From assembly GCF_027925305.1 (NCBI RefSeq), contig NZ_BSDR01000001.1, forward strand, positions 2,011,001 to 2,075,000: a stretch of DNA of 64,000 nucleotides, written 5' to 3'. This document shows positions 1 to 64,000 of this stretch, in pieces. The position numbers were made by a program, and so were the translations under genes. Each line of letters begins with the position of its first letter. Position 1 is the stretch's first letter. Under the pieces are notes generated by a model, which ran no database searches, was not told the origin of the DNA, and saw only the letters and a program-made list of their open reading frames with translations. The stretch is from Desulforhabdus amnigena. GTDB taxonomy: Bacteria; Desulfobacterota; Syntrophobacteria; Syntrophobacterales; Syntrophobacteraceae.

Positions 1-1385
1 TGCTCCAGCAAAATGAAATAACGGCTGTAGCTGGCATAGGTCCTGAAGAAAGTCACGTTTGAACCCAGCATGTCGTAGTAAGGGGAAGCCTGCAGCCGCA
101 AACGCCCCCCACGGGTTGGATCCAGCAGGTTGTCGCTGGTGTCCCAGTCGAATTGCCCGGGGAATGAAAGGAGCGCGAAATTCTGCTGATCCTCCGTTGT
201 CTGATCCACACGGGAAAGCCTGAAACCCGGACCGGCGCCGATTTTCATGCCACGCATCAATTCCCTCTGTACAATGAGGGAAGTCTCGAGGTTGTTGCTG
301 GTAAAGGCATCTGTATCATCCCTCGCCACTCGCAAGTTGGCGTTGAGGGATTGGTCCGGCCTCATGAAATCAGCCTTCTGGAACGTATTGTCCAAAGCGA
401 GGACCAGGCTCGAAATCGTCAAGGCCGTCTTGAATTTTTCGCCCTGGTGAAAAAGGTTGCGGTTTTCCCAGGAAGCGGTCACACCAGCGCCCTCATCGGT
501 TGCATAACTGACCCCCACTCGAACACTGCGATGCTTTCTCTCTTTGAGCTCGATGCTTATGGGAAGTTCGCCGTCGGCATCCAGGGCCTCGGCGTGCTTG
601 ATGAGAATGAGAGAAAAAAGCCGGGTTTCCGTATAACGCTTTCGAGCCTCCACGAAGAGGTCCCCATTGAAACGGTCTCCCTGCTTCCAGGGAAGCTTTC
701 GCCTGATGAAGCCCTCTTCCACCGATTCCAGCCCCTTTATATCCGTGGCCCCAAAATGTGCCAGGGGACCGAGCTCCATGCGATACGTCACCAGAACCCC
801 TTCCACACTGTGGTCCACCACCACTCTGCGTTCCATGATTTTGGCGAAGGGATAGCCCTGGGCCTGCATTTTCCTGAGGATCAGGTCCTGGGCATCGAGA
901 ATGCGCCGGGCGTTGGAAGGTTGCCCCACCTCAAGGTTAAGCTCCGCGGCGCTCGGCACCTTTACGGTCTCAGGAAAGGGCTCACCGCTCTCTTGAACGA
1001 TATCGACCGACTTCAGAAGGTAGGGGGGGCCTGTTTGAATATGAAACCTTACCTGGACGGGTTCACTCTTCTCATCGATCTCCACATCGATCTGGGCCGC
1101 ATAGTACCCCCGGGAACGAAGGGCCTGGCGGAAAAGTTCAATATCATCGCTGGTTCTCCGCTTGAGAAGATAGAGAGTGGCGGGCGGTTCATCCTGCTTG
1201 GCGAAAGTGTTGGAAAGCGCCTTCAATATTCCCTGTAGGCCCTTGTCGGCCACCCCCTCGAGAGTGACCTCATAAGGCACTCCCGATTCTCCAAGGGAGG
1301 TTCCGGCAGGCATGAAAACACTCAGAATGCCCCAGCACAAAAGGACCAGCCATTTCATCGGATAGCATTTTGCGGCGGTCTTCAA
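1..1385 (-). CDS. tamA: TamA-like Omp85 outer-membrane assembly protein (partial, C-terminus outside window)
   Basis: Reading from 1385 down to base 1 gives an uninterrupted protein that leaves the window before its stop. It begins with a hydrophobic signal segment (LVLLCWGILSVFMPAG) and then about 240 residues of POTRA-type sequence, enough for three POTRA domains, followed from about residue 275 by beta-barrel strands (SVRVGVSYATDEGAGVTASW). Three POTRAs then a barrel is the TamA arrangement, whereas BamA has five. TamA works with inner-membrane TamB in outer-membrane protein insertion or envelope lipid transport; tamB is not visible here. I chose a TTG start at 1383-1385 because GGAGGAGGAG lies 5 bases upstream; an in-frame ATG at 1356-1358 has no such site. 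A divergent BamA paralogue is the alternative. Confidence 0.8.
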   Translation of the reverse strand, partial: MKTAAKCYPMKWLVLLCWGILSVFMPAGTSLGESGVPYEVTLEGVADKGLQGILKALSNTFAKQDEPPATLYLLKRRTSDDIELFRQALRSRGYYAAQIDVEIDEKSEPVQVRFHIQTGPPYLLKSVDIVQESGEPFPETVKVPSAAELNLEVGQPSNARRILDAQDLILRKMQAQGYPFAKIMERRVVVDHSVEGVLVTYRMELGPLAHFGATDIKGLESVEEGFIRRKLPWKQGDRFNGDLFVEARKRYTETRLFSLILIKHAEALDADGELPISIELKERKHRSVRVGVSYATDEGAGVTASWENRNLFHQGEKFKTALTISSLVLALDNTFQKADFMRPDQSLNANLRVARDDTDAFTSNNLETSLIVQRELMRGMKIGAGPGFRLSRVDQTTEDQQNFALLSFPGQFDWDTSDNLLDPTRGGRLRLQASPYYDMLGSNVTFFRTYASYSRYFILLE

Positions 1386-1603
1386 AGCCACTCCTCCTCC
1401 AGGGTGATGACAAAAAGAACAATTCCGTGTATTTTATGATTCAGTTGTTCGCAGCGGGAATGAGCTTTTAACGGTCATGATACTGGAACACATCGGCTTA
1501 TTCAAGCTTAAGGATCACACTGAGCGCAAGCCGGTCCCCCTTCCCCCCCGGCCCTCTCCCAAGGGAATGGGGGAAACTTGGGGAGAGGAGGTGAAAATAC
1601 GGC

Positions 1604-3274
1604 ATGTCGGAAAAAAGATTAAATATATTCAGATGCATAACCATCACATCCCTTCTTTTGGGGTTTCTTTCATTTTCCACTGTATCGGCCCAGACACAAG
1701 CTATGGAAAATGCCGCACAAGGGGAACAGGGTGAACCGAAACAGGAAAAGCCCACGGTCCTCGATCAACTCAAAGAACTGTCTTCGGAAACAACCGCTCC
1801 TATAAAGACGGAAAAAATCGACAAAGCGGGAGAGAAAATCAGCGATCACATTGAAAAAATAGAGAAGGAAGCTTCTTCCCGTTGGGGGGACTGGATCGAT
1901 GCCGAACTGTTTTGGGGAATCACCTGGCTCAAGCTGGGTTTCTGCCTTTCCATACTCTTCTCTGTGTTTGTTTTCGAACGCCTGCTGCACTTTTTCATAA
2001 AGCGCAGGCTGAAGAAACAGTCGGATGAAGCCGCTCCCCCCACATGGCACACCATCCTCCTGAGGGGTATTTCAAAACCCCTTTCCCTCTTCATTTGGGT
2101 TTACGGAACCTATGGCGCCTTATCCCCCTTGTTTTCTCATTTCGCCAAACCGGGTGCCCTGCAGCTTTTCCACAATATCGCCAAATGGTGCGCAGACCTC
2201 GGGGGCACCATCGCTGCCCTGTGGGCCATCTATCGGCTGTTGCATCTCGTGGATTTTCAAGTCACCCGGTGGGCACGATCAAAGCAGGGCCTGTTCGGAA
2301 GTGGAATGATCGCCTTTTCGAAATGCAGTCGTGCTCCCGTAAAGATGCTCATTTTTCTCATCTTCTTTCGGTTGGCCGTCCCCTTTTTCGGCCCGGGGGA
2401 AGTCCTTCAAACGATCATCGGGCAGGTCTTCAGCCTGCTTCTCATTGCGGCGGTCGCATGGCTGATCATCGAAGGGACATGCGCCCTGGAAGATGTCCTC
2501 CTCGGGTACTACAAGATGGACGTCAGCGACAATCTCGCGGCAAGAAAAGTTCATACCCAGGTGCGCTTTCTCAGGCGACTCACCGTTGCATTGACGGTCA
2601 TCCTCGCAGGAGCCTCCATGCTTATGGTCTTTGAAAAAGTAAGACAACTCGGTGCCGGCATCCTGGCTTCCGCGGGTATTTTGGGTATCGTCGTCGGTCT
2701 GGCTGCGCAACGGTCCATCGCGAACCTCCTCGTAGGGCTGCAGGTAGCCATCACCCAACCCATTCGCCTGGACGACGTGGTGATCGTCGAAAATGAGTGG
2801 GGCCGCGTGGAGGAAATCACGACGACCTATGTCGTTGTCAAGATATGGGACCTGAGGCGGTTGATTGTCCCCATCACCTACTTTACGGAAAAACCGTTCC
2901 AAAATTGGACAAGGGTCTCGGCGGAACTACTCGGCACGGTTTTTCTTTACGTGGACTACACGGTACCCGTCGAAGCCGTGCGCCGGGAGCTGCACGGAGT
3001 ACTCGAAGCATCGGAGTTTTGGAACGGCAAGGCATGGGGACTTCAAGTGACCAACACCACCCCCCAGGCGATGGAGCTTCGCCTGCTCATGAGCGCCGAC
3101 GACGCCTCCGCGGCCTGGAGCCTGCGCTGTGAAGTGAGAGAAAAGATGATCACTTTCGTTCAACAGAACTTTCCGGAGAGCCTTCCCAAAATTCGAGCCG
3201 AATTCCGACAGGAGAAAACGGGAGAAGCGCCACCCTTTCTGGAAGAAGCGAGAGGGGATGTCTCCCCTGTCTAA
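1604..3274 (+). CDS. MscS-family mechanosensitive ion channel
   Basis: A 556-aa protein with an N-terminal signal peptide (about residues 1-29, ending near VSAQ), a charged periplasmic stretch rich in Lys and Glu, several membrane helices between about 100 and 345, and the MscS core from about 345. The core has the pore helix pattern LASAGILGIVVGLAAQ followed by SIANLLVGLQVAITQPIRL, then the beta domain with VEEITTTYVVVKIWD. MscS channels open on membrane tension and release solutes at hypo-osmotic shock. It is larger than E. coli MscS (286 aa) and resembles the extended inner-membrane paralogues. GAGGAGGTG lies upstream of the ATG. The signal peptide plus periplasmic domain is inferred; the core assignment is firm. 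Confidence 0.93.
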   Translation: MSEKRLNIFRCITITSLLLGFLSFSTVSAQTQAMENAAQGEQGEPKQEKPTVLDQLKELSSETTAPIKTEKIDKAGEKISDHIEKIEKEASSRWGDWIDAELFWGITWLKLGFCLSILFSVFVFERLLHFFIKRRLKKQSDEAAPPTWHTILLRGISKPLSLFIWVYGTYGALSPLFSHFAKPGALQLFHNIAKWCADLGGTIAALWAIYRLLHLVDFQVTRWARSKQGLFGSGMIAFSKCSRAPVKMLIFLIFFRLAVPFFGPGEVLQTIIGQVFSLLLIAAVAWLIIEGTCALEDVLLGYYKMDVSDNLAARKVHTQVRFLRRLTVALTVILAGASMLMVFEKVRQLGAGILASAGILGIVVGLAAQRSIANLLVGLQVAITQPIRLDDVVIVENEWGRVEEITTTYVVVKIWDLRRLIVPITYFTEKPFQNWTRVSAELLGTVFLYVDYTVPVEAVRRELHGVLEASEFWNGKAWGLQVTNTTPQAMELRLLMSADDASAAWSLRCEVREKMITFVQQNFPESLPKIRAEFRQEKTGEAPPFLEEARGDVSPV

Positions 3275-3277
3275 CTT

Positions 3278-3367
3278 GACATTGCCGGATTTCATCTGAA
3301 CCCTGGAGACACGGAGGGCACAGAGAAAGACTTTCAAATGAAATCCTTGTGTCCTCCGTGTCTTCAA
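3278..3367. repeat. Dispersed palindromic repeat, family A (copy 1)
   Basis: A 90-bp element between two convergent genes. It starts with GGATTTCATCTGAACC and contains an imperfect hairpin whose arms read ACGGAGGGCACAG and, after a loop of about 25 bases, TTGTGTCCTCCGT. Near-identical copies lie at 18177-18262 and, inverted, at 35843-35937. It may end transcription from both sides, but there is no clear T tract. Confidence 0.75.
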
Positions 3368-3417
3368 GTGGGACTTCAAAACCTTCCAGACGGAGTGACG
3401 GCTTTTACCGGGTCGCA

Positions 3418-4860
3418 TCAGTACATCGACACGTCCCATCCTCCCCCCAGGGCCTTGAAAAGGGCCACCAGGTTGCTGGAAACGATCTGTTCGCTTTGGG
3501 CCAGGCTGTCCTGGGTTTGAAAAAGAGACCTCTCGTTCACCAGCACATTGAGAAAATCCACCAATCCGCCGGAATAGAGCTCGTTGGAAATATCCACCGC
3601 GAGGCGGGTCGCATCCACCGACTCCTTCAGGAAACGGCGCGTCTTCTGTTCCTTGGCGTATGCCACCAGTGCGTCTTCGACATCTTTCAGGGCATTGAGG
3701 ACCGTCTGCTCATACCGCTCGGCGGCCTGCTCCTGCCGCGCGTTCTCCACGCGGATATTGGCCCGGATACGCCCCCCGCTGAAAACGGGCCAGGAAATGG
3801 TGGGACCAAAAGACCAGAAGCGGCTTTCAGGAAGCGCTATATCCGAAAAATTCACACTCTGCTGCCCGACAGACCCCGTGAGAAAAAATTTCGGGAAGAG
3901 ATCCGCCGTGGCGACGCCGATGCGAGCGGTTGCCGCCGCCAGTTCCCGTTCCGCCTTGCGCACATCGGGCCTGCGCCGCAGCAGTTCCGAGGGAAGGCCA
4001 ACGGGCACCTCCGGCGGACCGGTGGGAACGGGAGCCTCTGTCAGCAGTTCATCGAGCAGCGCGCCCGGTTCCCTGCCGAGCAGCACCCCGATCTGGTGAA
4101 TAGCCTGCCTTGCGGAACTCTCCAGCCTGGGGATTTCGGATTCGGTGACCGCCAGTTGAGCCCTGGCCTGTGTCACATCCAGTTGACTGCTGAGCCCGGC
4201 GGCAAAGCGCTCCTGAGTGAGCTCCAGCGTTTTGCGCTGCGAATCGATGTTTTCGGAGGCGATGGCGATGCGAAGCTGGTCTCCCCGCAACTGGATATAG
4301 TTTCGAGCCACTTCCGCAAGCAACGAAACTAGGACGTCGTGGAGGTTTTCCTCCGAAGCGCCGATATCCGCTTCAGCCGCTTCCACCGATCTGCGGATTC
4401 CCCCGAATATATCGATTTCCCAGCTGGCGTCGAAACCCGCATCGAAAAGGTCCTGTTCATTGTTTCCGCCCGTATTCCCGGCCTGGAATGCCGATGCGGA
4501 GGGAGATTGGTTTTCACTGCGCCGAATGCGTGTATACGAACCCGAGGCGGTGATCTGGGGATAGGCATCGGCGGCAACTACGCCTCTGAAGGCCCGAGCC
4601 TCACGCACGCGCGCCTCGGCCACCTTCAGGTCCTTGTTGGACTGGATGGCCTGTTCGATGAGCCCATCCAGTCTGGGATCCTTGAAAATGGTCCACCACC
4701 TGGAAAGATCCACCGGTTCCGGAGCGGCTTCCCCCTGCGACACTTCACTGAATTTCTCGGGCACCTCCATCTTTGGTTCAACGTAGTTCGGCCCCACCGT
4801 GCATCCAATGGATACGAGCAGACTCCAGACAACCAGCAATGCCGGCAATATTCGCCTCAA
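3418..4860 (-). CDS. NodT-family RND efflux outer-membrane lipoprotein
   Basis: An outer-membrane factor of the OprM/NodT type, the trimeric exit duct of tripartite efflux pumps. The signal peptide MRRILPALLVVWSLLVSIGC ends in a lipobox, and CTVGPNYVEP is the classic NodT mature N-terminus. Two OEP repeats follow, with the typical DASWEIDIFGGIRR segment near residue 150 and RRRPDVRKAERELAAATARIG near 310. I prefer the TTG at 4858-4860 because GGGAGG lies 10 bases upstream and the signal peptide then has its usual length; a GTG at 4894-4896 in the same frame is possible. No HlyD-type adaptor or RND pump lies next to it, so its partners must be elsewhere. Confidence 0.93.
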   Translation of the reverse strand: MRRILPALLVVWSLLVSIGCTVGPNYVEPKMEVPEKFSEVSQGEAAPEPVDLSRWWTIFKDPRLDGLIEQAIQSNKDLKVAEARVREARAFRGVVAADAYPQITASGSYTRIRRSENQSPSASAFQAGNTGGNNEQDLFDAGFDASWEIDIFGGIRRSVEAAEADIGASEENLHDVLVSLLAEVARNYIQLRGDQLRIAIASENIDSQRKTLELTQERFAAGLSSQLDVTQARAQLAVTESEIPRLESSARQAIHQIGVLLGREPGALLDELLTEAPVPTGPPEVPVGLPSELLRRRPDVRKAERELAAATARIGVATADLFPKFFLTGSVGQQSVNFSDIALPESRFWSFGPTISWPVFSGGRIRANIRVENARQEQAAERYEQTVLNALKDVEDALVAYAKEQKTRRFLKESVDATRLAVDISNELYSGGLVDFLNVLVNERSLFQTQDSLAQSEQIVSSNLVALFKALGGGWDVSMY

Positions 4861-5056
4861 CGGTAACAAACCTCCCATCATATTCAACAACTCCACTCAA
4901 ATTTCTTCCCACTTGTTGAATCCACAGCCGTTGAATCCAATAAAGCCACCATCGTGGCTCAAAAAAGGAGAAGCTCACAAAAGTCATCTCATTCATTGAC
5001 ACCCTTGGGGAAACATATCCTTTGCGGAGCGAAATTCAAAAGGTGATCATTATATT

Positions 5057-5183
5057 CTGCACGGATGAAATCAAAAGTCTTAATTCGATGGATTCGCAAA
5101 AAGCCGTCACCCCGGTTTTCACCGGAATGGCGAAATAACACCTTTCGGGAGTTTTTGCGAGAGCATCCATTTCATCCGTGCAG
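5057..5183. repeat. Long inverted repeat with internal hairpins, family G (copy 1)
   Basis: Perfect 15-bp arms CTGCACGGATGAAAT (5057-5071) and ATTTCATCCGTGCAG (5169-5183) enclose a second imperfect pair (GATGGATTCGCAAAAA, 5088-5103, against TTTTTGCGAGAGCATCC) and the core CCCCGGTTTTCACCGG. The core and inner arms match the element at 9978-10110. Nested inverted repeats of this size suggest a non-autonomous mobile palindrome, though no target duplication was recognised. Confidence 0.7.
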
Positions 5184-5327
5184 CGAGTATACACAGATGT
5201 CGCGGAATGGTTGAGAGGCAGCCGCTGTTGCATAGGGTATATCCCGCATGGTACGATTGTTCCCGGCGCATCCGGAATGCAATGGAAGTGTTTCTCCCCC
5301 TACCCATCCAGAAAAGGACAACATCCC

Positions 5328-6254
5328 TTGGAATGCATTCTTCTTGGAACAGGAGGCATGATGCCCATGCCTTACCGCCTGCTCGCATCGATGGCGGCAA
5401 GGATCGACGGCCGCATTTATCTTTTTGATGCCGGAGAAGGTACGCAGCTGGGTTGGAAAAAAGCCCGCCTGGGATACCGTGGTCTGCACGTCATCGCCGT
5501 AACTCACCTTCATGCCGACCACTGCCTCGGAATCCCCGGCCTCATGATGCTCCGGTCGCAGATGGATTCCCCTCCCCCTCTCACCATCATCGGCCCTCCC
5601 GGGATCGAGGAATTCATCCAGCTGAACCGGAAAGCCCTCGAGTTTCATGTCAACTATCCCGTCCTGTTTGTGGAATGGAACGAGGACGCACCGGAAATGG
5701 CTTACGAGGACGAAGCGGTCCGCATTTTCTGGCATCCCCTTCAACACACCCGTTTCTGCCTGGGATACCGGCTGGAGGAACGGGACCGGCCGGGCAAGTT
5801 CAATGCTCGACGCGCCGAGTCCCTGGGAATTCCCCAGGGACCCCTTTGGGGAAAACTGCAGCGTGGAGAAACCGTTCTGACTGAAACGGGAAAAGAAATT
5901 TCACCGGAACAAGTCCTGGGGCCGCCGCGACCGGGAAGACGTTTGGCTTATGTGGTGGATACCCTTCCCGTCAAAGGCATCTACCGGCTCTGTAAAGATA
6001 CCGATATTGCGTTCATGGAAGGGATGTTCCTGCCCGAGGACGCTCAGCACGCCGATGCCAAAGGCCACATGACTGTGACGGATGCGGCACGCATTGCCGG
6101 ACGGGCGGGAGTGAAACAAGCCGTGTTGACGCACATCAGCCCGCGTTACCATGACGAAGATCTCGAACGTCTCGAAGCCGCCGCCAAGGAACGCTTCGAA
6201 AAGGTGAGCATCGGCAGGGACCTCGACACTTACTCCGTCGCCCTGAAACCCTGA
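5328..6254 (+). CDS. rnz: Ribonuclease Z (tRNA 3' endonuclease)
   Basis: A metallo-beta-lactamase fold protein of 308 aa. RNase Z cuts tRNA precursors just 3' of the discriminator base using two zinc ions. Visible are the N-terminal strand ECILLGTGGMMP, FDAGEGTQ, the metal motif THLHADHCLG at about residues 59-68, and the later ligands in EGMF and LTHISPRYHDED. The reading frame stays open upstream to 5178, but that part runs through a palindromic repeat and is not protein-like. I chose the TTG at 5328, with AAAGGA 8-9 bases upstream, which places the N-terminus where the family starts and gives the usual 305-320 aa length. Confidence 0.9.
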   Translation: MECILLGTGGMMPMPYRLLASMAARIDGRIYLFDAGEGTQLGWKKARLGYRGLHVIAVTHLHADHCLGIPGLMMLRSQMDSPPPLTIIGPPGIEEFIQLNRKALEFHVNYPVLFVEWNEDAPEMAYEDEAVRIFWHPLQHTRFCLGYRLEERDRPGKFNARRAESLGIPQGPLWGKLQRGETVLTETGKEISPEQVLGPPRPGRRLAYVVDTLPVKGIYRLCKDTDIAFMEGMFLPEDAQHADAKGHMTVTDAARIAGRAGVKQAVLTHISPRYHDEDLERLEAAAKERFEKVSIGRDLDTYSVALKP

Positions 6255-6298
6255 GCACCAACACGGGCCGTCCCAAGGGGGACAGCAATTCTCATTCC

Positions 6299-6402
6299 GG
6301 ATGGTCTTCATGATGCTGTCATTTCCGACATCCCCCTCAATCCCCCTTCAAAGGGGAACTTTACCGGGGGCATGGGGGGTGTTCACTTTTCAAAATGAGA
6401 AC
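6299..6402. repeat. Dispersed repeat, family D (copy 1)
   Basis: Starts GGATGGTCTTCATGATGCTG and ends TTTTCAAAATGAGAAC, with a G/C-tract centre (CCCCCTTCAAAGGGG). A second copy with the same two ends lies at 33149-33272. Here it lies between rnz and the 52-aa gene. Confidence 0.7.
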
Positions 6403-6495
6403 CGCTGCAAGGTGGAGGGTGGAAGAGATTGTAAAAACAATGTAAAATCGTTATTTATAAAGATAAACGAGCTTACGGAAACAGAGGAGAAAATC

Positions 6496-6654
6496 ATGAC
6501 GCAAAAGGGTCGTTTCGGTAAGTATGGAGACTTGAAGCGAAAAGAGAAAATTCGTCAGAACAGGATCTTCCAGGCTGAACATCGGACGCACTTTCTCAAA
6601 CTGGAACGGTCCGGCATGACTGAAAAATCAAAAACAGGAGGCCACAATAAATAG
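6496..6654 (+). CDS. Small basic protein of unknown function (52 aa)
   Basis: ATG at 6496 follows GAGGAG at a good distance and opens a 52-aa frame. It is very rich in Lys and Arg (MTQKGRFGKYGDLKRKEKIR at the N-terminus), has no membrane segment or cysteine, and ends TGGHNK. Composition suggests an RNA-, ribosome- or acid-polymer-binding role, which is inference only. The frame continues upstream through a repeat, but the ribosome site supports 6496. It ends 7 bases before the acetyltransferase gene, so the two are probably cotranscribed. Confidence 0.6.
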   Translation: MTQKGRFGKYGDLKRKEKIRQNRIFQAEHRTHFLKLERSGMTEKSKTGGHNK

Positions 6655-6661
6655 GGTACAC

Positions 6662-7231
6662 ATGGAAACACAAGAAGAAGATATAGAACAAAAGAAAAAA
6701 CGGGCCAATGTAACGGTTCGACAAATGGGAATCGACGATCTGGCAGCCGTTTTTCACCTGGGTGAGAGGCTCTTCACGGCCAAGGAAATTCCGAACCTCT
6801 ATCGAACCTGGGATGAATACGAAGTCATATCGCTCTTTCAGACGGACTCGGAGTTTTGCCTGGTAGCGGAATCTGAAGATGAAGAAATCGTCGGATTCGC
6901 TCTCGGCACCACCGTGACCAAGAGCCACTCTGCCTGGAAGTATGGCTACCTTGTCTGGATGGGCATCGATCCCGACTACCACGGGCTGGGAGTAGCCTCG
7001 AAGCTCTTCAACCGGTTCCGGGATATGATGCTGGAAGAAGGCGTGCGCATGCTCCTGGTGGATTCCGAGGCGGACAACCTGCCCGCACTTCAATTTTTCC
7101 GCAAGATGGGCTTCAGGCACCCTCAGGAACACATTTACCTCGCCCTGAACCTGGACCCTCTGAAACAGCAGAGAGAAAAGAAAACCTTCGGGCGGACACT
7201 GCCCCGCTATAGAATGGACGAAGACGATTGA
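6662..7231 (+). CDS. GNAT-family N-acetyltransferase
   Basis: A 189-aa single-domain acetyltransferase. The acetyl-CoA loop is seen in VWMGIDPDYHGLGVASKLF (about residues 98-116), and the C-terminal part VDSEADNLPALQFFRKMGF is typical of RimI-like N-alpha or small-molecule acetyltransferases. It probably transfers acetyl from acetyl-CoA to an amine; the substrate is unknown. AGGAGG lies 20 bases upstream, further than usual, so the start is uncertain or coupled to the preceding small gene. The M20 peptidase gene starts 2 bases after its stop, which suggests an acetylation/deacylation pair. Confidence 0.85.
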   Translation: METQEEDIEQKKKRANVTVRQMGIDDLAAVFHLGERLFTAKEIPNLYRTWDEYEVISLFQTDSEFCLVAESEDEEIVGFALGTTVTKSHSAWKYGYLVWMGIDPDYHGLGVASKLFNRFRDMMLEEGVRMLLVDSEADNLPALQFFRKMGFRHPQEHIYLALNLDPLKQQREKKTFGRTLPRYRMDEDD

Positions 7232-7233
7232 GC

Positions 7234-8343
7234 ATGAAGACAACGGACACCCCCATCCAGCCTCAACGGGTAAGGCAGCTCCTCCGGGACATGATCGATA
7301 TTTACAGTCCTTCGGGCAAGGAAGAAGAGCTGCTCGAGTTCCTCCTCGATTACCTGAAACAGCGCGGCATTCCCGTGACCCTTCAGACCGTTGACGAGAA
7401 CCGATACAATATCCTGGCAATGCCTGCGGAAATGGAGCCCCGCCTGGCGATGATCGGCCACGTGGATACGGTGGTGGCCTACGATTTCGACCACTATGGA
7501 TTTACAGAAGAGGGCGACAGGATCATCGGATTGGGGGCGGCCGACATGAAGGGGGGGTGCGCCGCCATGATCGAAGCTTTCCTGACATTCTGGGAAAAAG
7601 GCTACTCACTGGCCCCTGTAGCCTTGGCCCTGGTAGTTGGGGAGGAGGAGGAAGGGGACGGCGCCATGAAGCTGGTCAAGGATTTTCATTTTCCGCGGGC
7701 CCTCATTGGGGAACCCACCAACCTGCAGCCCTGCCTCAGCCATTACGGCTACATGGAAGTCCAGGTCAACACCGAGGGAAAACGCATGCATGCCTCCCTG
7801 GCCAACCCGGGGCAAAACCCCATCGAGAACATGCTCAAGCTGCTCCTCAAGCTATCGCATTACATGGCGGCGGAACGCCCGGAAATCGTTTACAACATCA
7901 GGGAGCTCTCCAATTCCCAGGCGGGTTTCGCCGTGCCCGAAGCCTGTGAAGCCTGGATCGATCTTCATCTCCCCCCCTCCGCCCCCCTGGGGGAAATTAC
8001 CCTCGAGATCGAAGAGATTCTCATGCGGGAGCGCCAGGAAAACCCGGACTTCAACGGCACCCTTCGTTTCACGACGATTCATGCGGGCTACGAGCTTCCT
8101 GAAAAAGGTCCCCTGGTGCAATCCCTGAAAGAAATCTACGCCAGGCATTCCCTCCCCTGGAAACCTGAGGCCTTCCGCAGCCATTCCGACGCCAACCTGC
8201 TCTGGGCGGCGGGAGTCAAACCGATCCTCATGGGGCCGGGACAACTCGAAAAGGCGCATGCCCGCGACGAGGATGTCTCCTTTGAACAGGTTCTCACGGC
8301 TTGTGAGATCTACTACGACCTGCTCGTTTCCATCTCGAGCTGA
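7234..8343 (+). CDS. M20-family metallopeptidase / deacylase
   Basis: A 369-aa di-zinc amidohydrolase related to ArgE, DapE and LysK, which remove acyl groups from amino acids or cut dipeptides. Metal and catalytic motifs are clear: MIGHVDTV at about 75, LGAADMKGGCAAM with the bridging Asp, VVGEEEEGDGA with the catalytic Glu, LIGEPTNL, and near the C-terminus the last His in EKAHARDED. The lid domain lies between about 175 and 290. ATG at 7234 lies 2 bases after the GNAT stop; a TTG at 7228 that overlaps it is possible. The exact substrate cannot be told from sequence. Confidence 0.88.
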   Translation: MKTTDTPIQPQRVRQLLRDMIDIYSPSGKEEELLEFLLDYLKQRGIPVTLQTVDENRYNILAMPAEMEPRLAMIGHVDTVVAYDFDHYGFTEEGDRIIGLGAADMKGGCAAMIEAFLTFWEKGYSLAPVALALVVGEEEEGDGAMKLVKDFHFPRALIGEPTNLQPCLSHYGYMEVQVNTEGKRMHASLANPGQNPIENMLKLLLKLSHYMAAERPEIVYNIRELSNSQAGFAVPEACEAWIDLHLPPSAPLGEITLEIEEILMRERQENPDFNGTLRFTTIHAGYELPEKGPLVQSLKEIYARHSLPWKPEAFRSHSDANLLWAAGVKPILMGPGQLEKAHARDEDVSFEQVLTACEIYYDLLVSISS

Positions 8344-8359
8344 GGCCCCCATACGGTAG

Positions 8360-8379
8360 CGCCGCCTTCCACGGCGGCG
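8360..8379. repeat. Short GC hairpin between convergent genes
   Basis: CGCCGCC and GGCGGCG are separated by a 6-base loop, just after the M20 stop and a few bases before the stop of the convergent carboxypeptidase gene. There is no T tract, so it is only a weak terminator candidate. Confidence 0.4.
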
Positions 8380-8382
8380 AAC

Positions 8383-9948
8383 TTATTTCCCGCTCTCTGC
8401 GGTCCCGGCAACGGCGCTTTTGATGAACGCGGTCACATCCGCCGAGAGTTTTTCCAGGACCGGAGTTTGCGTGTAAAGCATGTGGCCTCCCTCATAGTAT
8501 CCGATGGAAATGTTCTTTTGTAATTCCGCATCCAATCCCAAATGGCTCAGGGAGTACCGGGACCCCATGTAAGGGGTGTCGAGATCATAGTATCCACATG
8601 CCGCAAACACTTTCATGCGTCTGCTTCGCGTGAGGACATTCTTGAGGGGTTCCAGAATGCTCACATACCCGCGGATGCGCGACCCCCAATCCCACTGGTC
8701 GTTCACTTCTTCGGACAAAAAGATATAGGGAAGGTCTGTTTCATACTTGAGCTCTTTTCTCACGTAGTCGTTCAAAGCCGCCACGTAAGGCCCCGTCGCC
8801 AGCGCCATGCCAGGATCGTTGAGGAAGTCCGTAGATTCCCCTTTACGGGTCAATCTGGCATCCAGCAAGCCGACGCTCAGGTTTTCATCACGGAGCAGCT
8901 CGTTCATGAAATCCGACCGATTGATTCGCAGGTTATGGTATCGAATAAAGCTTTTTTTGAGGCCGGTATATCGCTCCAGACCCTGGGCAATCTCTTCCCG
9001 CTCTTTTTCCTCGAGCGTATCACCTTGAACCAGGGCATGGAGATACTCTTTTCCCGCCCAGGCTTCGGCCCGGCTGAGAGCGTTTTGCAGATTTTCCTGA
9101 AGATCGGGGGAAAGCTTCTTGTGGTACCAGGCTGCAGCCGTATAAGAAGGCAAAAAAGTCACATAAGGCAGGTCGTTGCCGGGAGAATAGGAGAAGGCCT
9201 GAAAATCCAGGGCGAGGGAAATAAGCACCAGGCCATTGAAATCCATTCCGAAATTTTCATAAAGATAGTCTGCAAGCCCCACCGCTCTGTAGGTGCCATA
9301 ACTTTCCCCGGCAAGGAATTTGGGCGACAGCCACCGCCCGTACCGGGTCGTATAAAGCCGGATGAAGTCTCCCACCCATTGAATGTCCTCCTTGAGGCCG
9401 TAAAACTGTTTGCCCGCTTCTCCCTGAGCCGGCCGGCTGAAGCCGGTGCCGACGGGATCGATGAAGACCAGGTCCGTGGCGGGAAGCCAGGAATGGAAAT
9501 TCTCCACGACCTTATAGGGTGGAAGAAGGGGAACATTCCCATCCTCCATGACGATCCGCCTGGGACCCACCGCTCCAAGGTGCAGCCAGACGGAAGAAGA
9601 GCCGGGCCCGCCATTGAAAACGAAAGTGATGGGGCGACCGGTTCCAACGTCCTTGCCATCCACAACATAGGCAATGAAAAAGAGATTCGCCTTCACCTTC
9701 CCTGTGCTGTCGTCCTTGAGGGGCATGCGGCCGGCCGTCGCGGTATAATTGAAAATTTTTCCGTCGATTTTCAAAGAATGCCGGGTAACGGAAGGTTCTT
9801 CCCGAGCAGATTCCTTGCCGGCTTCATCCGCTGCCGCATCCTGTGCCGGAGTCGGAGCTTTCTCCTGCGCCGCTTTCCGGTCCTGGGCAAATCCTGTAGC
9901 TGCCTGCAAAAGCAGCAGAACCGCCACGAACAAAGTCCCATACCGCAT
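8383..9948 (-). CDS. Exported S10-family serine carboxypeptidase
   Basis: A 521-aa protein with a signal peptide (about residues 1-21, ending GFAQ), so it acts in the periplasm or outside. It has the S10 alpha/beta-hydrolase signatures: FNGGPGSSSVW near residue 112 (oxyanion region), the nucleophile Ser in AGESYGTYR near 214, and the catalytic His in YEGGHMLY near 489. S10 enzymes remove C-terminal residues from peptides, best at acid pH; they are common in eukaryotes and less so in bacteria. A charged Ala/Glu/Lys linker follows the signal peptide. AAAGGAGAG lies upstream of the ATG. It is convergent with the M20 gene and seems to be a single-gene unit. Confidence 0.9.
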   Translation of the reverse strand: MRYGTLFVAVLLLLQAATGFAQDRKAAQEKAPTPAQDAAADEAGKESAREEPSVTRHSLKIDGKIFNYTATAGRMPLKDDSTGKVKANLFFIAYVVDGKDVGTGRPITFVFNGGPGSSSVWLHLGAVGPRRIVMEDGNVPLLPPYKVVENFHSWLPATDLVFIDPVGTGFSRPAQGEAGKQFYGLKEDIQWVGDFIRLYTTRYGRWLSPKFLAGESYGTYRAVGLADYLYENFGMDFNGLVLISLALDFQAFSYSPGNDLPYVTFLPSYTAAAWYHKKLSPDLQENLQNALSRAEAWAGKEYLHALVQGDTLEEKEREEIAQGLERYTGLKKSFIRYHNLRINRSDFMNELLRDENLSVGLLDARLTRKGESTDFLNDPGMALATGPYVAALNDYVRKELKYETDLPYIFLSEEVNDQWDWGSRIRGYVSILEPLKNVLTRSRRMKVFAACGYYDLDTPYMGSRYSLSHLGLDAELQKNISIGYYEGGHMLYTQTPVLEKLSADVTAFIKSAVAGTAESGK

Positions 9949-9977
9949 CTGCTCGCTCTCCTTTCGATCTCAAGCGT

Positions 9978-10110
9978 GATGGCTTCGTAAAAAGTCCCGG
10001 AAGACGTTATTTCGTCATTCCGGCGAAAACCGGAATCCAGTGTTTTTGATGGCTCACAAAACTCCTGGACCCCGGTTTTCACCGGGGTGACGACTTTTTA
10101 CGAATCCATC
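9978..10110. repeat. Long inverted repeat with internal hairpins, family G (copy 2)
   Basis: Arms GATGGCTTCGTAAAAAGTC (9978-9996) and the complement ending CGAATCCATC (10092-10110) match at 18 of 19 positions. Inside are two smaller palindromes (GGCGAAAACCGGAATCC and CCCCGGTTTTCACCGGGG). It fills most of the gap between the carboxypeptidase promoter region and the end of ruvB. Confidence 0.8.
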
Positions 10111-10121
10111 AAGCGTTGCGA

Positions 10122-11141
10122 TCAGTAGATCCTCAATTGTTGGCTCGACCGAAATGCGACTCCCAAATGTTCGTAAGCCAAACGGGTGGCAAGGCGTCCA
10201 CGGGGGGTTTTGTTCAGGAATCCTTCCTGGATGAGGTAGGGTTCGTAAACATCTTCCAGGGTATCCCTTTCTTCGGAAACGGCCGCCGCCAGGGTTTCGA
10301 TTCCCACAGGCCCCCCATCGTATTTTTCGATGATCGTGCTCAGGATTTTGCGGTCCATGCGGTCGAAGCCCCTTTCGTCCACATCGAGCATCTTGAGAGC
10401 CATATCGGCCACTTCGGGTGTCACCACGCCGTCGGCCCTCACTTCGGCATAGTCCCGCACACGCCGCAGCAGGCGGTTGGCAATGCGGGGCGTCCCTCTC
10501 GAGCGCCGGGCAATTTCAAGGGCTCCCTCCTCCTCGACACGAATCCCCAAAATGCGGGCGGAACGGATGAGAATGGTCTGGAGCTCCTCCACCTTGTAAA
10601 ATTCCAGGCGAAGCAGCACTCCGAAGCGATCCCGCAGGGGCGGCGACAGCAAACCCGCGCGCGTCGTGGCTCCAACGAGGGTAAAAGGAGGCAGGTCCAG
10701 TTTGATGGTCCGCGCCGAAGGCCCCTGACCGATGATGATGTCCAGTTGGAAATCCTCCATGGCGGGATAGAGGATCTCTTCCACCACGTGGTTCAAGCGA
10801 TGGATTTCATCGATAAAGAGGACGTCTCGCGCCTCCAGGTTGGTCAGGATGGCGGCCAGGTCTCCCGGGCGTTCGATGACCGGGCCCGAAGTGCTTCGCA
10901 TGTTCACGCCCAGTTCGTTGCTGATGACCGTTGCAAGAGAAGTCTTTCCAAGACCCGGATGACCATGAAAAAGGACATGGTCCAGAGGCTGAGAACGCTG
11001 TTTGGCGGCTTCGATGAAAACCTTCAGATTTTCCTTCACCGACTTCTGGCCGATGTACTCATCCAGGCAGCGCGGGCGCAGACTGTTATCCAGCGGAAAA
11101 TCCTCTTCCTTGTGTTCGGCTTCAACCACTCGATCGGTCAT
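10122..11141 (-). CDS. ruvB: Holliday junction branch migration ATPase RuvB
   Basis: A 339-aa AAA+ ATPase that drives Holliday junction migration as hexameric rings with RuvA. Visible are [12 protein letters not shown] near the N-terminus, Walker [12 protein letters not shown] near 63, Walker [11 protein letters not shown], sensor 1 region [10 protein letters not shown], and the C-terminal winged helix with [17 protein letters not shown]. The length is typical. GGAAGAG lies upstream of the ATG. It is the last gene of the rlmE-yebC-ruvC-ruvA-ruvB row on this strand, 53 bases after ruvA. Confidence 0.98.
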
Positions 11142-11194
11142 TTTTATACTCTTCCAAATCCTGGATGCAGGATTTCATTGTGCGACAACCGAAG

Positions 11195-11791
11195 TCAGGC
11201 CAGTATTCTCAGAGACTCTTTCAGGAGTTTTTCCAGGGGCGGATTTTCATCGAGTCTCTCCTGGGCTTTTCGCAGGGCCTTTTCAGCTTCCGCCGCACGG
11301 TAGCCGAGATTCACGAGTGCGCTGAACGCATCGGAATAGGCGCCGGCATCGGCTGACAAAAGGGCGGGCTTGACCTCCTCGGTCACCTTGATCTTCAGCT
11401 TGTCACGGAGCTCCAACAAAATGCGCTCGGCAATTTTTTTACCCACGCCGGGAATGTTTCGCAAGCGGAGGTGATCCTGCTGAAAGACCACCTGCCTCAG
11501 TTCGTCGGCGCTGATCCCGGAAAGGATATTGATCGCAAGACGCGGTCCCACTCCGTTGACGGTGGTGAGATGCAAAAACATCTCCTTTTCCTCCCCCGTA
11601 CGGAAGCCGAAGAGCTGCAAGGCATCTTCACGAACATGGGTATGAATATTCATGGAAACGGTTTTCCCCAATTCGGGAAGATCGTAGAAAGTACTCAGGG
11701 GCACCTGCACCACATACCCCACTCCCTGTACATCGATGATGATATACTCCGGAGATTTGTATCGCAGTTTGCCTTCCAGATAACCGATCAT
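11195..11791 (-). CDS. ruvA: Holliday junction DNA helicase subunit RuvA
   Basis: A 198-aa protein with the OB-fold N-terminus MIGYLEGKLRYKSPEYIIID, two helix-hairpin-helix motifs (TTVNGVGPRLAINILSGI and RNIPGVGKKIAERILLEL) that bind the junction backbone, and a C-terminal domain (SALVNLGYRAAEAEKALR) that contacts RuvB. Its start overlaps the ruvC stop by 4 bases, so the two are translationally coupled. Confidence 0.97.
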   Translation of the reverse strand: MIGYLEGKLRYKSPEYIIIDVQGVGYVVQVPLSTFYDLPELGKTVSMNIHTHVREDALQLFGFRTGEEKEMFLHLTTVNGVGPRLAINILSGISADELRQVVFQQDHLRLRNIPGVGKKIAERILLELRDKLKIKVTEEVKPALLSADAGAYSDAFSALVNLGYRAAEAEKALRKAQERLDENPPLEKLLKESLRILA

Positions 11792-12291
11792 AGAGTCCCC
11801 GGAAGCTTCCAGCGCACCCTGGAAGCATGAGTGTTGAGGTGGCAGACGGCCACCGCAAGGGCATCCGCGGCGTTGGATTCCAGAAGCTCACGCAACCCGA
11901 AAAGATACCCGATCATCTCCCCCACCTGGTCTTTTCCCGCCTTGCCGTATCCTACAACCGCCTGCTTGATTTGAAGCGCGCTGTATTCGTAGACGGGCAG
12001 GCCGACATTGACTCCCGCCAGAATGGCGGCGCCACGGGCCTGTCCCAGGCGCAGGGCGCTCTTCACGTTCTTGGCGAAAAACACATCCTCGATGGCCATG
12101 CAATGAGGCTGAACGTCCTGGATGATCGAAGAGAGCCGATCGTAGATCACTTTCAGACGTTCCGGAAATGGGAGCTTCGGGGGGATGCGAATCGTCCCGT
12201 TCTGAACGTGACGCAGCCGGTTCCCATCGCCTTCCACGATGCCATACCCCGTGAACCGGGATCCCGGGTCGATACCGATAGCGCGAACCAT
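11788..12291 (-). CDS. ruvC: Crossover junction endodeoxyribonuclease RuvC
   Basis: A 167-aa resolvase that nicks Holliday junctions symmetrically. The catalytic acids sit in IGIDPGSRFTGYG (Asp near the N-terminus), MAIEDVFFAKN (Glu) and ESNAADALAVAVCH (the Asp of the last motif). I chose the ATG at 12289-12291; a TTG two codons upstream (12297) is possible and neither has a strong ribosome site. Overlaps ruvA by 4 bases. Confidence 0.96.
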   Translation of the reverse strand: MVRAIGIDPGSRFTGYGIVEGDGNRLRHVQNGTIRIPPKLPFPERLKVIYDRLSSIIQDVQPHCMAIEDVFFAKNVKSALRLGQARGAAILAGVNVGLPVYEYSALQIKQAVVGYGKAGKDQVGEMIGYLFGLRELLESNAADALAVAVCHLNTHASRVRWKLPGTL

Positions 12292-12329
12292 GGGCAACTT
12301 ACAGGCAAGTGCTTTGAAAAAATGGAACT

Positions 12330-13079
12330 TCAGGCAATAGCATTGAGGATCTCATCCGGAATATCAAAATTGGCATAGGCATGCTGCACGTCGTCGTTGT
12401 CTTCCAGGGCATCCATGAGCTTGAGGATCTGCATGGCCGTCTTTTCATCCGAAATGGGAACGGTTGTCTGGGGCACCATGGTGATTTCGGCCAGTTCGTA
12501 GGTCATTCCCTTTTCGTCGAAAGCCTCTTTCACGGCATTGAAGTCTTCCAGGGAAGTTACGACTTCAAACTGGCTCTCCGCATCCCTGACATCTTCTGCA
12601 CCGGCCTCCAGGGCCACTTCCATCAGTTCCTCTTCGGAAACGTTCTCCTTATTGAAGACGATGGTCCCCTTTTTGTCAAACATCCACGCCACACAACCCG
12701 CCTCACCCATGTTGCCTCCGTTACGGCTGAAAATATGCCGCACTTCACTGGCAGCACGGTTTCGGTTGTCCGTCAGGATCTCCAGAAGGATGGCCACTCC
12801 CGCGGGTCCATAGCCTTCGTAATTGATCTCCTCGTAATTGACGCCTTCCATCTCACCCGAGCCCTTCTTGATGGCCCGTTCAATGTTTTCTTTGGGCATA
12901 TTTTCCGCTTTGGCTGCAAGCACCGCCGCCCTCAGCCGCGGATTGGCTCCCGGGTCTGCTCCTCCCATACGGGCGGCAACCATGATTTCCTTGATGAGCT
13001 TGGTGAAGATCTTTCCGCGCTTGGCATCTGCGGCGCCCTTCTTGTGGCGAATGGTGCTCCATTTGGAATGTCCCGACAT
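12330..13079 (-). CDS. yebC: YebC/PmpR-family protein (TACO1-like)
   Basis: A 249-aa protein with the family N-terminus [20 protein letters not shown] and the full three-domain length. The family was first described as DNA-binding regulators of ruv and quorum genes; later work shows YebC-type proteins help ribosomes translate polyproline stretches, so the function should not be read as a transcription factor only. AAGGAGGAATCATATT gives a strong ribosome site. It lies between rlmE and ruvC, the usual neighbourhood. Contains the conserved [14 protein letters not shown] and [15 protein letters not shown] segments. Confidence 0.97.
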
Positions 13080-13096
13080 AATATGATTCCTCCTTG

Positions 13097-13690
13097 TTAC
13101 GGCTTCTTAAAACGCATGGCAAGGATATAGATTTCCTTGCTCTCTTTTTTTGACGCATCCGGTTTTACCACTTTGACCCTTCCGAAATATTTCTTGACCT
13201 CCTGAAGTATCGCATGGAAGTCGGACCCCTGAAAAATTTTGGCCAGAAAATGCCCTTCCTCTTTGAGCAAAGACATGGCCAGATGGAGCGCCCGTTCAAA
13301 GAGAAGCTCCGATCGGGCGCTGTCCGCAGCTTTTATACCCGAAGTCGATGGAGCCATATCGCTCAAAACCACATCGAACGGGGCATAATCTCTTTGCAGC
13401 GCCTCCAGAAACTCCGGATCGTAAATGTCTCTTTGGAATACCACGACATGGTCTGGAAAAGAATGGCTAATTTCTTTGAGATCCACTCCCACCAGCAAGC
13501 CCTTGGGGCCCACGATCTTACTCGTGAGCTGCATCCACGAACCGGGAGCCGCACCGAGATCCAACACACGGTTTCCAGGTTTGATGATTTGGTGCTTCTT
13601 TTGAATCTCATCCAACTTGTAAACGGCCCGTGCCAGGTATTTCTCTTTTTTGGCCCGGTGGAAATAATGATCCTGAAACTTATAGGACAT
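13097..13690 (-). CDS. rlmE: 23S rRNA 2'-O-methyltransferase RlmE (FtsJ/RrmJ)
   Basis: A 197-aa SAM-dependent methyltransferase that in E. coli methylates U2552 of 23S rRNA during 50S assembly. It has the substrate lysine region ([10 protein letters not shown]), the SAM loop [25 protein letters not shown] with the second catalytic residue, and the late Lys in [11 protein letters not shown] chose the ATG at 13688-13690, seven bases after AAGGCGG; the TTG just before it is too close. It is the first gene of the cluster that continues with yebC 17 bases downstream. Confidence 0.95.
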
Positions 13691-13731
13691 CAAGTAACCG
13701 CCTTAAAATACTTTTGTTTTTGAAAAGTACC

Positions 13732-13761
13732 CGTATAGCATAAAAAATAGAGTTTTGTAAA
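13732..13761 (-). promoter_or_regulatory. Candidate sigma-70 promoter for rlmE-yebC-ruvCAB
   Basis: On the minus strand TTTACA (13756-13761) and TATACG (13732-13737) are 18 bases apart, about 40 bases before the rlmE start. The surrounding DNA is AT-rich. The -10 box is imperfect. Confidence 0.45.
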
Positions 13762-14055
13762 CAGGACCTTCTTCGCCCCTCACCGGCCTGAAGCAATCCG
13801 CATGGGCAATCGTTTGAGAACCCGCCCGAAAAATTCATGCCGTCATTCTTTCGATGGAGAACAATCGTCCTTTGTAATTTTTCATTTAATTTCATATAAT
13901 TTATTTTATTCACAAAACAAGTCCATTCGAGGAAAATGATACGATTCTCATGGAAAACTAGCGGCTCCAACTGCCGGGCACCATAACTGCAACTATTGAG
14001 TTTTGGACTTCACGTCGAAAAACGAATGAACTTCTATAACAGGGGAGCAAATGCA
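13762..14055. other. AT-rich divergent intergenic region
   Basis: About 290 bases between the divergent rlmE and macrodomain genes. Includes a strongly AT-rich part around 13870-13920. I see no gene or repeat in it; it most likely holds the macrodomain-gene promoter, which I could not place. Confidence 0.5.
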
Positions 14056-14586
14056 ATGGAAAAGAGAGTGAACGGTAAGCAAATCAGGCTGGTTCAGGGG
14101 GATCTGACCGAACTCGCGGTGGACGCCATTGTCAATGCCGCCAATGCTCAGCTCATCTTGGGAGGAGGTGTGGCGGGGGCTATTCGCACCAAAGGGGGAC
14201 CCAGCATTCAGGAAGAGTGCAACCGCATCGGTGGTACCACTGTGGGACAAGCCGTTCTTACCACGGCTGGAAATCTCAAGGCGAGGTACGTAATCCACGC
14301 TGTGGGCCCCCGCTATGGGGAGGGAAACGAAGATGAAAAACTTCGCCGGGCAACCTTGAACAGCCTGAAGCGCGCCACGGAAAAAGGGCTCCGGTCCATC
14401 GCTTTTCCGGCAGTCAGCACAGGGATCTTCGGTTTTCCCAAGGACCGTTGCGCTCAAATCATGCTCGATACGGCGAAGAACTTCCTGGAAACCGAAAAGA
14501 CAAGTCTCGAAGAAGTGATTTTTTGTCTTTGGTCCGGGGAGGATCTGGACCTGTTCGCCAAAACACTGGACTCGATGTTGCCCTGA
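14056..14586 (+). CDS. Macrodomain protein (ADP-ribose / O-acetyl-ADP-ribose hydrolase type)
   Basis: A 176-aa single macrodomain of the MacroD/YmdB class, which binds ADP-ribose and usually removes it from proteins or deacetylates O-acetyl-ADP-ribose. The binding motifs are VDAIVNAANAQLILGGGVAG, GPSIQEEC, and the C-terminal loop FPAVSTGIFGFPKDRC. The Asn-Ala-Ala-Asn and Gly-Gly-Gly loop with following acid region fit an active hydrolase. The frame opens earlier (13996), but AGGGGAG just before ATG 14056 and the family N-terminus favour this start. It stands alone, 45 bases ahead of the PAS protein gene on the same strand. Confidence 0.9.
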   Translation: MEKRVNGKQIRLVQGDLTELAVDAIVNAANAQLILGGGVAGAIRTKGGPSIQEECNRIGGTTVGQAVLTTAGNLKARYVIHAVGPRYGEGNEDEKLRRATLNSLKRATEKGLRSIAFPAVSTGIFGFPKDRCAQIMLDTAKNFLETEKTSLEEVIFCLWSGEDLDLFAKTLDSMLP

Positions 14587-14631
14587 GTTTTCTTAATCTG
14601 AGAAATCTGCGGACAAAAAAGGTATCCTTGC

Positions 14632-16809
14632 ATGAGCATGATCCCACCATTGCGCTGGCATCCTAAAAATAAAGTCACCGCGCTGAAAATCGCCTTTGTC
14701 TACGCTTTGATGGGGGGGATGTGGATCCTTTTTTCAGACAGGCTGGTGAGCACCCTTGTCAAGGACCCGGCAATGCTCACCCGGCTGCAAACCTTCAAGG
14801 GATGGCTGTATATTGCTGTGACAACGCTTGTGCTCTATTGGCTCGTGCGCATCAGCGTCCAGTCCCACATGAAAGCTGAAGAGGCCCTGCAGGAAAGCCA
14901 ACGAACCCTTTCCAACCTTTTGAGCAACCTTCCCGGCATGGCGTATCGCTGTCGATGCGACGATCAAATGAGCATGGAATTTGTGAGCGACGGATGCAAA
15001 GCCCTGACGGGTTATTCTTCATCGGAACTCATGGACCCCGAAAAGATTTCCTACACCCGGTTGATCCATCCCGAAGACCTGATATCCGTGAGAGAAGAGA
15101 GGCGTAAAGCCATGTTGGACAGGAAACCGTTCCGCGTGGTCTACCGCATCAAGAATGCCAAGGGAGAAACACGATGGGTTTTGGAACAAGGCATGGGTAT
15201 CGTCTCCGCCGAGGGCAAAATTTCCGTCCTCGAGGGTTTTGTCAGCGACATTACCGAACGCAAACGGACGGAAAAGGCGCTGCAAAAAAGTGAAAGGAAG
15301 TTCCGCTCCCTTTTCGAAAATTCAGCCGACGCCATGCTTCTGCTGGATGGGAATGTCTTTGTGGACTGTAATCCAGCAGCAGTGAAAATGATGCACTGCG
15401 CAGACAAAGAGCAGCTCTTGTCCCTCCATCCGGCTGAACTCTCACCCGAGAGACAACCGGACGGCCGCCTTTCTTTTGACAAAGCCAACGAATTGATCGC
15501 TGAAGCCTTTAAGAAAAAAAGCCTGAGATTCCGATGGGTTCACCGCAGGGCAGATGGACAGGACTTCCCGGTGGAAGTCCTGTTGACAGTCATCCCCATA
15601 AATGACAAGCCCATGATCTACACCGTCTGGCGAGACATCACCGAACGGGTGCAAGCGGAAGAAGCCCTCAAGGAATCCGAGGAACGCTACAGGACTCTTG
15701 TGGAGAGCACTTCGGATGCCATTGTGCTGGTGGACCAAAACAGAAAAATCCTCTCGTTCAATCAGGCTTTTCTGGATCTTTTCGGGTATTCGAGGGATGA
15801 TGAAGTGGTCGGGCAACCCGCCAGCATCGTTCATCCCTCGGACGAAAGCTACCATGCCTTTGCAAAGGCAACCTATCCGATGCTTCACACCAAGGGTCCT
15901 CTGAGACTTGAATGGCAGCTCATGCGCAAGGACGGCACCCTCTTTCCTGTCGAAGGATCTTATTCGGTCATTAGAGCCTTCGACGGTTCCATCAAAGGCT
16001 ATGTCGCCATCCTGCGGGACATCACCAAACGCAAGAAAGCCGAAGAGGATCTCAAGACCTATCGCAACCACCTGGAAGAGATGGTCAATGAACGGACCCG
16101 GGACCTGGAAGCGGCCCAAAAGGCCCTGGTGCAGAAGGAGAAGCTCAAGACCCTGGGCGCCATCACTGCGGAAGTGGCCCATGAGTTCAGAAACCCTCTC
16201 GTGTCCATCGGCGGTTTCGCAAGACGCCTCCAGAAAAAGTTCCCCGATTCCCAGGAGGCCGAAATCATCCTGAAAGAAGCCCATCGCCTGGAACTTCTTC
16301 TCGAAAGAATCGACCATTACCTGAAGCCCATCCACCTTCAACCCAGAGAATGCCTTGTCAATCCCATCGTCACCGAATGCGTGGACCTCTTGTCTCCCGA
16401 ACTGGCACGTGAAAATGTACACCTGCAATTGGAACTCGACCCGGGACTGCCGCCCGCTTACGTCGACCCTGAAATCCTCTCCCAGGTTCTCATCATCATG
16501 ACCACCAACGCGGTCAAGATCATGGATAAGACAAGACCCTTAATCATCCAGACCTACGGAGCGGAAGAAAACATCTACATCGATTTCAGAAATCCCGTTC
16601 TGGGAAAAAAGATCAAGGATCCCGAGCTTCTCTTCCTCCCCTTCCAAGAATCGGGAAACAACATCGAAATGTCCCGCAGCTACCAGTTGCTGAAAGAAAT
16701 GGGTGGAGTCCTCTCCTTCACTCAGGAACCCGACTACATGGTTTTCAGCGTCTCCCTGCGCAAGGCCGGAGCTGAAGAAACCGAGGAACAGAAAAAAGGC
16801 GACAAATAA
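14632..16809 (+). CDS. Membrane PAS-PAS-PAS sensor histidine kinase-like protein with degenerate ATPase domain
   Basis: 725 aa. Two membrane helices (about 17-40 and 60-78) are followed by three PAS/PAC modules (about 90-215, 220-345, 350-475), a short coiled coil (MVNERTRDLEAAQKAL) and a HisKA domain with a proper H box, AEVAHEFRNPLVSIGGF near 517. The C-terminal region aligns with HATPase_c: an N-box remnant (QVLIIMTTNAVKIM) and an F-box-like LFLPFQ are present, but the G1 box (DxGxG) is replaced by FRNPVLGKKI and the G2 box by SGNNIEMSRSY. ATP binding therefore looks lost or greatly changed. It may serve as a receiver of phosphate or a partner of another kinase. No response regulator is adjacent. 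Confidence 0.85.
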   Translation: MSMIPPLRWHPKNKVTALKIAFVYALMGGMWILFSDRLVSTLVKDPAMLTRLQTFKGWLYIAVTTLVLYWLVRISVQSHMKAEEALQESQRTLSNLLSNLPGMAYRCRCDDQMSMEFVSDGCKALTGYSSSELMDPEKISYTRLIHPEDLISVREERRKAMLDRKPFRVVYRIKNAKGETRWVLEQGMGIVSAEGKISVLEGFVSDITERKRTEKALQKSERKFRSLFENSADAMLLLDGNVFVDCNPAAVKMMHCADKEQLLSLHPAELSPERQPDGRLSFDKANELIAEAFKKKSLRFRWVHRRADGQDFPVEVLLTVIPINDKPMIYTVWRDITERVQAEEALKESEERYRTLVESTSDAIVLVDQNRKILSFNQAFLDLFGYSRDDEVVGQPASIVHPSDESYHAFAKATYPMLHTKGPLRLEWQLMRKDGTLFPVEGSYSVIRAFDGSIKGYVAILRDITKRKKAEEDLKTYRNHLEEMVNERTRDLEAAQKALVQKEKLKTLGAITAEVAHEFRNPLVSIGGFARRLQKKFPDSQEAEIILKEAHRLELLLERIDHYLKPIHLQPRECLVNPIVTECVDLLSPELARENVHLQLELDPGLPPAYVDPEILSQVLIIMTTNAVKIMDKTRPLIIQTYGAEENIYIDFRNPVLGKKIKDPELLFLPFQESGNNIEMSRSYQLLKEMGGVLSFTQEPDYMVFSVSLRKAGAEETEEQKKGDK

Positions 16810-17006
16810 AGGTTCTTCAATAAGTTCAAAGCATCACCTCGAACCAAACGGCGGAACAACAATCCACAGATCTTCCGAACGATCCCCTTGTTCACAACTT
16901 CTTCACATTCCATGGGAAACGAATGCTTATTTTTAGTAATGACGGCAGTTGAGAGACAAAACGACTGCGGAAAGCAAAATATGCATCCACTCTGGGAGGC
17001 GTAGAG

Positions 17007-18119
17007 ATGAAATTCCTTCCCTTTGTCCTTTCTGTATTTTTCCTGGGAATCATTCTCATGGAACCAGGTTATACCAAAAATCAGGAACGTGAAAAGGAAA
17101 CCGTTATGAACGAAAAAAACAGCACAACACAAAAAGCCACATTCGCAGGCGGATGTTTCTGGTGTGTGGAAGCGGACTTTGAGAAAGTGGACGGCGTGAT
17201 CGAGGTCATATCAGGGTATGCGGGCGGACATGTGGAAAACCCGACGTATCAGCAGGTTTCGGCGGGGGGAACGGGGCATCTGGAAGCGGTTCAGGTGATT
17301 TATGATCCGGCAAAAGTCTCCTACAAAGAACTCCTCGATATTTTCTGGAAACATGTGGACCCCACCGATCCGGGCGGACAGTTCGTAGACCGGGGTTCTC
17401 AGTATCGAACCGCCATATTCTATCACGATGAAGATCAGCGACAGTTGGCTGAAGAATCGAAACGCGAATTGGAACAATCCGGACATTTCAAAAAACCCAT
17501 CGCGACGGAGATCATCAAGCTGACTCAGTTTTATGAGGCGGAAGACTACCACCAGGATTATTACAGAAAAAACCCTTTACGTTACAAACTGTACAGGTCC
17601 AATTCGGGCCGGGACCAGTTTCTAAAGACGGCCTGGAACAGCAGCGAGACAAAGACGGGAAGAGGTTCTCAAAGCTCGAAATACGAAAAACCTGGTGACG
17701 AAGTGTTGCGGAGCAAGTTGACACCCCTGCAGTATAAAGTGACCCAGCACGAGGGCACGGAGCCCCCTTTCAACAACGAGTACTGGGACAATAAAAAGGA
17801 AGGAATTTATGTGGATATCGTCTCGGGAGAACCTCTTTTCAGTTCTCTCGACAAGTACGATTCCGGAACCGGCTGGCCGAGTTTCACAAAGCCCCTGGAA
17901 CCCGGCAACATTGTGGAAAGAAAGGATCGGTCTCTTTTCATGAGCCGCACGGAAGTCCGAAGCAAATACGGGGATTCTCACCTGGGACACGTTTTTCCCG
18001 ATGGGCCGAAACCCACAGGGCAAAGATATTGTATCAATTCGGCGTCCCTCAGGTTTATTCCGCGAGAGGATTTGGAAAAGGAGGGTTACGGCGAGTACCT
18101 CGAGCTTTTTGACAAATAG
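17007..18119 (+). CDS. msrAB: Exported MsrA-MsrB fusion, peptide methionine sulfoxide reductase
   Basis: 370 aa. A signal peptide or membrane anchor ([21 protein letters not shown]) sends it to the periplasm. MsrA domain from about 45: [13 protein letters not shown] carries the catalytic Cys, with [16 protein letters not shown] and DYHQDYY. MsrB domain from about 230: [20 protein letters not shown] and catalytic Cys in [11 protein letters not shown] near 342. The two domains reduce the S and R forms of methionine sulfoxide. The MsrB part lacks the zinc-binding CxxC pairs, as in the zinc-free subclass. GGGAGG is upstream of the ATG. Likely repairs envelope proteins after oxygen or hypochlorite exposure. 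Confidence 0.94.
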
Positions 18120-18176
18120 CCGTGAGACGGAAATCTCCTTGATGGAGTCTTCCGACATTTAAAAACATACTCACCC

Positions 18177-18262
18177 GACATTGTCGGATTTCATCTGAAC
18201 CACGGAGACACGGGGAACACAGAGGTTTCATTTGGAATTCTTTCTCCGTGCCCTCCGTAGGG
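18177..18262. repeat. Dispersed palindromic repeat, family A (copy 2)
   Basis: Shares TTGTCGGATTTCATCTGAAC, ACGGAGACACGG and the return arm TTTCTCCGTGCCCTCCGT with the copies at 3278-3367 and 35843-35937. It lies between the convergent msrAB and topoisomerase genes, the same kind of position as copy 1. Confidence 0.75.
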
Positions 18263-18294
18263 TATCTCAACGCCGTAGAGAAACTGAAAGGATT

Positions 18295-20757
18295 TCAACT
18301 TCTCGTATTTTCAAACACAAAGATGGTCTTGAATTCACTTTCATCCAGCTTGAGCTTTGCGGAAAATTCCTTGCCCTTCCTGGAAATGAAGCCGTGTATT
18401 GTTTCCGTTTCGCCTTTTAACAGCAGGTCTCTGACCGCATCCATGGGGAGTTCCCTTCCGGCGATCACCTTCCAGATCACAAAACGGCAGCCTCCATCGG
18501 ATTCACGCCAGTTCACGCATCCGTAGCCTTTGTTCCCTTCGACCACGTTTCCTCCGCAGCGGGGGCATTGTCCAAGGACCTCGGCAGGAGAAGGAAAAGC
18601 ATCCGAACCATTTTCCTTCTCCCCAACGGAAACAAAACGGGTAACCCAGCCGCCTTCCCTCTCATCCCGCTCCAGCTTGAGAGCGGCGGTGAATTCCCCG
18701 CCTTCCTCGGAGCGAAAACGCATGGGCTGCGTGGCCCTTCCGGACAAGAGAACGCGAAGTGTTCCCGGCCAGATCTTTTGTCCCTCTATTTCTTTCCAGA
18801 CCACGAACCGACACCCCCCGTCCTTTTCTCGCCAGTTGGAACAGCCAAATCCTTTCTTCCCCTCGATGATCTCCCCGCCGCAAGCCGGGCATTTGCCCAG
18901 TGTCGCGCGCATCCCCTGCCCGCCTTCACTCATCTTGAATTCCTCCACTCCATTTTCAACAAATTCCCTGATCCCACGCATGAATGCGTCAGGATCACCA
19001 ACACCCAGAGCTATTTTCTCCAGTTCCATTTCCCACCGGGCGGTCTCTTCCGGTGTGGCAATCGCTTTGGCTTTTTCAAACCGCCGCAACCGGTCGATGA
19101 GGAAACACCCCTTGTCTGTGGGCGCCAGCTTCTTTTTCTCCCTCACGACATATTGCCTCAAAAGGAGTGTCTCTATGATTTGCGCTCGAGTGGCCTGGGT
19201 GCCGAGCCCGACCTCCCCCTTGAAGATCTTCTGAAGTTCTTCTTCGGAAACATAGCGCGAAGGATTGGTCATATCCTTGAGGAGGAGCGCCTCCGTGTAT
19301 TCCGGAGGAGGCTGAGTCATTCTTTCTTCAAGTTTTGAGTCCTCCACCTTCGCCGCATCTCCCCGCTCCAGCGGGGGAAGATTTTCCTCCTCGGGCTCAT
19401 CGTCCCCGCCCTTGGGTGTTTGAGCTTCTTTTGTCCCATAAACCGTTTTCCAGCCCAGCGCCAGGGGGCGGCTGCCCTTGGTGCGGAAAGTCTCCCCAGT
19501 CACTTCGGTGACAATAAGAGTCGCTTCGTATTCGTAATCCGGATGAAAGGCCGCAGCGAAACGCTTCAGAACCAGGTCGTAGATCCTGGACTGATCGTGA
19601 GTTACAGTGGAGGGAAGCGGAGCCAACGGGATGAGGGCATGATGGTCCGTGAGCCTGGCATCGTTGAAGACACGCTTATTGGAAATGGCGATGCGACTGC
19701 GCAGCACACCTTGAAAGAGTTCGGGATAACGATCGGAGAGCTTCGATACAATCTTCCTCGCCAGATCCACGTTTTGCGTACCGAGCACTTTCGAATCCGT
19801 GCGGGGGTAGGAGAGGCATTTTTTTTCTTCGTAGAGCTTTTGGGCAATATCGAGGGTTTGTTGCGCCGACAGCCCGAACTTCGAATTGGCTTCCCGCTGC
19901 AGATCCGTGAGAGAATAAAGAAGTGGGGGAGCCAATTTTTTCTTCTCGCGCTTGACGGATTTGACCTTTCCCGTCTGCCCCTCCACAAGGGCGAGGATTT
20001 CTTCGGCGGATTCCTTCTGATGGAAACGGTCCTGTTCCCCCCTGAACCATGATCCCCACCAGCTGCCCCTGGCATTGGAAAAGTTCACTCGAAGAAGCCA
20101 GTAAGGCTGAGGAACAAAGTTTTCCCGCTCCCTTTTCCGGTCCACCAGGAGCGCCAGCACCGCCGTCTGCACTCTGCCGACGGAAAAGATTTCCCGCCCA
20201 CCCCCACGCAGTTTCAGAGTGGCAGATCGAGAAAAATTCATCCCCACCAGCCAGTCGGCAATCTGCCTGGCCTGACCGGCATTCCAGAGGCGGTCGTAGT
20301 TTGAGGCGGGCTTTAGATCCTTGAGTGTCTCCCTGACCACCTGAGTTGTGAGGGCCTGAGACGTCCAAAACCGGTAAAGCTCTCCCTTTACGTCCGCCAC
20401 TGTCCCCAGGATCGTGCGGGCGATCACTTCCCCCTCACGCCCGGCATCCGTAGCAATGACGATCCGCCCGACATCAGCTCTCCTGAGCTGCCTTTGAATG
20501 ATTCCCAGTTGTTTTTCGGCATTGGAAATGGGCTTATACTTCAAACTTTCGGGAAGGATGGGAAGGCTCTCCAGTTTCCACTTTTTCCATTTATCATCGT
20601 AATCTTCGGGTTCGGCCAGTTCCACGAGGTGGCCGACAGCCCAGGTGATGACATATCCATTTCCTTCAATGAAACCGTCCTTCTTCCCCGTCACTTCCAG
20701 GGCTCGGGCAAAATCCCTGGCAACGGACGGCTTTTCAGTCAGAACCAGCGTGACCAA
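18295..20757 (-). CDS. topB: DNA topoisomerase III-like type IA topoisomerase
   Basis: 820 aa. Type IA enzymes relax negative supercoils and decatenate DNA by passing one strand through a break held by a 5'-phosphotyrosine. The Toprim domain (TLVLTEKPSVARDFARAL; IATDAGREGE near 100) and the catalytic Tyr in CLSYPRTDSKVLG near 316 are intact. The C-terminus has two related cysteine modules of about 60 residues (CPACGGEIIEGKKGFGC and CPRCGGNVVEGNKGYGC, each followed by NWR, GGCRFV and IWK/VWK), known from the topoisomerase C-terminal repeat. An acidic linker (DDEPEEENLPP) lies near 440. The N-terminus matches TopB. Confidence 0.94.
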   Translation of the reverse strand: MVTLVLTEKPSVARDFARALEVTGKKDGFIEGNGYVITWAVGHLVELAEPEDYDDKWKKWKLESLPILPESLKYKPISNAEKQLGIIQRQLRRADVGRIVIATDAGREGEVIARTILGTVADVKGELYRFWTSQALTTQVVRETLKDLKPASNYDRLWNAGQARQIADWLVGMNFSRSATLKLRGGGREIFSVGRVQTAVLALLVDRKRERENFVPQPYWLLRVNFSNARGSWWGSWFRGEQDRFHQKESAEEILALVEGQTGKVKSVKREKKKLAPPLLYSLTDLQREANSKFGLSAQQTLDIAQKLYEEKKCLSYPRTDSKVLGTQNVDLARKIVSKLSDRYPELFQGVLRSRIAISNKRVFNDARLTDHHALIPLAPLPSTVTHDQSRIYDLVLKRFAAAFHPDYEYEATLIVTEVTGETFRTKGSRPLALGWKTVYGTKEAQTPKGGDDEPEEENLPPLERGDAAKVEDSKLEERMTQPPPEYTEALLLKDMTNPSRYVSEEELQKIFKGEVGLGTQATRAQIIETLLLRQYVVREKKKLAPTDKGCFLIDRLRRFEKAKAIATPEETARWEMELEKIALGVGDPDAFMRGIREFVENGVEEFKMSEGGQGMRATLGKCPACGGEIIEGKKGFGCSNWREKDGGCRFVVWKEIEGQKIWPGTLRVLLSGRATQPMRFRSEEGGEFTAALKLERDEREGGWVTRFVSVGEKENGSDAFPSPAEVLGQCPRCGGNVVEGNKGYGCVNWRESDGGCRFVIWKVIAGRELPMDAVRDLLLKGETETIHGFISRKGKEFSAKLKLDESEFKTIFVFENTRS

Positions 20758-20808
20758 AAAATCTCCTCATTTCAGTGTACCTTCTGCAAAATTTCATTTC
20801 TCGGGGGA

Positions 20809-23800
20809 TCAGGATTCCAGATCTTTGCGCTTCGCCTTTTTCGGCAAGTAGATCGTGAAAGTTGAGCCCCTTCCCAATTCACTGGCCACATGGACCCTCC
20901 CCCCGTGCCCTTCCACGATAGCCTTCACGGTGGCCAGACCGATTCCATAGCCTTCCCTCTTTTCGTTGCCTCCTCCCCTGTGGAAGAGATCGAAGATGAA
21001 TGGAAGCTCAGCGGGATCGATCCCGATTCCCTCGTCAATGACTTTTACCACGACTCCCTGTTCCACCTCCCTGGCCGCGATGGTGATGGTCCCCCGACCC
21101 TTCGAAAACTTGAAGGCGTTGTCCAACAGGTTCGTAAAAACTCTTCGCAGGCGATTGGCATCGGCTTCAATGATGGGCAGGGCTTCCTCTATTTGAAGCT
21201 CCAGCGTGATCCCGCTTTGCGCGGTCTTGGCCCGGTAGGCTTCGAAAAGTTCAACCAGCTCTTTTTCAAGGGAAATGGAATCGAAGCTCAGTTTCAGGCG
21301 GCCCGTCTCCAGGCGGGAAAATTCCAGGAAGTCGTCCACGAGCGATTCCAGCTTCGAGGCTTCCTTGTTGATGATTCGAAGGTACTCGCTCCTTTTGGCC
21401 TCGTCCATCGTGGCGGACTTGTTCAGGAGACGCAGTCCCAAGCCGTGGATTCCAGTGAGGGAAGAGCGCATGTCGTGGGCAAACATGGAAATCATGTTGG
21501 CCCTTTCGCGTTCCATGGCTTTGAGGTCCGATATATCCGTGACCACGGCAAAGCGGCCCTTATAATCGCCGTTTGCGGTGATTATGGGTACGGAAGAGAC
21601 AATGGTGGAGATTTTCTCACCTTCCCTCCCGGACCATGTGGTCTCATAGGAAACGATTTCGCCCCGGTCCCGCTTGGCCAATTGTTCCTGCACGACTTTA
21701 CGCTGAGCATCCTCGACGAATTCGGTGACGGAACGCCCGATGATCTCTTCCCGTGAACAGCCCCACATCTCGCACAGCTTTTCATTGACGTAAGTAATGA
21801 CCCCGTTTTCATCCTCTATTTCAAGCCCTTCATTCATGGTTTCCACAAGGCTCCGGTATCGTTCCTCACTTTCCTGAAGCGCCTTCTGAGCCCGCATGCG
21901 TTCGGCCATTTCCTTCTCGAGCTGATCGATCTTTTCCTCCAGTTCATTGGACTGACGAATCAGCAGCATTTCCCGCTCCTGATAATAGTCGATCTTTTGT
22001 TTCAATTCCCTCGGAGTGACTCTCAGATCGGCAAGAATTTCTCCATAAACTTCCGACAAGTCCCGGGCTTCGCGCGGAGAATAGACAATCCCCTCGGATA
22101 TGGCCTTGTAGGCGGCGGCCGAACCTATGGACCCGGCCAGGGATTTTTCCAGCTCACTCTGAAGCTCGACCAACTGGAGAATGGAAATTTTCTCGTTTCC
22201 CTGGATGCACGCTTCCTTCATACACTTTTCAAGAATCGGCATCGCTTCCTGTTTTGAAAAGTACTGTTCCAGAAGCTTCCTCATTTCCTCGATCTTTTCC
22301 GAAAGATCGATGTATGCCTCACGGCTCCTGGCATGAGAAAGGGGGGCGGCTGGAGCGAGGGCGCCCACGAACTCTTCCGCTAGACTGACTTCCTCTTTCC
22401 TCTCCTCGGAACAAAGAGAACCGACCACATAGAGCCCGACATTGAAGAGCATGGACCAAAAGACCGTGTGACCGAGAGGATCCAAACCGGAAAGCCCAAA
22501 GAGCTTCTCGGGATTCAAGAATGCCATTCCCCATGGGCCGCTTTCGAGCAGGTCGTAGGTGACCCAACCGCTCTTCACAAAGGAAGGCAGCAGCAACGTG
22601 TAGAACCAAACCAGGAACCCGGTACTCATGCCGAGGAGAGCCCCCGTTTTGTTGCCTCGGCGCCAGAAGAGACCGCCAAGGATGGGAGGAGCGAACTGCA
22701 GGATGGCGGCAAAGGAGATGAGTCCGATATTCACCAGCATGTAGGATTCGCCCACGCGATCTTCAAACCAGAAACTGATGAGAATATACAGGGCCACTGC
22801 CGCCCAGCGGCATCTCAGCAGGTGCCGCTTCAAGAAATCCAGACGAGGAACCCAACTCATGAGAGGCAGCAGCAGATGATTCGTGATCATGGTGGCCATG
22901 GTAACGGAACTGATCATGATCATGCCCGTAGCCGCCGAGAACCCTCCAATAAAAACCAGTAGGGAGAGCCAGGCTTCCCCGTAATGGAGAGGAAGCATGA
23001 GGACAAAGTTATCGGCCTCTTCAATGGGGTACCCCTTGAGCAGCCCTCCGAGAGCGATCGGCAGAACGAAGAAGTTTATCAAGAGCATGTAGAGTGGGAA
23101 AAGCCACATGGCGGTCCGGATATGGTTCTCGTCCGCATTTTCCACCACAGCCACATGAAACTGCCGGGGAAGGAAAAGAATGGCGGAAAAGGAGAGGATA
23201 AAAATACTCATCCATTTGGAATAATAAAAAGGATTCTTTCCCCAGGACATCACCATATCCCGGTATGAACTATCCATCACCTTCCTGAAAATATCCTGAA
23301 AGCCATCGAACATGAAATAGGTCACAAAAAAGCCCACGACAAGGAAAGCGACCAACTTGACCAGACATTCCACCGCCACGACCATGATCATGCCTTCGTG
23401 ACGCTCCGTCGGGTCGAGTCGCCGCACGCCAAGAACGATGGTAAAAAATATCATCAGAACCGTAACGAGCAACCCCACATTTTCCCAAAGCCAGGAAGAT
23501 CTTACGGCCCCTTGCGGGAGGGTCTGGAATGAAGAGCTCGTGATAAGCACAAAGGTAGAGATAATGGCCTTCAACTGGAGAGCGATATAAGGAATGATAC
23601 CCACCAGGGCAATGAGGGTGGCAATGACGGCAAGGGGCTGGGACTTGTTGTAACGGGCGGAAATAAAATCGGCAATGCTCGTGATGTGATACATGTTTTT
23701 GAGCCGCACCAGCTTCCGCAATACCGTCCACCAGAGCAGGACGAATGCAGTGGAACCCAAGTAGACGGGGAGAAAGAGAAATCCCGACGTGGCTGCCATT

Positions 23801-23979
23801 CCAACGCTGCCGTAATAGGTCCATGCGGTGCAATAAACCGCCAAGGATAGAGAATATAAAATGGGATTGTTGGCGACCCCTTTTCCGGCCGCAGACCTGC
23901 GCTCCACCCACAGGGCCGTCAGGAACAGAAAGCCCATGTATGCGCAAAAAACCGTCAGAACTATTCGCGGATCAAGCAT
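20809..23979 (-). CDS. Sodium/solute symporter-PAS-histidine kinase fusion (CbrA-like)
   Basis: 1056 aa. Residues 1 to about 480 form an SSS-family transporter with about 13 helices (YSLSLAVYCTAWTYYGSVG; FSAATGMIMISSVTMATM). A linker, a coiled coil (about 640-690) and a PAS domain (about 690-820) lead into HisKA with the phospho-acceptor in MFAHDMRSSLTGIHG near 833, and an intact HATPase_c (TNLLDNAFKFSKG, DEGIGI, GYGIGLATVKAIVEGHGG). Such fusions, e.g. CbrA, sense nutrient uptake. No response regulator is next to it, so the output is unknown. A small membrane protein gene overlaps its start by 19 bases. GAGGAT upstream of the ATG gives a weak ribosome site. Confidence 0.92.
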   Translation of the reverse strand: MLDPRIVLTVFCAYMGFLFLTALWVERRSAAGKGVANNPILYSLSLAVYCTAWTYYGSVGMAATSGFLFLPVYLGSTAFVLLWWTVLRKLVRLKNMYHITSIADFISARYNKSQPLAVIATLIALVGIIPYIALQLKAIISTFVLITSSSFQTLPQGAVRSSWLWENVGLLVTVLMIFFTIVLGVRRLDPTERHEGMIMVVAVECLVKLVAFLVVGFFVTYFMFDGFQDIFRKVMDSSYRDMVMSWGKNPFYYSKWMSIFILSFSAILFLPRQFHVAVVENADENHIRTAMWLFPLYMLLINFFVLPIALGGLLKGYPIEEADNFVLMLPLHYGEAWLSLLVFIGGFSAATGMIMISSVTMATMITNHLLLPLMSWVPRLDFLKRHLLRCRWAAVALYILISFWFEDRVGESYMLVNIGLISFAAILQFAPPILGGLFWRRGNKTGALLGMSTGFLVWFYTLLLPSFVKSGWVTYDLLESGPWGMAFLNPEKLFGLSGLDPLGHTVFWSMLFNVGLYVVGSLCSEERKEEVSLAEEFVGALAPAAPLSHARSREAYIDLSEKIEEMRKLLEQYFSKQEAMPILEKCMKEACIQGNEKISILQLVELQSELEKSLAGSIGSAAAYKAISEGIVYSPREARDLSEVYGEILADLRVTPRELKQKIDYYQEREMLLIRQSNELEEKIDQLEKEMAERMRAQKALQESEERYRSLVETMNEGLEIEDENGVITYVNEKLCEMWGCSREEIIGRSVTEFVEDAQRKVVQEQLAKRDRGEIVSYETTWSGREGEKISTIVSSVPIITANGDYKGRFAVVTDISDLKAMERERANMISMFAHDMRSSLTGIHGLGLRLLNKSATMDEAKRSEYLRIINKEASKLESLVDDFLEFSRLETGRLKLSFDSISLEKELVELFEAYRAKTAQSGITLELQIEEALPIIEADANRLRRVFTNLLDNAFKFSKGRGTITIAAREVEQGVVVKVIDEGIGIDPAELPFIFDLFHRGGGNEKREGYGIGLATVKAIVEGHGGRVHVASELGRGSTFTIYLPKKAKRKDLES

Positions 23980-24215
23980 GGAGGATCCTTATCCTTGGTT
24001 GAGCTCCCGTCCGAACCGGTTTTTTTGCAGCACCGACTGATGAAGAAAAGCAGAACAACGCCAAGCCCCCAGAGGACGAAGAGGCAGATGAAGGTTGTCT
24101 GCGGTTGTTCGGAATGAAATATTGCCAGGAAGGGCCAGTTGAACAGAACCACTCCCAAAAAAAACAGGAGAAGATGAAACTCGGTCTGTCTGCAGAGGTT
24201 CCAAAACTGTTTCAT
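23961..24215 (-). CDS. Small two-helix membrane protein, partner of the symporter-kinase
   Basis: 84 aa with two membrane helices (LLLFFLGVVLFNWPFLAIF and FICLFVLWGLGVVLLFFIS) and a short Cys/Lys/Asp-rich tail. ATG 24213-24215 follows AAAGGAGAAG. The 3' end overlaps the symporter-kinase start, so both are surely cotranslated. Small membrane proteins of the DUF485/DUF4212 type accompany acetate- or solute-symporters of the SSS family; this one fills the same place, but I cannot assign it to those families with certainty. Confidence 0.8.
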   Translation of the reverse strand: MKQFWNLCRQTEFHLLLFFLGVVLFNWPFLAIFHSEQPQTTFICLFVLWGLGVVLLFFISRCCKKTGSDGSSTKDKDPPCLIRE

Positions 24216-24694
24216 GGTATTCTTCTCCTTTCCTAAAGGCATTATGAGAAAAAAGGCTCATAGCTCGTGACAACATCGCTTTTCAAGAGCGTTTCCCGCT
24301 TTCTCTATTGCCATGCATCTCTTTGCCTTTTTTCATTCTTTGTTGAGACCGTTCCGGCCATCGGGCTTAAAGGGTCGAACACATTGCCATAGAATAATAC
24401 ATATAGACAGAACGAAAGTCTCTTGAAGATATGCAATTGCTGATTCCGATGCAGCATTTTTTTGATTGTGAAACAACAAAGGGCAGTAAATATCCTTTCT
24501 CCTGCAACATTGCATTTTCACCCATATAAAAATAACACCCGTAAAATCGGATGGCTACCCAATCCAAAGCATAAAAAAGTTGAGGCGCCAACAGCGTAGG
24601 CTCCACTTCAGCCCCCGTTTTCAACCATTTATATGCCGGGATGGGAAAAACAAACGGCATGCAAGATTATACCCGGACAGAGAGCAAAGTTCCC
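24216..24694. other. Non-coding divergent region
   Basis: About 480 bases between the divergent symporter-kinase pair and the ABC operon. AT-rich, with many stops in all frames. No gene, repeat or riboswitch recognised. The minus-strand promoter for the symporter pair should be near 24240-24290 but no convincing boxes were found. Confidence 0.5.
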
Positions 24695-24724
24695 TTGACA
24701 TACTTTCTGCGATTTACATACGAT
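24695..24724 (+). promoter_or_regulatory. Sigma-70-type promoter of the ABC/CrtC-like operon
   Basis: A perfect -35 TTGACA (24695-24700) and a -10 TACGAT (24719-24724) are 18 bases apart, about 120 bases before the ATP-binding protein gene. Confidence 0.6.
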
Positions 24725-24849
24725 ACTCACAAAGCGCAAGATTCAAGATCATGGGTTTTGGGTGATGATCAAAAGTTTTCTTATCCTTGCAGAGTATACC
24801 GGCATCGACCATCCTGCTTGCGCAACAAAAGGACGGAGATCCATCGTTT

Positions 24850-25554
24850 ATGAATAAAGCATCGACCGAGGTCCAGATCTCAGCCAGGCGATTGACTCGA
24901 ATCTACCGCCTCGGTGAAACGGAAGTCGTAGGGATCAACCATATCGATCTGGATATCCACGAAGGAGAACTGGTCGTTCTCAAGGGAAACAGCGGCTCAG
25001 GGAAAAGCACTCTCCTTGCCCTGTTGGCAGGACTGGACCAGCCGACGGACGGGGAACTCATCGTGGCGGGTCAGAACCTGTGCAAAGCATCCACCGCACA
25101 ACTGACGCTTTATCGCCGCGCAACGGTGGGGATAATCTTTCAGTCCTTCAACCTGCTTCCCACTCTCACCGTTCTGGAAAACACCTGTCTTCCCGCTCTC
25201 CTTGCGGGAAAACCCTTGTCCCCGGTAAAAAGCAGGGCCCAGGAACTCCTGGAATGGCTCAACCTCGGTTCCCGCCTGCAGCATCTGCCCTCACAGCTCT
25301 CCGGAGGCGAAATGCAGCGCACCGCCATTGCCCGCGCTCTTATCAACGACCCTGCCATCATTCTGGCCGACGAACCGACGGGAAATCTGGACAGCCGCAA
25401 TGGTGAGCTTGTCATCGAATTACTGTGGCAGCTCAACCGGAAGTTCGGGAGAACCGTGATCATAGCCACGCACAGCGTTCTTGCAGATCCTTACGCCGGT
25501 CTTTTCCTCTTCCTGAAAGACGGCGTCATTACCGAGCACAGATGGAAAAAATAG
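24850..25554 (+). CDS. ABC transporter ATP-binding protein (LolD/MacB type)
   Basis: 234 aa. All ABC motifs are present: Walker A GNSGSGKST near 47, Q-loop GIIFQSFNLLPTLTV, signature LSGGEMQRTAIARAL, Walker B IILADEPTGNLDS, H-loop IIATHS. The subgroup with GNLDS and the FtsX-type permease partner moves lipoproteins, lipids or peptides by mechanotransmission rather than classic import. Start: ATG 24850 with GGAGAT 8 bases upstream; an earlier in-frame ATG (24787) lacks a site. The permease gene begins inside its last codons. Confidence 0.93.
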   Translation: MNKASTEVQISARRLTRIYRLGETEVVGINHIDLDIHEGELVVLKGNSGSGKSTLLALLAGLDQPTDGELIVAGQNLCKASTAQLTLYRRATVGIIFQSFNLLPTLTVLENTCLPALLAGKPLSPVKSRAQELLEWLNLGSRLQHLPSQLSGGEMQRTAIARALINDPAIILADEPTGNLDSRNGELVIELLWQLNRKFGRTVIIATHSVLADPYAGLFLFLKDGVITEHRWKK

Positions 25555-28136
25555 TTTTCCTCATCCGCTTATGGACCTGGTTCAGTCTGCGCCAGTTGCG
25601 TTCACAATATTGGCGCACTTTGGCGGTCCTTTTAGGTATTGCTCTCGGCGCTGCCGTATTTACGAGCGTCCGGCTCGCCACCAACGCCTCAGTGGATTCC
25701 TTCACCAGCAGCATGGAGAGTATCGCTGGCAAAGCGGACTGGACGGTTTTCTGTCCGGGGTCGAGGGTGCCGGAAGAGCTGGTGGCCGTATTGAACAAAC
25801 ATCCTGCGGTCCTGACGGCATCACCGCTTTTCACGACCTACGTTCGCCCCCACGATAGCGGCAGTGCCCCCTTCTTACTCATTGCCCTGGATCCCATTCT
25901 GGACCGGGGACTCCGTTCGTGGAAACCGGGCCATGCAGAAAATGACTCATCTCCTCCATGGCTTGAGCTTCTCAGTGAACCCTACACACTCATTGCTGGA
26001 AAGAAGCTCTCCTCAAGATTAAACCTCAAGCCGAAGGATTCCATCTCTCTTGAATTCGCTCAACGGAACACAGTCTTCCGCGTGTTGAACATCCTCTCGC
26101 CCGAAGGACTCGCCCTCGCCGAAGGTGGGGATATCGCCTTGACGGACATTTCCACTTTCCAGGAATTCACCGGTCTGCACGGAGTGGTAGACCGGATTGA
26201 CATCCGCCTCAAACCTTCTGCCTGCAGTGAAGATGTGCAGTCCATCAGAGCTACGCTCCCTCCTGGGATTCTCATGGAGCGCCCCGGCGAAGCGAGGGAG
26301 AGCGGGAAATTGATGATACGATCCTATCAAATCAATCTTTCCGTCCTGAGTTTCGTCTCTTTGTTCGTGGGAATGTTTCTAGTCTTCAGCCTGGTAGCCC
26401 TTCATGCAACCTCCCGGCGGCATGAACTGGCCGTACTTTGTTCCCTTGGAGCTTCCTCCCGGTTGCTCTTTTCTCTTTTTTTGCTGGAAGGCGCCTTCCT
26501 CGGTGCGGCGGGATGGATTGTGGCCATTCCATTGGCTTCCTTTATGGTGCGGCGGTTGCTGAGTCAGGTGAGCGCCACCATCACCCATCTCTTTGTCCGG
26601 GTTCAGGTGGACCAGTTGAAACTCGACCCGCTGGAAATAGCGCTCTCTTTCGCTATTACACTCCTCGTTTCCCTGCTTGCCGCCAGCCAGCCAGCCCTAC
26701 AGGCCATGCAGACACTTCCCCGGGAAGCCCTGTCACGGCACCAGGCAACCGGCGAAACCTCCAGGCCAATAAAATGGTTCACTTTTTCAGGAATCCTTCT
26801 CATCCTCATGGTATGGCCCCTATCTCAGCTTCCCGGTACCCGCGGGATTCCCCTCTCAGGATACCTGGCAACCTTCCTTCTCTTCTGTGGTTTTTCGCTC
26901 CTCACTCCCGGCTGTCTCCGGTTTCTGGGCTCTCGCCTGTCAACCGTTCTTCGAAATATCGGCGGACAACCTGCCTATCTCGGAGCTCTTTACGTACGGG
27001 ATGCCGGAACACGCATGGCCATTTCCGTTGGAGCTCTCGTCACGGCCACGGCTCTTTTTGTTGCATTGGTCATCATGATACACAGTTTTCGTGGGACCGT
27101 GGAACTCTGGGTCAATCAGAGCATAAGCGGGGATCTTTTCCTGCGTCCCTGGATGGCGGAAATCAACCGCTACAAAAATCCGCTTCCCCCTGAAACAGTG
27201 AATCTGCTCCAAGACCTTGACCCGGCTGTGGAAATCATCCCTTACCGCCGTATCTTCCTCACATATGGAGGGATTCCCTATGAATTTGAAGCCATTGATT
27301 TCCACAAGTTTGAGCGTCATGCCACCCTGCTGTTCCTGAAAGGAAATCCCGATGAAATTTACGCGAATCTAGCTGAAATCGACGGCATTTTGATATCCGA
27401 AGTGTTTTCCAACCAGACGGGCATGAAGGTTGGCGACCATTTTCGGGCGCAAATAGCAGGAGCCGATCTGGACCTTCCCGTTCTCGCCGTTTTCCGGGAC
27501 TACAGGACACGGGGAGGTACTGTCTATTATTCACTTTCACGGTTTATGGACAAAACCGGAGACAGGACGTGGAGCGGCGCACGCATCTACCTGAAAAACC
27601 GTGATCAGGACATCGAGAGTGCCGCGATTTCCATCAAAGAAGACATTCTCAGGCGTTCGGGAGAAAAGGCCCAGGCCCTGGAAATCATCACGGGCAACGA
27701 CCTTCGCCGGGTGATTTTGAGGATTTTCGATGAGACCTTTTCCATCACTACGGTCCTGCTCCTCATTTCCCTGTTCGTGGCCGCACTGGGCATCACTACC
27801 ACGCTGACGGTCTTTGTCCTCGAACGCAGCCGCCAACTCCACACCCTCCTGGCCGTGGGAGCTTCCCGCAATCAAGTAAGGTCCATGATTTTCTGGGAAG
27901 CCATTCTCATGGTGATCACAGGTGAAGCGGTGGGTCTGTGCTGTGGCTTTTTTCTTTCTTATCTTCTCATTTTTGTCATCAACAGGCAGTCTTTCGGATG
28001 GACCTTTATTTACAGCGTGGACTGGACGGCCCTTTGCATAGCGATCCCTCTGATCCTTAGCACCGCTCTTTTGGCAGCTTTGCCCTCCAGCCAACTGGTT
28101 TTCAACCGCCCCCCATCACTCGTTTTGAGAGAATAA
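25542..28136 (+). CDS. FtsX/MacB-type ABC permease (AttF/AttG-like)
   Basis: 864 aa, starting at ATG 25542 and overlapping the ATPase gene by 13 bases in another frame. Layout: one N-terminal helix (TLAVLLGIALGAAVFTSV), a large periplasmic domain, a first FtsX helix bundle (about 265-420), a central helix pair (about 425-510), a second periplasmic domain and the last FtsX bundle (about 740-860; TVLLLISLFVAALGITTTLT). This double-FtsX plan is that of permeases paired with CrtC/AttH-like exported proteins. Substrate unknown; release of a hydrophobic compound toward the envelope is inferred. Confidence 0.9.
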   Translation: MEKIVFLIRLWTWFSLRQLRSQYWRTLAVLLGIALGAAVFTSVRLATNASVDSFTSSMESIAGKADWTVFCPGSRVPEELVAVLNKHPAVLTASPLFTTYVRPHDSGSAPFLLIALDPILDRGLRSWKPGHAENDSSPPWLELLSEPYTLIAGKKLSSRLNLKPKDSISLEFAQRNTVFRVLNILSPEGLALAEGGDIALTDISTFQEFTGLHGVVDRIDIRLKPSACSEDVQSIRATLPPGILMERPGEARESGKLMIRSYQINLSVLSFVSLFVGMFLVFSLVALHATSRRHELAVLCSLGASSRLLFSLFLLEGAFLGAAGWIVAIPLASFMVRRLLSQVSATITHLFVRVQVDQLKLDPLEIALSFAITLLVSLLAASQPALQAMQTLPREALSRHQATGETSRPIKWFTFSGILLILMVWPLSQLPGTRGIPLSGYLATFLLFCGFSLLTPGCLRFLGSRLSTVLRNIGGQPAYLGALYVRDAGTRMAISVGALVTATALFVALVIMIHSFRGTVELWVNQSISGDLFLRPWMAEINRYKNPLPPETVNLLQDLDPAVEIIPYRRIFLTYGGIPYEFEAIDFHKFERHATLLFLKGNPDEIYANLAEIDGILISEVFSNQTGMKVGDHFRAQIAGADLDLPVLAVFRDYRTRGGTVYYSLSRFMDKTGDRTWSGARIYLKNRDQDIESAAISIKEDILRRSGEKAQALEIITGNDLRRVILRIFDETFSITTVLLLISLFVAALGITTTLTVFVLERSRQLHTLLAVGASRNQVRSMIFWEAILMVITGEAVGLCCGFFLSYLLIFVINRQSFGWTFIYSVDWTALCIAIPLILSTALLAALPSSQLVFNRPPSLVLRE

Positions 28137-28340
28137 AAAGCCATCCCGAGCCCTTTTTTGAACATGTCATGAACAACGCGTCCGGGAATGTTCGATTCGA
28201 CTATGAAAATCGTAGGCCGGATTTGAAAATCCGAAATCCATCGCCGGCAAAGGAATTCCGACTGCAGGCGGAGTGTTTTTACGGTAAAGAATGTACAGGG
28301 GGGTAGAAAACCCTTCATGCCATACAAGGAGCAAGCAACC

Positions 28341-29513
28341 ATGCACCCGAGAAGCAACAGCGGGGTCTACACCGGTTCAAAAACGCTTTGGATCGCACTC
28401 ATGCTTTCGATGCTCTCGATCTGCCTGCTGTCGGTTCCCTGTTCCATGGCGGGTCATTCAGATTATCTCAGCATCCTGGGACCCTGCGAACTCCAATTCC
28501 CTAAAGACCACGGCCCACATCCCGGATATGGCACGGAATGGTGGTATTACACGGGGAATGTACATTCCGGGGACGGCGCTTCTTTCGGTTTTCAACTCAC
28601 TTTCTTCCGGCACCAGTTTGTCCCTCCCGGCAAACGAGACCAATGGCCGAAGGATGCTTCGGCATGGCGAACCGACCAAATCTACTTTGCCCATGCGGCT
28701 TTATCCGATATTTCCGGGGGGAGCTATTACCATGACGACCGGATATCGAGGGGAGCCCTCGGCCTGGCCGAGGCTAAATCCGAACCACAGGGTGCAACTG
28801 TTTTTGTAAAAGACTGGTCCTTACAATTGGGACCCGCTGAGCACCTCCTGAAGGCAACTACAGAAAGCTTCGCCCTTCAACTGTCCCTGATTCCCCAGAA
28901 GCCACCGGTTCTCCATGGAAAATCGGGCTATTCTCTCAAAGGCTCATCCCCCGAAAGCTCCAGTTGCTATTATTCTTTCTCCCGACTGAAGACAAAGGGA
29001 ATCTTGATTTTCAAAGGAAAGGAAATTCCCGTGGAAGGAAATTCGTGGATGGATCACGAATTCAGTTCTGCGCCCCTGGAATCGGATCTTGTGGGATGGG
29101 ACTGGTTCAGTCTGCAACTTACAGACGACACCGAGGTCATGGTTTATCTTCTCCGCCGCCGTGACGGAACTTTGAGCCCTGCGTCGAGCGGGACTTTGAT
29201 CGATGCGGCCGGGCTGACAACCGGGCTGACAAAAGAAGACATCGCTCTGGAAGTCCTGAAGGAATGGCGAAGTCCTCATTCGAAAGCGAAATATCCCATT
29301 GGCTGGAGGCTCAGGATTGGCTCAATTCAGCTGGATCTGACCATCACGGCCAATCTCAAGGACCAGGAAATGACGACACAGGAAACGACGCAAATCACCT
29401 ATTGGGAAGGAAGCGTTTCGGTTCGAGGAACCAAGAAGGATGGAGAAGCCATCGCAGGTGAAGGATACGTGGAACTCACCGGCTACGACAAACCACTCAA
29501 CCTTCCGGAATGA
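28341..29513 (+). CDS. Exported CrtC/AttH-like lipocalin-fold protein
   Basis: 390 aa. ATG 28341 follows AAGGAG 9 bases upstream and starts a signal peptide (TLWIALMLSMLSICLLSVPC). The mature part has the CrtC/AttH signatures GYGTEWWYYTGNV near the start, FGFQLTFFRHQF, YFAHAALSD, WMDHEFSSAPL and GWDWFSLQLTDDTEVMVYLLR. The family holds carotenoid 1,2-hydratases and AttH-like proteins with two lipocalin-like barrels. No carotenoid genes are near, and the ABC genes upstream point to the AttH role, a periplasmic or outer-membrane acceptor of a lipid-like substrate; this is inference. The Cys at the end of the signal peptide is not in a good lipobox. Confidence 0.85.
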   Translation: MHPRSNSGVYTGSKTLWIALMLSMLSICLLSVPCSMAGHSDYLSILGPCELQFPKDHGPHPGYGTEWWYYTGNVHSGDGASFGFQLTFFRHQFVPPGKRDQWPKDASAWRTDQIYFAHAALSDISGGSYYHDDRISRGALGLAEAKSEPQGATVFVKDWSLQLGPAEHLLKATTESFALQLSLIPQKPPVLHGKSGYSLKGSSPESSSCYYSFSRLKTKGILIFKGKEIPVEGNSWMDHEFSSAPLESDLVGWDWFSLQLTDDTEVMVYLLRRRDGTLSPASSGTLIDAAGLTTGLTKEDIALEVLKEWRSPHSKAKYPIGWRLRIGSIQLDLTITANLKDQEMTTQETTQITYWEGSVSVRGTKKDGEAIAGEGYVELTGYDKPLNLPE

Positions 29514-29573
29514 AGGGATAAATAAAAAAACAACCAATACCGGCAAAAGCAATCATCCCGCCCGGCATGTTTT

Positions 29574-29773
29574 AAAGTCCCCCCTTTTTGAAGGGGAATT
29601 CAGGGGGGATGTATATTTGCATACCCCCCTTATTCCCCCGAAGGGGGGTATGCATCCGTTTACCCGTGCGTTTTTGCAGGAGCGGCATCCTGCCGCGACA
29701 AAGCGTGCGGCGGTTCCTGTTACGTATTGAAACCGTTCCTACAAAGAAATGGCTGCTTACAATTTTCGGTACT
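29574..29773. repeat. Palindrome cluster: G/C-tract hairpins plus repeat family E (copy 1)
   Basis: The first part (29574-29655) consists of C- and G-tracts that fold on each other, including GCATACCCCCC against GGGGGGTATGC. The second part (29656-29773) has GGAGCGGCATCCTGCCGCGAC and ends TTCGGTACT; it matches 35580-35703. The GGAGCGGC/GCCGCGA core resembles REP-like elements widespread in Proteobacteria. Confidence 0.75.
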
Positions 29774-29814
29774 AAAATCATTCCGAAGCCATGGATGTTT
29801 TGCGAGGTGTTCCG

Positions 29815-30249
29815 TCAATAGAGCCACTTGCCCTTGGAATAACGAAAAATTTCAGTAACCCCGGAACTTTTTGTCAGTTGGTACGGACCGCGTTTGGCTT
29901 CTTCGGGACTCTTCGCCCGGCAGGAATACGTCTGTTTTTCATAATGTATGACTCCCACATACGGAGAGGCGGATACATCCGTTTTCTTGATTTCGAAGGA
30001 TGAGGGTTCGGTCAGCACGGAATACTCGGCCAGATACGTTCCTGTCTTTTCCCCATCTTCAGTAACTTGAGCATGTTCTTCGCCGTACTTCCCATGTTCC
30101 CTCAGTTTTTGAATCCATTCTTTTTGAAATTGGACAAAACTTTCTTCTGCCTGCGCATCCTCGGAAGCTCGAGCAAACTCAACTGAAAAACATCCCAAAA
30201 GAGCACAAACCACGAAACAGATCCAAAGATTCTTCATCACCTTTGCCAT
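29815..30249 (-). CDS. Small secreted protein of unknown function
   Basis: 144 aa. The signal peptide (MKNLWICFVVCALLGCFSVEFARAS) may be cut by signal peptidase I after ARA; the Cys in LLGCFS could instead mark a lipoprotein. The mature part is mixed alpha/beta with YLAEYSVLTEPSSFEIKKTDVS and a single Cys in QTYSCRAKSPEEA. ATG 30247-30249 is preceded by GGAGAGAAGGAT. I recognise no domain. It lies downstream of the vWA-OmpA gene, beyond that gene's terminator. Confidence 0.7.
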   Translation of the reverse strand: MAKVMKNLWICFVVCALLGCFSVEFARASEDAQAEESFVQFQKEWIQKLREHGKYGEEHAQVTEDGEKTGTYLAEYSVLTEPSSFEIKKTDVSASPYVGVIHYEKQTYSCRAKSPEEAKRGPYQLTKSSGVTEIFRYSKGKWLY

Positions 30250-30284
30250 ATCCTTCTCTCCCAAATAGATTTCTCCTCAAAACA

Positions 30285-30325
30285 AAACTGCCGGGGCATA
30301 ACGCTAACACATGCCCCGGCAGCCT
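30285..30325 (-). terminator. Intrinsic terminator of the vWA-OmpA gene
   Basis: CTGCCGGGGCAT (30288-30299) and ATGCCCCGGCAG (30311-30322) form a perfect 12-bp stem with an 11-base loop. On the minus strand it is followed by TTTTGTTTTG. Confidence 0.85.
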
Positions 30326-30362
30326 TCAACTCTATTTTACTAACTCTATTTGACTACTGGAT

Positions 30363-31385
30363 TTACTGCTCCACTTTGAGCTCAACACGACGGTTGAGTG
30401 CGCGACCTTCCTCTGTGGAATTGTCGGCGATAGGCCTCAATTCGCTGTAGCCCTTGGCCCTCATACGGCTTGCAGAAATTCCCTTGTCCAGGAAGTAATC
30501 ATACACAGCCCGAGCACGTCTTTCGGAAAGTCTCTGATTGTACTCTACCGTACCCATGGAATCCGTATGGCCTTCGATGATTACACTGACATCGGGATGG
30601 CTCATGAGGATTTTTGCCCCTTCATCCAGCACAGGTCTCCATTCGGACTTGATGTTGTATTTGTCGAAGTCGAAATGGATGCCTCTCAGAACAATCACGT
30701 CTTCTTTCTTTTCAGGCACATCTTCATAGAAAACATCCCGGACAAACTGCTCCAGCGCGGCTTTGCTGTTGAGCAGGTCAGCACCTTGAACGATGATGCA
30801 ATTTCCAGTAGCTGCAATCTTTTCGAGTCTGGCCTGGTCTTTTTTATTCTCGGCAAAAGAAATCACGTGAAAGCAGACTTCGGGATATTTGCTGTGGATC
30901 GCGGTGGCTTCCATCACAGGATCGGAACCGATATTCGCCCCACCGTCAGAGATGAGAATAACGGCTGTCTTTCCAGACATCCTTGCCAACTCGGGATCCA
31001 GCTGGATGATTCCCGGTCCCATGGGAGTGAGTCTTCCAAAAATTTCCTGGTCGTTTTTGATCTTTTCGATAGAAGTAGCAAACTTGGCTCGATCATAAAC
31101 GATGGGCGCCTGAATCTGCTGAAAGGGCGCAAACAAATCGATGGATCCCTTGTAGCCCAATTCCGGAATCAATTCATTCATTTCCAGAAGCAGGTTTTTC
31201 ACCAGAATCATCTTGATTTCTTTTAAGGATTCATGATGCATGTACATAGAACCGGATTGGTCTGGAAAGAGGATAAAATTATCAACTTTAGGAACCAATT
31301 TTGCCTGTGCACTTGCTCCACACATAACAAGCATGAACACCAGCATAATCGCCGCAATAACCCCCTGCTTGGCCTTACCGTCCAT
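30363..31385 (-). CDS. Exported von Willebrand factor A-OmpA fusion protein
   Basis: 340 aa. Signal peptide to about 28 (cut after AQA). A vWA domain with a MIDAS motif (FPDQSGSM near 40; later threonine and ILISDGGAN) covers about 35-215, and a C-terminal OmpA-like peptidoglycan-binding domain (IHFDFDKYNIKSEW, IIEGHTDSMGTVEYNQRLSERRA) covers about 225-340. The Asp-x-Ser-x-Ser metal site looks intact. Such proteins sit in the periplasm bound to peptidoglycan or diaminopimelate and use the vWA domain to bind a partner. ATG 31383-31385 follows GGAGGG. Single-gene unit with its own terminator. Confidence 0.9.
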   Translation of the reverse strand: MDGKAKQGVIAAIMLVFMLVMCGASAQAKLVPKVDNFILFPDQSGSMYMHHESLKEIKMILVKNLLLEMNELIPELGYKGSIDLFAPFQQIQAPIVYDRAKFATSIEKIKNDQEIFGRLTPMGPGIIQLDPELARMSGKTAVILISDGGANIGSDPVMEATAIHSKYPEVCFHVISFAENKKDQARLEKIAATGNCIIVQGADLLNSKAALEQFVRDVFYEDVPEKKEDVIVLRGIHFDFDKYNIKSEWRPVLDEGAKILMSHPDVSVIIEGHTDSMGTVEYNQRLSERRARAVYDYFLDKGISASRMRAKGYSELRPIADNSTEEGRALNRRVELKVEQ

Positions 31386-31464
31386 AACTTCCCTCCTTTT
31401 TGAATTGTTTCGGCAGTTTAAGAAAATATATAACAGGCTGGAAAATTGATACATGTTATTAATA

Positions 31465-31494
31465 TCACTAAAACACGTGGCTCGTTCTGTCAAC
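31465..31494 (-). promoter_or_regulatory. Candidate promoter of the vWA-OmpA gene
   Basis: On the minus strand TTGACA (31489-31494) stands 18 bases before TAGTGA (31465-31470). The -35 is perfect and the -10 poor, in AT-rich DNA about 80 bases ahead of the start codon. Confidence 0.4.
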
Positions 31495-31717
31495 TGTTTT
31501 CAAGGCGCCGACAAATATGATTGAGCCGCATACGAACCCTTATAGAGTTACAAAAAATACACAACAACTTCAAATGCTTGCTTCCACAAAACCCTGTTGC
31601 TTTATTTTATCGATACACTCCATAAACGATGCCAACAGGTTTCAAATGTAAGACATTAACATAAATACAAATGATATTGATGAAACCATACGTTTTGAAA
31701 AAGATATAAAAGAAATT
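31495..31717. other. AT-rich intergenic DNA
   Basis: AT-rich DNA between the end of the nucleotidyltransferase gene and the vWA-OmpA promoter; together with that promoter the gap is about 330 bases. I see no gene or repeat in it. Confidence 0.5.
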
Positions 31718-33082
31718 TCATTTATTTTGACTTATACCCCCATATTTCGCTTGAATACGATCAATAAGCACATCCCGTACATTCAAACCGGGTTCATCGA
31801 GCACCCATTGATGGATCTGCTCCAGAATTTCCCCCACAAGCGGACCCGGCTTGAGGGAGAGAGCCTGCATAACGTCCGTACCATTGAGCGCCAGGTCTCC
31901 GATATGCAAAGGTGGCCGGCTTTTCATTTGAACCGAAATCCTGGAACGCAAACGGTTCAGTTCCTCCAAGGATTTTTCCCGGCAATTGCCGGAAATGCGG
32001 TCTGCGTACGCCAGGTCCAAGAGGTCTTCCAGGAGGTCGGGACCCACTGCAGCCAGGAGCCGTCTCAATTGTGCCCCCCCCCAACGCAAGGTATTTCGCG
32101 GAATATGATTTCTTACCAGGATCATCACATCTTGAATCAGCTGCTGGGGCATACGCCAGCGGTCCATGACCGCAAAAGCCGCATGTGCACTCGCTTGGGA
32201 ATTCAAGGATCGATTCTCCCTGCGACCGGCTCCGTGGACGGAAGTTTTTTGCCCAAGCCGATGGAAGAGGGCCGCCAACCGAACGCGCAACCGAAAGGGA
32301 CTGTTGTGCACGGTGTAGAGTGTATGGCGATACGCATCGAAAGGGCAGGAGCTCCGGCGATTTCGCCGGCACTCTCTTTCGAGCTCGGGCAAAACTTTCC
32401 GGAGCACCCCGCAACGCCTCATCCATTCAAATGCCTTCTCCACATGCTTTCCCATGATCAGCTTGAGCATTTCATCCCGAATGCGCTCGACTGCGATTCC
32501 ATCGATCCCGGCAAGAGAGTCCTTAACCGCAGCTGAAACATTGGGATGAATGCGGTAGCCATAGACACCGAGAAACCTCCCGGCCCTGAGAATGCGGAGC
32601 GGATCTTCATTCAGTCGGGACCGGGCATTCCCCACCGTTTTGAGCAAGTGATGACGAAGATCCTCACTTCCGCCATGCGGATCCAAAAGCCGTCCTTCAG
32701 GATAAGACAGGGCGAGCGCATTTACTGTAAAATCCCGACGCCCCAAGTCTGCCAGAATCCCTTCCCGCCCGGGCTTGCCGTAGGTTGTAACTTCTATGTC
32801 TCCCTGCGCTGTGTGAATGCGAACGGTCCCATGCTGAATTCCCACCGGAATAACCCGTGGAAAGAGCCTCATGATTTCTGATGGTGAAGCACTCGTGGCC
32901 AGATCCCAATCCTTGGGAGCCTGCCCCGAAAAAAAATCCCGTAAAGCCCCCCCCACCAGCCACACATCAAAGCCGGAATGGAACAAATGTTCCATGATCT
33001 CTAGTACATGATTCGGAACAAAATCCAATCCACAGAGTTTGCCGTAAAGGGTTTCCGTTTCTCTCATATCAATGGGTTCCAT
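31718..33082 (-). CDS. CCA-adding enzyme / poly(A) polymerase family nucleotidyltransferase
   Basis: 454 aa. Class II nucleotidyltransferase with the head motif WLVGGALRDFF, the metal acids in KDWDLAT, GRRDFTVNALAL, and the nucleotide-choice region EDPLRILRAGRFLGVYGY. Such enzymes add or repair tRNA 3' CCA or add poly(A) tails; the two cannot be told apart by sequence reading alone. The C-terminal part resembles the HD domain of bacterial CCA enzymes, but its first motif reads ALFHRLGQ, with Arg where the metal-binding Asp is expected. I chose ATG 33080-33082, next to AAAGGACAGG; an ATG 15 bases earlier is possible. Confidence 0.88.
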   Translation of the reverse strand: MEPIDMRETETLYGKLCGLDFVPNHVLEIMEHLFHSGFDVWLVGGALRDFFSGQAPKDWDLATSASPSEIMRLFPRVIPVGIQHGTVRIHTAQGDIEVTTYGKPGREGILADLGRRDFTVNALALSYPEGRLLDPHGGSEDLRHHLLKTVGNARSRLNEDPLRILRAGRFLGVYGYRIHPNVSAAVKDSLAGIDGIAVERIRDEMLKLIMGKHVEKAFEWMRRCGVLRKVLPELERECRRNRRSSCPFDAYRHTLYTVHNSPFRLRVRLAALFHRLGQKTSVHGAGRRENRSLNSQASAHAAFAVMDRWRMPQQLIQDVMILVRNHIPRNTLRWGGAQLRRLLAAVGPDLLEDLLDLAYADRISGNCREKSLEELNRLRSRISVQMKSRPPLHIGDLALNGTDVMQALSLKPGPLVGEILEQIHQWVLDEPGLNVRDVLIDRIQAKYGGISQNK

Positions 33083-33148
33083 CCTGTCCTTTCGCATTTA
33101 CAGGAGTCAAAAGCAAATCGCTATTCAACCGGATTTTTGCAGCAATTT

Positions 33149-33272
33149 GGATGGTCTTCATTATGCTGTCGCTTCCAACATCCCCTTCGATCCCCCTTCA
33201 AAAGGGGATTTTACCCTGGGAATCCCCCTCTTGAAGAGGCATGGGGGGGTGTTCATTTTTCAAAATGAGAAC
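33149..33272. repeat. Dispersed repeat, family D (copy 2)
   Basis: Begins GGATGGTCTTCATTATGCTG and ends TTTTTCAAAATGAGAAC like the copy at 6299-6402, with a longer G/C-tract centre. It lies upstream of the promoter of the 47-aa gene. Confidence 0.7.
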
Positions 33273-33289
33273 TCCTGGGATTTTTGGCC

Positions 33290-33317
33290 TTGATCTTTTG
33301 CATATTCTCAATATAAT
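33290..33317 (+). promoter_or_regulatory. Candidate promoter of the 47-aa protein gene and possibly leuA
   Basis: TTGATC (33290-33295), a 16-base spacer and a perfect TATAAT (33312-33317). The nearest gene starts 73 bases downstream. Confidence 0.5.
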
Positions 33318-33389
33318 AGAAACATATTTGTTTAGAGAGTTTGTCGAAAAGTTCTCATTTATCGGATGAATTGGATATAGGAGGGGAAA

Positions 33390-33533
33390 ATGATGGATAC
33401 TGCCGAAGCTTATCGCAAGATGGAAGAGGCAAACAAGATCATTCAGGATTTTTCAATCGGGCAGTATGCTCTTTACCTCTTCGCCTTCCTTCTGGAAACG
33501 GCTTTGTGTTTCTGGTGGGCTGTGAACATGTAG
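33390..33533 (+). CDS. Small single-helix membrane protein (47 aa)
   Basis: Two consecutive ATGs at 33390 and 33393 follow AGGAGGGG closely. The product starts MMDTAEAYRKMEEANKIIQD, an amphipathic stretch, then has one membrane helix (YALYLFAFLLETALCFWWAV) and ends at a TAG (33531-33533). The strong ribosome site, upstream promoter and protein-like design support a real gene, although it is too short for most gene finders. Function unknown. Confidence 0.65.
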   Translation: MMDTAEAYRKMEEANKIIQDFSIGQYALYLFAFLLETALCFWWAVNM

Positions 33534-33620
33534 AATCATAAAATATGAGTCAACCCGTTCTTCCGGTGAAGCATCAAGATTTAATCCGGCAGGCTTTTTA
33601 TTTCTACGGAATATACTAAA

Positions 33621-33722
33621 TTGCAAAGAATTCATTCAGGTCTCTCTCTTCTCTTCCTATCATTCCTTAGCCTTCGGGGTCAGGTTCGGGGACCTTATGC
33701 CTTATCTTTGCAAACGCCATAA
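33621..33722 (+). CDS. Possible leucine-rich leader peptide of leuA
   Basis: A 33-codon frame, TTG to TAA, has six Leu codons among residues 8-18 (GLSLLFLSFLSLR), placed 24 bases before an intrinsic terminator stem and ahead of leuA. This is the layout of leucine attenuators. Weak points: no ATG, and no good ribosome site before the TTG (only ACGGAA). A chance pyrimidine-rich stretch is the alternative. Confidence 0.35.
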   Translation: MQRIHSGLSLLFLSFLSLRGQVRGPYALSLQTP

Positions 33723-33745
33723 ACAATTTTAACGCGATGAAGATC

Positions 33746-33782
33746 AAAGGCCATGGGTTCTCCCCCATGGCCTTTTCTTTTT
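33746..33782 (+). terminator. Intrinsic terminator or attenuator upstream of leuA
   Basis: AAAGGCCATGGG (33746-33757) and CCCATGGCCTTT (33764-33775) form a perfect 12-bp stem with a 6-base loop, followed by TCTTTTT. It ends the 47-aa gene transcript or controls entry into leuA; I saw no promoter between it and leuA. Confidence 0.8.
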
Positions 33783-33954
33783 GGTAAGAATCCTCTTCCT
33801 CGTAGGCAAACAGTAGAGAGGAGGTGATGGGTCCATGGGATTGACTGGCCCAGCGGATTTATCTGATGCATTTAAAAAATTGCCATTATGCGGTACGGGA
33901 ACCTTTCACTTGGAAAAGGATAGGGAAAATAGCGAAATGGAAAAGGACGAAAAG

Positions 33955-35466
33955 ATGAGCCGAAAAATACATATATTCGATACGACTCTGCGAGACGGTG
34001 AACAAGTCCCGGGGGCCAAATTGAACAAGAGGCAGAAAATTGAAATCGCGCAGCAGTTGGCAAACCTGGGAGTGGATGTCATCGAAGCGGGTTTTCCGTG
34101 TTCTTCCCCGGAAGACCTTCAAGCTGTTAAAGCCATCGCAGAGCAGGTCAAGGGCCCCGTGATTGCCGGTTTGGCGAGGGCGGTTCAGCAGGATATCGAC
34201 CTGGCGTGGGAGGCCCTTCAAGGGGCGGAACGCCCACGTATCCATGTTTTTCTGGGCTCTTCGGACATTCACCTCAAGAGCAAACTCCGCAAAGGCCGCG
34301 ACAACGCTCTTGCCATGGCCGTAGAGGCGGTACGTTATGCCAAAAAATATTGTCATGATGTAGAGTATTCCACCGAAGACGGATCACGCACTGATTTTGA
34401 CTACCTGTGCCGTGTCATCGAGGCGGCGATCGATGCCGGAGCCACCGTCATCAACGTCCCGGATACAGTGGGATACGCCGTCCCGGAACAATACGGGGAA
34501 CTCATCCGCAAGCTGCGTGAGAGCGTTCCCGCCCTGGACCGGGTATTGTTGAGCGTTCACTGCCACAATGATCTGGGCCTTGCGGTGGCCAACAGTCTGG
34601 CGGCCATCCGGAATGGAGCGGACCAGGTCGAATGCACCGTCAATGGAGTAGGAGAAAGGGCGGGAAACGCATCCCTGGAAGAGATCGTAATGATCCTGAA
34701 AACGCGTCACGACACCTATCAGGCTTACACGGATATCAAGACGCAGGAGATTTACCGCACCAGTCGCATGGTGAGCCGGCTGATGAACATTCCCGTGCAG
34801 CCGAACAAAGCCATCATAGGCGCCAATGCCTTTGCCCACTCCTCAGGCATCCACCAGGACGGCATCCTGAAGGATCGGAGCACTTATGAAATCATGAAGC
34901 CCGAAGATGTGGGGATTCGACAACATAAAATGGTTCTCACCGCACGCTCCGGCCGTGCCGCTCTCAAGCACCGGCTGACGGAAATGGGGTATGAACTGGA
35001 ACAGGATAAATTCGAACGTGTCTACAAACGTTTCCTGAACGTCGCTGACCGCAAAAAGGAAATCACCAGTCAGGACCTCAATTCCATCGTTGAAATTGAA
35101 CTGACCAAGGTCCCCGAGACTTTCACCTTTCACAGCCTCCAGATCATGAGCGGCAATACCATGATTCCCCTCGCTTCGGTCACCCTGCTGAAGGAAGGAC
35201 AAATGCTCACCGATGCCGCCACCGGAAACGGCCCTGTCAATGCTGTTTTCAATGGCATCGAGCGGATTGTGGGACAACAGGGTAAACTGAGAGATTACGA
35301 CCTCAAGGCGGTTACCATGGGAAAGGACGCTCTGGGTGAAGCCATGGTGCGCGTGGAAATTGAGGGTGTGGTCTATTCAGGGATTGGAACCAGCCCCGAC
35401 GTCATCGAAGCGACCGCCCGCGCTTACTTGAACGCTTTCAACCGTTTTTTTGCGGGATCGCACTGA
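33955..35466 (+). CDS. leuA: 2-isopropylmalate synthase
   Basis: 503 aa. Condenses acetyl-CoA with 2-oxoisovalerate, the first step of leucine synthesis. Motifs of the DRE-TIM family are complete: [14 protein letters not shown] at the N-terminus, [17 protein letters not shown] with metal His residues, [17 protein letters not shown], and [15 protein letters not shown] in the linker. The C-terminal regulatory domain (about 390-503) that binds leucine for feedback inhibition is present. ATG 33955 has AAGGA 7 bases upstream. A start at ATG 33835, behind AGGAGG, would add 40 residues that do not look conserved. No other leu genes are adjacent. Confidence 0.95.
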
Positions 35467-35579
35467 AAATCCGGGCGTATCTCCGGCAAACAGGATGGAT
35501 ATCCTGTAGGATTTGAATTCAAAACCAACACGTTATTCTTTGACAGTTCCTTAATGCGCTGGTCTTCGTAATTACGCAA

Positions 35580-35703
35580 CCGTTTACCCATACGTCTTCG
35601 TAGGAGCGGCATCCTGCCGCGACAAGGTATGCGGCGGTTCCTGTCACAGTTGGAAGCCGTTCCTATGAAGAAATGGCCGCGTAATGACAATCTTCGGTAT
35701 TTA
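35580..35703. repeat. Dispersed repeat, family E (copy 2)
   Basis: Matches 29656-29773 along its length, including CCGTTTACCC, GGAGCGGCATCCTGCCGCGAC, GCGGCGGTTCCTGT and AAGAAATGGC. The sequence before it (35467-35579) has no gene. Confidence 0.75.
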
Positions 35704-35708
35704 GAACC

Positions 35709-35823
35709 CTTAGAAGCTATCCGCCCCCCTGTGGATTTTGCGATACCCCCCTTGGTTCCCCCTCGAGGGAGGAATTGAAGGGGGGGTGTCCGCTGCCGAG
35801 GAAAGTTTTCGGATAGGCTTTTA
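35709..35823. repeat. MITE-like inverted-repeat element, family F (copy 1)
   Basis: Ends AGAAGCTATCCG and CGGATAGGCTTTT are imperfect inverted repeats. Inside are CCCCTCGAGGG and a C-tract/G-tract pair. The copy at 48334-48450 is highly similar. Confidence 0.75.
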
Positions 35824-35842
35824 GTGCGATATTGTCACGGTA

Positions 35843-35937
35843 ACCAAGAGACACGGAGAACACAAAGATTTCATTTGAAAGTCTTTCTCTGTGCCTTCTG
35901 TGTCTCCGTGGTTCAGATGAAATCCGACAATGTCGAG
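35843..35937. repeat. Dispersed palindromic repeat, family A (copy 3, inverted)
   Basis: The reverse complement begins GACATTGTCGGATTTCATCT and carries the same hairpin arms (ACGGAGACACAG and TGTGTTCTCCGTGT) as the copies at 3278 and 18177. With the two preceding elements it makes a 360-base row of three unrelated repeats. Confidence 0.75.
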
Positions 35938-35983
35938 TTAAACGTCTATTGCTCCGGCGCCGTTCATTTGATACGGTAAAAAC

Positions 35984-36247
35984 ATGATGTTTCGCTTACT
36001 TCGAATCTTTGCCGGCCTCTTGTTTTTATCCCTGGGGATTGTCGGACTGGTGCTTCCCATCCTGCAGGGATGGCTCTTTTTATCGCTGGGAGTTCTGACC
36101 CTCTCTGTGGATATTCCTCCCATTGCCCGGCTCATCTGTCGGGTAGAAAGCCGGTTTCCCTGGATCCAGAATTCCCTCAAGCGTGTGCGAAGAATCTTCA
36201 CAAGGGGAAAAAATACTCTTCCGCCCTGCCCTCCTGAAAAACGATGA
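35984..36247 (+). CDS. Small inner-membrane protein, YbaN/PGPGW-like
   Basis: 87 aa. Two closely spaced membrane helices joined by a Pro turn (LSLGIVGLVLPILQGWLFLSLGVLTLS) are followed by a basic amphipathic tail (RVESRFPWIQNSLKRVRRIF). This pattern resembles the DUF454/YbaN and PGPGW small membrane families, whose function is unknown. Two adjacent ATGs at 35984 and 35987; no strong ribosome site. Preceded by the repeat row and convergent with the AI-2E gene. Confidence 0.7.
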   Translation: MMFRLLRIFAGLLFLSLGIVGLVLPILQGWLFLSLGVLTLSVDIPPIARLICRVESRFPWIQNSLKRVRRIFTRGKNTLPPCPPEKR

Positions 36248-36311
36248 TCTTCGGCACAAAGTCACTGCTTCCCGGTATTCCCGTCTTCCATCGATCCTTC
36301 GCTTTTCCCTC

Positions 36312-37442
36312 TCATTCTATCAGAGGCGGCACTTCTTTGCTTTTGTCGACCAGAAGCTCATCGTGGTATTCAATGCCGTATATATAGAGCATGATCATGG
36401 CAAAGCTCAGAATGAGAGGTCCATAGAGAACCCCTATGAGTCCAAAGTATTGAACACCGCCGATGATGGCAAGGAACACGTAAAAGGGAGACATATTCGC
36501 TTCTCCCCGCATGAGAAAAGGGCGCAGAAAGTTGTCGATGGACCCTACCAGTAGAACAGACCAGCAGATCAGAAAAATGAAGGATTTCCATTTGCCGAGG
36601 AGAGCCAAGTAAACGGCTGCGGGTCCCCAGACCAGAGTGGTTCCCACCACAGGGATCAGAGAAGCAAACCCCATGACCGTACCCCAGAAAAGACCCGGCA
36701 TTCCCACAATCGTCAGCCCGATTCCTCCCACGATTCCCTGAAACAGGGCCGTCAGGAAACTCCCCATCAGCACAGATCTTGCCACCTTTCGAATCCCATG
36801 AAGGATCCTGTCTTCCTGATCTTTGCGCAAGGGTGAATAGTAGCGCAATTTCTCCACCATTTCGGCGCCGTCCCGAACCAGGTAAAAGACAACGAACATC
36901 ATGATGAAAAAGTCGGAGAGAAGAGAAGCCACATTCCCAAGAAGTGAAGCCCCCTTCGATATGACAAATTGCCCCATGTTTTTGCTTATTTGTAAAAGAT
37001 TGCTCGGAATATCGATTTTCTGCAAATCCAGGAAGGTCAAGCGCGCCTCGATCCGGTGATAATAGGAAAGGACCTTGGGGTCTTCGATCAATTGCTGAAG
37101 ATTTCCGGCTTTCATCCACTCATTGATACGATTGACGGAATCGATTCCCTGGGCCACCAGGGCCGACACAAAAAAGAACACCGGCAGGGCCAAAGCAAAA
37201 GTAATGATAAAAACAATGGTCGAAGCCGCGAGATTCGCTCTCCCCCCATAGCTTCGTTCCAGATAGACCTGGACAGGGTGAAAGAGCGAAGCAAGCACAA
37301 TGGCAAGGATCAATATGTGAATGAACGGGCGCAAAATGAGATAGGCTAAGAAAAGAGAGAAAAACAGAACTACGAGCAGAAAAGGCCGGTGCCGCTTGCC
37401 GGCTGCGGGGACATCATATTCCGGTTCATCACGATTTTCCAT
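36312..37442 (-). CDS. AI-2E family transporter (YdiK/TqsA-like permease)
   Basis: 376 aa with about eight membrane helices and the family plan: a first helix pair (FLLVVLFFSLFLAYLILRPF and ILILAIVLASLFHPV), a long soluble segment (about 115-170), and the conserved C-terminal half with GIVGGIGLTIVGMPGLFWGTVMGFASLIPVVG. The family was named for autoinducer-2 export, but members also act as sodium/proton antiporters or have no known substrate, so no transport claim is made. It starts 21 bases after the TPR lipoprotein gene, so the two probably form a pair. Confidence 0.92.
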   Translation of the reverse strand: MENRDEPEYDVPAAGKRHRPFLLVVLFFSLFLAYLILRPFIHILILAIVLASLFHPVQVYLERSYGGRANLAASTIVFIITFALALPVFFFVSALVAQGIDSVNRINEWMKAGNLQQLIEDPKVLSYYHRIEARLTFLDLQKIDIPSNLLQISKNMGQFVISKGASLLGNVASLLSDFFIMMFVVFYLVRDGAEMVEKLRYYSPLRKDQEDRILHGIRKVARSVLMGSFLTALFQGIVGGIGLTIVGMPGLFWGTVMGFASLIPVVGTTLVWGPAAVYLALLGKWKSFIFLICWSVLLVGSIDNFLRPFLMRGEANMSPFYVFLAIIGGVQYFGLIGVLYGPLILSFAMIMLYIYGIEYHDELLVDKSKEVPPLIE

Positions 37443-37463
37443 ACCTCACCCTTCATTGTTCCG

Positions 37464-38102
37464 TTAAAGCTTGCCAGCCTTTTGCCTGTAGAGTTGGGCT
37501 TTCTGGGAATCCCCTTTTTCTTTGAAGAGGTCCGCCTGAAACAGGTAGACCTCCTTCAGTTTTGCGGGTTCTCCCTGGAAAAGGATTTCAGCCTTCCTGG
37601 CAAATTCCAATGCCTTGGTCTGGGAACCCTTCATACGCCAGGCTTTGGCCAGCCCCCAAAAGGCATCGCCGTTGTACACATCCACCTGAATGGCCTGTTC
37701 CAGCAGAGGGATGGCGGCATCCGGTTTTCCCTGAGCCAATGCGCTTTTCGCCTCATCCACGAGATGCATGGAAGCCAGATGCTGTGGAGGCTCAGGCTCG
37801 GGTTCAGGTTTTTTCTGGGATGCAGGCGGCGTCGTGGAAGTTTCAGAACTTTTGGGCAGATCCATCTCCCGAATCTCCGGGGCACTCTTGATGACAGGCC
37901 CTTTCGTCCGGGGTGGCTCAGTAACGCTTTGCTTCATGGGAGGAGAGGGCTTTTCCATGGAGGGCTTCGGGGGAGGCGGTGGCGGAGTCTGCCACTCCAG
38001 AGGAATGGCAATATAGCGCTTGGGAGCACAGGCAGAGAGTGAAACCGCTGCCAGTATCAGAAACATCCATGCGAAAGTACTTTTAACCGGGAAGCTCTCC
38101 AT
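37464..38102 (-). CDS. Proline-rich TPR lipoprotein
   Basis: 212 aa. The signal peptide ends in the lipobox LSAC near residue 25, so the mature protein is a lipoprotein. A low-complexity Pro/Lys/Glu linker (about 40-115, with PPPPPPKP and KKPEPEPEPP) probably spans periplasm or cell wall. The C-terminal 90 residues contain two TPR-like helix pairs (AKSALAQGKPDAAIPLLEQA; GDAFWGLAKAWRMKGSQTKA). ATG 38100-38102 follows GAAAGGGATC. It stands between the PBP1 and AI-2E genes on the same strand, so a role beside peptidoglycan synthesis is a guess from context. Confidence 0.8.
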   Translation of the reverse strand: MESFPVKSTFAWMFLILAAVSLSACAPKRYIAIPLEWQTPPPPPPKPSMEKPSPPMKQSVTEPPRTKGPVIKSAPEIREMDLPKSSETSTTPPASQKKPEPEPEPPQHLASMHLVDEAKSALAQGKPDAAIPLLEQAIQVDVYNGDAFWGLAKAWRMKGSQTKALEFARKAEILFQGEPAKLKEVYLFQADLFKEKGDSQKAQLYRQKAGKL

Positions 38103-38250
38103 TGGGATCCCTTTCACAAATGATAACCTTCCATTTTCACCGGGCACACAATTCCTTCGAGCATCCGGCACTCATGCTCCTTCCCGCTCCTCTTCGCCCC
38201 GCCGCCTTGCCGACTATTCCTTGACAATTCCTATGCTCACTCGTCTGTGC

Positions 38251-40518
38251 TCACTCGTCGCAATGCAGAATACAATAATTTCTTGGAGCGTTTTCCACGA
38301 GAAAATATTCCAAATATTTATGGGGACATTGAGCGGTTGCCAGTTGCTGAGAATCTCTACAGATCATTCTTTGTACGACTCCCGGGGGAATACGGAAGGA
38401 CTGGGGATGAAACCAGGGGCGAACCGAGTTCATATAACGCGCCCAGATCTTGGCAGCCCCACTGGAACCGCTCAGATGCGTCGGCTGGTTGTCGTCATAA
38501 CCCACCCACACCAATGTCAGCAGGTCCGTCGTATAGCCGATGAACCAGGAATCCCTGTAATCACTGGTAGTTCCCGTTTTTCCCGCACACAGGAAATCGA
38601 TTCCCAAATTTTTGAGGTTCTTCGCTGTTCCCCTTTCCACAACCCCTTCCAGAGCGCTCGTAATGAGAAAGGCTTTCGATGGGGCCGTCACGGAAACAAG
38701 ATCCACATCACGCCTCTCCTGAACATCGCCATCCTCCGTCACCACTTCCTTTAAAGTCAATAGATAAGGCTTTTGGCCGTCGTTATCGAGGGTTGCATAG
38801 GCTCCAGCCAGTTCGAGAGGCGTCACTTCGAATGCCCCCAGAGCCAACGAGGGAACCGGTTCCAAGGGGGATTGAATTCCCAGGGTTCGAAGTGTCTCGA
38901 TGACATGTTCCAACCCCACGTTCATGGCAAGATGGACCGTTGCCGCATTGAGAGACTCTTCCAGGGCAGTACGGAAAGAAACGCTTCCCCTGTAGCGATT
39001 GTCATAATTCCTCGGACTCCAGGTTTGGCTGCCGTTGGAGTAGGTTTTGGATTCATCCGTGAGGCGGCTGGCCAGGGTAAACTGGTCCAGAGCGCTCAGA
39101 TATACGAAGGGTTTTATGGCGGAACCGGGCTGCCTGTGAGCATAAAGGGCGCGATTGAATCCGCTTTCTCCATAATCCCTCCCCCCCACCAGAGCGAGAA
39201 CACTTCCCGTCTTGGGTTGGACGGCGATGAGCACGGCCTGCAGCGGTTTCTTCGACGCAGCGTCCTTGCGCACCGAAAGATCTTTTTCCAGTTCCTTCAG
39301 CCCTTCGGCCACCGCAACCTCTGCGGCAATGGCCATCTCGGGATGGAGTGTCGTGTAAATATTCAAACCTTCCGACTCCAAGACTTCAGGCTCATACAAC
39401 TCCTGCAACTGCTGACGGACATAGTCCACAAAGTATTGCCCCACGCTCAATGGAGAATGGGAACCCGCAACTTTAAGGGGTTCGCTGCGCGCTGTCTCAA
39501 ATTCCTGGGAATTGATTTTCCCCAACTCCAGCATACGCTTCAAAACCGTGTTGCGCCGCTCTTTGGCGGCTTCGGGATTCGTCAGGGGAGAATAATAACC
39601 GGGCGCACAGATCATCCCCGCCAGGGTTGCGGCTTCCGCCAGAGTGAGGTCCTCCACGTTGCGGCCGAAGTAGTAACGGGCGGCTTCTCCCATCCCGTGT
39701 ATGGCGATGCTTCCCTTCTGTCCCATGTAGATTTCGTTCATGTACATCTCAAGGATTTCATCTTTCCCATAAAGCGTCTCGATGATGATCGCCATGGAAG
39801 CTTCAAGGATTTTTCGCTCGATGCTGCGCTCGGGCTGCAGAAAATAGTTCTTCACCAACTGCTGGGTGATGGTGGAACCTCCCTGCACAACACGGCGTGC
39901 CCTCAGGTCGGTCCAGAGGGCACGAAAAATGCCCCTCCAATCCATTCCTCCATGAACGTAGAAACGGTGATCTTCGATTCCCACCACCGCATCGATCAGG
40001 TGACGGGGGACCTGCTTGATGTTGATGAGCAGACGGCTTTCGCGTTCATGGCCGAACAGGCGGGCTATTTCAAGAGGTTCCAGCTCCAACAATGCCAGAT
40101 TGCCCTTTGCGTTTCGAATCCTGGTGAGCATGTTTTGCTGGAAATCGAATTGCACGCGCTGGGAAGAAAGAGCATGCCCGGGAAAGCGGAATTCCCTCAG
40201 ATAGACCATGAGAGAGTCCTTTCCCATCTTGAATTCCCCTGCACGCAGGGGCTCCCTGGAATCTTCCTGATAGCGGCGCTCTACCAGCATTTGCCTCAGG
40301 TGCTCAGCGGAAAGCGACTGCCCTGGATAGAGAGGAACCGTTGCAGAGAACACCCTGGAAGGAACACTCCACCTGCGGGATTCAAAGCGTTGCTTGACCT
40401 CCACATAGAGGTAGAAATAAAAGCCCGCCAGAAAAAGAATGCCCAAAAGGAGAAAAAGAAAAAAAATCTTCAACCAAAGCGAACTCTTAACCGGCTTTCG
40501 CCTTACATTTTTTGCCAT
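38251..40518 (-). CDS. Bifunctional class A penicillin-binding protein (PBP1b-like)
   Basis: 755 aa. A cytoplasmic basic tail and one membrane helix (LKIFFLFLLLGILFLAGFYFYLYV) precede a UB2H-like region, a GT51 glycosyltransferase domain (catalytic Glu in GIEDHRFYVHGGMDW near 178; GGSTITQQLVKNYFL) and a transpeptidase domain with SxxK in PGSAIKPFVYL near 468, SLN, and KTG in CAGKTGTTSDYRDSW near 642. It polymerises lipid II and cross-links peptides at the inner membrane. The UB2H-like part suggests an LpoB-style outer-membrane activator. I chose ATG 40516-40518; the frame is open to 40572, but neither start has a good ribosome site. Confidence 0.94.
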   Translation of the reverse strand: MAKNVRRKPVKSSLWLKIFFLFLLLGILFLAGFYFYLYVEVKQRFESRRWSVPSRVFSATVPLYPGQSLSAEHLRQMLVERRYQEDSREPLRAGEFKMGKDSLMVYLREFRFPGHALSSQRVQFDFQQNMLTRIRNAKGNLALLELEPLEIARLFGHERESRLLINIKQVPRHLIDAVVGIEDHRFYVHGGMDWRGIFRALWTDLRARRVVQGGSTITQQLVKNYFLQPERSIERKILEASMAIIIETLYGKDEILEMYMNEIYMGQKGSIAIHGMGEAARYYFGRNVEDLTLAEAATLAGMICAPGYYSPLTNPEAAKERRNTVLKRMLELGKINSQEFETARSEPLKVAGSHSPLSVGQYFVDYVRQQLQELYEPEVLESEGLNIYTTLHPEMAIAAEVAVAEGLKELEKDLSVRKDAASKKPLQAVLIAVQPKTGSVLALVGGRDYGESGFNRALYAHRQPGSAIKPFVYLSALDQFTLASRLTDESKTYSNGSQTWSPRNYDNRYRGSVSFRTALEESLNAATVHLAMNVGLEHVIETLRTLGIQSPLEPVPSLALGAFEVTPLELAGAYATLDNDGQKPYLLTLKEVVTEDGDVQERRDVDLVSVTAPSKAFLITSALEGVVERGTAKNLKNLGIDFLCAGKTGTTSDYRDSWFIGYTTDLLTLVWVGYDDNQPTHLSGSSGAAKIWARYMNSVRPWFHPQSFRIPPGVVQRMICRDSQQLATAQCPHKYLEYFLVENAPRNYCILHCDE

Positions 40519-40605
40519 AGATTTAGACAACGACCCTCTCGGCAGGCTCAAATGATTCCGTGCGGAATGCATTCGTGCAAGCCATGTATCCCAAAGTCAT
40601 GACCT

Positions 40606-42030
40606 TCAGAATTTTCTTTCCAGCCTTACGACACATTCGATATGGGGCGTGTGAGGGAACAGATCAAACGGTTGAATCTTTTGAATTTCATATCGATCCA
40701 GAAAATAAGTGAGGTCCCTGGCAAGAGTCGATGGGTTGCATGAAACCGTGATGATTCGCTTTGGGGCCAATTCCAGCAGGGCTTTAACAACATTGGGATG
40801 CATTCCCGCCCGCGGCGGGTCGGTGATCACTACATCGGGAAGCCCGCCTTCCTGTACCGATTGCTGTGCTTCCTTGATCACGTCTTTCAGGTCCCCCGAG
40901 AGGAAAGAGCAATTGTCAATTCCATTCAGTTCGCAGTTCATATAAGCATCGCGAATGGCATCCTCCACCACTTCAAACCCCACGACACGCCCTACCCGAG
41001 AGGCGATGAAAAGGGCGATGCTTCCCGTGCCGCAGTAAAGGTCCCACACCGTTTCGTGCCCTTTGAAGTCGCCCAGCCGGGCGACAGCCTCGTAAAGCTT
41101 TTCAGCGGCGGAAGGGTTGGTTTGAAAAAACGAATGAGCGGAAATGCGAAACCGCAGAGAGCCGATCTCTTCCTCAATGAATCCCGGCCCCGACACCACT
41201 CGGCTGGAATCCCCAAATGCCACCTGAGCTTTTTTCTGCGTGACGGAATGGACGAAGGTCGTTATCGCCGGAAAGCGATCTAAAAGATACGCAGCCAGTG
41301 CATCCACAATTTTTTCGTTTTCCTCCTGAGGAGTTGTCAGAAGGTGCACCAGCAACTGATCCGTTCGTTTGGTTTCACGAATCACGAGAAAACGCCAGAA
41401 ACCCTGGTGATCTTTCACGCTGTAGGCGGGAAGCCCGCTCTTGCGGCACCATTCGCGAGTTTCTTTCAAAATCGCGGACGCCAGATGCGATTGCAGAAAG
41501 CAGTTCTCCACATTGAAGACTTTGTCAAAGAAACCGCGCACGTGAAGGCCCAGGGCAAAGGACTTGCTGTATTCCACTTCCTTGAGGGCAATTTCCTGCG
41601 GCGAAAGCCACCGCCGGTCGGAGAAGGTGAACTCCATTTTATTCCGGTAATGTCTCTGCTCCGGAGAGGGAGTGGTAGGCTCGACCACCGCCTCCTCCAC
41701 TCCAGCCAGATGCTCTATGGATTCCAAGACATGCACCCTTTTCCAACGCAGCTGCTCCGCATAGGAAAGGTCCTGCCAGCGACATCCTCCACAAACTCCA
41801 AAATGAGGGCAAAAGGGTTCGACATAATCTGAAGACTGGGACAAGATCCCCAGCACCTGGGCTTCGGCATATTGACGCTTTTTCCGGTTGACCCTCGCAA
41901 GAACACGCTGCCCCGGAAGGGCATGTTCCAGAAAAATCACAAACCCATCCACCCTGGCCACGGCTTTGCCGCCAAAGGCCAGTTTCTCTACGACCAACTC
42001 AATTTCAGCACCTTTTCGTATAAGATCCAT
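40606..42030 (-). CDS. rlmD: 23S rRNA (uracil-C5)-methyltransferase, RlmD/TrmA family
   Basis: 474 aa. A TRAM domain (about 1-60) leads to a [4Fe-4S] cysteine set, CPHFGVCGGCRWQDLSY near 70-85, then the SAM-binding fold DLYCGTGSIALFIA, the motif ITDPPRAGMHPNVVKAL, and the catalytic Cys in IITVSCNPSTLARDL. RlmD makes m5U1939 in E. coli; family members RlmCD or TrmA-like enzymes act on other sites, so the position in this organism is inferred. It precedes the PBP1 gene by 88 bases on the same strand. Confidence 0.9.
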   Translation of the reverse strand: MDLIRKGAEIELVVEKLAFGGKAVARVDGFVIFLEHALPGQRVLARVNRKKRQYAEAQVLGILSQSSDYVEPFCPHFGVCGGCRWQDLSYAEQLRWKRVHVLESIEHLAGVEEAVVEPTTPSPEQRHYRNKMEFTFSDRRWLSPQEIALKEVEYSKSFALGLHVRGFFDKVFNVENCFLQSHLASAILKETREWCRKSGLPAYSVKDHQGFWRFLVIRETKRTDQLLVHLLTTPQEENEKIVDALAAYLLDRFPAITTFVHSVTQKKAQVAFGDSSRVVSGPGFIEEEIGSLRFRISAHSFFQTNPSAAEKLYEAVARLGDFKGHETVWDLYCGTGSIALFIASRVGRVVGFEVVEDAIRDAYMNCELNGIDNCSFLSGDLKDVIKEAQQSVQEGGLPDVVITDPPRAGMHPNVVKALLELAPKRIITVSCNPSTLARDLTYFLDRYEIQKIQPFDLFPHTPHIECVVRLERKF

Positions 42031-42632
42031 TCTATATCTGATTCCCGTATAAGTTTTTCAACAACAGACAACAGCAGAGTCTCTCGCAAAAGTCTCGACC
42101 GCTCATCACAGAGAATGAAGAGGAACAGCACCGTTTCTCTTTCTGTACATTCTGCGGACTTGAAGGTGAACCGTACGATCACAAAACCCTTTTATCTAGC
42201 ACAAACAAACCAATATCACAAAACTCATGCGGCTTACATTGATGCAGTTCTCGATCACCAGCATTCATGGACCATGAAAAATACTGGGTTCATGAAGAAA
42301 AATGCCGGCTCAATCCTGGAGAAAGCATGCATCTTCTGGTCCTTCAGACTCTTCGTAGTTCAAATACAGGGTCTTGCATGTATGCTCACACTTATAACCG
42401 TTAGCATCCCGTAGAACAATATGACAGCCATGGACTCACGTCTTTTCTTTGATGGCGGTGTATGCTAATAAAAATGCGTACAAAGGCAGGTCGGGATTCC
42501 TTGCCGGCATGCTTTTAGCCGGAATCCAGCCACATGGCAAATTCTCTGGATACCGGCTTTCGCCGGTATGACGGTGTGAGGATATTGAGAAGGTTCTGTT
42601 CAGGTGCTTATTTCATAGCAGAGGAGTGGTGT
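42031..42632. other. Long intergenic region with a family G-like palindrome
   Basis: About 600 bases between divergent genes. The first 450 bases show no gene I can support. At 42493-42575 lie nested palindromes, including GGATTCC against GGAATCC and the perfect pair ATACCGGC/GCCGGTAT (42550-42557 and 42562-42569), which resemble the cores of the elements at 5057 and 9978. Confidence 0.6.
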
Positions 42633-43493
42633 ATGTGGTTGGAGCGGATTCAAACGTATGGCAGACTGATCAAGTTCAGCCATACCGTATTTGCCCTCCC
42701 TTTCGCTCTGGCAGCGGCTCTTTTGGCAAACCGTCAGCATCCCATGACCTGGTTCAATCTCGGGTGTATTATACTGGCGATGGCTGCAGCACGTTCCGCG
42801 GCCATGGGTTTCAATCGCTTCGCCGATTATGAATATGACCGCAGGAACCCCCGTACCGTTGAAAGACCCCTCACCTCCGGAAAAATCGACAAGCAATCCG
42901 TTCTCCTCTTCATTACCATCTCTTCAGCCATTTTCATCCTCACCGCAGCCATCCTGGGACGTCTCTGCCTGGTGCTTTCCGTACCGGTGCTGTTGATTCT
43001 CTTTTCTTATTCCTATACCAAGCGGTTCACGGCATTCGCTCATCTTTTTCTGGGATTTGCCATCGGGTTGGCACCCCTGGGCGCGTGGATCGCCATCACG
43101 GGAGCGTGGGATTCGAGGATTCTCCTGCTTTCCATGGCTCTCATGACTTACATCGCCGGTTTTGACATTCTCTACGCTTGCCAGGACGTCGAATTCGATA
43201 GAGAGCAGAATCTCTTCTCCATCCCTTCCCGCTGGGGCGTTCATCGGGCTTTCAAGATCTCGGCCTTCCTGCACGTTTTGACATTTCTTTTTTTGTTCTC
43301 CGTCTACTTCGTATTTGACCTCGGTTTCATCTATCTCGCGTTTCTGGCTTGCATCAGTTTTCTTCTCATTCTCGAACACAGGCTGGTCCGGCCGGACCAC
43401 CTCGAAAAAATCGATCTTGCCTTCTTTCACGTGAACAGTGCTGTTTCGGTTCTGCTTTTCGTGGCAGTTTTAGCCGACACCTGGCTTTCATAA
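42633..43493 (+). CDS. UbiA-family polyprenyltransferase (probable MqnP)
   Basis: 286 aa, about eight membrane helices. The two Asp-rich prenyl-diphosphate motifs are clear: NRFADYEYDRRNP near 60-72 and CQDVEFDREQN near 183-193. UbiA enzymes attach a prenyl chain to an aromatic ring. The UbiD-family gene directly downstream suggests the pair MqnP/MqnL of the futalosine route to menaquinone, which is known in Desulfobacterota; a UbiA acting on 4-hydroxybenzoate is the alternative, but ubiquinone would be unexpected in an anaerobe. ATG 42633 follows GAGGAG. Confidence 0.85.
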   Translation: MWLERIQTYGRLIKFSHTVFALPFALAAALLANRQHPMTWFNLGCIILAMAAARSAAMGFNRFADYEYDRRNPRTVERPLTSGKIDKQSVLLFITISSAIFILTAAILGRLCLVLSVPVLLILFSYSYTKRFTAFAHLFLGFAIGLAPLGAWIAITGAWDSRILLLSMALMTYIAGFDILYACQDVEFDREQNLFSIPSRWGVHRAFKISAFLHVLTFLFLFSVYFVFDLGFIYLAFLACISFLLILEHRLVRPDHLEKIDLAFFHVNSAVSVLLFVAVLADTWLS

Positions 43494-43602
43494 GCCATAA
43501 ATCGCGACGATCATCTCGTTGATGCCGGTTTTTTCAAAACCCCATTGTCCCCGGCAACCCGTTCCTGACTATTTCAACACAGAGGGGAGGGCTCCATCCA
43601 CT

Positions 43603-45438
43603 ATGAAAACGGCTTACAAGAACCTTCAGGAATTCATCTCCGTGCTGGAAGAGGCTGGGGAACTCAAGCGCATCCAGGCTCCCGTTTCCAAAGACCTGGA
43701 GATCACTCAAATCACCGATCTGGCATCTAAGAGCCCTGGAGGAGGGAAGGCCCTGCTCTTTGAAAGGGTCGAGGAATCACCCTTTCCCGTTCTCACCAAT
43801 GCCTTCGGAAGCGATCGCCGGATTTGCATGTCCTTTGGAGTTCCCGACCTGGACAGCCTCGCAGCCAGAGTACGGCAGTTCATTGAATTGGAACCGCCGA
43901 AGTCTCTCAAAGACGCCCTGCGATTGCTTCCCATGGGGTTGGATCTCCTGCGCTTTCTGCCGAGAAAATTGAAGAGGGCTCCCTGCCAGGAAGTGGTGCA
44001 TATGGGAGAGGACGTGGACCTCTCCATCCTCCCCGTTTTGACGTGCTGGCCCCAGGACGGAGGACCTTTCATCACCCTTCCCGTCGTCATCACGCGAAGC
44101 CTCGTCACAGGAAGACGCAATGCGGGGATGTACCGGCTCCAGGTCTTCGATCGTTACACGACAGGAATGCACTGGCATATCCATAAGGACGGTTCCCATT
44201 ACTTCCATGAGTATCGAAAAGCTCGAAAACGGATGCCCGTGGCGGTAGCCATTGGAACGGACCCGGCCACTACCTATGCGGCGACGGCCCCCCTTCCGAG
44301 AGGAGTGGACGAAATGATGCTCGCCGGATTCATTCGTCGCAAGCCTGTACCCATGGTGCGCTGTTTGACGGTGGACCTGGAGGTTCCCGCAGAAGCCGAG
44401 TTTGTTCTCGAAGGATACGTCGAACCGGACGAGCTTCGTGAAGAAGGACCCTTTGGAGATCACACGGGATACTATTCCCTGGTGGGGGATTATCCCGTTT
44501 TTCATGTCACGGCCATCACGCACCGCCATCACCCCGTTTATTCAGCCACCATCGTCGGACGTCCTCCCATGGAAGACTGCTATCTGGCCAAAGCCACCGA
44601 GCGCATTTTCCTGCCTCTTTTGAACACCGTTTTGCCGGAGATCCGGGATTTCTGGATGCCGTGGGAAGGAGTCTTTCACAACATCACCGTCATTTCCATG
44701 CAAAAGGAATATCCGGGGCACGCCCGGCGCGTAATGAGCGCCATTTGGGGCCAGGGGCAGATGAGTTTCTGCAAGGCGGTGGTGCTGGTGGACCCAGACG
44801 TGGACTTTCACCAACCGGCAAGGGTCCTGGAAGCCATTTTGAATGAAGTGGATCTCGGAACGGATCTTTATGTGACGGAAGGGATCCTGGACGTTCTGGA
44901 CCACAGCGCCCCGGAAGCCCTCTTTGGCGGAAAGCTCGGCATCGACGCTACACACCGGCTGGAAGGGGAAAAAAACCGGTCGGAACCTCCCCCCCCTTCT
45001 CCGATTCCACCGGCCGAAAAGATCGAAAATGCCCTGAGAGCCGTTTCGGACCTTCTGACAGCCTTTTATGTTCCTGAACTCAACGTGCGGAACCGCTTGC
45101 TCCTGCTGAATCTGCACAAAGACGGCAAGATCACGGGAAGAAGACTCGTACCGAAGCTTCTCGCACAAGGCGACCTGGAGGCCTTTTCCATCTTTATCCT
45201 CTACGACCACAACATCGACCTCAAGGATTCCTCCCTGGTGCTCTGGAAGGTTTTCAATAACGTCGATCCCAAAAGGGACCTGATCCGGAAAGAAAATCGC
45301 ATCGTCATCGATGCAACGAAAAAGGGTCGTGAAGACGATCATGACCGCCCCTGGCCGGACGACATCGTCATGGACCCGGAAATCGTGGAAAGAGTCAAAC
45401 GGAGGGCAAAGGAACTGGGAATCGAGGAGTTTTTATAG
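43603..45438 (+). CDS. UbiD-family decarboxylase (probable MqnL)
   Basis: 611 aa. UbiD enzymes decarboxylate aromatic or alpha,beta-unsaturated acids using prenylated FMN. The catalytic acid-base segment is DELREEGPFGDHTGYYS near 275-290, with conserved GMYRLQVFD and HWHIHKDG upstream. The length and an extra C-terminal region (about 490-611) fit the menaquinone-linked long UbiD group. It lies 109 bases after the ubiA gene. GGGGAGGG is 11 bases before the ATG. The UbiX-type FMN prenyltransferase it needs is not in the window. Short Pro-rich linker (EPPPPSPIPPAEK) near 470. Confidence 0.87.
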   Translation: MKTAYKNLQEFISVLEEAGELKRIQAPVSKDLEITQITDLASKSPGGGKALLFERVEESPFPVLTNAFGSDRRICMSFGVPDLDSLAARVRQFIELEPPKSLKDALRLLPMGLDLLRFLPRKLKRAPCQEVVHMGEDVDLSILPVLTCWPQDGGPFITLPVVITRSLVTGRRNAGMYRLQVFDRYTTGMHWHIHKDGSHYFHEYRKARKRMPVAVAIGTDPATTYAATAPLPRGVDEMMLAGFIRRKPVPMVRCLTVDLEVPAEAEFVLEGYVEPDELREEGPFGDHTGYYSLVGDYPVFHVTAITHRHHPVYSATIVGRPPMEDCYLAKATERIFLPLLNTVLPEIRDFWMPWEGVFHNITVISMQKEYPGHARRVMSAIWGQGQMSFCKAVVLVDPDVDFHQPARVLEAILNEVDLGTDLYVTEGILDVLDHSAPEALFGGKLGIDATHRLEGEKNRSEPPPPSPIPPAEKIENALRAVSDLLTAFYVPELNVRNRLLLLNLHKDGKITGRRLVPKLLAQGDLEAFSIFILYDHNIDLKDSSLVLWKVFNNVDPKRDLIRKENRIVIDATKKGREDDHDRPWPDDIVMDPEIVERVKRRAKELGIEEFL

Positions 45439-45495
45439 CCTTAAGGACCATCCATGAGAGCAAAAGACTTGACGGAAAGTCAGAACTCGCAGGAT

Positions 45496-46067
45496 TCAAT
45501 CGATCCAGAGATTCCCAAGGTCTATTTCGGCTTCATGGAACGGTTCGGCCCGCACCTTGTCGTCCTCGGCGAAGGTCTGCAGCAGGAGCCACTTGCCGGA
45601 TTCGAGCCTGAAGGCATCCAGGGTCCTGGCAAGGGGGTCGATGAGCCAGAAGTGCGATACACCATATATTGAGCGTAGATAGGCATCTTTCGCACCTTAT
45701 CCACCCGCACCGTGCTTGGCGAGATGATTTCACACACCCAATCCGGAGGAACCGAAATCCAGTTGGTTTCCTCCGAGTACGGAAAGCGCCCTTTTCTCCA
45801 TGCCGCAAGGTCCGGAACCAAGATATCTTCTCCCAATGAAATTTCCGGCTTGTCGAGAATGATCCATCCCCCCGGGCCGCCACCACGTCCAAAATCGTAG
45901 GGCGGTATGATTTCGCCTCCCAAACGGGAAGCGGCCAGAGTATGTCTCCGCGACGGTCGCGGAGCAACGACCAGCTCGCCGTCGATGATTTCACCCGTCA
46001 TGTTTTCCGGAATGCCGCAAAGGTCTGAATAGGTTGCTTTCTTTCTTGCAGGCTCTGCCCTGGTCAA
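45496..46067 (-). pseudogene. Uma2-family endonuclease-like gene, frameshifted
   Basis: The N-terminal 135 codons read as a Uma2 restriction-endonuclease-fold protein: GEIIDGELVVAPRPSRRH, DILVPDLAAWRKGRFP, PDWVCEIISPSTVRVDKVRK, IYAQY. Then an extra dinucleotide AT (within 45664-45669) shifts the frame and the frame gives an unrelated Arg/Ser/Pro-rich tail. Removing two bases restores GVSHFWLIDPLARTLDAF, LLLQTFAEDDKVRAEPF and EIDLGNLW to a TGA at 45496. Uma2 genes are often multicopy and dispensable. The TTG start at 46067 is uncertain. Sequencing error is the main alternative. Confidence 0.8.
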
Positions 46068-46502
46068 CCCTCCATGGTTTCCATCTTGTGAAAAGAACCG
46101 TCATGATGTCAAGGTTTTTAGCAAACATGTCGCGTTTCGCCGGCTCAAGGCGACCTACGAAGCTGCCCTTCGCTCGAGACGGTTGAACACCGTATCCCTG
46201 TGCACCTGGAACCTGTTCAGGCTGGACAAGGCAAGGGGAGCGGAACAGGGTGGTTTCTTCGTCGCAGAAAAGGCAAATTTCACGATACTGCGTACTTTCC
46301 TTGCATTTATCTGCGCCCCCACTATCCCAAAAGGTCAGGAATCTGTTATTTATTTATAGATTGTTCAGTATTTGCCGGCTCTCTCGTCCCTTCTGTAGAG
46401 AAGATCGACGTGACGGATTGTCCGACAGACCTGTGGAGCTTTCGAAGACGTTCCATAGACTGACTACAGAAAAAATATTGATAGGAGATAAAATATACAA
46501 GA
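46068..46502. other. Intergenic region without recognised gene
   Basis: About 435 bases. Near 46127 it has ATGTCGCGTTTCG followed by CTCAAGGCGACCTAC, which resembles 48203-48233 (ATGTCGCGTTTCGAGACTCAA). Otherwise no support for coding; frames here do not look protein-like. Confidence 0.5.
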
Positions 46503-48056
46503 ATGACGGCATTCGCTTTTACAGATGATTTGCATCTGCTCCTGAACACATTGCCGCCAACCCTGCGGGAGGTTCTGCGTGGAATGGAGGAACAGGACCT
46601 TTTAGAAATTGTTCTCGATTTGGGAAGACTTCCGCAGGCGCGTTATCCCGAACGCTGCGTGCATCTGGCTGAAACAGCGGTCACTCGCGCCGATATCGAA
46701 CAGGTGGTGAGCTGCGTGGGAGAATTCGGCGCAGACAACCGTGCGGGCATCGAGGGAACTCTGCACCGTATCTCGGCCTTGAGGAACCGCAAGGGGCACA
46801 TCATCGGGCTGACGCTTCGTGTGGGCCGCGCCGTTTTTGGCACCATCGATCAAGTCCGCGACCTCATCGAGAGTGGCAAGAGCGTGCTGCTTCTGGGACG
46901 CCCGGGAGTGGGAAAGACAACGAAACTGCGGGAGGTCGCCCGCGTGTTGGCCGACGAATTCAACAAAAGAGTCATCGTGATCGACACATCCAACGAGATC
47001 GCAGGGGATGGCGATATCCCCCACCCGGCCATCGGCAGCGCACGGCGCATGCAGGTTCCGCATCCCGACCGGCAGCATGCGGTGATGATCGAGGCCGTGG
47101 AAAATCACATGCCGGAAGTCATTATCGTGGACGAAATCGGGACCGAGGCGGAAGCCATCGCGGCGCGAACGATCGCAGAACGGGGTGTTCAGCTCATAGG
47201 CACCGCTCACGGCAACACCTTACAGAACCTCCTCCTGAACCCGACGCTTTCGGACCTTGTCGGAGGTGTGCAGACGGTGACGCTGGGAGATGAAGAAGCA
47301 CGGCTGCGAGGCACGCAGAAAACCGTAAGCGAACGCAAAGCTCCCCCCACCTTTGCTTCCGTCGTGGAAATCGTGGACCGGGAGGATGTCATCGTCCACC
47401 GGGATACGGCCAGCGCGGTGGATGCCCTGCTGCGCGGCGCCAACCCGGGAGGCGTTCGGCGCACGCCCGGCGGTGGAGTGAGCGAGGACGAACCAGCAAG
47501 GCAGATTCAAACAACGCCGCCCAAGACCGTTCCTCTCATACCCGAACAAAGGAACATGAAGATTTATCCGTACGCTCTCAGCCGCGACCTGCTGGAAAGG
47601 GCGATTCGCGATCTGGGTCTGAATGCCCGGGCCGTGTCACGCATCGAACATGCCGGATTGATACTGGCCTTGCGATCGAGAACGTCCGACCTTCGATTGC
47701 AGCATGTTCTGGAGGTAACCAGGCTTCCCATGCAGGCGGTTCGAAAAAACACGACTTCCCAGATAAGAAGAGTGCTCAAGGGATTGTTCAACGTTGTAGA
47801 GGGAGTGGACGATGCTGAAGTCAATGATGCGGTATGCGAAGTAGAAGCGGCAGTGCATCGAGTGATGGAGGAAAGAGTAAGCGTATCCCTCTCACCGCGC
47901 TCCGCATCCATTCGAAAAATCCAGCACCGCGTTGTTTCCCGCTATCATCTCGTCGCGGAAAGCATGGGCAGCGAACCGCAACGTCACCTGGTGGTTTATC
48001 CGGCACATTCCCGGCGCGATGTCGGAACGGAAGCCGATGACTTGATCATCCATTGA
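46503..48056 (+). CDS. AAA ATPase with R3H domain (Ycf45/SpoIIIAA-like)
   Basis: 517 aa. N-terminal helical region, then a secretion-ATPase-like P-loop domain: Walker A LLLGRPGVGKTTKL near 130, Walker B EVIIVDEIGTEAEA near 205, then a linker and a C-terminal R3H domain (RKIQHRVVSRYHLVAESMGS, then EPQRHLVVYP), which binds single-stranded nucleic acid. The same design is found in cyanobacterial and chloroplast Ycf45 proteins; its role is not established. AGGAG lies 16 bases upstream, further than usual. It is a single-gene unit and ends before a cruciform. Confidence 0.88.
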   Translation: MTAFAFTDDLHLLLNTLPPTLREVLRGMEEQDLLEIVLDLGRLPQARYPERCVHLAETAVTRADIEQVVSCVGEFGADNRAGIEGTLHRISALRNRKGHIIGLTLRVGRAVFGTIDQVRDLIESGKSVLLLGRPGVGKTTKLREVARVLADEFNKRVIVIDTSNEIAGDGDIPHPAIGSARRMQVPHPDRQHAVMIEAVENHMPEVIIVDEIGTEAEAIAARTIAERGVQLIGTAHGNTLQNLLLNPTLSDLVGGVQTVTLGDEEARLRGTQKTVSERKAPPTFASVVEIVDREDVIVHRDTASAVDALLRGANPGGVRRTPGGGVSEDEPARQIQTTPPKTVPLIPEQRNMKIYPYALSRDLLERAIRDLGLNARAVSRIEHAGLILALRSRTSDLRLQHVLEVTRLPMQAVRKNTTSQIRRVLKGLFNVVEGVDDAEVNDAVCEVEAAVHRVMEERVSVSLSPRSASIRKIQHRVVSRYHLVAESMGSEPQRHLVVYPAHSRRDVGTEADDLIIH

Positions 48057-48090
48057 AACGATGTTCAGAGGGAAGCCACTGAGAAGCTGT

Positions 48091-48155
48091 CTGAAAATTA
48101 CTCTGCTTGGGAACCGAACCTGCCTCGATTCCCAAGCAGAGGGGGAAATTTTCAG
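48091..48155. repeat. Perfect cruciform downstream of the AAA-R3H gene
   Basis: CTCTGCTTGGGAA (48101-48113) and TTCCCAAGCAGAG (48129-48141) form a 13-bp stem with a 15-base loop, flanked by an outer pair CTGAAAATT (48091-48099) and AATTTTCAG (48147-48155). It may act as a terminator but lacks a T tract directly after the inner stem. Confidence 0.7.
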
Positions 48156-48156
48156 T

Positions 48157-48333
48157 GCGTAGGTTGCATTGAATGGAATGAAACGCAACGGACAATAATG
48201 ACATGTCGCGTTTCGAGACTCAACGCGATCTACGTGCTAATAGCCTGTCCTTGTTGGCGCTCCCCCTTCAATTCCCTCATCGAGCGGGGATTGAGGGGGG
48301 TACCAAAGCCCATTGGAAATTTTCGGACAAGCT
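48157..48333. repeat. Palindromic repeat stretch
   Basis: Contains GTAGGTTGCATTGAATGGAA and ATGAAACGCAAC, a pattern of a widespread bacterial repeat, then ATGTCGCGTTTCG (also near 46127), CCCTCATCGAGCGGGGATTGAG, and TTTTCGGACAAGCTCTTAG, which resembles an end of family F. Confidence 0.5.
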
Positions 48334-48450
48334 CTTAGAACCTATCCAGGAACCACCTGTGGACTTTGCGACACCCCCCTTGGTCCCCCCTCGAGGGGGG
48401 AATTAAAGGGGGGTGTCCGCTGCCGAGGTAGGTTTTCGGATAGGCTCTTA
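48334..48450. repeat. MITE-like inverted-repeat element, family F (copy 2)
   Basis: Starts AGAACCTATCC, ends TTTTCGGATAGGCTCTTA, and shares ACCCCCCTTGGT, CCCTCGAGGG and GTGTCCGCTGCCGAGG with 35709-35823. Its last bases form the stop codon of clpB, so the element abuts the gene exactly. Confidence 0.75.
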
Positions 48451-51063
48451 ATCGCCACCCGTATGGGTTATCACCAGTTCGTTGTTCTGAACATCCACAT
48501 GAATGGTCGCTCCATCTTCGATGTCTCCAGAGATAAGAGCCCGGCCAATACGGGTTTCCAATTCATGCTGCAGGTAGCGTTTGAGAGGGCGCGCTCCATA
48601 TACGGGATCGTAACCGGCCTCCGCGATGAAATCACGCGCGGAATCGGAAATATCCAGGGAAATGCGCCGGTCTTTCAGCCGCTTGCACAGGTCTTTAGTG
48701 AGAAGATCGATGATGGCCTTGATCTCCCCTAAAGTCAGGGGCTTGAAAAGCACGATGTCATCCACGCGATTCAAAAATTCCGGCCGGAACTGACGCCTCA
48801 GTTCTTCCATCACCTTCTTTCGAGCGGATTCCTTGATTTCACCCTGTTCGGTTACCCCCTCAAGTAGATAAGGCGATCCGATGTTGCTGGTCATGATGAT
48901 CACGGTATTCTTGAAATCCACCGTTCTCCCCTGAGCATCCGTCAGGCGTCCGTCATCGAGAATCTGGAGCAGGACGTTGAAGACCTCGGGGTGGGCCTTT
49001 TCGATCTCGTCAAAGAGGATCACGCTGTAGGGCTTTCGGCGTACGGCTTCCGTGAGCTGCCCGCCTTCTTCGTATCCCACGTATCCCGGAGGCGCTCCAA
49101 TGAGGCGCGACACGGTGTGTTTTTCCATGTACTCGCTCATATCGATGCGCACCACGCTCTCTTCCGTATCGAAGAGGGCTTCCGCCAGGGCCTTTCCCAG
49201 TTCCGTTTTCCCCACACCCGTCGGACCGAGGAAGATGAACGACCCTATGGGGCGCCGCGGGTCCTTGATGCCGGAACGCGCTCGAATGACGGCATCCGCT
49301 ACCAGCCGAACCGCTTCGTCCTGTCCCACAATCCGCTTGTGGAGAACCTGATCCAGGCGAAGCAGTTTTTCCCGCTCCCCTTCGACAAGGCGGGTCACGG
49401 GAATCCCCGTCCACCGGGAGACGATCTCGGAAATCTCCTCTTCCGTCACCATTTCGCGAAGGAGGCGACTGCCTTCCTGATCACCGGAAAGCTTCTCCTC
49501 TTCCTCCTTGAGACGCCTTTCCAATTCGGGGAGACGCCCATGTCGAAGTTCCGCGGCCTTGTTGAGATCGTACTGCCGCTCGGCAATCTCCACATCGTGG
49601 CGGACTTTTTCGATTTCCTCACGCACGGCCTGGACCTTCTTGATGGATTCCTTTTCGGATTCCCACTGGGCCTTCATGCTGTCGGCCTTGCCCCGCAGTT
49701 CGGCGATTTCCTTGCGGATGGCTTCGAGGCGTTCCTGGCTCGCCTTGTCCCGTTCTTTCTTGAGGGCCGCCTCTTCGATTTCGAGCCGCATCATCCGGCG
49801 GGTCACTTCATCGAGCTCCGTCGGCATGGAGTCGATTTCCGTGCGGATCATGGCGCACGCTTCGTCCACCAGATCGATGGCCTTGTCGGGGAGGAAACGG
49901 TCGGAAATATAGCGGTTCGAGAGGACCGCCGCAGCTACCAGGGAACTGTCCTGAATCTTCACCCCATGGTGGACCTCGAAGCGCTCCTTGAGCCCTCGCA
50001 GGATGGAGATGGTATCCTCTACGGTGGGCTGGTCCACGATCACCGGCTGGAACCGGCGTTCCAGTGCCGCATCTTTTTCAATATACTTGCGGTATTCATC
50101 CAGAGTCGTGGCCCCGATACAATGGAGCTCGCCGCGGGCCAGCATGGGCTTGAGCATATTGCCCGCATCCATGGACCCTTCCGCTTTGCCCGCACCAACG
50201 ATGGTATGCAACTCGTCGATGAACAAAAGAATGCGTCCTTCGGATTCCTTGATTTCCTGCAGCACGGCCTTGAGCCGTTCCTCGAACTCCCCGCGGAACT
50301 TGGCTCCGGCCACGAGAGATCCCATATCGAGGGCGAAAATGGTTTTCTCCTTGAGCCCTTCGGGAACGTCGCCTCGAACGATTCTATGGGCCAGCCCTTC
50401 CACGATGGCCGTTTTTCCCACACCGGGCTCGCCGATGAGCACGGGATTGTTCTTGGTCTTACGGCTGAGAATGCGGATGACCCGTCGAATCTCGGAATCC
50501 CGCCCGATGACGGGATCGAGTTTGTTCGACCTGGCTTCATTGACCAGGTCCCGCCCATATTTTTGAAGGGCTTCGTAGGTCGTTTCGGGGGATGCGCTCG
50601 TTACCCGCTGATGGCCCCGCACGGCCGTCAGGGTCTGGAGAAAGACATCCCTGCTGATGTTGAATTCCTTGAGGATCCTGCCCGCCGGAGAACTTGGGCC
50701 TTCCTCGATGAACGCCAGAAAAATATGCTCCACGGAAACATATTCGTCCTTGAGCCTCTGGGCTTCTTCCTGGGCCTTGATCAGAAGCCGGTTCAAACGC
50801 TGAGTGACATAGACCTTGCCCGATTCCACGCCGGGACCGCTCACGCGCGGTTTTTTTTCCAGTTCCTGCTCGAGACGCTCCCGGATTCCCTCCACGGGGA
50901 CTTCCATCCTCTTGAGCAACCGGGGCACCAGCCCATCGGACTGCTCCAGCATGGCCAGGAGAAGATGCTCACCATCCACTTCCATGTGCCCGTAGCGGAT
51001 GGCTTTGGTCTGCGCGGCTTGAAGCGCTTCCTGAGATTTAATAGTCAAATTGTTGAGATCCAT
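48448..51063 (-). CDS. clpB: Disaggregase chaperone ClpB
   Basis: 871 aa. A hexameric AAA+ machine that with DnaK pulls proteins out of aggregates. The N-domain starts [18 protein letters not shown]; the first ATPase domain has Walker [16 protein letters not shown] near 205, the coiled-coil M-domain spans about 400-530 (this distinguishes ClpB from ClpA/ClpC), and the second ATPase has [16 protein letters not shown] near 605. No ClpP-binding loop is expected. ATG 51061-51063 follows AGGAGG at about 11 bases. It is the last gene of the dnaK-cbpA-cbpM-clpB row; the stop codon belongs to a repeat. Confidence 0.97.
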
Positions 51064-51185
51064 AAATTCCGGATTCCTCCTTTTCATTTCATATATTCGC
51101 TTTGACGCAGGGAAAGAGGCCATGAAGACAAAAACCTATTGCCCCATGCTTCATCAGCCATGAACTATGAGCCATGACCCCATCC

Positions 51186-51524
51186 CTATTCCTCGTCAAA
51201 GAACTGTTCTTCCAATTGCCGGATGTGAGATTCCAGAGATTCGATTCGCGCCATCAGTTCCAGGATCACTCCGATACCTGCGTAATTCACACCCAGTTCG
51301 TTTCTCAATCTAAGTATCCTGCGCACGAGAGGAATGACCTCGGCATCGAACAGAGCTTCCCCTTCCGCAGAATGTTCCACGTAATCCACCAGACCGAGCT
51401 TCACAAAGCGGTCGATCAGTTCAGGATGAACACCGCACCGGTAGGCCACTTCCGTCAGGCCCAGATAAGGCGAATACTCGACAGTCCTTTGGACCCGGAC
51501 CAAAAAGTATTTTTCCTCTTTCAT
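51186..51524 (-). CDS. CbpM/HspR-like MerR-family chaperone modulator
   Basis: 112 aa. The N-terminal part has the winged-helix pattern of MerR-type proteins (GLTEVAYRCGVHPELIDRFVKLGLVD), followed by LRRILRLRNELGVNYAGIGVILELMARIE and a short coiled coil. CbpM inhibits CbpA in E. coli; HspR, of the same fold, represses heat-shock genes in Actinobacteria. Position directly behind cbpA (20 bases) favours CbpM, position in a dnaK-clpB row favours HspR. I saw no HspR operator upstream of dnaK. Confidence 0.85.
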   Translation of the reverse strand: MKEEKYFLVRVQRTVEYSPYLGLTEVAYRCGVHPELIDRFVKLGLVDYVEHSAEGEALFDAEVIPLVRRILRLRNELGVNYAGIGVILELMARIESLESHIRQLEEQFFDEE

Positions 51525-51544
51525 AGGGACGCATCCTCCTGCAG

Positions 51545-52522
51545 CTATGACCGCGGTCTGAACCTGGAAACCCTCCGGAGTTCTTCAAAGAGTTCCCGTT
51601 CCCGTTCCGTTGGTTTTTTAGGAACCACGATGTTGACCACGACATAGAGATCTCCCGGAACTCCCTTGGGACTGGGCATCCCTTTGCCCCTCAGCCGGAG
51701 TTTCTGGCGGCTCTGAGTACCCGGCGGTATTTTAAGAGTTACCGGACCCGACAGGGTAGGAACCTCCACTTCGGCTCCCAATGCGGCTTCCCAGGGAGTA
51801 AGGGGTAAAATGTAAGTCAGGTCCTTCCCTTCCACCTGGTACACGGGATGGGGATCGATCTCGACTTTGAGATAGAGATCCCCGCGAGGTCCACCTCCTA
51901 TCCCTTCGCCGCCCTGCCCTGCCAGTCGGATCTTTTGTCCATTCAGTATCCCTCTGGGGATCTTGACTTCGTAATTCTTGGACTGAACGGAAACCTGACC
52001 CTGAGGCGTGATGCTTTGCATCTGCAAGGTTATGGATTTCGTCGCCCCGTGAAAGGCATCCTCGAGGGAAATGCGGATGGTGGCTTCCTGATCGGAACCC
52101 GCCTGGCTCCAAGTCTGAGCACGCGCGCCTCTCATCCCTGCAAAGGGCTCACCACCACGGCCGCCGAAAAGGGCTTCGAAAAAATCGCTGAATCCCCCGG
52201 TACCCCCCCAGTGGAATTCGGTACGGCCAGGCCCGCCGGCCCTGCCGAAATCGAAGTGAGTTTCCCAACCCGGAGGCGGTCTGAAGTCCTGTCCATCCTT
52301 CCAGTGGGCTCCCAATTGATCATATTTCTTGCGCTTTTCCGGATCCTTGAGAACCTCGTAAGCTTCGTTGATTTCCTTGAACTTGTTCTCGGCGTCCGGC
52401 GATTTGTTCACGTCAGGATGGTATTTCCGGGCAAGCTTGCGGTAGGCCCGCTGGATTTCCTCCTGCTTCACCGACCGGTCCACCCCCAGGACCTCATAGT
52501 AGTCTCTAAATTTAACAGCCAT
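51545..52522 (-). CDS. cbpA: Class II J-domain protein CbpA/DnaJ
   Basis: 325 aa. J-domain (DYYEVLGVDRSVKQEEIQRA, HPD in RKYHPDVNKSP) at 1-70, a Gly/Phe-rich linker (about 75-140, RAGGPGRTEFHWGGTGG), then two C-terminal beta-sandwich client domains (YEVKIPRGILNGQKIRLAGQG; GPVTLKIPPGTQSRQKLRLRGKG). The CxxCxGxG zinc domain of DnaJ is absent, so it is CbpA-type. It stimulates the ATPase of DnaK. It lies 176 bases after dnaK, a gap that contains short G/C-tract palindromes. Confidence 0.93.
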   Translation of the reverse strand: MAVKFRDYYEVLGVDRSVKQEEIQRAYRKLARKYHPDVNKSPDAENKFKEINEAYEVLKDPEKRKKYDQLGAHWKDGQDFRPPPGWETHFDFGRAGGPGRTEFHWGGTGGFSDFFEALFGGRGGEPFAGMRGARAQTWSQAGSDQEATIRISLEDAFHGATKSITLQMQSITPQGQVSVQSKNYEVKIPRGILNGQKIRLAGQGGEGIGGGPRGDLYLKVEIDPHPVYQVEGKDLTYILPLTPWEAALGAEVEVPTLSGPVTLKIPPGTQSRQKLRLRGKGMPSPKGVPGDLYVVVNIVVPKKPTERERELFEELRRVSRFRPRS

Positions 52523-52698
52523 AATGTTCCGTTGCGTCCTCTTCGATTTTTTGGTCTATCTCCACGAAACCGTGAAGATTCGCAGAACGTTTTATAAGTA
52601 TCGTTTCACCTTTGTCACCCCCGCTTCAAGGGATAAATATCCAAGACTCTTTCCTAAATCCCCCTCCCCCAGGGAAGGAGGACTTATTTCCGCCGGTA

Positions 52699-54600
52699 CT
52701 AGCGGGAAGATTCAGTAAACTCAGCGTCGATGACATCCTCATCAGCGGCGGATTCCCGATAGGTCCCGCGGGGACCTTCCGCACCAGTCCCTCGCGCCTG
52801 CCGGTAGGCAGAAGCCGAGATCATCTGGAGCGCCTGCTGAAGGTCGCTCGCCAGCTCCTGATAACGTTCTTTCCCCACGCTCTCATCTTTGACGGCTTTA
52901 CGTGCGGTTTCAATGAGTTCTTCCGAACGCGCTTTTTCATGGATGGGAACCTTGTCGGCCAGATCTTTGAGAGTCCGTTCCAACTGGTAGGCCAGCGAAT
53001 CCACATGATTCCTGGCTTCCACGATTTCACGGCGCCTCTTGTCTTCAGCATGATGCCCTTCCGCATCCCGAATCATGCGTTCCACTTCATTTTTTGAAAG
53101 ATTTGTAGATTCGGAAATGGTGACGGTCTGTTCTTTGCCCGTTTCCTGATCGCGAGCCGTCACATTCAGAATGCCGTTGGCATCGATATCGAAAATCACT
53201 TTGATCTGCGGAAGCCCGCGCGGTGCCGGTCGAATTCCTTCCAGACGGAACCGCCCCAGAACCCGGTTGTCCGCAGCCATTTCCCGTTCACCCTGCAGGA
53301 CCACGATATCGACGGCCGTCTGGTCGTCCTCGGCTGTCGAAAAAATCTCTTCGCGCCGTGAGGGAATGGTCGTGTTCCGTTCGATGAGCCTGGTCATGAC
53401 CCCGCCGAGTGTCTCCACACCCAGGGAAAGCGGCGTCACATCGAGGAGCACCACATCCTCCATCTGGCCCTTGAGAACGGCTGCCTGAACGGCGGCGCCC
53501 ACGGCCACCACTTCGTCGGGATTGACGCTCATATTGGGCTGCTTCCCGCCGGTGAGTCGCTTCACCAGTTCCTGAACGGCGGGGATTCGGGTCGAGCCGC
53601 CCACGAGGATGACTTCATCCAGGTCCTTTGGGGTCAGACGGGCATCCGCCAGGGCCTGCTCCACGGGTTTCATGCACCGTTGCACGAGATCGTGGGTAAG
53701 GTCTTCGAACTTTGCCCGGGTCAGTTTCATGACCAGGTGTTTGGGTCCCGTGGCATCTGCCGCGATGAAGGGTAGATTGATCTGGGTTGCGGTCATGCTC
53801 GATAGCTCGCATTTTGCCTTTTCCGCCCCTTCGTAGAGCCGCTGCAGGGCCTGCCGGTCGAACCGGATATCGATTCCCGTCTCCCGTTTGAACTCCTCTG
53901 CAAGCCAGTCGACGATGCGCTTGTCGAAATCGTCGCCGCCAAGATGCGTGTCACCGGAAGTGGAGCGGACTTCACAGACTCCTTCGCCCACATCCAGGAT
54001 GGAAACATCGAAGGTCCCGCCGCCCAGATCGAACACCAGGATGGTTTGGTTCTTTTTCGTTTCCAGTCCGTAAGCCAGAGCCGCCGCCGTGGGTTCGTTG
54101 ATGATGCGGAGCACTTTGAGTCCGGCGATCTCTCCCGCATTCTTGGTGGCCTGGCGTTGAGCGTCATTAAAATAGGCCGGAACCGTGATGACCGCTTCCT
54201 TGACCTTTTCTCCCAAATATTTGGAAGCGTCGTCTACGAGCTTTCTCAGTACCAGTGCGGAAACTTCCTCGGGGGCGGTCGATTTGCCGCGAATGTCAAA
54301 ACGGACGGCATCATTTGGGCCGCGGACCACCGAGTAAGAAACGATTTTCGATTCCTCGTCCACTTCACCCCATTTGCGTCCCATAAAACGTTTTACCGAG
54401 TATATCGTCCCAGCGGGATTCAGGATCGCCTGGCGCCTTGCCACCTGCCCCACCAGTCTTTGTCCATCTTCCGTGTAGGCCACGACGGAAGGCGTAGTTC
54501 GCATTCCCTCCGCATTGGGAATCACCGTGGTTTTCCCATTTTCCCAGATGGCGACCACCGAATTGGTTGTTCCCAAGTCTATACCTACCGCTTTTGCCAT
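52699..54600 (-). CDS. dnaK: Hsp70 chaperone DnaK
   Basis: 633 aa. The ATPase domain starts with [20 protein letters not shown] and contains the phosphate loop [15 protein letters not shown] and adenosine motif [16 protein letters not shown]; the substrate domain has [19 protein letters not shown] and the C-terminal tail is short and acidic ([11 protein letters not shown]). It is first in the row dnaK-cbpA-cbpM-clpB. grpE, which often sits beside dnaK, is missing from this locus. I found neither CIRCE nor an HspR box before the start; a TATAAT-like box occurs on the minus strand at 54681-54686 without a good partner. Codons 1-20 follow GGAGGAAG. Confidence 0.97.
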
Positions 54601-55115
54601 ATGTTCTTCCTCCTCGCAACCCTATGATCTTCTTACGTTCATTCCATCGGCATTACGCTGCGTGAGATGAATGTCATTTTATTATAAACGTTGATTTCCC
54701 ATAAGAATGTAAAATGATTGGGATATAATCAAAACAGGTTCAAGTTAATCATGATTTTGACGGTTTCCAGAGCAAAAACAGGGAATATGGAATTTTGGTT
54801 TTTGGAAAATAATGACTGGAAAAGGCGATCGTGGAGGTTCTCAGCCAGGCACTGAAAGAGTGTTCGATGATTCTTAAATATTATTTTAGGGTGGGCATGT
54901 TTCTTCATGCCCACCATGAGCAACACGAAAGGTCCCAAAAGCCGGCGGGCAACGCTTCGCGTTTGCCCACCCTACATTATCGAGATTCTATTTCCCTCTG
55001 AAACCACAGTTTTCAAACAGGCTTTAAGATTGCGGGAACAAGTTCAAAGTCTGCAAAGAGCCCTCTGCTGGAGGAGGACACTACCGGGATCTGACTCCAA
55101 AGACCGTCACAAGAG
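54601..55115. other. Intergenic region with a GGGTGGGCA palindrome
   Basis: About 515 bases. At 54887-54897 and 54964-54974 the arms TAGGGTGGGCA and TGCCCACCCTA form a perfect 11-bp pair, with smaller hairpins inside (GGGCATGTTTC/GAAACATGCCC-like). Similar elements are common in Proteobacteria. The rest holds the dnaK promoter region; no gene seen. Confidence 0.6.
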
Positions 55116-55514
55116 CTAATTGTTCCTGTAGTTCGATCCACTGGGGATTCGAAACATAAACTTGGTCCTCGCGGGATCTTCATTATCGACTCTGTACGGC
55201 TCCTTGACCATGTATCTGGCGTTCGGACCCAGGTCACCGATATTCAAAGATTTTCTCCAGAAGATCCTTGTTTCCTGCATATTGGTCGTCCATATGTCGA
55301 GCCTGATACCTGAGCGGGTCCTCCCGGAGGTGTTCACGATATAGCCCGTGATGTAACCGTCTTCCGTGATCTCGAAGTTCTCGTACTTCAGATCCCGGTC
55401 GGGCACCCCGCTGCTGGAATTGACCGGGCCATTGCTCATGAAGTTTCCGGCAAGCCCATTCAGCGGCATCAAGGAAAGCCCTAGAAGGAAGCAAACAAAA
55501 AGCGATCTCAACAT
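55116..55514 (-). CDS. Small exported beta-sandwich protein
   Basis: 132 aa. Signal peptide about 1-25 (MLRSLFVCFLLGLSLMPLNG, cut near GLAG). The mature domain has alternating beta strands (YENFEITEDGYITGYIVNTS; GIRLDIWTTNMQETRIFWRK; LNIGDLGPNARYMVKEPY), resembling the FxLYD-type fold, where extracytoplasmic domains carry the pattern of a conserved Gly-Pro-Asn loop; this is an inference. ATG 55512-55514 follows AAAGGAT; the reading frame is open further upstream but that part is not signal-like. A tandem repeat lies 50-90 bases before the start. Confidence 0.7.
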   Translation of the reverse strand: MLRSLFVCFLLGLSLMPLNGLAGNFMSNGPVNSSSGVPDRDLKYENFEITEDGYITGYIVNTSGRTRSGIRLDIWTTNMQETRIFWRKSLNIGDLGPNARYMVKEPYRVDNEDPARTKFMFRIPSGSNYRNN

Positions 55515-55563
55515 ATACGAATCCTTTCTGACAATGATGTTTTGAAAAAGCCCTTCTATACGA

Positions 55564-55606
55564 AATGTCCTTTTTTCGCAACATAAATGTTCTTTTTCAC
55601 AACATA
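55564..55606. repeat. Tandem 22/21-bp repeat upstream of the exported protein gene
   Basis: Units 55564-55585 and 55586-55606 read, on the minus strand, TATGTTGCGAAAAAAGGACA and TATGTTGTGAAAAAGAACA at their starts. Each unit has TGTT and an opposing ACA, so each could be a dyad operator for the downstream gene. Confidence 0.5.
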
Positions 55607-55796
55607 TTTGATAACCTTCTTCGCAATCTCCATGTTGGCCTTTTACGATCATGCTCTCATTTCCGGCACCTCTTTTTAACCTCGCCAAGCGACACCACTT
55701 TTCGGGAGATATGTCGCGAAACAATGCATGTTCAACTGAACCGAACAGGATCGGGACTCCTGCCCCATCATTCCGTCTTATGTCAAGGGCTGACCC
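55607..55796. other. Intergenic DNA without recognised gene
   Basis: Holds the palindrome-free sequence between the tandem repeat and the DUF2284 gene end; includes GGCTGACCCCTATTGG near the gene end. Confidence 0.4.
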
Positions 55797-56399
55797 CTAT
55801 TGGATCAAAACCAGCCCGCAAACCGTTCCCATCGACGTCGAATCCCGACCGGTTCCCTGGACTGCACGGTTCATGGACCATCCAGTAGCCTGCATCAGTT
55901 TGGTGACGTTGATCCCGAAACCGGACATGGAGGGCCGGGCGTGGTCCGGATGCCTGCATGCCCCCCCCTCGCTCACCACCCGACACCTGGCATGATCCTG
56001 ACAAAAAAGGTCTTTACAGGAGCCGCCTGCAAAGGCCTTTGAATCACGATATCCCATGAGAACCGCCGCCCGTTCGATACCGGCGGCAATTTCATGAAGC
56101 AACCTGAATACATCCCGGCGCTCATCGGAAAACAGGACTTCCGAAGGGACCTCGATCTTGAATACCACCGCCCGTTTATATTTTCTCAAAAGCTCCCGAA
56201 ACCCGGACGGCCCGGAAACATAAGGCGGACAACTGGCTGCCTGTCCGTATTTTTCGCATCCCGGTTCCTTGCACAAGTCCGCCAAATCATCCTCAACAGA
56301 GATGTCTCCGGCAGTGATCACTGCGGCTTCACTCGCACCCAGCCTACACGCCAGTTGAATCAACTCCTGAAGCCCCGCTGTATCCCTTTCTTCCTTCAT
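55797..56399 (-). CDS. DUF2284 predicted metal-binding protein
   Basis: 200 aa, cytoplasmic. Cysteines line up in the DUF2284 pattern: DLCKEPGCEKYGQAASCPPY near 50-70, then GGSCKDLFCQDHARCRVVS and GGACRHPDHARPSMSGFGIN. CxxxxxC...CPP, CxxxxC...C sets bind an iron-sulfur cluster or other metal; family function is not known, though members are frequent in anaerobes and methanogens. ATG 56397-56399 follows AAGGGGATAGAG. It is transcribed away from nrdJ. Confidence 0.85.
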   Translation of the reverse strand: MKEERDTAGLQELIQLACRLGASEAAVITAGDISVEDDLADLCKEPGCEKYGQAASCPPYVSGPSGFRELLRKYKRAVVFKIEVPSEVLFSDERRDVFRLLHEIAAGIERAAVLMGYRDSKAFAGGSCKDLFCQDHARCRVVSEGGACRHPDHARPSMSGFGINVTKLMQATGWSMNRAVQGTGRDSTSMGTVCGLVLIQ

Positions 56400-56574
56400 T
56401 TTCTCTATCCCCTTCCATTTGCCGGCAATCATTCTATCATCACCCACCGCTGCGTCCTCAACAAACTCCAACCGTCCAAAACTTTGTGCAGAGAATTATC
56501 AACAAACGGCTTTTTTTTCATCATGATATCTTGCCATTGTCTCAAACCCCCCCTTTTTTCATGACAAATTACTT

Positions 56575-56602
56575 TTTGACACCCCTTGTTTTTCCCCTAT
56601 CA
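56575..56602 (+). promoter_or_regulatory. Sigma-70-type promoter of nrdJ-nfi
   Basis: TTGACA (56575-56580), 16-base spacer, TATCAT (56597-56602), about 100 bases before the nrdJ ATG. A B12 riboswitch was looked for in the leader and not seen. Confidence 0.55.
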
Positions 56603-56663
56603 TAATGTTCCATAAAAATTTGAAAACACATGAGACATCAAGGATCTGTTTTCCTTAAGTAAG

Positions 56664-56683
56664 CCAATTTATTAATTAATTGG
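56664..56683. promoter_or_regulatory. AT-rich palindrome in the nrdJ leader
   Basis: CCAATT and AATTGG flank TATTAATT, 23 bases before the nrdJ start. It could be an operator for an unidentified regulator; it does not match the NrdR box. Confidence 0.35.
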
Positions 56684-56705
56684 TTGAGTATCGAAAAAGG
56701 ATAAG

Positions 56706-58976
56706 ATGAATATGACCGATCGAGTACAGTCCCCTGCAAAACAGGCGGTCGATGACGCACAATCTTCCAGCATCACGGAAAAGAGGCGTATGACTCTGGT
56801 GAAGAAAGAACCGACTTTGAATCTCACCCCCAACGCTCTGGTGGTTTTGAGGAAACGTTATCTCAAGAAAAACGACAAGAGCGAACCTATCGAGACACCG
56901 GAGGAGCTTTTCTGGCGAGTCGCCAAAGCCATTGCCAAGGGGGATGCATCATATGAGGGTGCGGAAAGGATTGAAGAAACCTCTTACAAATTTTATCGTC
57001 TGATGGCTTCTCTGGATTTTATTCCTAATTCCCCGACCTTGATGAACGCCGGGCGTCGGCTGGGCCAGCTTGCAGCCTGCTTTGTGCTGCCGGTTGAAGA
57101 TTCCATCGACAGCATTTTTGAGGCCATCAAGCACGCAGCCATGATCCACAAAAGCGGCGGAGGCACAGGATTTTCCTTTTCTCGGTTGCGCCCGGAAAAC
57201 GACAAGGTTCTTTCTACCCAGGGAATTGCCAGCGGGCCCGTCTCCTTCATGACCGTTTTCGATTCGGCCACTGAAACCGTAAAACAGGGGGGAACCCGCC
57301 GTGGCGCCAATATGGGCATCCTGCGGGTGGACCATCCGGACATCGAGAAGTTCATTACATGCAAGACCGATAATGATCGCATGACCAATTTCAATATTTC
57401 CGTGGCGGTTACGGATTCATTTATGGAAGCGGTGGAAAGAGACATGGACTATGATCTCATCAATCCCCGCACCCGAGAACCTTCGGGAAGAATTTCCGCA
57501 CGGAAAATTTTCGATCAGATTGTAAATGCGGCATGGAAGAACGGAGAACCCGGAATCGTTTTCATTGATGCCATGAACCGTTTCAATCCCACTCCTCATG
57601 TAGGGATGATCGAGAGTACCAACCCATGCGGCGAGCAGCCCCTTCTCCCCTACGAATCCTGCAACCTGGGTTCCATCAATCTTTCTCACATGGTTCGAGA
57701 CGGAAAGATAGACTTCGCTTATCTGAGAGAAGTCGTCTGGGATGCGGTGCATTTTCTGGACAACGTCATCGAGGTCAATAAGTATCCTCTCCCTAAGATT
57801 CAAGAACTGACCAAGGCCAACCGCAAGATTGGACTCGGTGTCATGGGTTTTGCGGACATGCTCATCGGGCTTGGGATTTCCTATAACTCGGAAGAGGCGG
57901 TTCAAACGGCCGAAGAAGTCATGGCATTCATTCAGAAAGAGAGCAAGGCGGCCTCGGCGCACCTGGGCGAAACACGCGGAAATTTTCCCAACTACAAGGG
58001 TTCCGCCTACGACCGGCCGGATACTCCCTTCATGCGCAATGCCACGACGACGACCGTTGCCCCCACGGGAACGATCAGCATCATCGGGAGCTGTTCCAGC
58101 GGAATAGAACCCCTGTTTGCCATCAGTTTCGTCCGCAAGGTATTGGACAATGAGGAACTGCTTGAAGTACATCCCCTTTTCCAGAAGGTAGCCAAAGAGC
58201 GGGGATTCTATTCGGAAGAGCTCATGAAACGCATTGCGGAACGTGGGAGCATCAAGGATTTCATGGAAATTCCCGAAGATGTGCGCCGCGTTTTCGTGGT
58301 TTCCCACGACGTCTCACCCGAATGGCACATCCGCATTCAGGCGGCTTTTCAGAAACATACGGACAATGCCGTCAGCAAGACCATCAACTTTCCTTTCGCC
58401 GCCACCGTCGAGGATGTAGCAACCGCCTATCTCAAGGCTTTTCAATTGGGGTGCAAGGGTCTCACCATTTACAGGGACGGCAGCCGTGACCTCCAGGTTC
58501 TCAACATTCAGCGCAAGCCTCAATACCCGCAGGTGGAGCCTCGCCCGCGGCCGGATAGGACCACCGGCTTCACGGAACGCATCGACACGGGCTGCGGAAA
58601 GCTTTACGTGACCATCAACCGGGACGAATACGGATACTGCGAAGTTTTTGCCCAGATGGGGAAAGCCGGAGGGTGCGCCTACTCTCAGATCGAAGCCACG
58701 AGCCGTTTGATTTCGCTGGCACTGCGTTCCGGAGTCAAAATGGAAGCCATCGTCAGGCAGTTGATGGGCATCCGTTGTCCGTCTCCCGTATGGAAAAACG
58801 GGGAACAGGTGGTTTCCTGCTCGGACGCCATTGCAAAGGTTCTCAACCATCATGCGGAAACCCACGTGGCTTCCGTTGCGGCTGAAATGGGAGCCTGCCC
58901 CGACTGCGGTTCCGCTGTGGAGCACGAAGGGGGCTGTATTGTCTGCCGTTCCTGTGGGTTCTCACGCTGCAGCTAA
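56706..58976 (+). CDS. nrdJ: Adenosylcobalamin-dependent ribonucleotide reductase (class II)
   Basis: 756 aa. Converts ribonucleotides to deoxyribonucleotides with a radical from coenzyme B12, independent of oxygen. The barrel has the active-site segment [20 protein letters not shown] near 305, [19 protein letters not shown], and [14 protein letters not shown] in the C-terminal TSCPD-like domain. A last zinc-finger-like tail [14 protein letters not shown] and [10 protein letters not shown] may hold the redox-active cysteines. ATG 56706 follows AAAGGATAAG. The endonuclease V gene begins 8 bases after the stop. Confidence 0.96.
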
Positions 58977-58984
58977 GGAGAGCC

Positions 58985-59665
58985 ATGACTTGCCTCCACG
59001 CATGGGATTTATCCCCCAAAGAGGCGATAGAGCTGCAGCGGGAATTGGCTCAACATGTACAATTGAAGCCGCTCCCCGAGCATTTCGAAGTTCTGGGAGC
59101 GGCCGATATCGGTTACGTTGCCAGAACCAACCAGCTGGTTGCGGCCATGCTGACTTTCACCTGGCCGGATCTGCAATTGATCGAGACCTCCCATGTCGTC
59201 TCACCGATCCTCTTCCCTTATATCCCCGGGCTGCTCTCCTTTCGTGAAGTTCCCCCTTTGCTGGAAGCTCACCGACGCTTGAAGCGCCCACCGGACATTC
59301 TCTTGTGCGACGGTCAGGGAATCGCTCATCCGCGCAAACTCGGTTTGGCATCGCATCTCGGCCTTTGCTTGGGAATTCCGGCGGTGGGCTGCGCCAAAAA
59401 GCGACTCTGCGGAGAACACGCCTCTCTGGACTTTCATCGAGGAAGCTATACCCCTCTCATTCTTCGAGAGGAAGTGGTGGGTTACGTATTCCGCTCCAGG
59501 GACGGAGTCAAACCCATCTATATTTCGCCCGGCCACCTGGCCGACCTCGAAAGTTCCCGCGAAATCGTTCAACACTGTCTCGGACGTTACCGCATTCCCG
59601 AACCCCTGCGGCAGGCTCACAACCTCGCCACGCAATTGCGTCGGCAGATCCTCTCGCCCACTTGA
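58985..59665 (+). CDS. nfi: Endonuclease V (deoxyinosine 3' endonuclease)
   Basis: 226 aa. Cuts DNA one base 3' of deaminated bases, mainly deoxyinosine. Conserved: an early catalytic Asp in LGAADIGYVAR, the wedge PYIPGLLSFREVPPLL, the acid in LLCDGQGIAHPRKLGLASHLG, and VGCAKKRLCG. AAGGAGAG sits 8 bases before the ATG and overlaps the nrdJ stop region, so the gene is translated from the nrdJ message. Pairing of dNTP synthesis with repair of deaminated DNA is functionally sensible. Confidence 0.95.
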   Translation: MTCLHAWDLSPKEAIELQRELAQHVQLKPLPEHFEVLGAADIGYVARTNQLVAAMLTFTWPDLQLIETSHVVSPILFPYIPGLLSFREVPPLLEAHRRLKRPPDILLCDGQGIAHPRKLGLASHLGLCLGIPAVGCAKKRLCGEHASLDFHRGSYTPLILREEVVGYVFRSRDGVKPIYISPGHLADLESSREIVQHCLGRYRIPEPLRQAHNLATQLRRQILSPT

Positions 59666-59735
59666 ACCATACGGCAAAGTCCTCAAAAGTCCAAACAGCG
59701 AGTCCCGGCAAACTCCTCCGATTGCATTTTAGGCC

Positions 59736-59764
59736 TTGACCGTAGCGGGCAGATTCTTTTAAAT
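59736..59764 (+). promoter_or_regulatory. Candidate promoter of the TPR protein gene
   Basis: TTGACC (59736-59741), 17-base spacer, TTAAAT (59759-59764), about 60 bases before the ATG. Confidence 0.4.
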
Positions 59765-59822
59765 CCTTTCGTGGGAACTTATTCTGTCCCGGAAGTTTCA
59801 AGAAAAGACCAAGGAGACCATC

Positions 59823-61094
59823 ATGAGCGCCCCCATAATGCGGGAAGATTGGGAAGCACTGGTCGAGGTTCTGGACATGGGAATCAAGCGCCTCGACGAT
59901 AAGAGAATTGAACCCGTCAAACAAAGCCTGCTCGAATTTTCCAGCACAGCGGCCATGCTGGGACTGACTGACCTGGCAAATGCCGCCGTAAAGTTTCAGG
60001 AATTTCTTTTTGAAGCCGTCGCACCCGAATGGGATGAAGAAGCGGTTGCGACTCTCAGTCTTTCCATGAAGGGGCTCCGTGAAAATATGGATGCTGAAGA
60101 GTATGGGCCCAGGTTCGTAGAGGGTTTGAAGGAATATCTCGCTTACCTGGAATTCTACCGGGAAGGCATGGAAGCATCTTTACCGGCCCAAGCCGCTGAG
60201 GCGGAAGCGGCGACAGCAGAGGTCGCACAAGCCGGGGCTGCAGCCCCCGCAGCATCAAAACCGAAATCCGTCATGGAACCGCAAGTTGAAGGGTTCAAGC
60301 TTGAATCCGCTAAGAAGGCAGAGAAAACTTCACCGGCAATGAAAGAAGAAGCCCTACCCGAGTCGGTGATTTCACCGGCTTCGGCAGCGGAAGCGGGATA
60401 TGTTATGGACAAGGTTTACTGGTACAGGGAACTCCTGAGCCACGATCCGACCTCAAAGGCATTTGTTGCTCTTGCGGAAGAGCTCTGTTCACGGCACGCA
60501 TGGCAGGAAGCGATCGAAACGTGCCGCAATGGTCTGAGATATCACCCGCAAAACCTTCGAGGGCGTATTCTCCTGGGGTGGGCTCTTTGGGAATCCGGAG
60601 ATTTTGGCCCGGCAGAACAAATCCTCGCAGATGCGCGGGGGGAACTGGAAAAAAATGCGGTCCTCTACAAGATACTGGCCGAAGCTGCAGCCAAAAAGGG
60701 AGAACCGGAGCGATCCACAGAATTGTTGAAGATTTATAAGAGCATTCAACCGTCGCTTGCTCCCTCTTCATCTGCACCCGCGCGGGAATCTCTATCTGAA
60801 ACCACGGTTGAGGCTCCCGCCATTCAGATCCAACAGGCTGAGGCTGAGGAACTCGAAGCAGAGGAGGAAATCAGGAGCGAAGCGGTGTTGGAAGAGGCAG
60901 AGATCAAAGAGGCGGAAATGGAGCTCCCCGTGGAAGCTGCCGAAGAAAAAACGACAGAACCGCCTATCGCCTTTTTCTGCAGGTTTCTTGAAAAATATTC
61001 TCGTAAACCTGCTGGGAAATTCGAAGGATCGACGCTTTTTGCCGAGGAAGACAGGGAGGCTTTGGTAAGAATTCTGGCACGGGGAACTGCGTGA
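59823..61094 (+). CDS. Cytoplasmic TPR-repeat protein with acidic linkers
   Basis: 423 aa, no signal peptide or membrane helix. A helical N-terminal domain (about 1-115, EVLDMGIKRLDDKRIEPVKQ) is followed by an Ala/Glu linker, a TPR segment of about three repeats (about 200-300, AWQEAIETCRNGLRYHPQN and LRGRILLGWALWESGDFGPA), an acidic low-complexity stretch (AEAEELEAEEEIRSEAVLEE) and a short C-terminal tail. AAGGAG is 6 bases before the ATG. TPRs hold partner proteins; none can be named. It may form a transcription unit with the downstream genes, but a 426-base gap follows. Confidence 0.8.
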   Translation: MSAPIMREDWEALVEVLDMGIKRLDDKRIEPVKQSLLEFSSTAAMLGLTDLANAAVKFQEFLFEAVAPEWDEEAVATLSLSMKGLRENMDAEEYGPRFVEGLKEYLAYLEFYREGMEASLPAQAAEAEAATAEVAQAGAAAPAASKPKSVMEPQVEGFKLESAKKAEKTSPAMKEEALPESVISPASAAEAGYVMDKVYWYRELLSHDPTSKAFVALAEELCSRHAWQEAIETCRNGLRYHPQNLRGRILLGWALWESGDFGPAEQILADARGELEKNAVLYKILAEAAAKKGEPERSTELLKIYKSIQPSLAPSSSAPARESLSETTVEAPAIQIQQAEAEELEAEEEIRSEAVLEEAEIKEAEMELPVEAAEEKTTEPPIAFFCRFLEKYSRKPAGKFEGSTLFAEEDREALVRILARGTA

Positions 61095-61271
61095 TCGTCA
61101 AGGCACAAAGAGAGATTTCTCCGGCGGTGAAGTCAAATAATCCCAATGCGACCATCCTTTCCTTGGCTTTTTTCACCAAGCAGTGTAATCTTCTAGCTTT
61201 GACTGTAAAATTGACTTAATGAATGACAGGCACGAGCCGATCCATTGTACCAAGTATCGAAGGACATGCGC

Positions 61272-61478
61272 ATGATTCCTTTTGGTGCAGGATTATTCGG
61301 GGCCAAGATTCAGAAAGCTGTGGGCGCAACATTTGTGAAAACCCTAACGAGAAATGCGGGAAGAATGGCAGATCTTCCCGGAAAAATTCAATTTTTCATA
61401 TCACGCTCCATTCAGAACAGAGGGGATGGAAAATACAGACATTGGAGGAGGCCATTGGCTTCCCGGTGCATCGTCTGA
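61272..61478 (+). CDS. Doubtful small ORF (68 aa)
   Basis: ATG 61272 has AAGGA 8 bases upstream. The product has a Gly/Ala-rich start (MIPFGAGLFGAKIQKAVGAT) that could be an amphipathic helix, then a basic tail. It sits in a 426-base gap (61095-61520) with no other feature. It may be a real small gene, a remnant or chance. Confidence 0.3.
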   Translation: MIPFGAGLFGAKIQKAVGATFVKTLTRNAGRMADLPGKIQFFISRSIQNRGDGKYRHWRRPLASRCIV

Positions 61479-61520
61479 CCGAATAGCAAAGATGAATCTG
61501 AAGTCTAAGAGAAGGACAAT

Positions 61521-63335
61521 ATGACAGAATCCATACATTCATTTCACATCCCTGTCATGGGAACGGCATTCACCATAGAATCACCGGCAAAAGTAGCCAG
61601 GTACGGGATTTCATCCGTCATTTCGTGTGTTGACGATACGCTGATTGAAAGAATGCGCAAGTTTTATTGCAAAGTGATGGGCGAAGAATGCGTACCTATA
61701 AAGAAGAGCGACGAGGATGCGCGGGCACATCGCATTACGGAATACCTCAACCTGCTCGATCGAATCGTCAAAGAACAGTTTGAAAAACTGAAGGAATCCG
61801 CCTTCGAGATCGGCACAGAGATCACCAAGTATTTCGATCTTCTGGCCGATTCCTCTCCTCTCAGGCAGGCCTACGAGCACATGCTCGCCATGAAGAATTC
61901 CACAGAGAGGCAAAAGGCCCAGGATCAATTGAGAAAGAAGATCAAGCCGGGGTCCATCGACGTCAACATCATGACCAAGCTGGATCGCACGAATTACGAT
62001 AAAAACGGGGAACCTCTTCCCAGCGAATTCACGGATGCGCTGGCCGCTTTGCGGGGCTATGCCAACAGCACGCTCCATTCTTCCATTGTCTTTTCAGCGG
62101 GCTTCAATGGTCGCCTTTATGGATATGCAGAACATTTTGAAGATTTTCACGCAGACGACAATGGGTGTATCAAAAAGAAAATCGTCGTCAAGGTAAACGA
62201 TTACCGTTCCGCTTTGACCCAGGGGAAGTTTTTTGCCAAGAAGGGACTGTGGGTGTCCGAATACCGTCTCGAGTCCGGCCTCAACTGTGGGGGACACGCT
62301 TTCGGCCATGGAGGAAATCTGATGGGACCCAGCCTGGAGGAATTCAAACAGAGAAAGCAGGAACTGATTGACACTCTGTTTGAAATCTATAACAAAGCGC
62401 GGGCTCAAAAAGGGAAAAAGACCTTCAGCTCGCCTCACCCCGTGCGCTTTACGGCTCAGGGCGGCATCGGAACAGCAAAGGAGAACGACTTCCTTCTGAA
62501 GTACTACGAACTTGACGGGACAGGGTGGGGAACCCCTTTCCTGCTGGTTCCCGAAGCAACGACAACGGATCAGAAGACTCTTGAAAAACTTTGCAAAGCC
62601 ACTGAAGAAGATCTTTTCCTGAGCGACGTTTCCCCTCTGGGGGTTCCCTTCAACAACTTGAGAACTTCCGCAAGCGAGGAAGCAAAGCTTGCCAGGATCA
62701 ACGCAGGCAAACCCGGAAGCCCCTGCAGCAAGGGGCATCTGGTCTCGAATACGGAATTTTCCCAAAAACCCATTTGCCTCGCATCGCGCCTTTACCAAAA
62801 GGAGAAGCTGAAGCAGATCACCAGCGAAAATCTGGATCCCGAAACGCAAAAGACCGCGTGTGAGAGCGTTATGGCAAAAGCCTGCCTCTGCAATGACCTC
62901 GGGGGTGCCGCCATTTTGGCCCACGGGCTTGCGGAACCGCACGATCTGCCCTGCCCTCCCGCCGTTTGCCCGGGTCCCAACCTGGCTTATTTTTCAAGAG
63001 CCTTCACCCTGAAGGAGATGGTAGATCATATTTATGGGCGTATAAACATCCTAGCAGGGAAAAGACGCCCCAATATGTTCATAGCCGAATTGAATATGTA
63101 TATTGATTACCTGGAACGAGAAATCAAGGAGTCCCTGCCTTCCGCCAACGACCAGAAAATAAAGTACTTCGGGGAATTCAGGGAGAACCTCGTGCGGGGG
63201 ATCGCCTATTATGAGGAGCTGATCCCAAAGATGACGCATGAGTCGAAGGAATACCGCGACAGGATGTTTCAAGACCTTGGCAACAGCAGGAAAAAGCTGG
63301 AAGCCTTGACGGAACGTTACAAAACGATATTTTGA
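61521..63335 (+). CDS. Conserved-looking protein of unknown function, FMN TIM-barrel-like with Cys-rich C-terminus
   Basis: 604 aa, soluble. Several stretches look like a flavin-binding TIM barrel of the nitronate monooxygenase/PfaD kind: HIPVMGTAFTIESPAKVARYG near 9-29, VVKVNDYRSALTQGKFFAKKG near 222-242, LNCGGHAFGHGGNLMGP near 254-270, and FTAQGGIGTAKENDFLLKYY leading into DGTGWGTPFLLVPEA near 310-346. Residues about 400-490 contain seven Cys (402, 419, 447, 455, 457, 478, 483; e.g. KACLCNDLGG, LPCPPAVCPGP), which may bind a metal or iron-sulfur cluster. The tail is helical. ATG 61521 follows GAGAAGGA. No characterised protein comes to mind; the barrel call is inference. Confidence 0.6.
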   Translation: MTESIHSFHIPVMGTAFTIESPAKVARYGISSVISCVDDTLIERMRKFYCKVMGEECVPIKKSDEDARAHRITEYLNLLDRIVKEQFEKLKESAFEIGTEITKYFDLLADSSPLRQAYEHMLAMKNSTERQKAQDQLRKKIKPGSIDVNIMTKLDRTNYDKNGEPLPSEFTDALAALRGYANSTLHSSIVFSAGFNGRLYGYAEHFEDFHADDNGCIKKKIVVKVNDYRSALTQGKFFAKKGLWVSEYRLESGLNCGGHAFGHGGNLMGPSLEEFKQRKQELIDTLFEIYNKARAQKGKKTFSSPHPVRFTAQGGIGTAKENDFLLKYYELDGTGWGTPFLLVPEATTTDQKTLEKLCKATEEDLFLSDVSPLGVPFNNLRTSASEEAKLARINAGKPGSPCSKGHLVSNTEFSQKPICLASRLYQKEKLKQITSENLDPETQKTACESVMAKACLCNDLGGAAILAHGLAEPHDLPCPPAVCPGPNLAYFSRAFTLKEMVDHIYGRINILAGKRRPNMFIAELNMYIDYLEREIKESLPSANDQKIKYFGEFRENLVRGIAYYEELIPKMTHESKEYRDRMFQDLGNSRKKLEALTERYKTIF

Positions 63336-63657
63336 CTCCAGGGTGAATCCTGAAGATGGACGGATGAAGCGCAAAGAATGGAGAAGCACCCGGTGGTTTG
63401 TTCAAGGCGGAGTGCCAGTGCGGTTTGTCTTCAGGTCTTCACCCTTTTCCATTGAATGGCCGCCGGCTTTTCCGTGTCGTATCCCTCCAGGTGAATCTGA
63501 AATTTCAAAATATTCTGTTTCTGCCGAATCTGCCGCAACAATCCTCAGAGGACAAAAGATAGATAAAGGTGGGCAGCCGCCTGGCTTCCAAAGCCGCCCA
63601 TTCACCTGACAGAACAAGGCAAGACTGGATGTAAATCTCAACGGAGGTGCACTGGAA
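63336..63657. other. Intergenic region with a small hairpin
   Basis: About 320 bases. AGGTGGGC (from 63569) can pair loosely with GCCCATTCACCT, and GGCTT with AAGCC inside it. No T tract. No gene seen. Confidence 0.5.
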
Positions 63658-64000
63658 GTGAATATTCTTTTGCAGAACCTACGTATCACCCTCCCCGTTT
63701 TTTTCCATGTCATTGCAATGGCTTTTTCTATCCTTATGCTCCCACGTCCGGGATATTCCATCAATATCGATGAAGCCATATCCCTCGCCGAAAGAAATCT
63801 ACCATCTTATAAAGCGGCGAAACTCGAGGTCCAGTCCACGGAGAACCTCTACAAGGCATCTCTTTCCCCCTATCTCCCGAGTCTGGATACATCCACATCT
63901 CAGGAATATCACGACACAACCCCCGAAGACTTTGATCTCAACACTTACGACGTCACCCTATCCTACCTGCTCTTCGACGGGGGCAGAAGAAAAGCCAACA
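63658..64000 (+). CDS. TolC-family outer-membrane protein (partial, C-terminus outside window)
   Basis: 114 residues before the window ends. GTG 63658 follows GGAGGT 9 bases upstream. Signal peptide (HVIAMAFSILMLPRPGYS), then the OEP start INIDEAISLAERNLPSYKAA and SPYLPSLDTSTSQEYHDTTP, and the typical TLSYLLFDGGRRKAN. TolC proteins are exit ducts for type I secretion or RND efflux. Unlike the NodT protein at 3418 it is not a lipoprotein in the part seen. Confidence 0.85.
   Translation, partial: MNILLQNLRITLPVFFHVIAMAFSILMLPRPGYSINIDEAISLAERNLPSYKAAKLEVQSTENLYKASLSPYLPSLDTSTSQEYHDTTPEDFDLNTYDVTLSYLLFDGGRRKAN

Follow-up and report, generated by a model that had tools for sequence, protein, structure and literature searches.

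What does the complete gene for a 604-amino-acid protein, found in the 64,000-nucleotide stretch of Desulforhabdus amnigena DNA that we analysed (the window), encode, given that none of the Pfam, NCBIfam and PADLOC models matches its product? The gene is present once in the 4.54-Mb genome. Its homologues are 53 to 77% identical and have frames without internal stops, so the open reading frame is a real gene and not a chance one. They occur in 18 of the 56 genomes of the class, in 16 of 395 sampled genomes of the phylum and, outside the phylum, in one Omnitrophota MAG; the plasmids, phages and viral contigs searched hold no relatives. The Pfam nitronate monooxygenase (NMO) model, PF03060, at its gathering cut-off matched neither the protein nor any of the 28 homologues tested, the FabK equivalog model TIGR03151 did not match the protein, and a single-sequence search of the PDB linked it to no related solved chain. 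We argue here that it is, with high probability, an oxidoreductase of the NMO/FabX superfamily with FMN and a [4Fe-4S] cluster as predicted cofactors. Its features are located in Table 1.

Table 1. Positions in the window of the gene, its main features and its upstream neighbour
Feature	Residues	Window positions	Strand	Basis
Upstream TPR-repeat protein, 423 aa		59823..61094	+	Neighbour on the same strand; conserved only within the window's own taxonomic family
Predicted FMN/[4Fe-4S] TIM-barrel oxidoreductase, divergent NMO/FabX superfamily member; complete gene	604 aa	61521..63335	+	Open reading frame, homologues, AlphaFold, Foldseek
Strands 1-2 and N-terminal FMN loop, IPVMGTAFTIESPAKVARYGISSVIS	8-35	61542..61625	+	Alignment, model
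Helical insertion between barrel strands 2 and 3	39-140	61635..61940	+	DSSP on models
Catalytic-His motif, E251-SGLNCGG-H259 A F	251-261	62271..62303	+	Alignment
FMN phosphate-type loops, GGIG and GWGTPFLL	314-317, 335-342	62460..62546	+	Conserved in homologues; aligned to GGI...QMGTRF of NMO/FabX
Predicted cluster ligand	C402	62724..62726	+	Aligned with FabX C300; 34/34 in joint alignment, 28/28 homologues
Predicted cluster ligand	C419	62775..62777	+	Aligned with FabX C308
CxC motif, C455-L-C457	455-457	62883..62891	+	C455 aligned with FabX C320
C483-P-G-P loop	from C483	62967..62978	+	Aligned with FabX F339-T340-G341, which touches FMN
C-terminal helices	519-599	63075..63317	+	Model; absent from FabX and aligned Cys-NMO

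For comparison, we took sequences of a subfamily annotated as nitronate monooxygenase with a cysteine-rich end (Cys-NMO); this subfamily is recognised by Pfam NMO. Further members, and a shorter subfamily, were taken from the scan of the phylum. In both the long and the short Cys-NMO subfamily four cysteines are invariant, the last two of them forming a CxC motif.

The predicted fold is that of a flavin enzyme. An AlphaFold model built from homologues only (pLDDT 85, pTM 0.87) has eight barrel strands, and a second model, with Cys-NMO and FabX-like rows added to the alignment, reached pLDDT 91.7 and pTM 0.91. In both, DSSP finds the barrel strands E8, E32, E146, E188, E220, E245, E309 and E333 in order, and the protein is laid out as an FMN-type TIM barrel, a cysteine-rich subdomain and a C-terminal helical bundle. 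The stretch 403-421, which lies in the cysteine segment and had low confidence, becomes ordered once the Cys-NMO and FabX-like rows are added; together with the rise in pLDDT from 85 to 92, this makes the joint alignment of the cysteines structurally consistent. In Foldseek searches of the PDB, both models had Helicobacter pylori FabX as their best match (E 3e-10 and 1.8e-10), followed by PfaD, the DfnA/MlnA enoyl reductases, FabK and NMO. Measured by TM-score, the similarity to FabX is moderate, at 0.66 when normalised to the length of the target and 0.42 to that of the query; the extra regions of the 604-aa protein account for part of this. The preliminary description, which proposed an FMN TIM barrel with motifs placed as in NMO and PfaD-type enzymes, was thus right about the fold. 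It also took the long insertion to be absent from related families, but the long Cys-NMO proteins have one at the same place after strand 2, with a different sequence. As for the C-terminal helices, they gave an apolipoprotein match (E 0.015) that we rejected as compositional, the helices being amphipathic. That weak match covers residues 548-601 (window positions 63162-63323), where contact with lipid or membrane is conceivable but unsupported.

The loops expected to hold FMN are recognisable, if altered. The N-terminal loop is the counterpart of QGGMGVGIS in NMO and FabX; M13 and G14 are invariant in all groups aligned, and the preceding GG is lost in the 604-aa family, so that the QGGM(G/A) motif of NMO reads PVMGT here. 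GGIG and GWGTPFLL lie 21 residues apart, close to the 20 or so first described, and the 28 homologues keep a GG-I/V loop and a GW-x-T/S-x-F loop with small variations. Among the FMN contacts of FabX, N99 is kept as N149, and Q240 is replaced by G335. H259, which aligns with FabX H182, is invariant in 28/28 homologues and in all 34 sequences of a joint alignment of four groups. Two cysteines add to this picture. C256 stands directly before GGH and is invariant in the 28 homologues, where relatives have Ala; C483 is invariant only in the 604-aa family and occupies the column of FabX F339, an FMN contact. Judging by this alignment, the C483-P-G-P loop may have a role near the flavin.

What might such an enzyme act on? 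Our computations establish the gene and its conservation, its fold, the homology to Cys-NMO/FabX, the invariant His and Cys residues and the near-exclusive distribution described below. The cofactors, the type of cluster, the substrate, the direction of the reaction and the partner in electron transfer we infer, largely by analogy with FabX. An acyl thioester (acyl-ACP or acyl-CoA), the most likely substrate, would enter beside FMN; H259 would move a proton, and FMN would take or give hydride or electrons. A [4Fe-4S] cluster, held by C402, C419, C455 and C457 in the C-terminal subdomain, would store single electrons or relay them between the enzyme and an external partner. The protein would probably fill, in its hosts, the role of the FabX-like enzyme found in related genomes. 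Taken by itself, a role like that of FabX, with acyl thioesters as substrates, is plausible yet unproven, and we place it slightly on the doubtful side. What we favour, with some confidence, is the combined reading that the protein belongs to the NMO/FabX superfamily as an FMN/[4Fe-4S] oxidoreductase and fills a FabX-like role with an acyl thioester as probable substrate.

The FabX-like role is suggested by a near-exclusive distribution. Within the class, the 604-aa protein and FabX/Cys-NMO-like proteins co-occur in 2 genomes against 8.5 expected (stratified exact p 3.7e-6, or 1.4e-4 under a strict definition of FabX, neither corrected for the tree). In family f1, FabX/Cys-NMO-like proteins are found in 0/8 genomes with the 604-aa protein and in 15/18 without it (p 1e-4), and in family f5 in 2/10 and 3/3, respectively (p 0.035). 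The phylum sample gives 0/16 with and 144/379 without (p 6e-4). Within one genus of another family, one genome (G142) has the 604-aa protein and another (G170) a FabX-like protein. Both genomes with co-occurrence (G004 and G013) are fragmented, and the contigs that carry the 604-aa gene are 3.7 and 7.2 kb long, so contamination is possible in these genomes. A DnaK tree offers at most four usable independent pairs, too few for a kinship-corrected test of exclusion. In families f2 and f3 most genomes have neither enzyme, so neither is essential in the class.

We also considered that the protein replaces a missing enoyl reductase, and rejected this. Class genomes with the 604-aa protein have no FabI match at E ≤ 1e-25 and no FabK or FabA over the cut-off, which speaks for the favoured reading. 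Across the class, however, FabA and FabK exceed their cut-offs in no genome, and FabI is present in few. Because FabI and FabK are missing from most of the class, including genomes without the 604-aa protein, their absence is not diagnostic, nor is that of FabA, which is class-wide.

The strongest alternative keeps the fold and both cofactors but gives the enzyme an unrelated substrate, be it a nitronate, a quinone, or one of the aromatic or sulfur compounds handled by anaerobes, with the exclusion reflecting lineage or habitat rather than a common function. Substrates in the NMO superfamily are varied, the active-site loops are much altered (W336, C256, C483, G335), and the independent pairs on the tree are too few to establish exclusion. 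The neighbourhood is also compatible with this alternative: in the loci compared, no fatty-acid genes adjoin, nothing is common to loci outside the window's own family, and the neighbours there (ZnuABC, TrpAB, ThiC) give no functional hint. Still, the exclusion recurs separately in f1 and f5 and again between G142 and G170 within one genus, and several of the nearest structural relatives (FabX, PfaD, DfnA, FabK) work on acyl thioesters. We regard an unrelated substrate as somewhat unlikely. Closer to home, the TPR-repeat protein lies directly upstream in 7/7 own-family loci and was seen at none outside the family; a functional tie to the 604-aa enzyme is unproven. Downstream, several own-family genomes carry genes whose sequences resemble those of an ABC exporter and of an outer-membrane protein of the TolC type (window positions 63658-64000; L102, L104, L105).

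Returning to the favoured FMN/[4Fe-4S] enzyme, the case for the cluster lies in the cysteines. As first described, the 604-aa protein has exactly seven between 402 and 483 (402, 419, 447, 455, 457, 478 and 483). Their conservation, left to be checked, proved partial: the 28 homologues keep the Gly-rich loop and five cysteines (C402, C419, C455, C457 and C483), whereas C447 and C478 vary. In the joint alignment of 34 sequences, C402, C419 and C455 are invariant across the four groups, and C457 is common to Cys-NMO but is Ala in FabX-like proteins. FabX binds its cluster through C300, C304, C308 and C320 and uses H182 in catalysis; among the four ligands, C304 matters least and is partly dispensable (PMC8626469). 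Three of these ligand columns are matched by C402, C419 and C455; C304 has no equivalent, and C457 is present instead. Because the fourth ligand differs, we do not file the 604-aa protein as FabX, though it may work like FabX.

Two ideas of the preliminary description did not hold. It supposed that related families lack the cysteines, but the aligned four-cysteine set is invariant in two large subfamilies labelled or recognised as nitronate monooxygenase, and FabX has its cluster-binding subdomain at the same place. It also supposed that a flavin combined with a metal cluster would be new, yet this combination is already known from H. pylori FabX, shown in 2021 to hold FMN and [4Fe-4S] (PMC8626469). 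The cluster of FabX stands where FabK has its NAD(P)H-binding part (PMC8626469).

Could the four cysteines of an FMN barrel bind something other than a redox [4Fe-4S] cluster, either a structural zinc ion or [2Fe-2S]? Their spacing, C-x16-C-x35-C-x-C, differs from the C-x3-C-x3-C-x11-C of FabX; no structure has been solved for the Cys-NMO relatives themselves, and the FabX paper reported no other characterised family member with a cluster (PMC8626469). However, the subdomain is otherwise homologous to that of FabX, three of the four positions fall on its [4Fe-4S] ligands, and the unmatched C304 is the dispensable one (PMC8626469), which makes zinc or [2Fe-2S] very unlikely.

All of this depends on true homology, for which profile comparison provides the evidence. 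Aligned by hhalign with the short Cys-NMO subfamily, the 604-aa family matched over residues 142-508 (E 4.3e-11, probability 97%, score 88.9) with all four cysteines aligned; scores were at most 23.4 for 20 column-shuffled targets and 16.5 for a reversed target. GGH, SPxGxPF and C...C...CxC are colinear between the two. Significance was reached only with the short subfamily and a mixed alignment: matches were weak to three actinobacterial/Deinococcus Cys-NMO proteins alone (E 0.015), to long Cys-NMO alone (E 0.008) and to FabX-like proteins alone (E 9e-4). The short subfamily in turn finds FabX in a PDB profile search at E 8e-81, and one FabX-like protein from the phylum can be aligned to FabX at its cysteines. 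A tree made by a quick method sets the 604-aa family and Cys-NMO apart from FabX-like and other NMO proteins (SH-aLRT 100), with the 604-aa family on a very long branch. It is extremely unlikely, and was already disfavoured, that the protein lies outside the NMO superfamily with convergent motifs and fold and unrelated cysteines: sequence searches found no match to Pfam NMO or a related PDB chain, and motif spacing differs in places, with one extra residue before GGH, but the profile-profile match (E 4e-11), the colinear His and Cys, the clean controls and the first rank of FabX in two structure searches all argue against convergence.

The relatives themselves are common. Cys-NMO proteins (L070-L077, L080, L081, L087, L089, L092; L037:1870-3276; L038:1819-3270) are widespread, annotated or recognised as nitronate monooxygenase, and carry their four invariant cysteines as C..G-Y-L/V, C-x-A and C-I/L-C-N. 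By their sequences, these "nitronate monooxygenases" are probably iron-sulfur flavoproteins. FabX-like proteins with a FabX-type cysteine pattern, KCPYHC..C..YCIA, are found at L041 and L043-L047, and FabX-like and related Cys-NMO proteins together occur in 144 of 395 genomes of the phylum at E ≤ 1e-60. The FabX of H. pylori needs oxygen, whereas some of the FabX-like/Cys-NMO hosts in the phylum may be anaerobic.

A conserved protein of about 600 residues that curated libraries do not recognise thus gains a testable identity. Our results also suggest that the flavin and iron-sulfur design of FabX, called unique in its family at publication, occurs widely, in three sequence forms or more. Should the exclusion reflect function, it would be a clue to how some anaerobes without detected FabA, FabK or FabI make fatty acids. 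A bolder extension, which we consider quite unlikely to hold as a whole, is that this unmodelled family repeatedly replaced FabX-like enzymes in anaerobes; it would carry out O2-free synthesis of unsaturated acyl-ACP or enoyl-ACP reduction, with electrons passing between the cluster and ferredoxin or another soluble carrier, and with a chemistry unseen in FabX that the invariant C256 and C483, placed beside the flavin, would provide.

How, then, does the 604-aa protein compare with known systems? With the FabK enoyl-ACP reductase (TIGR03151) it has the FMN TIM barrel in common, without matching the model. PfaD and the trans-acting enoyl reductases (4z9r, 6lkc, 4cw5) are FMN barrels with helical additions; the structure comparison matches them at E 1e-7 to 1e-9, and for both models most of them rank behind FabX. 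FabX of H. pylori (PDB 7e1q, 9lt5; PMC8626469), an FMN/[4Fe-4S] acyl-ACP dehydrogenase/isomerase, shares the TIM barrel, the His in a GGH motif, the C-terminal cysteine subdomain and three of the four ligand columns. Identity to it over the structural alignment is only 14-15%, the predicted fourth ligand is the second Cys of the CxC motif, and Gly replaces an FMN-contacting Gln. The Cys-NMO proteins (for example WP_239048221.1, WP_263217088.1; loci L070-L077) share all four predicted ligand cysteines, including CxC, as well as GGH and SPxGxPF, and their long form also has the insertion after strand 2. Unlike the 604-aa protein, the long members tested match Pfam NMO, and both forms keep QGGMG and QxGTxF and have no equivalents of C256, C483 or the C-terminal bundle. 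What is distinctive of the 604-aa family is its barrel-loop insertion, its C-terminal bundle, the invariant C256 and C483, all of them additions relative to FabX, and its strong sequence divergence.
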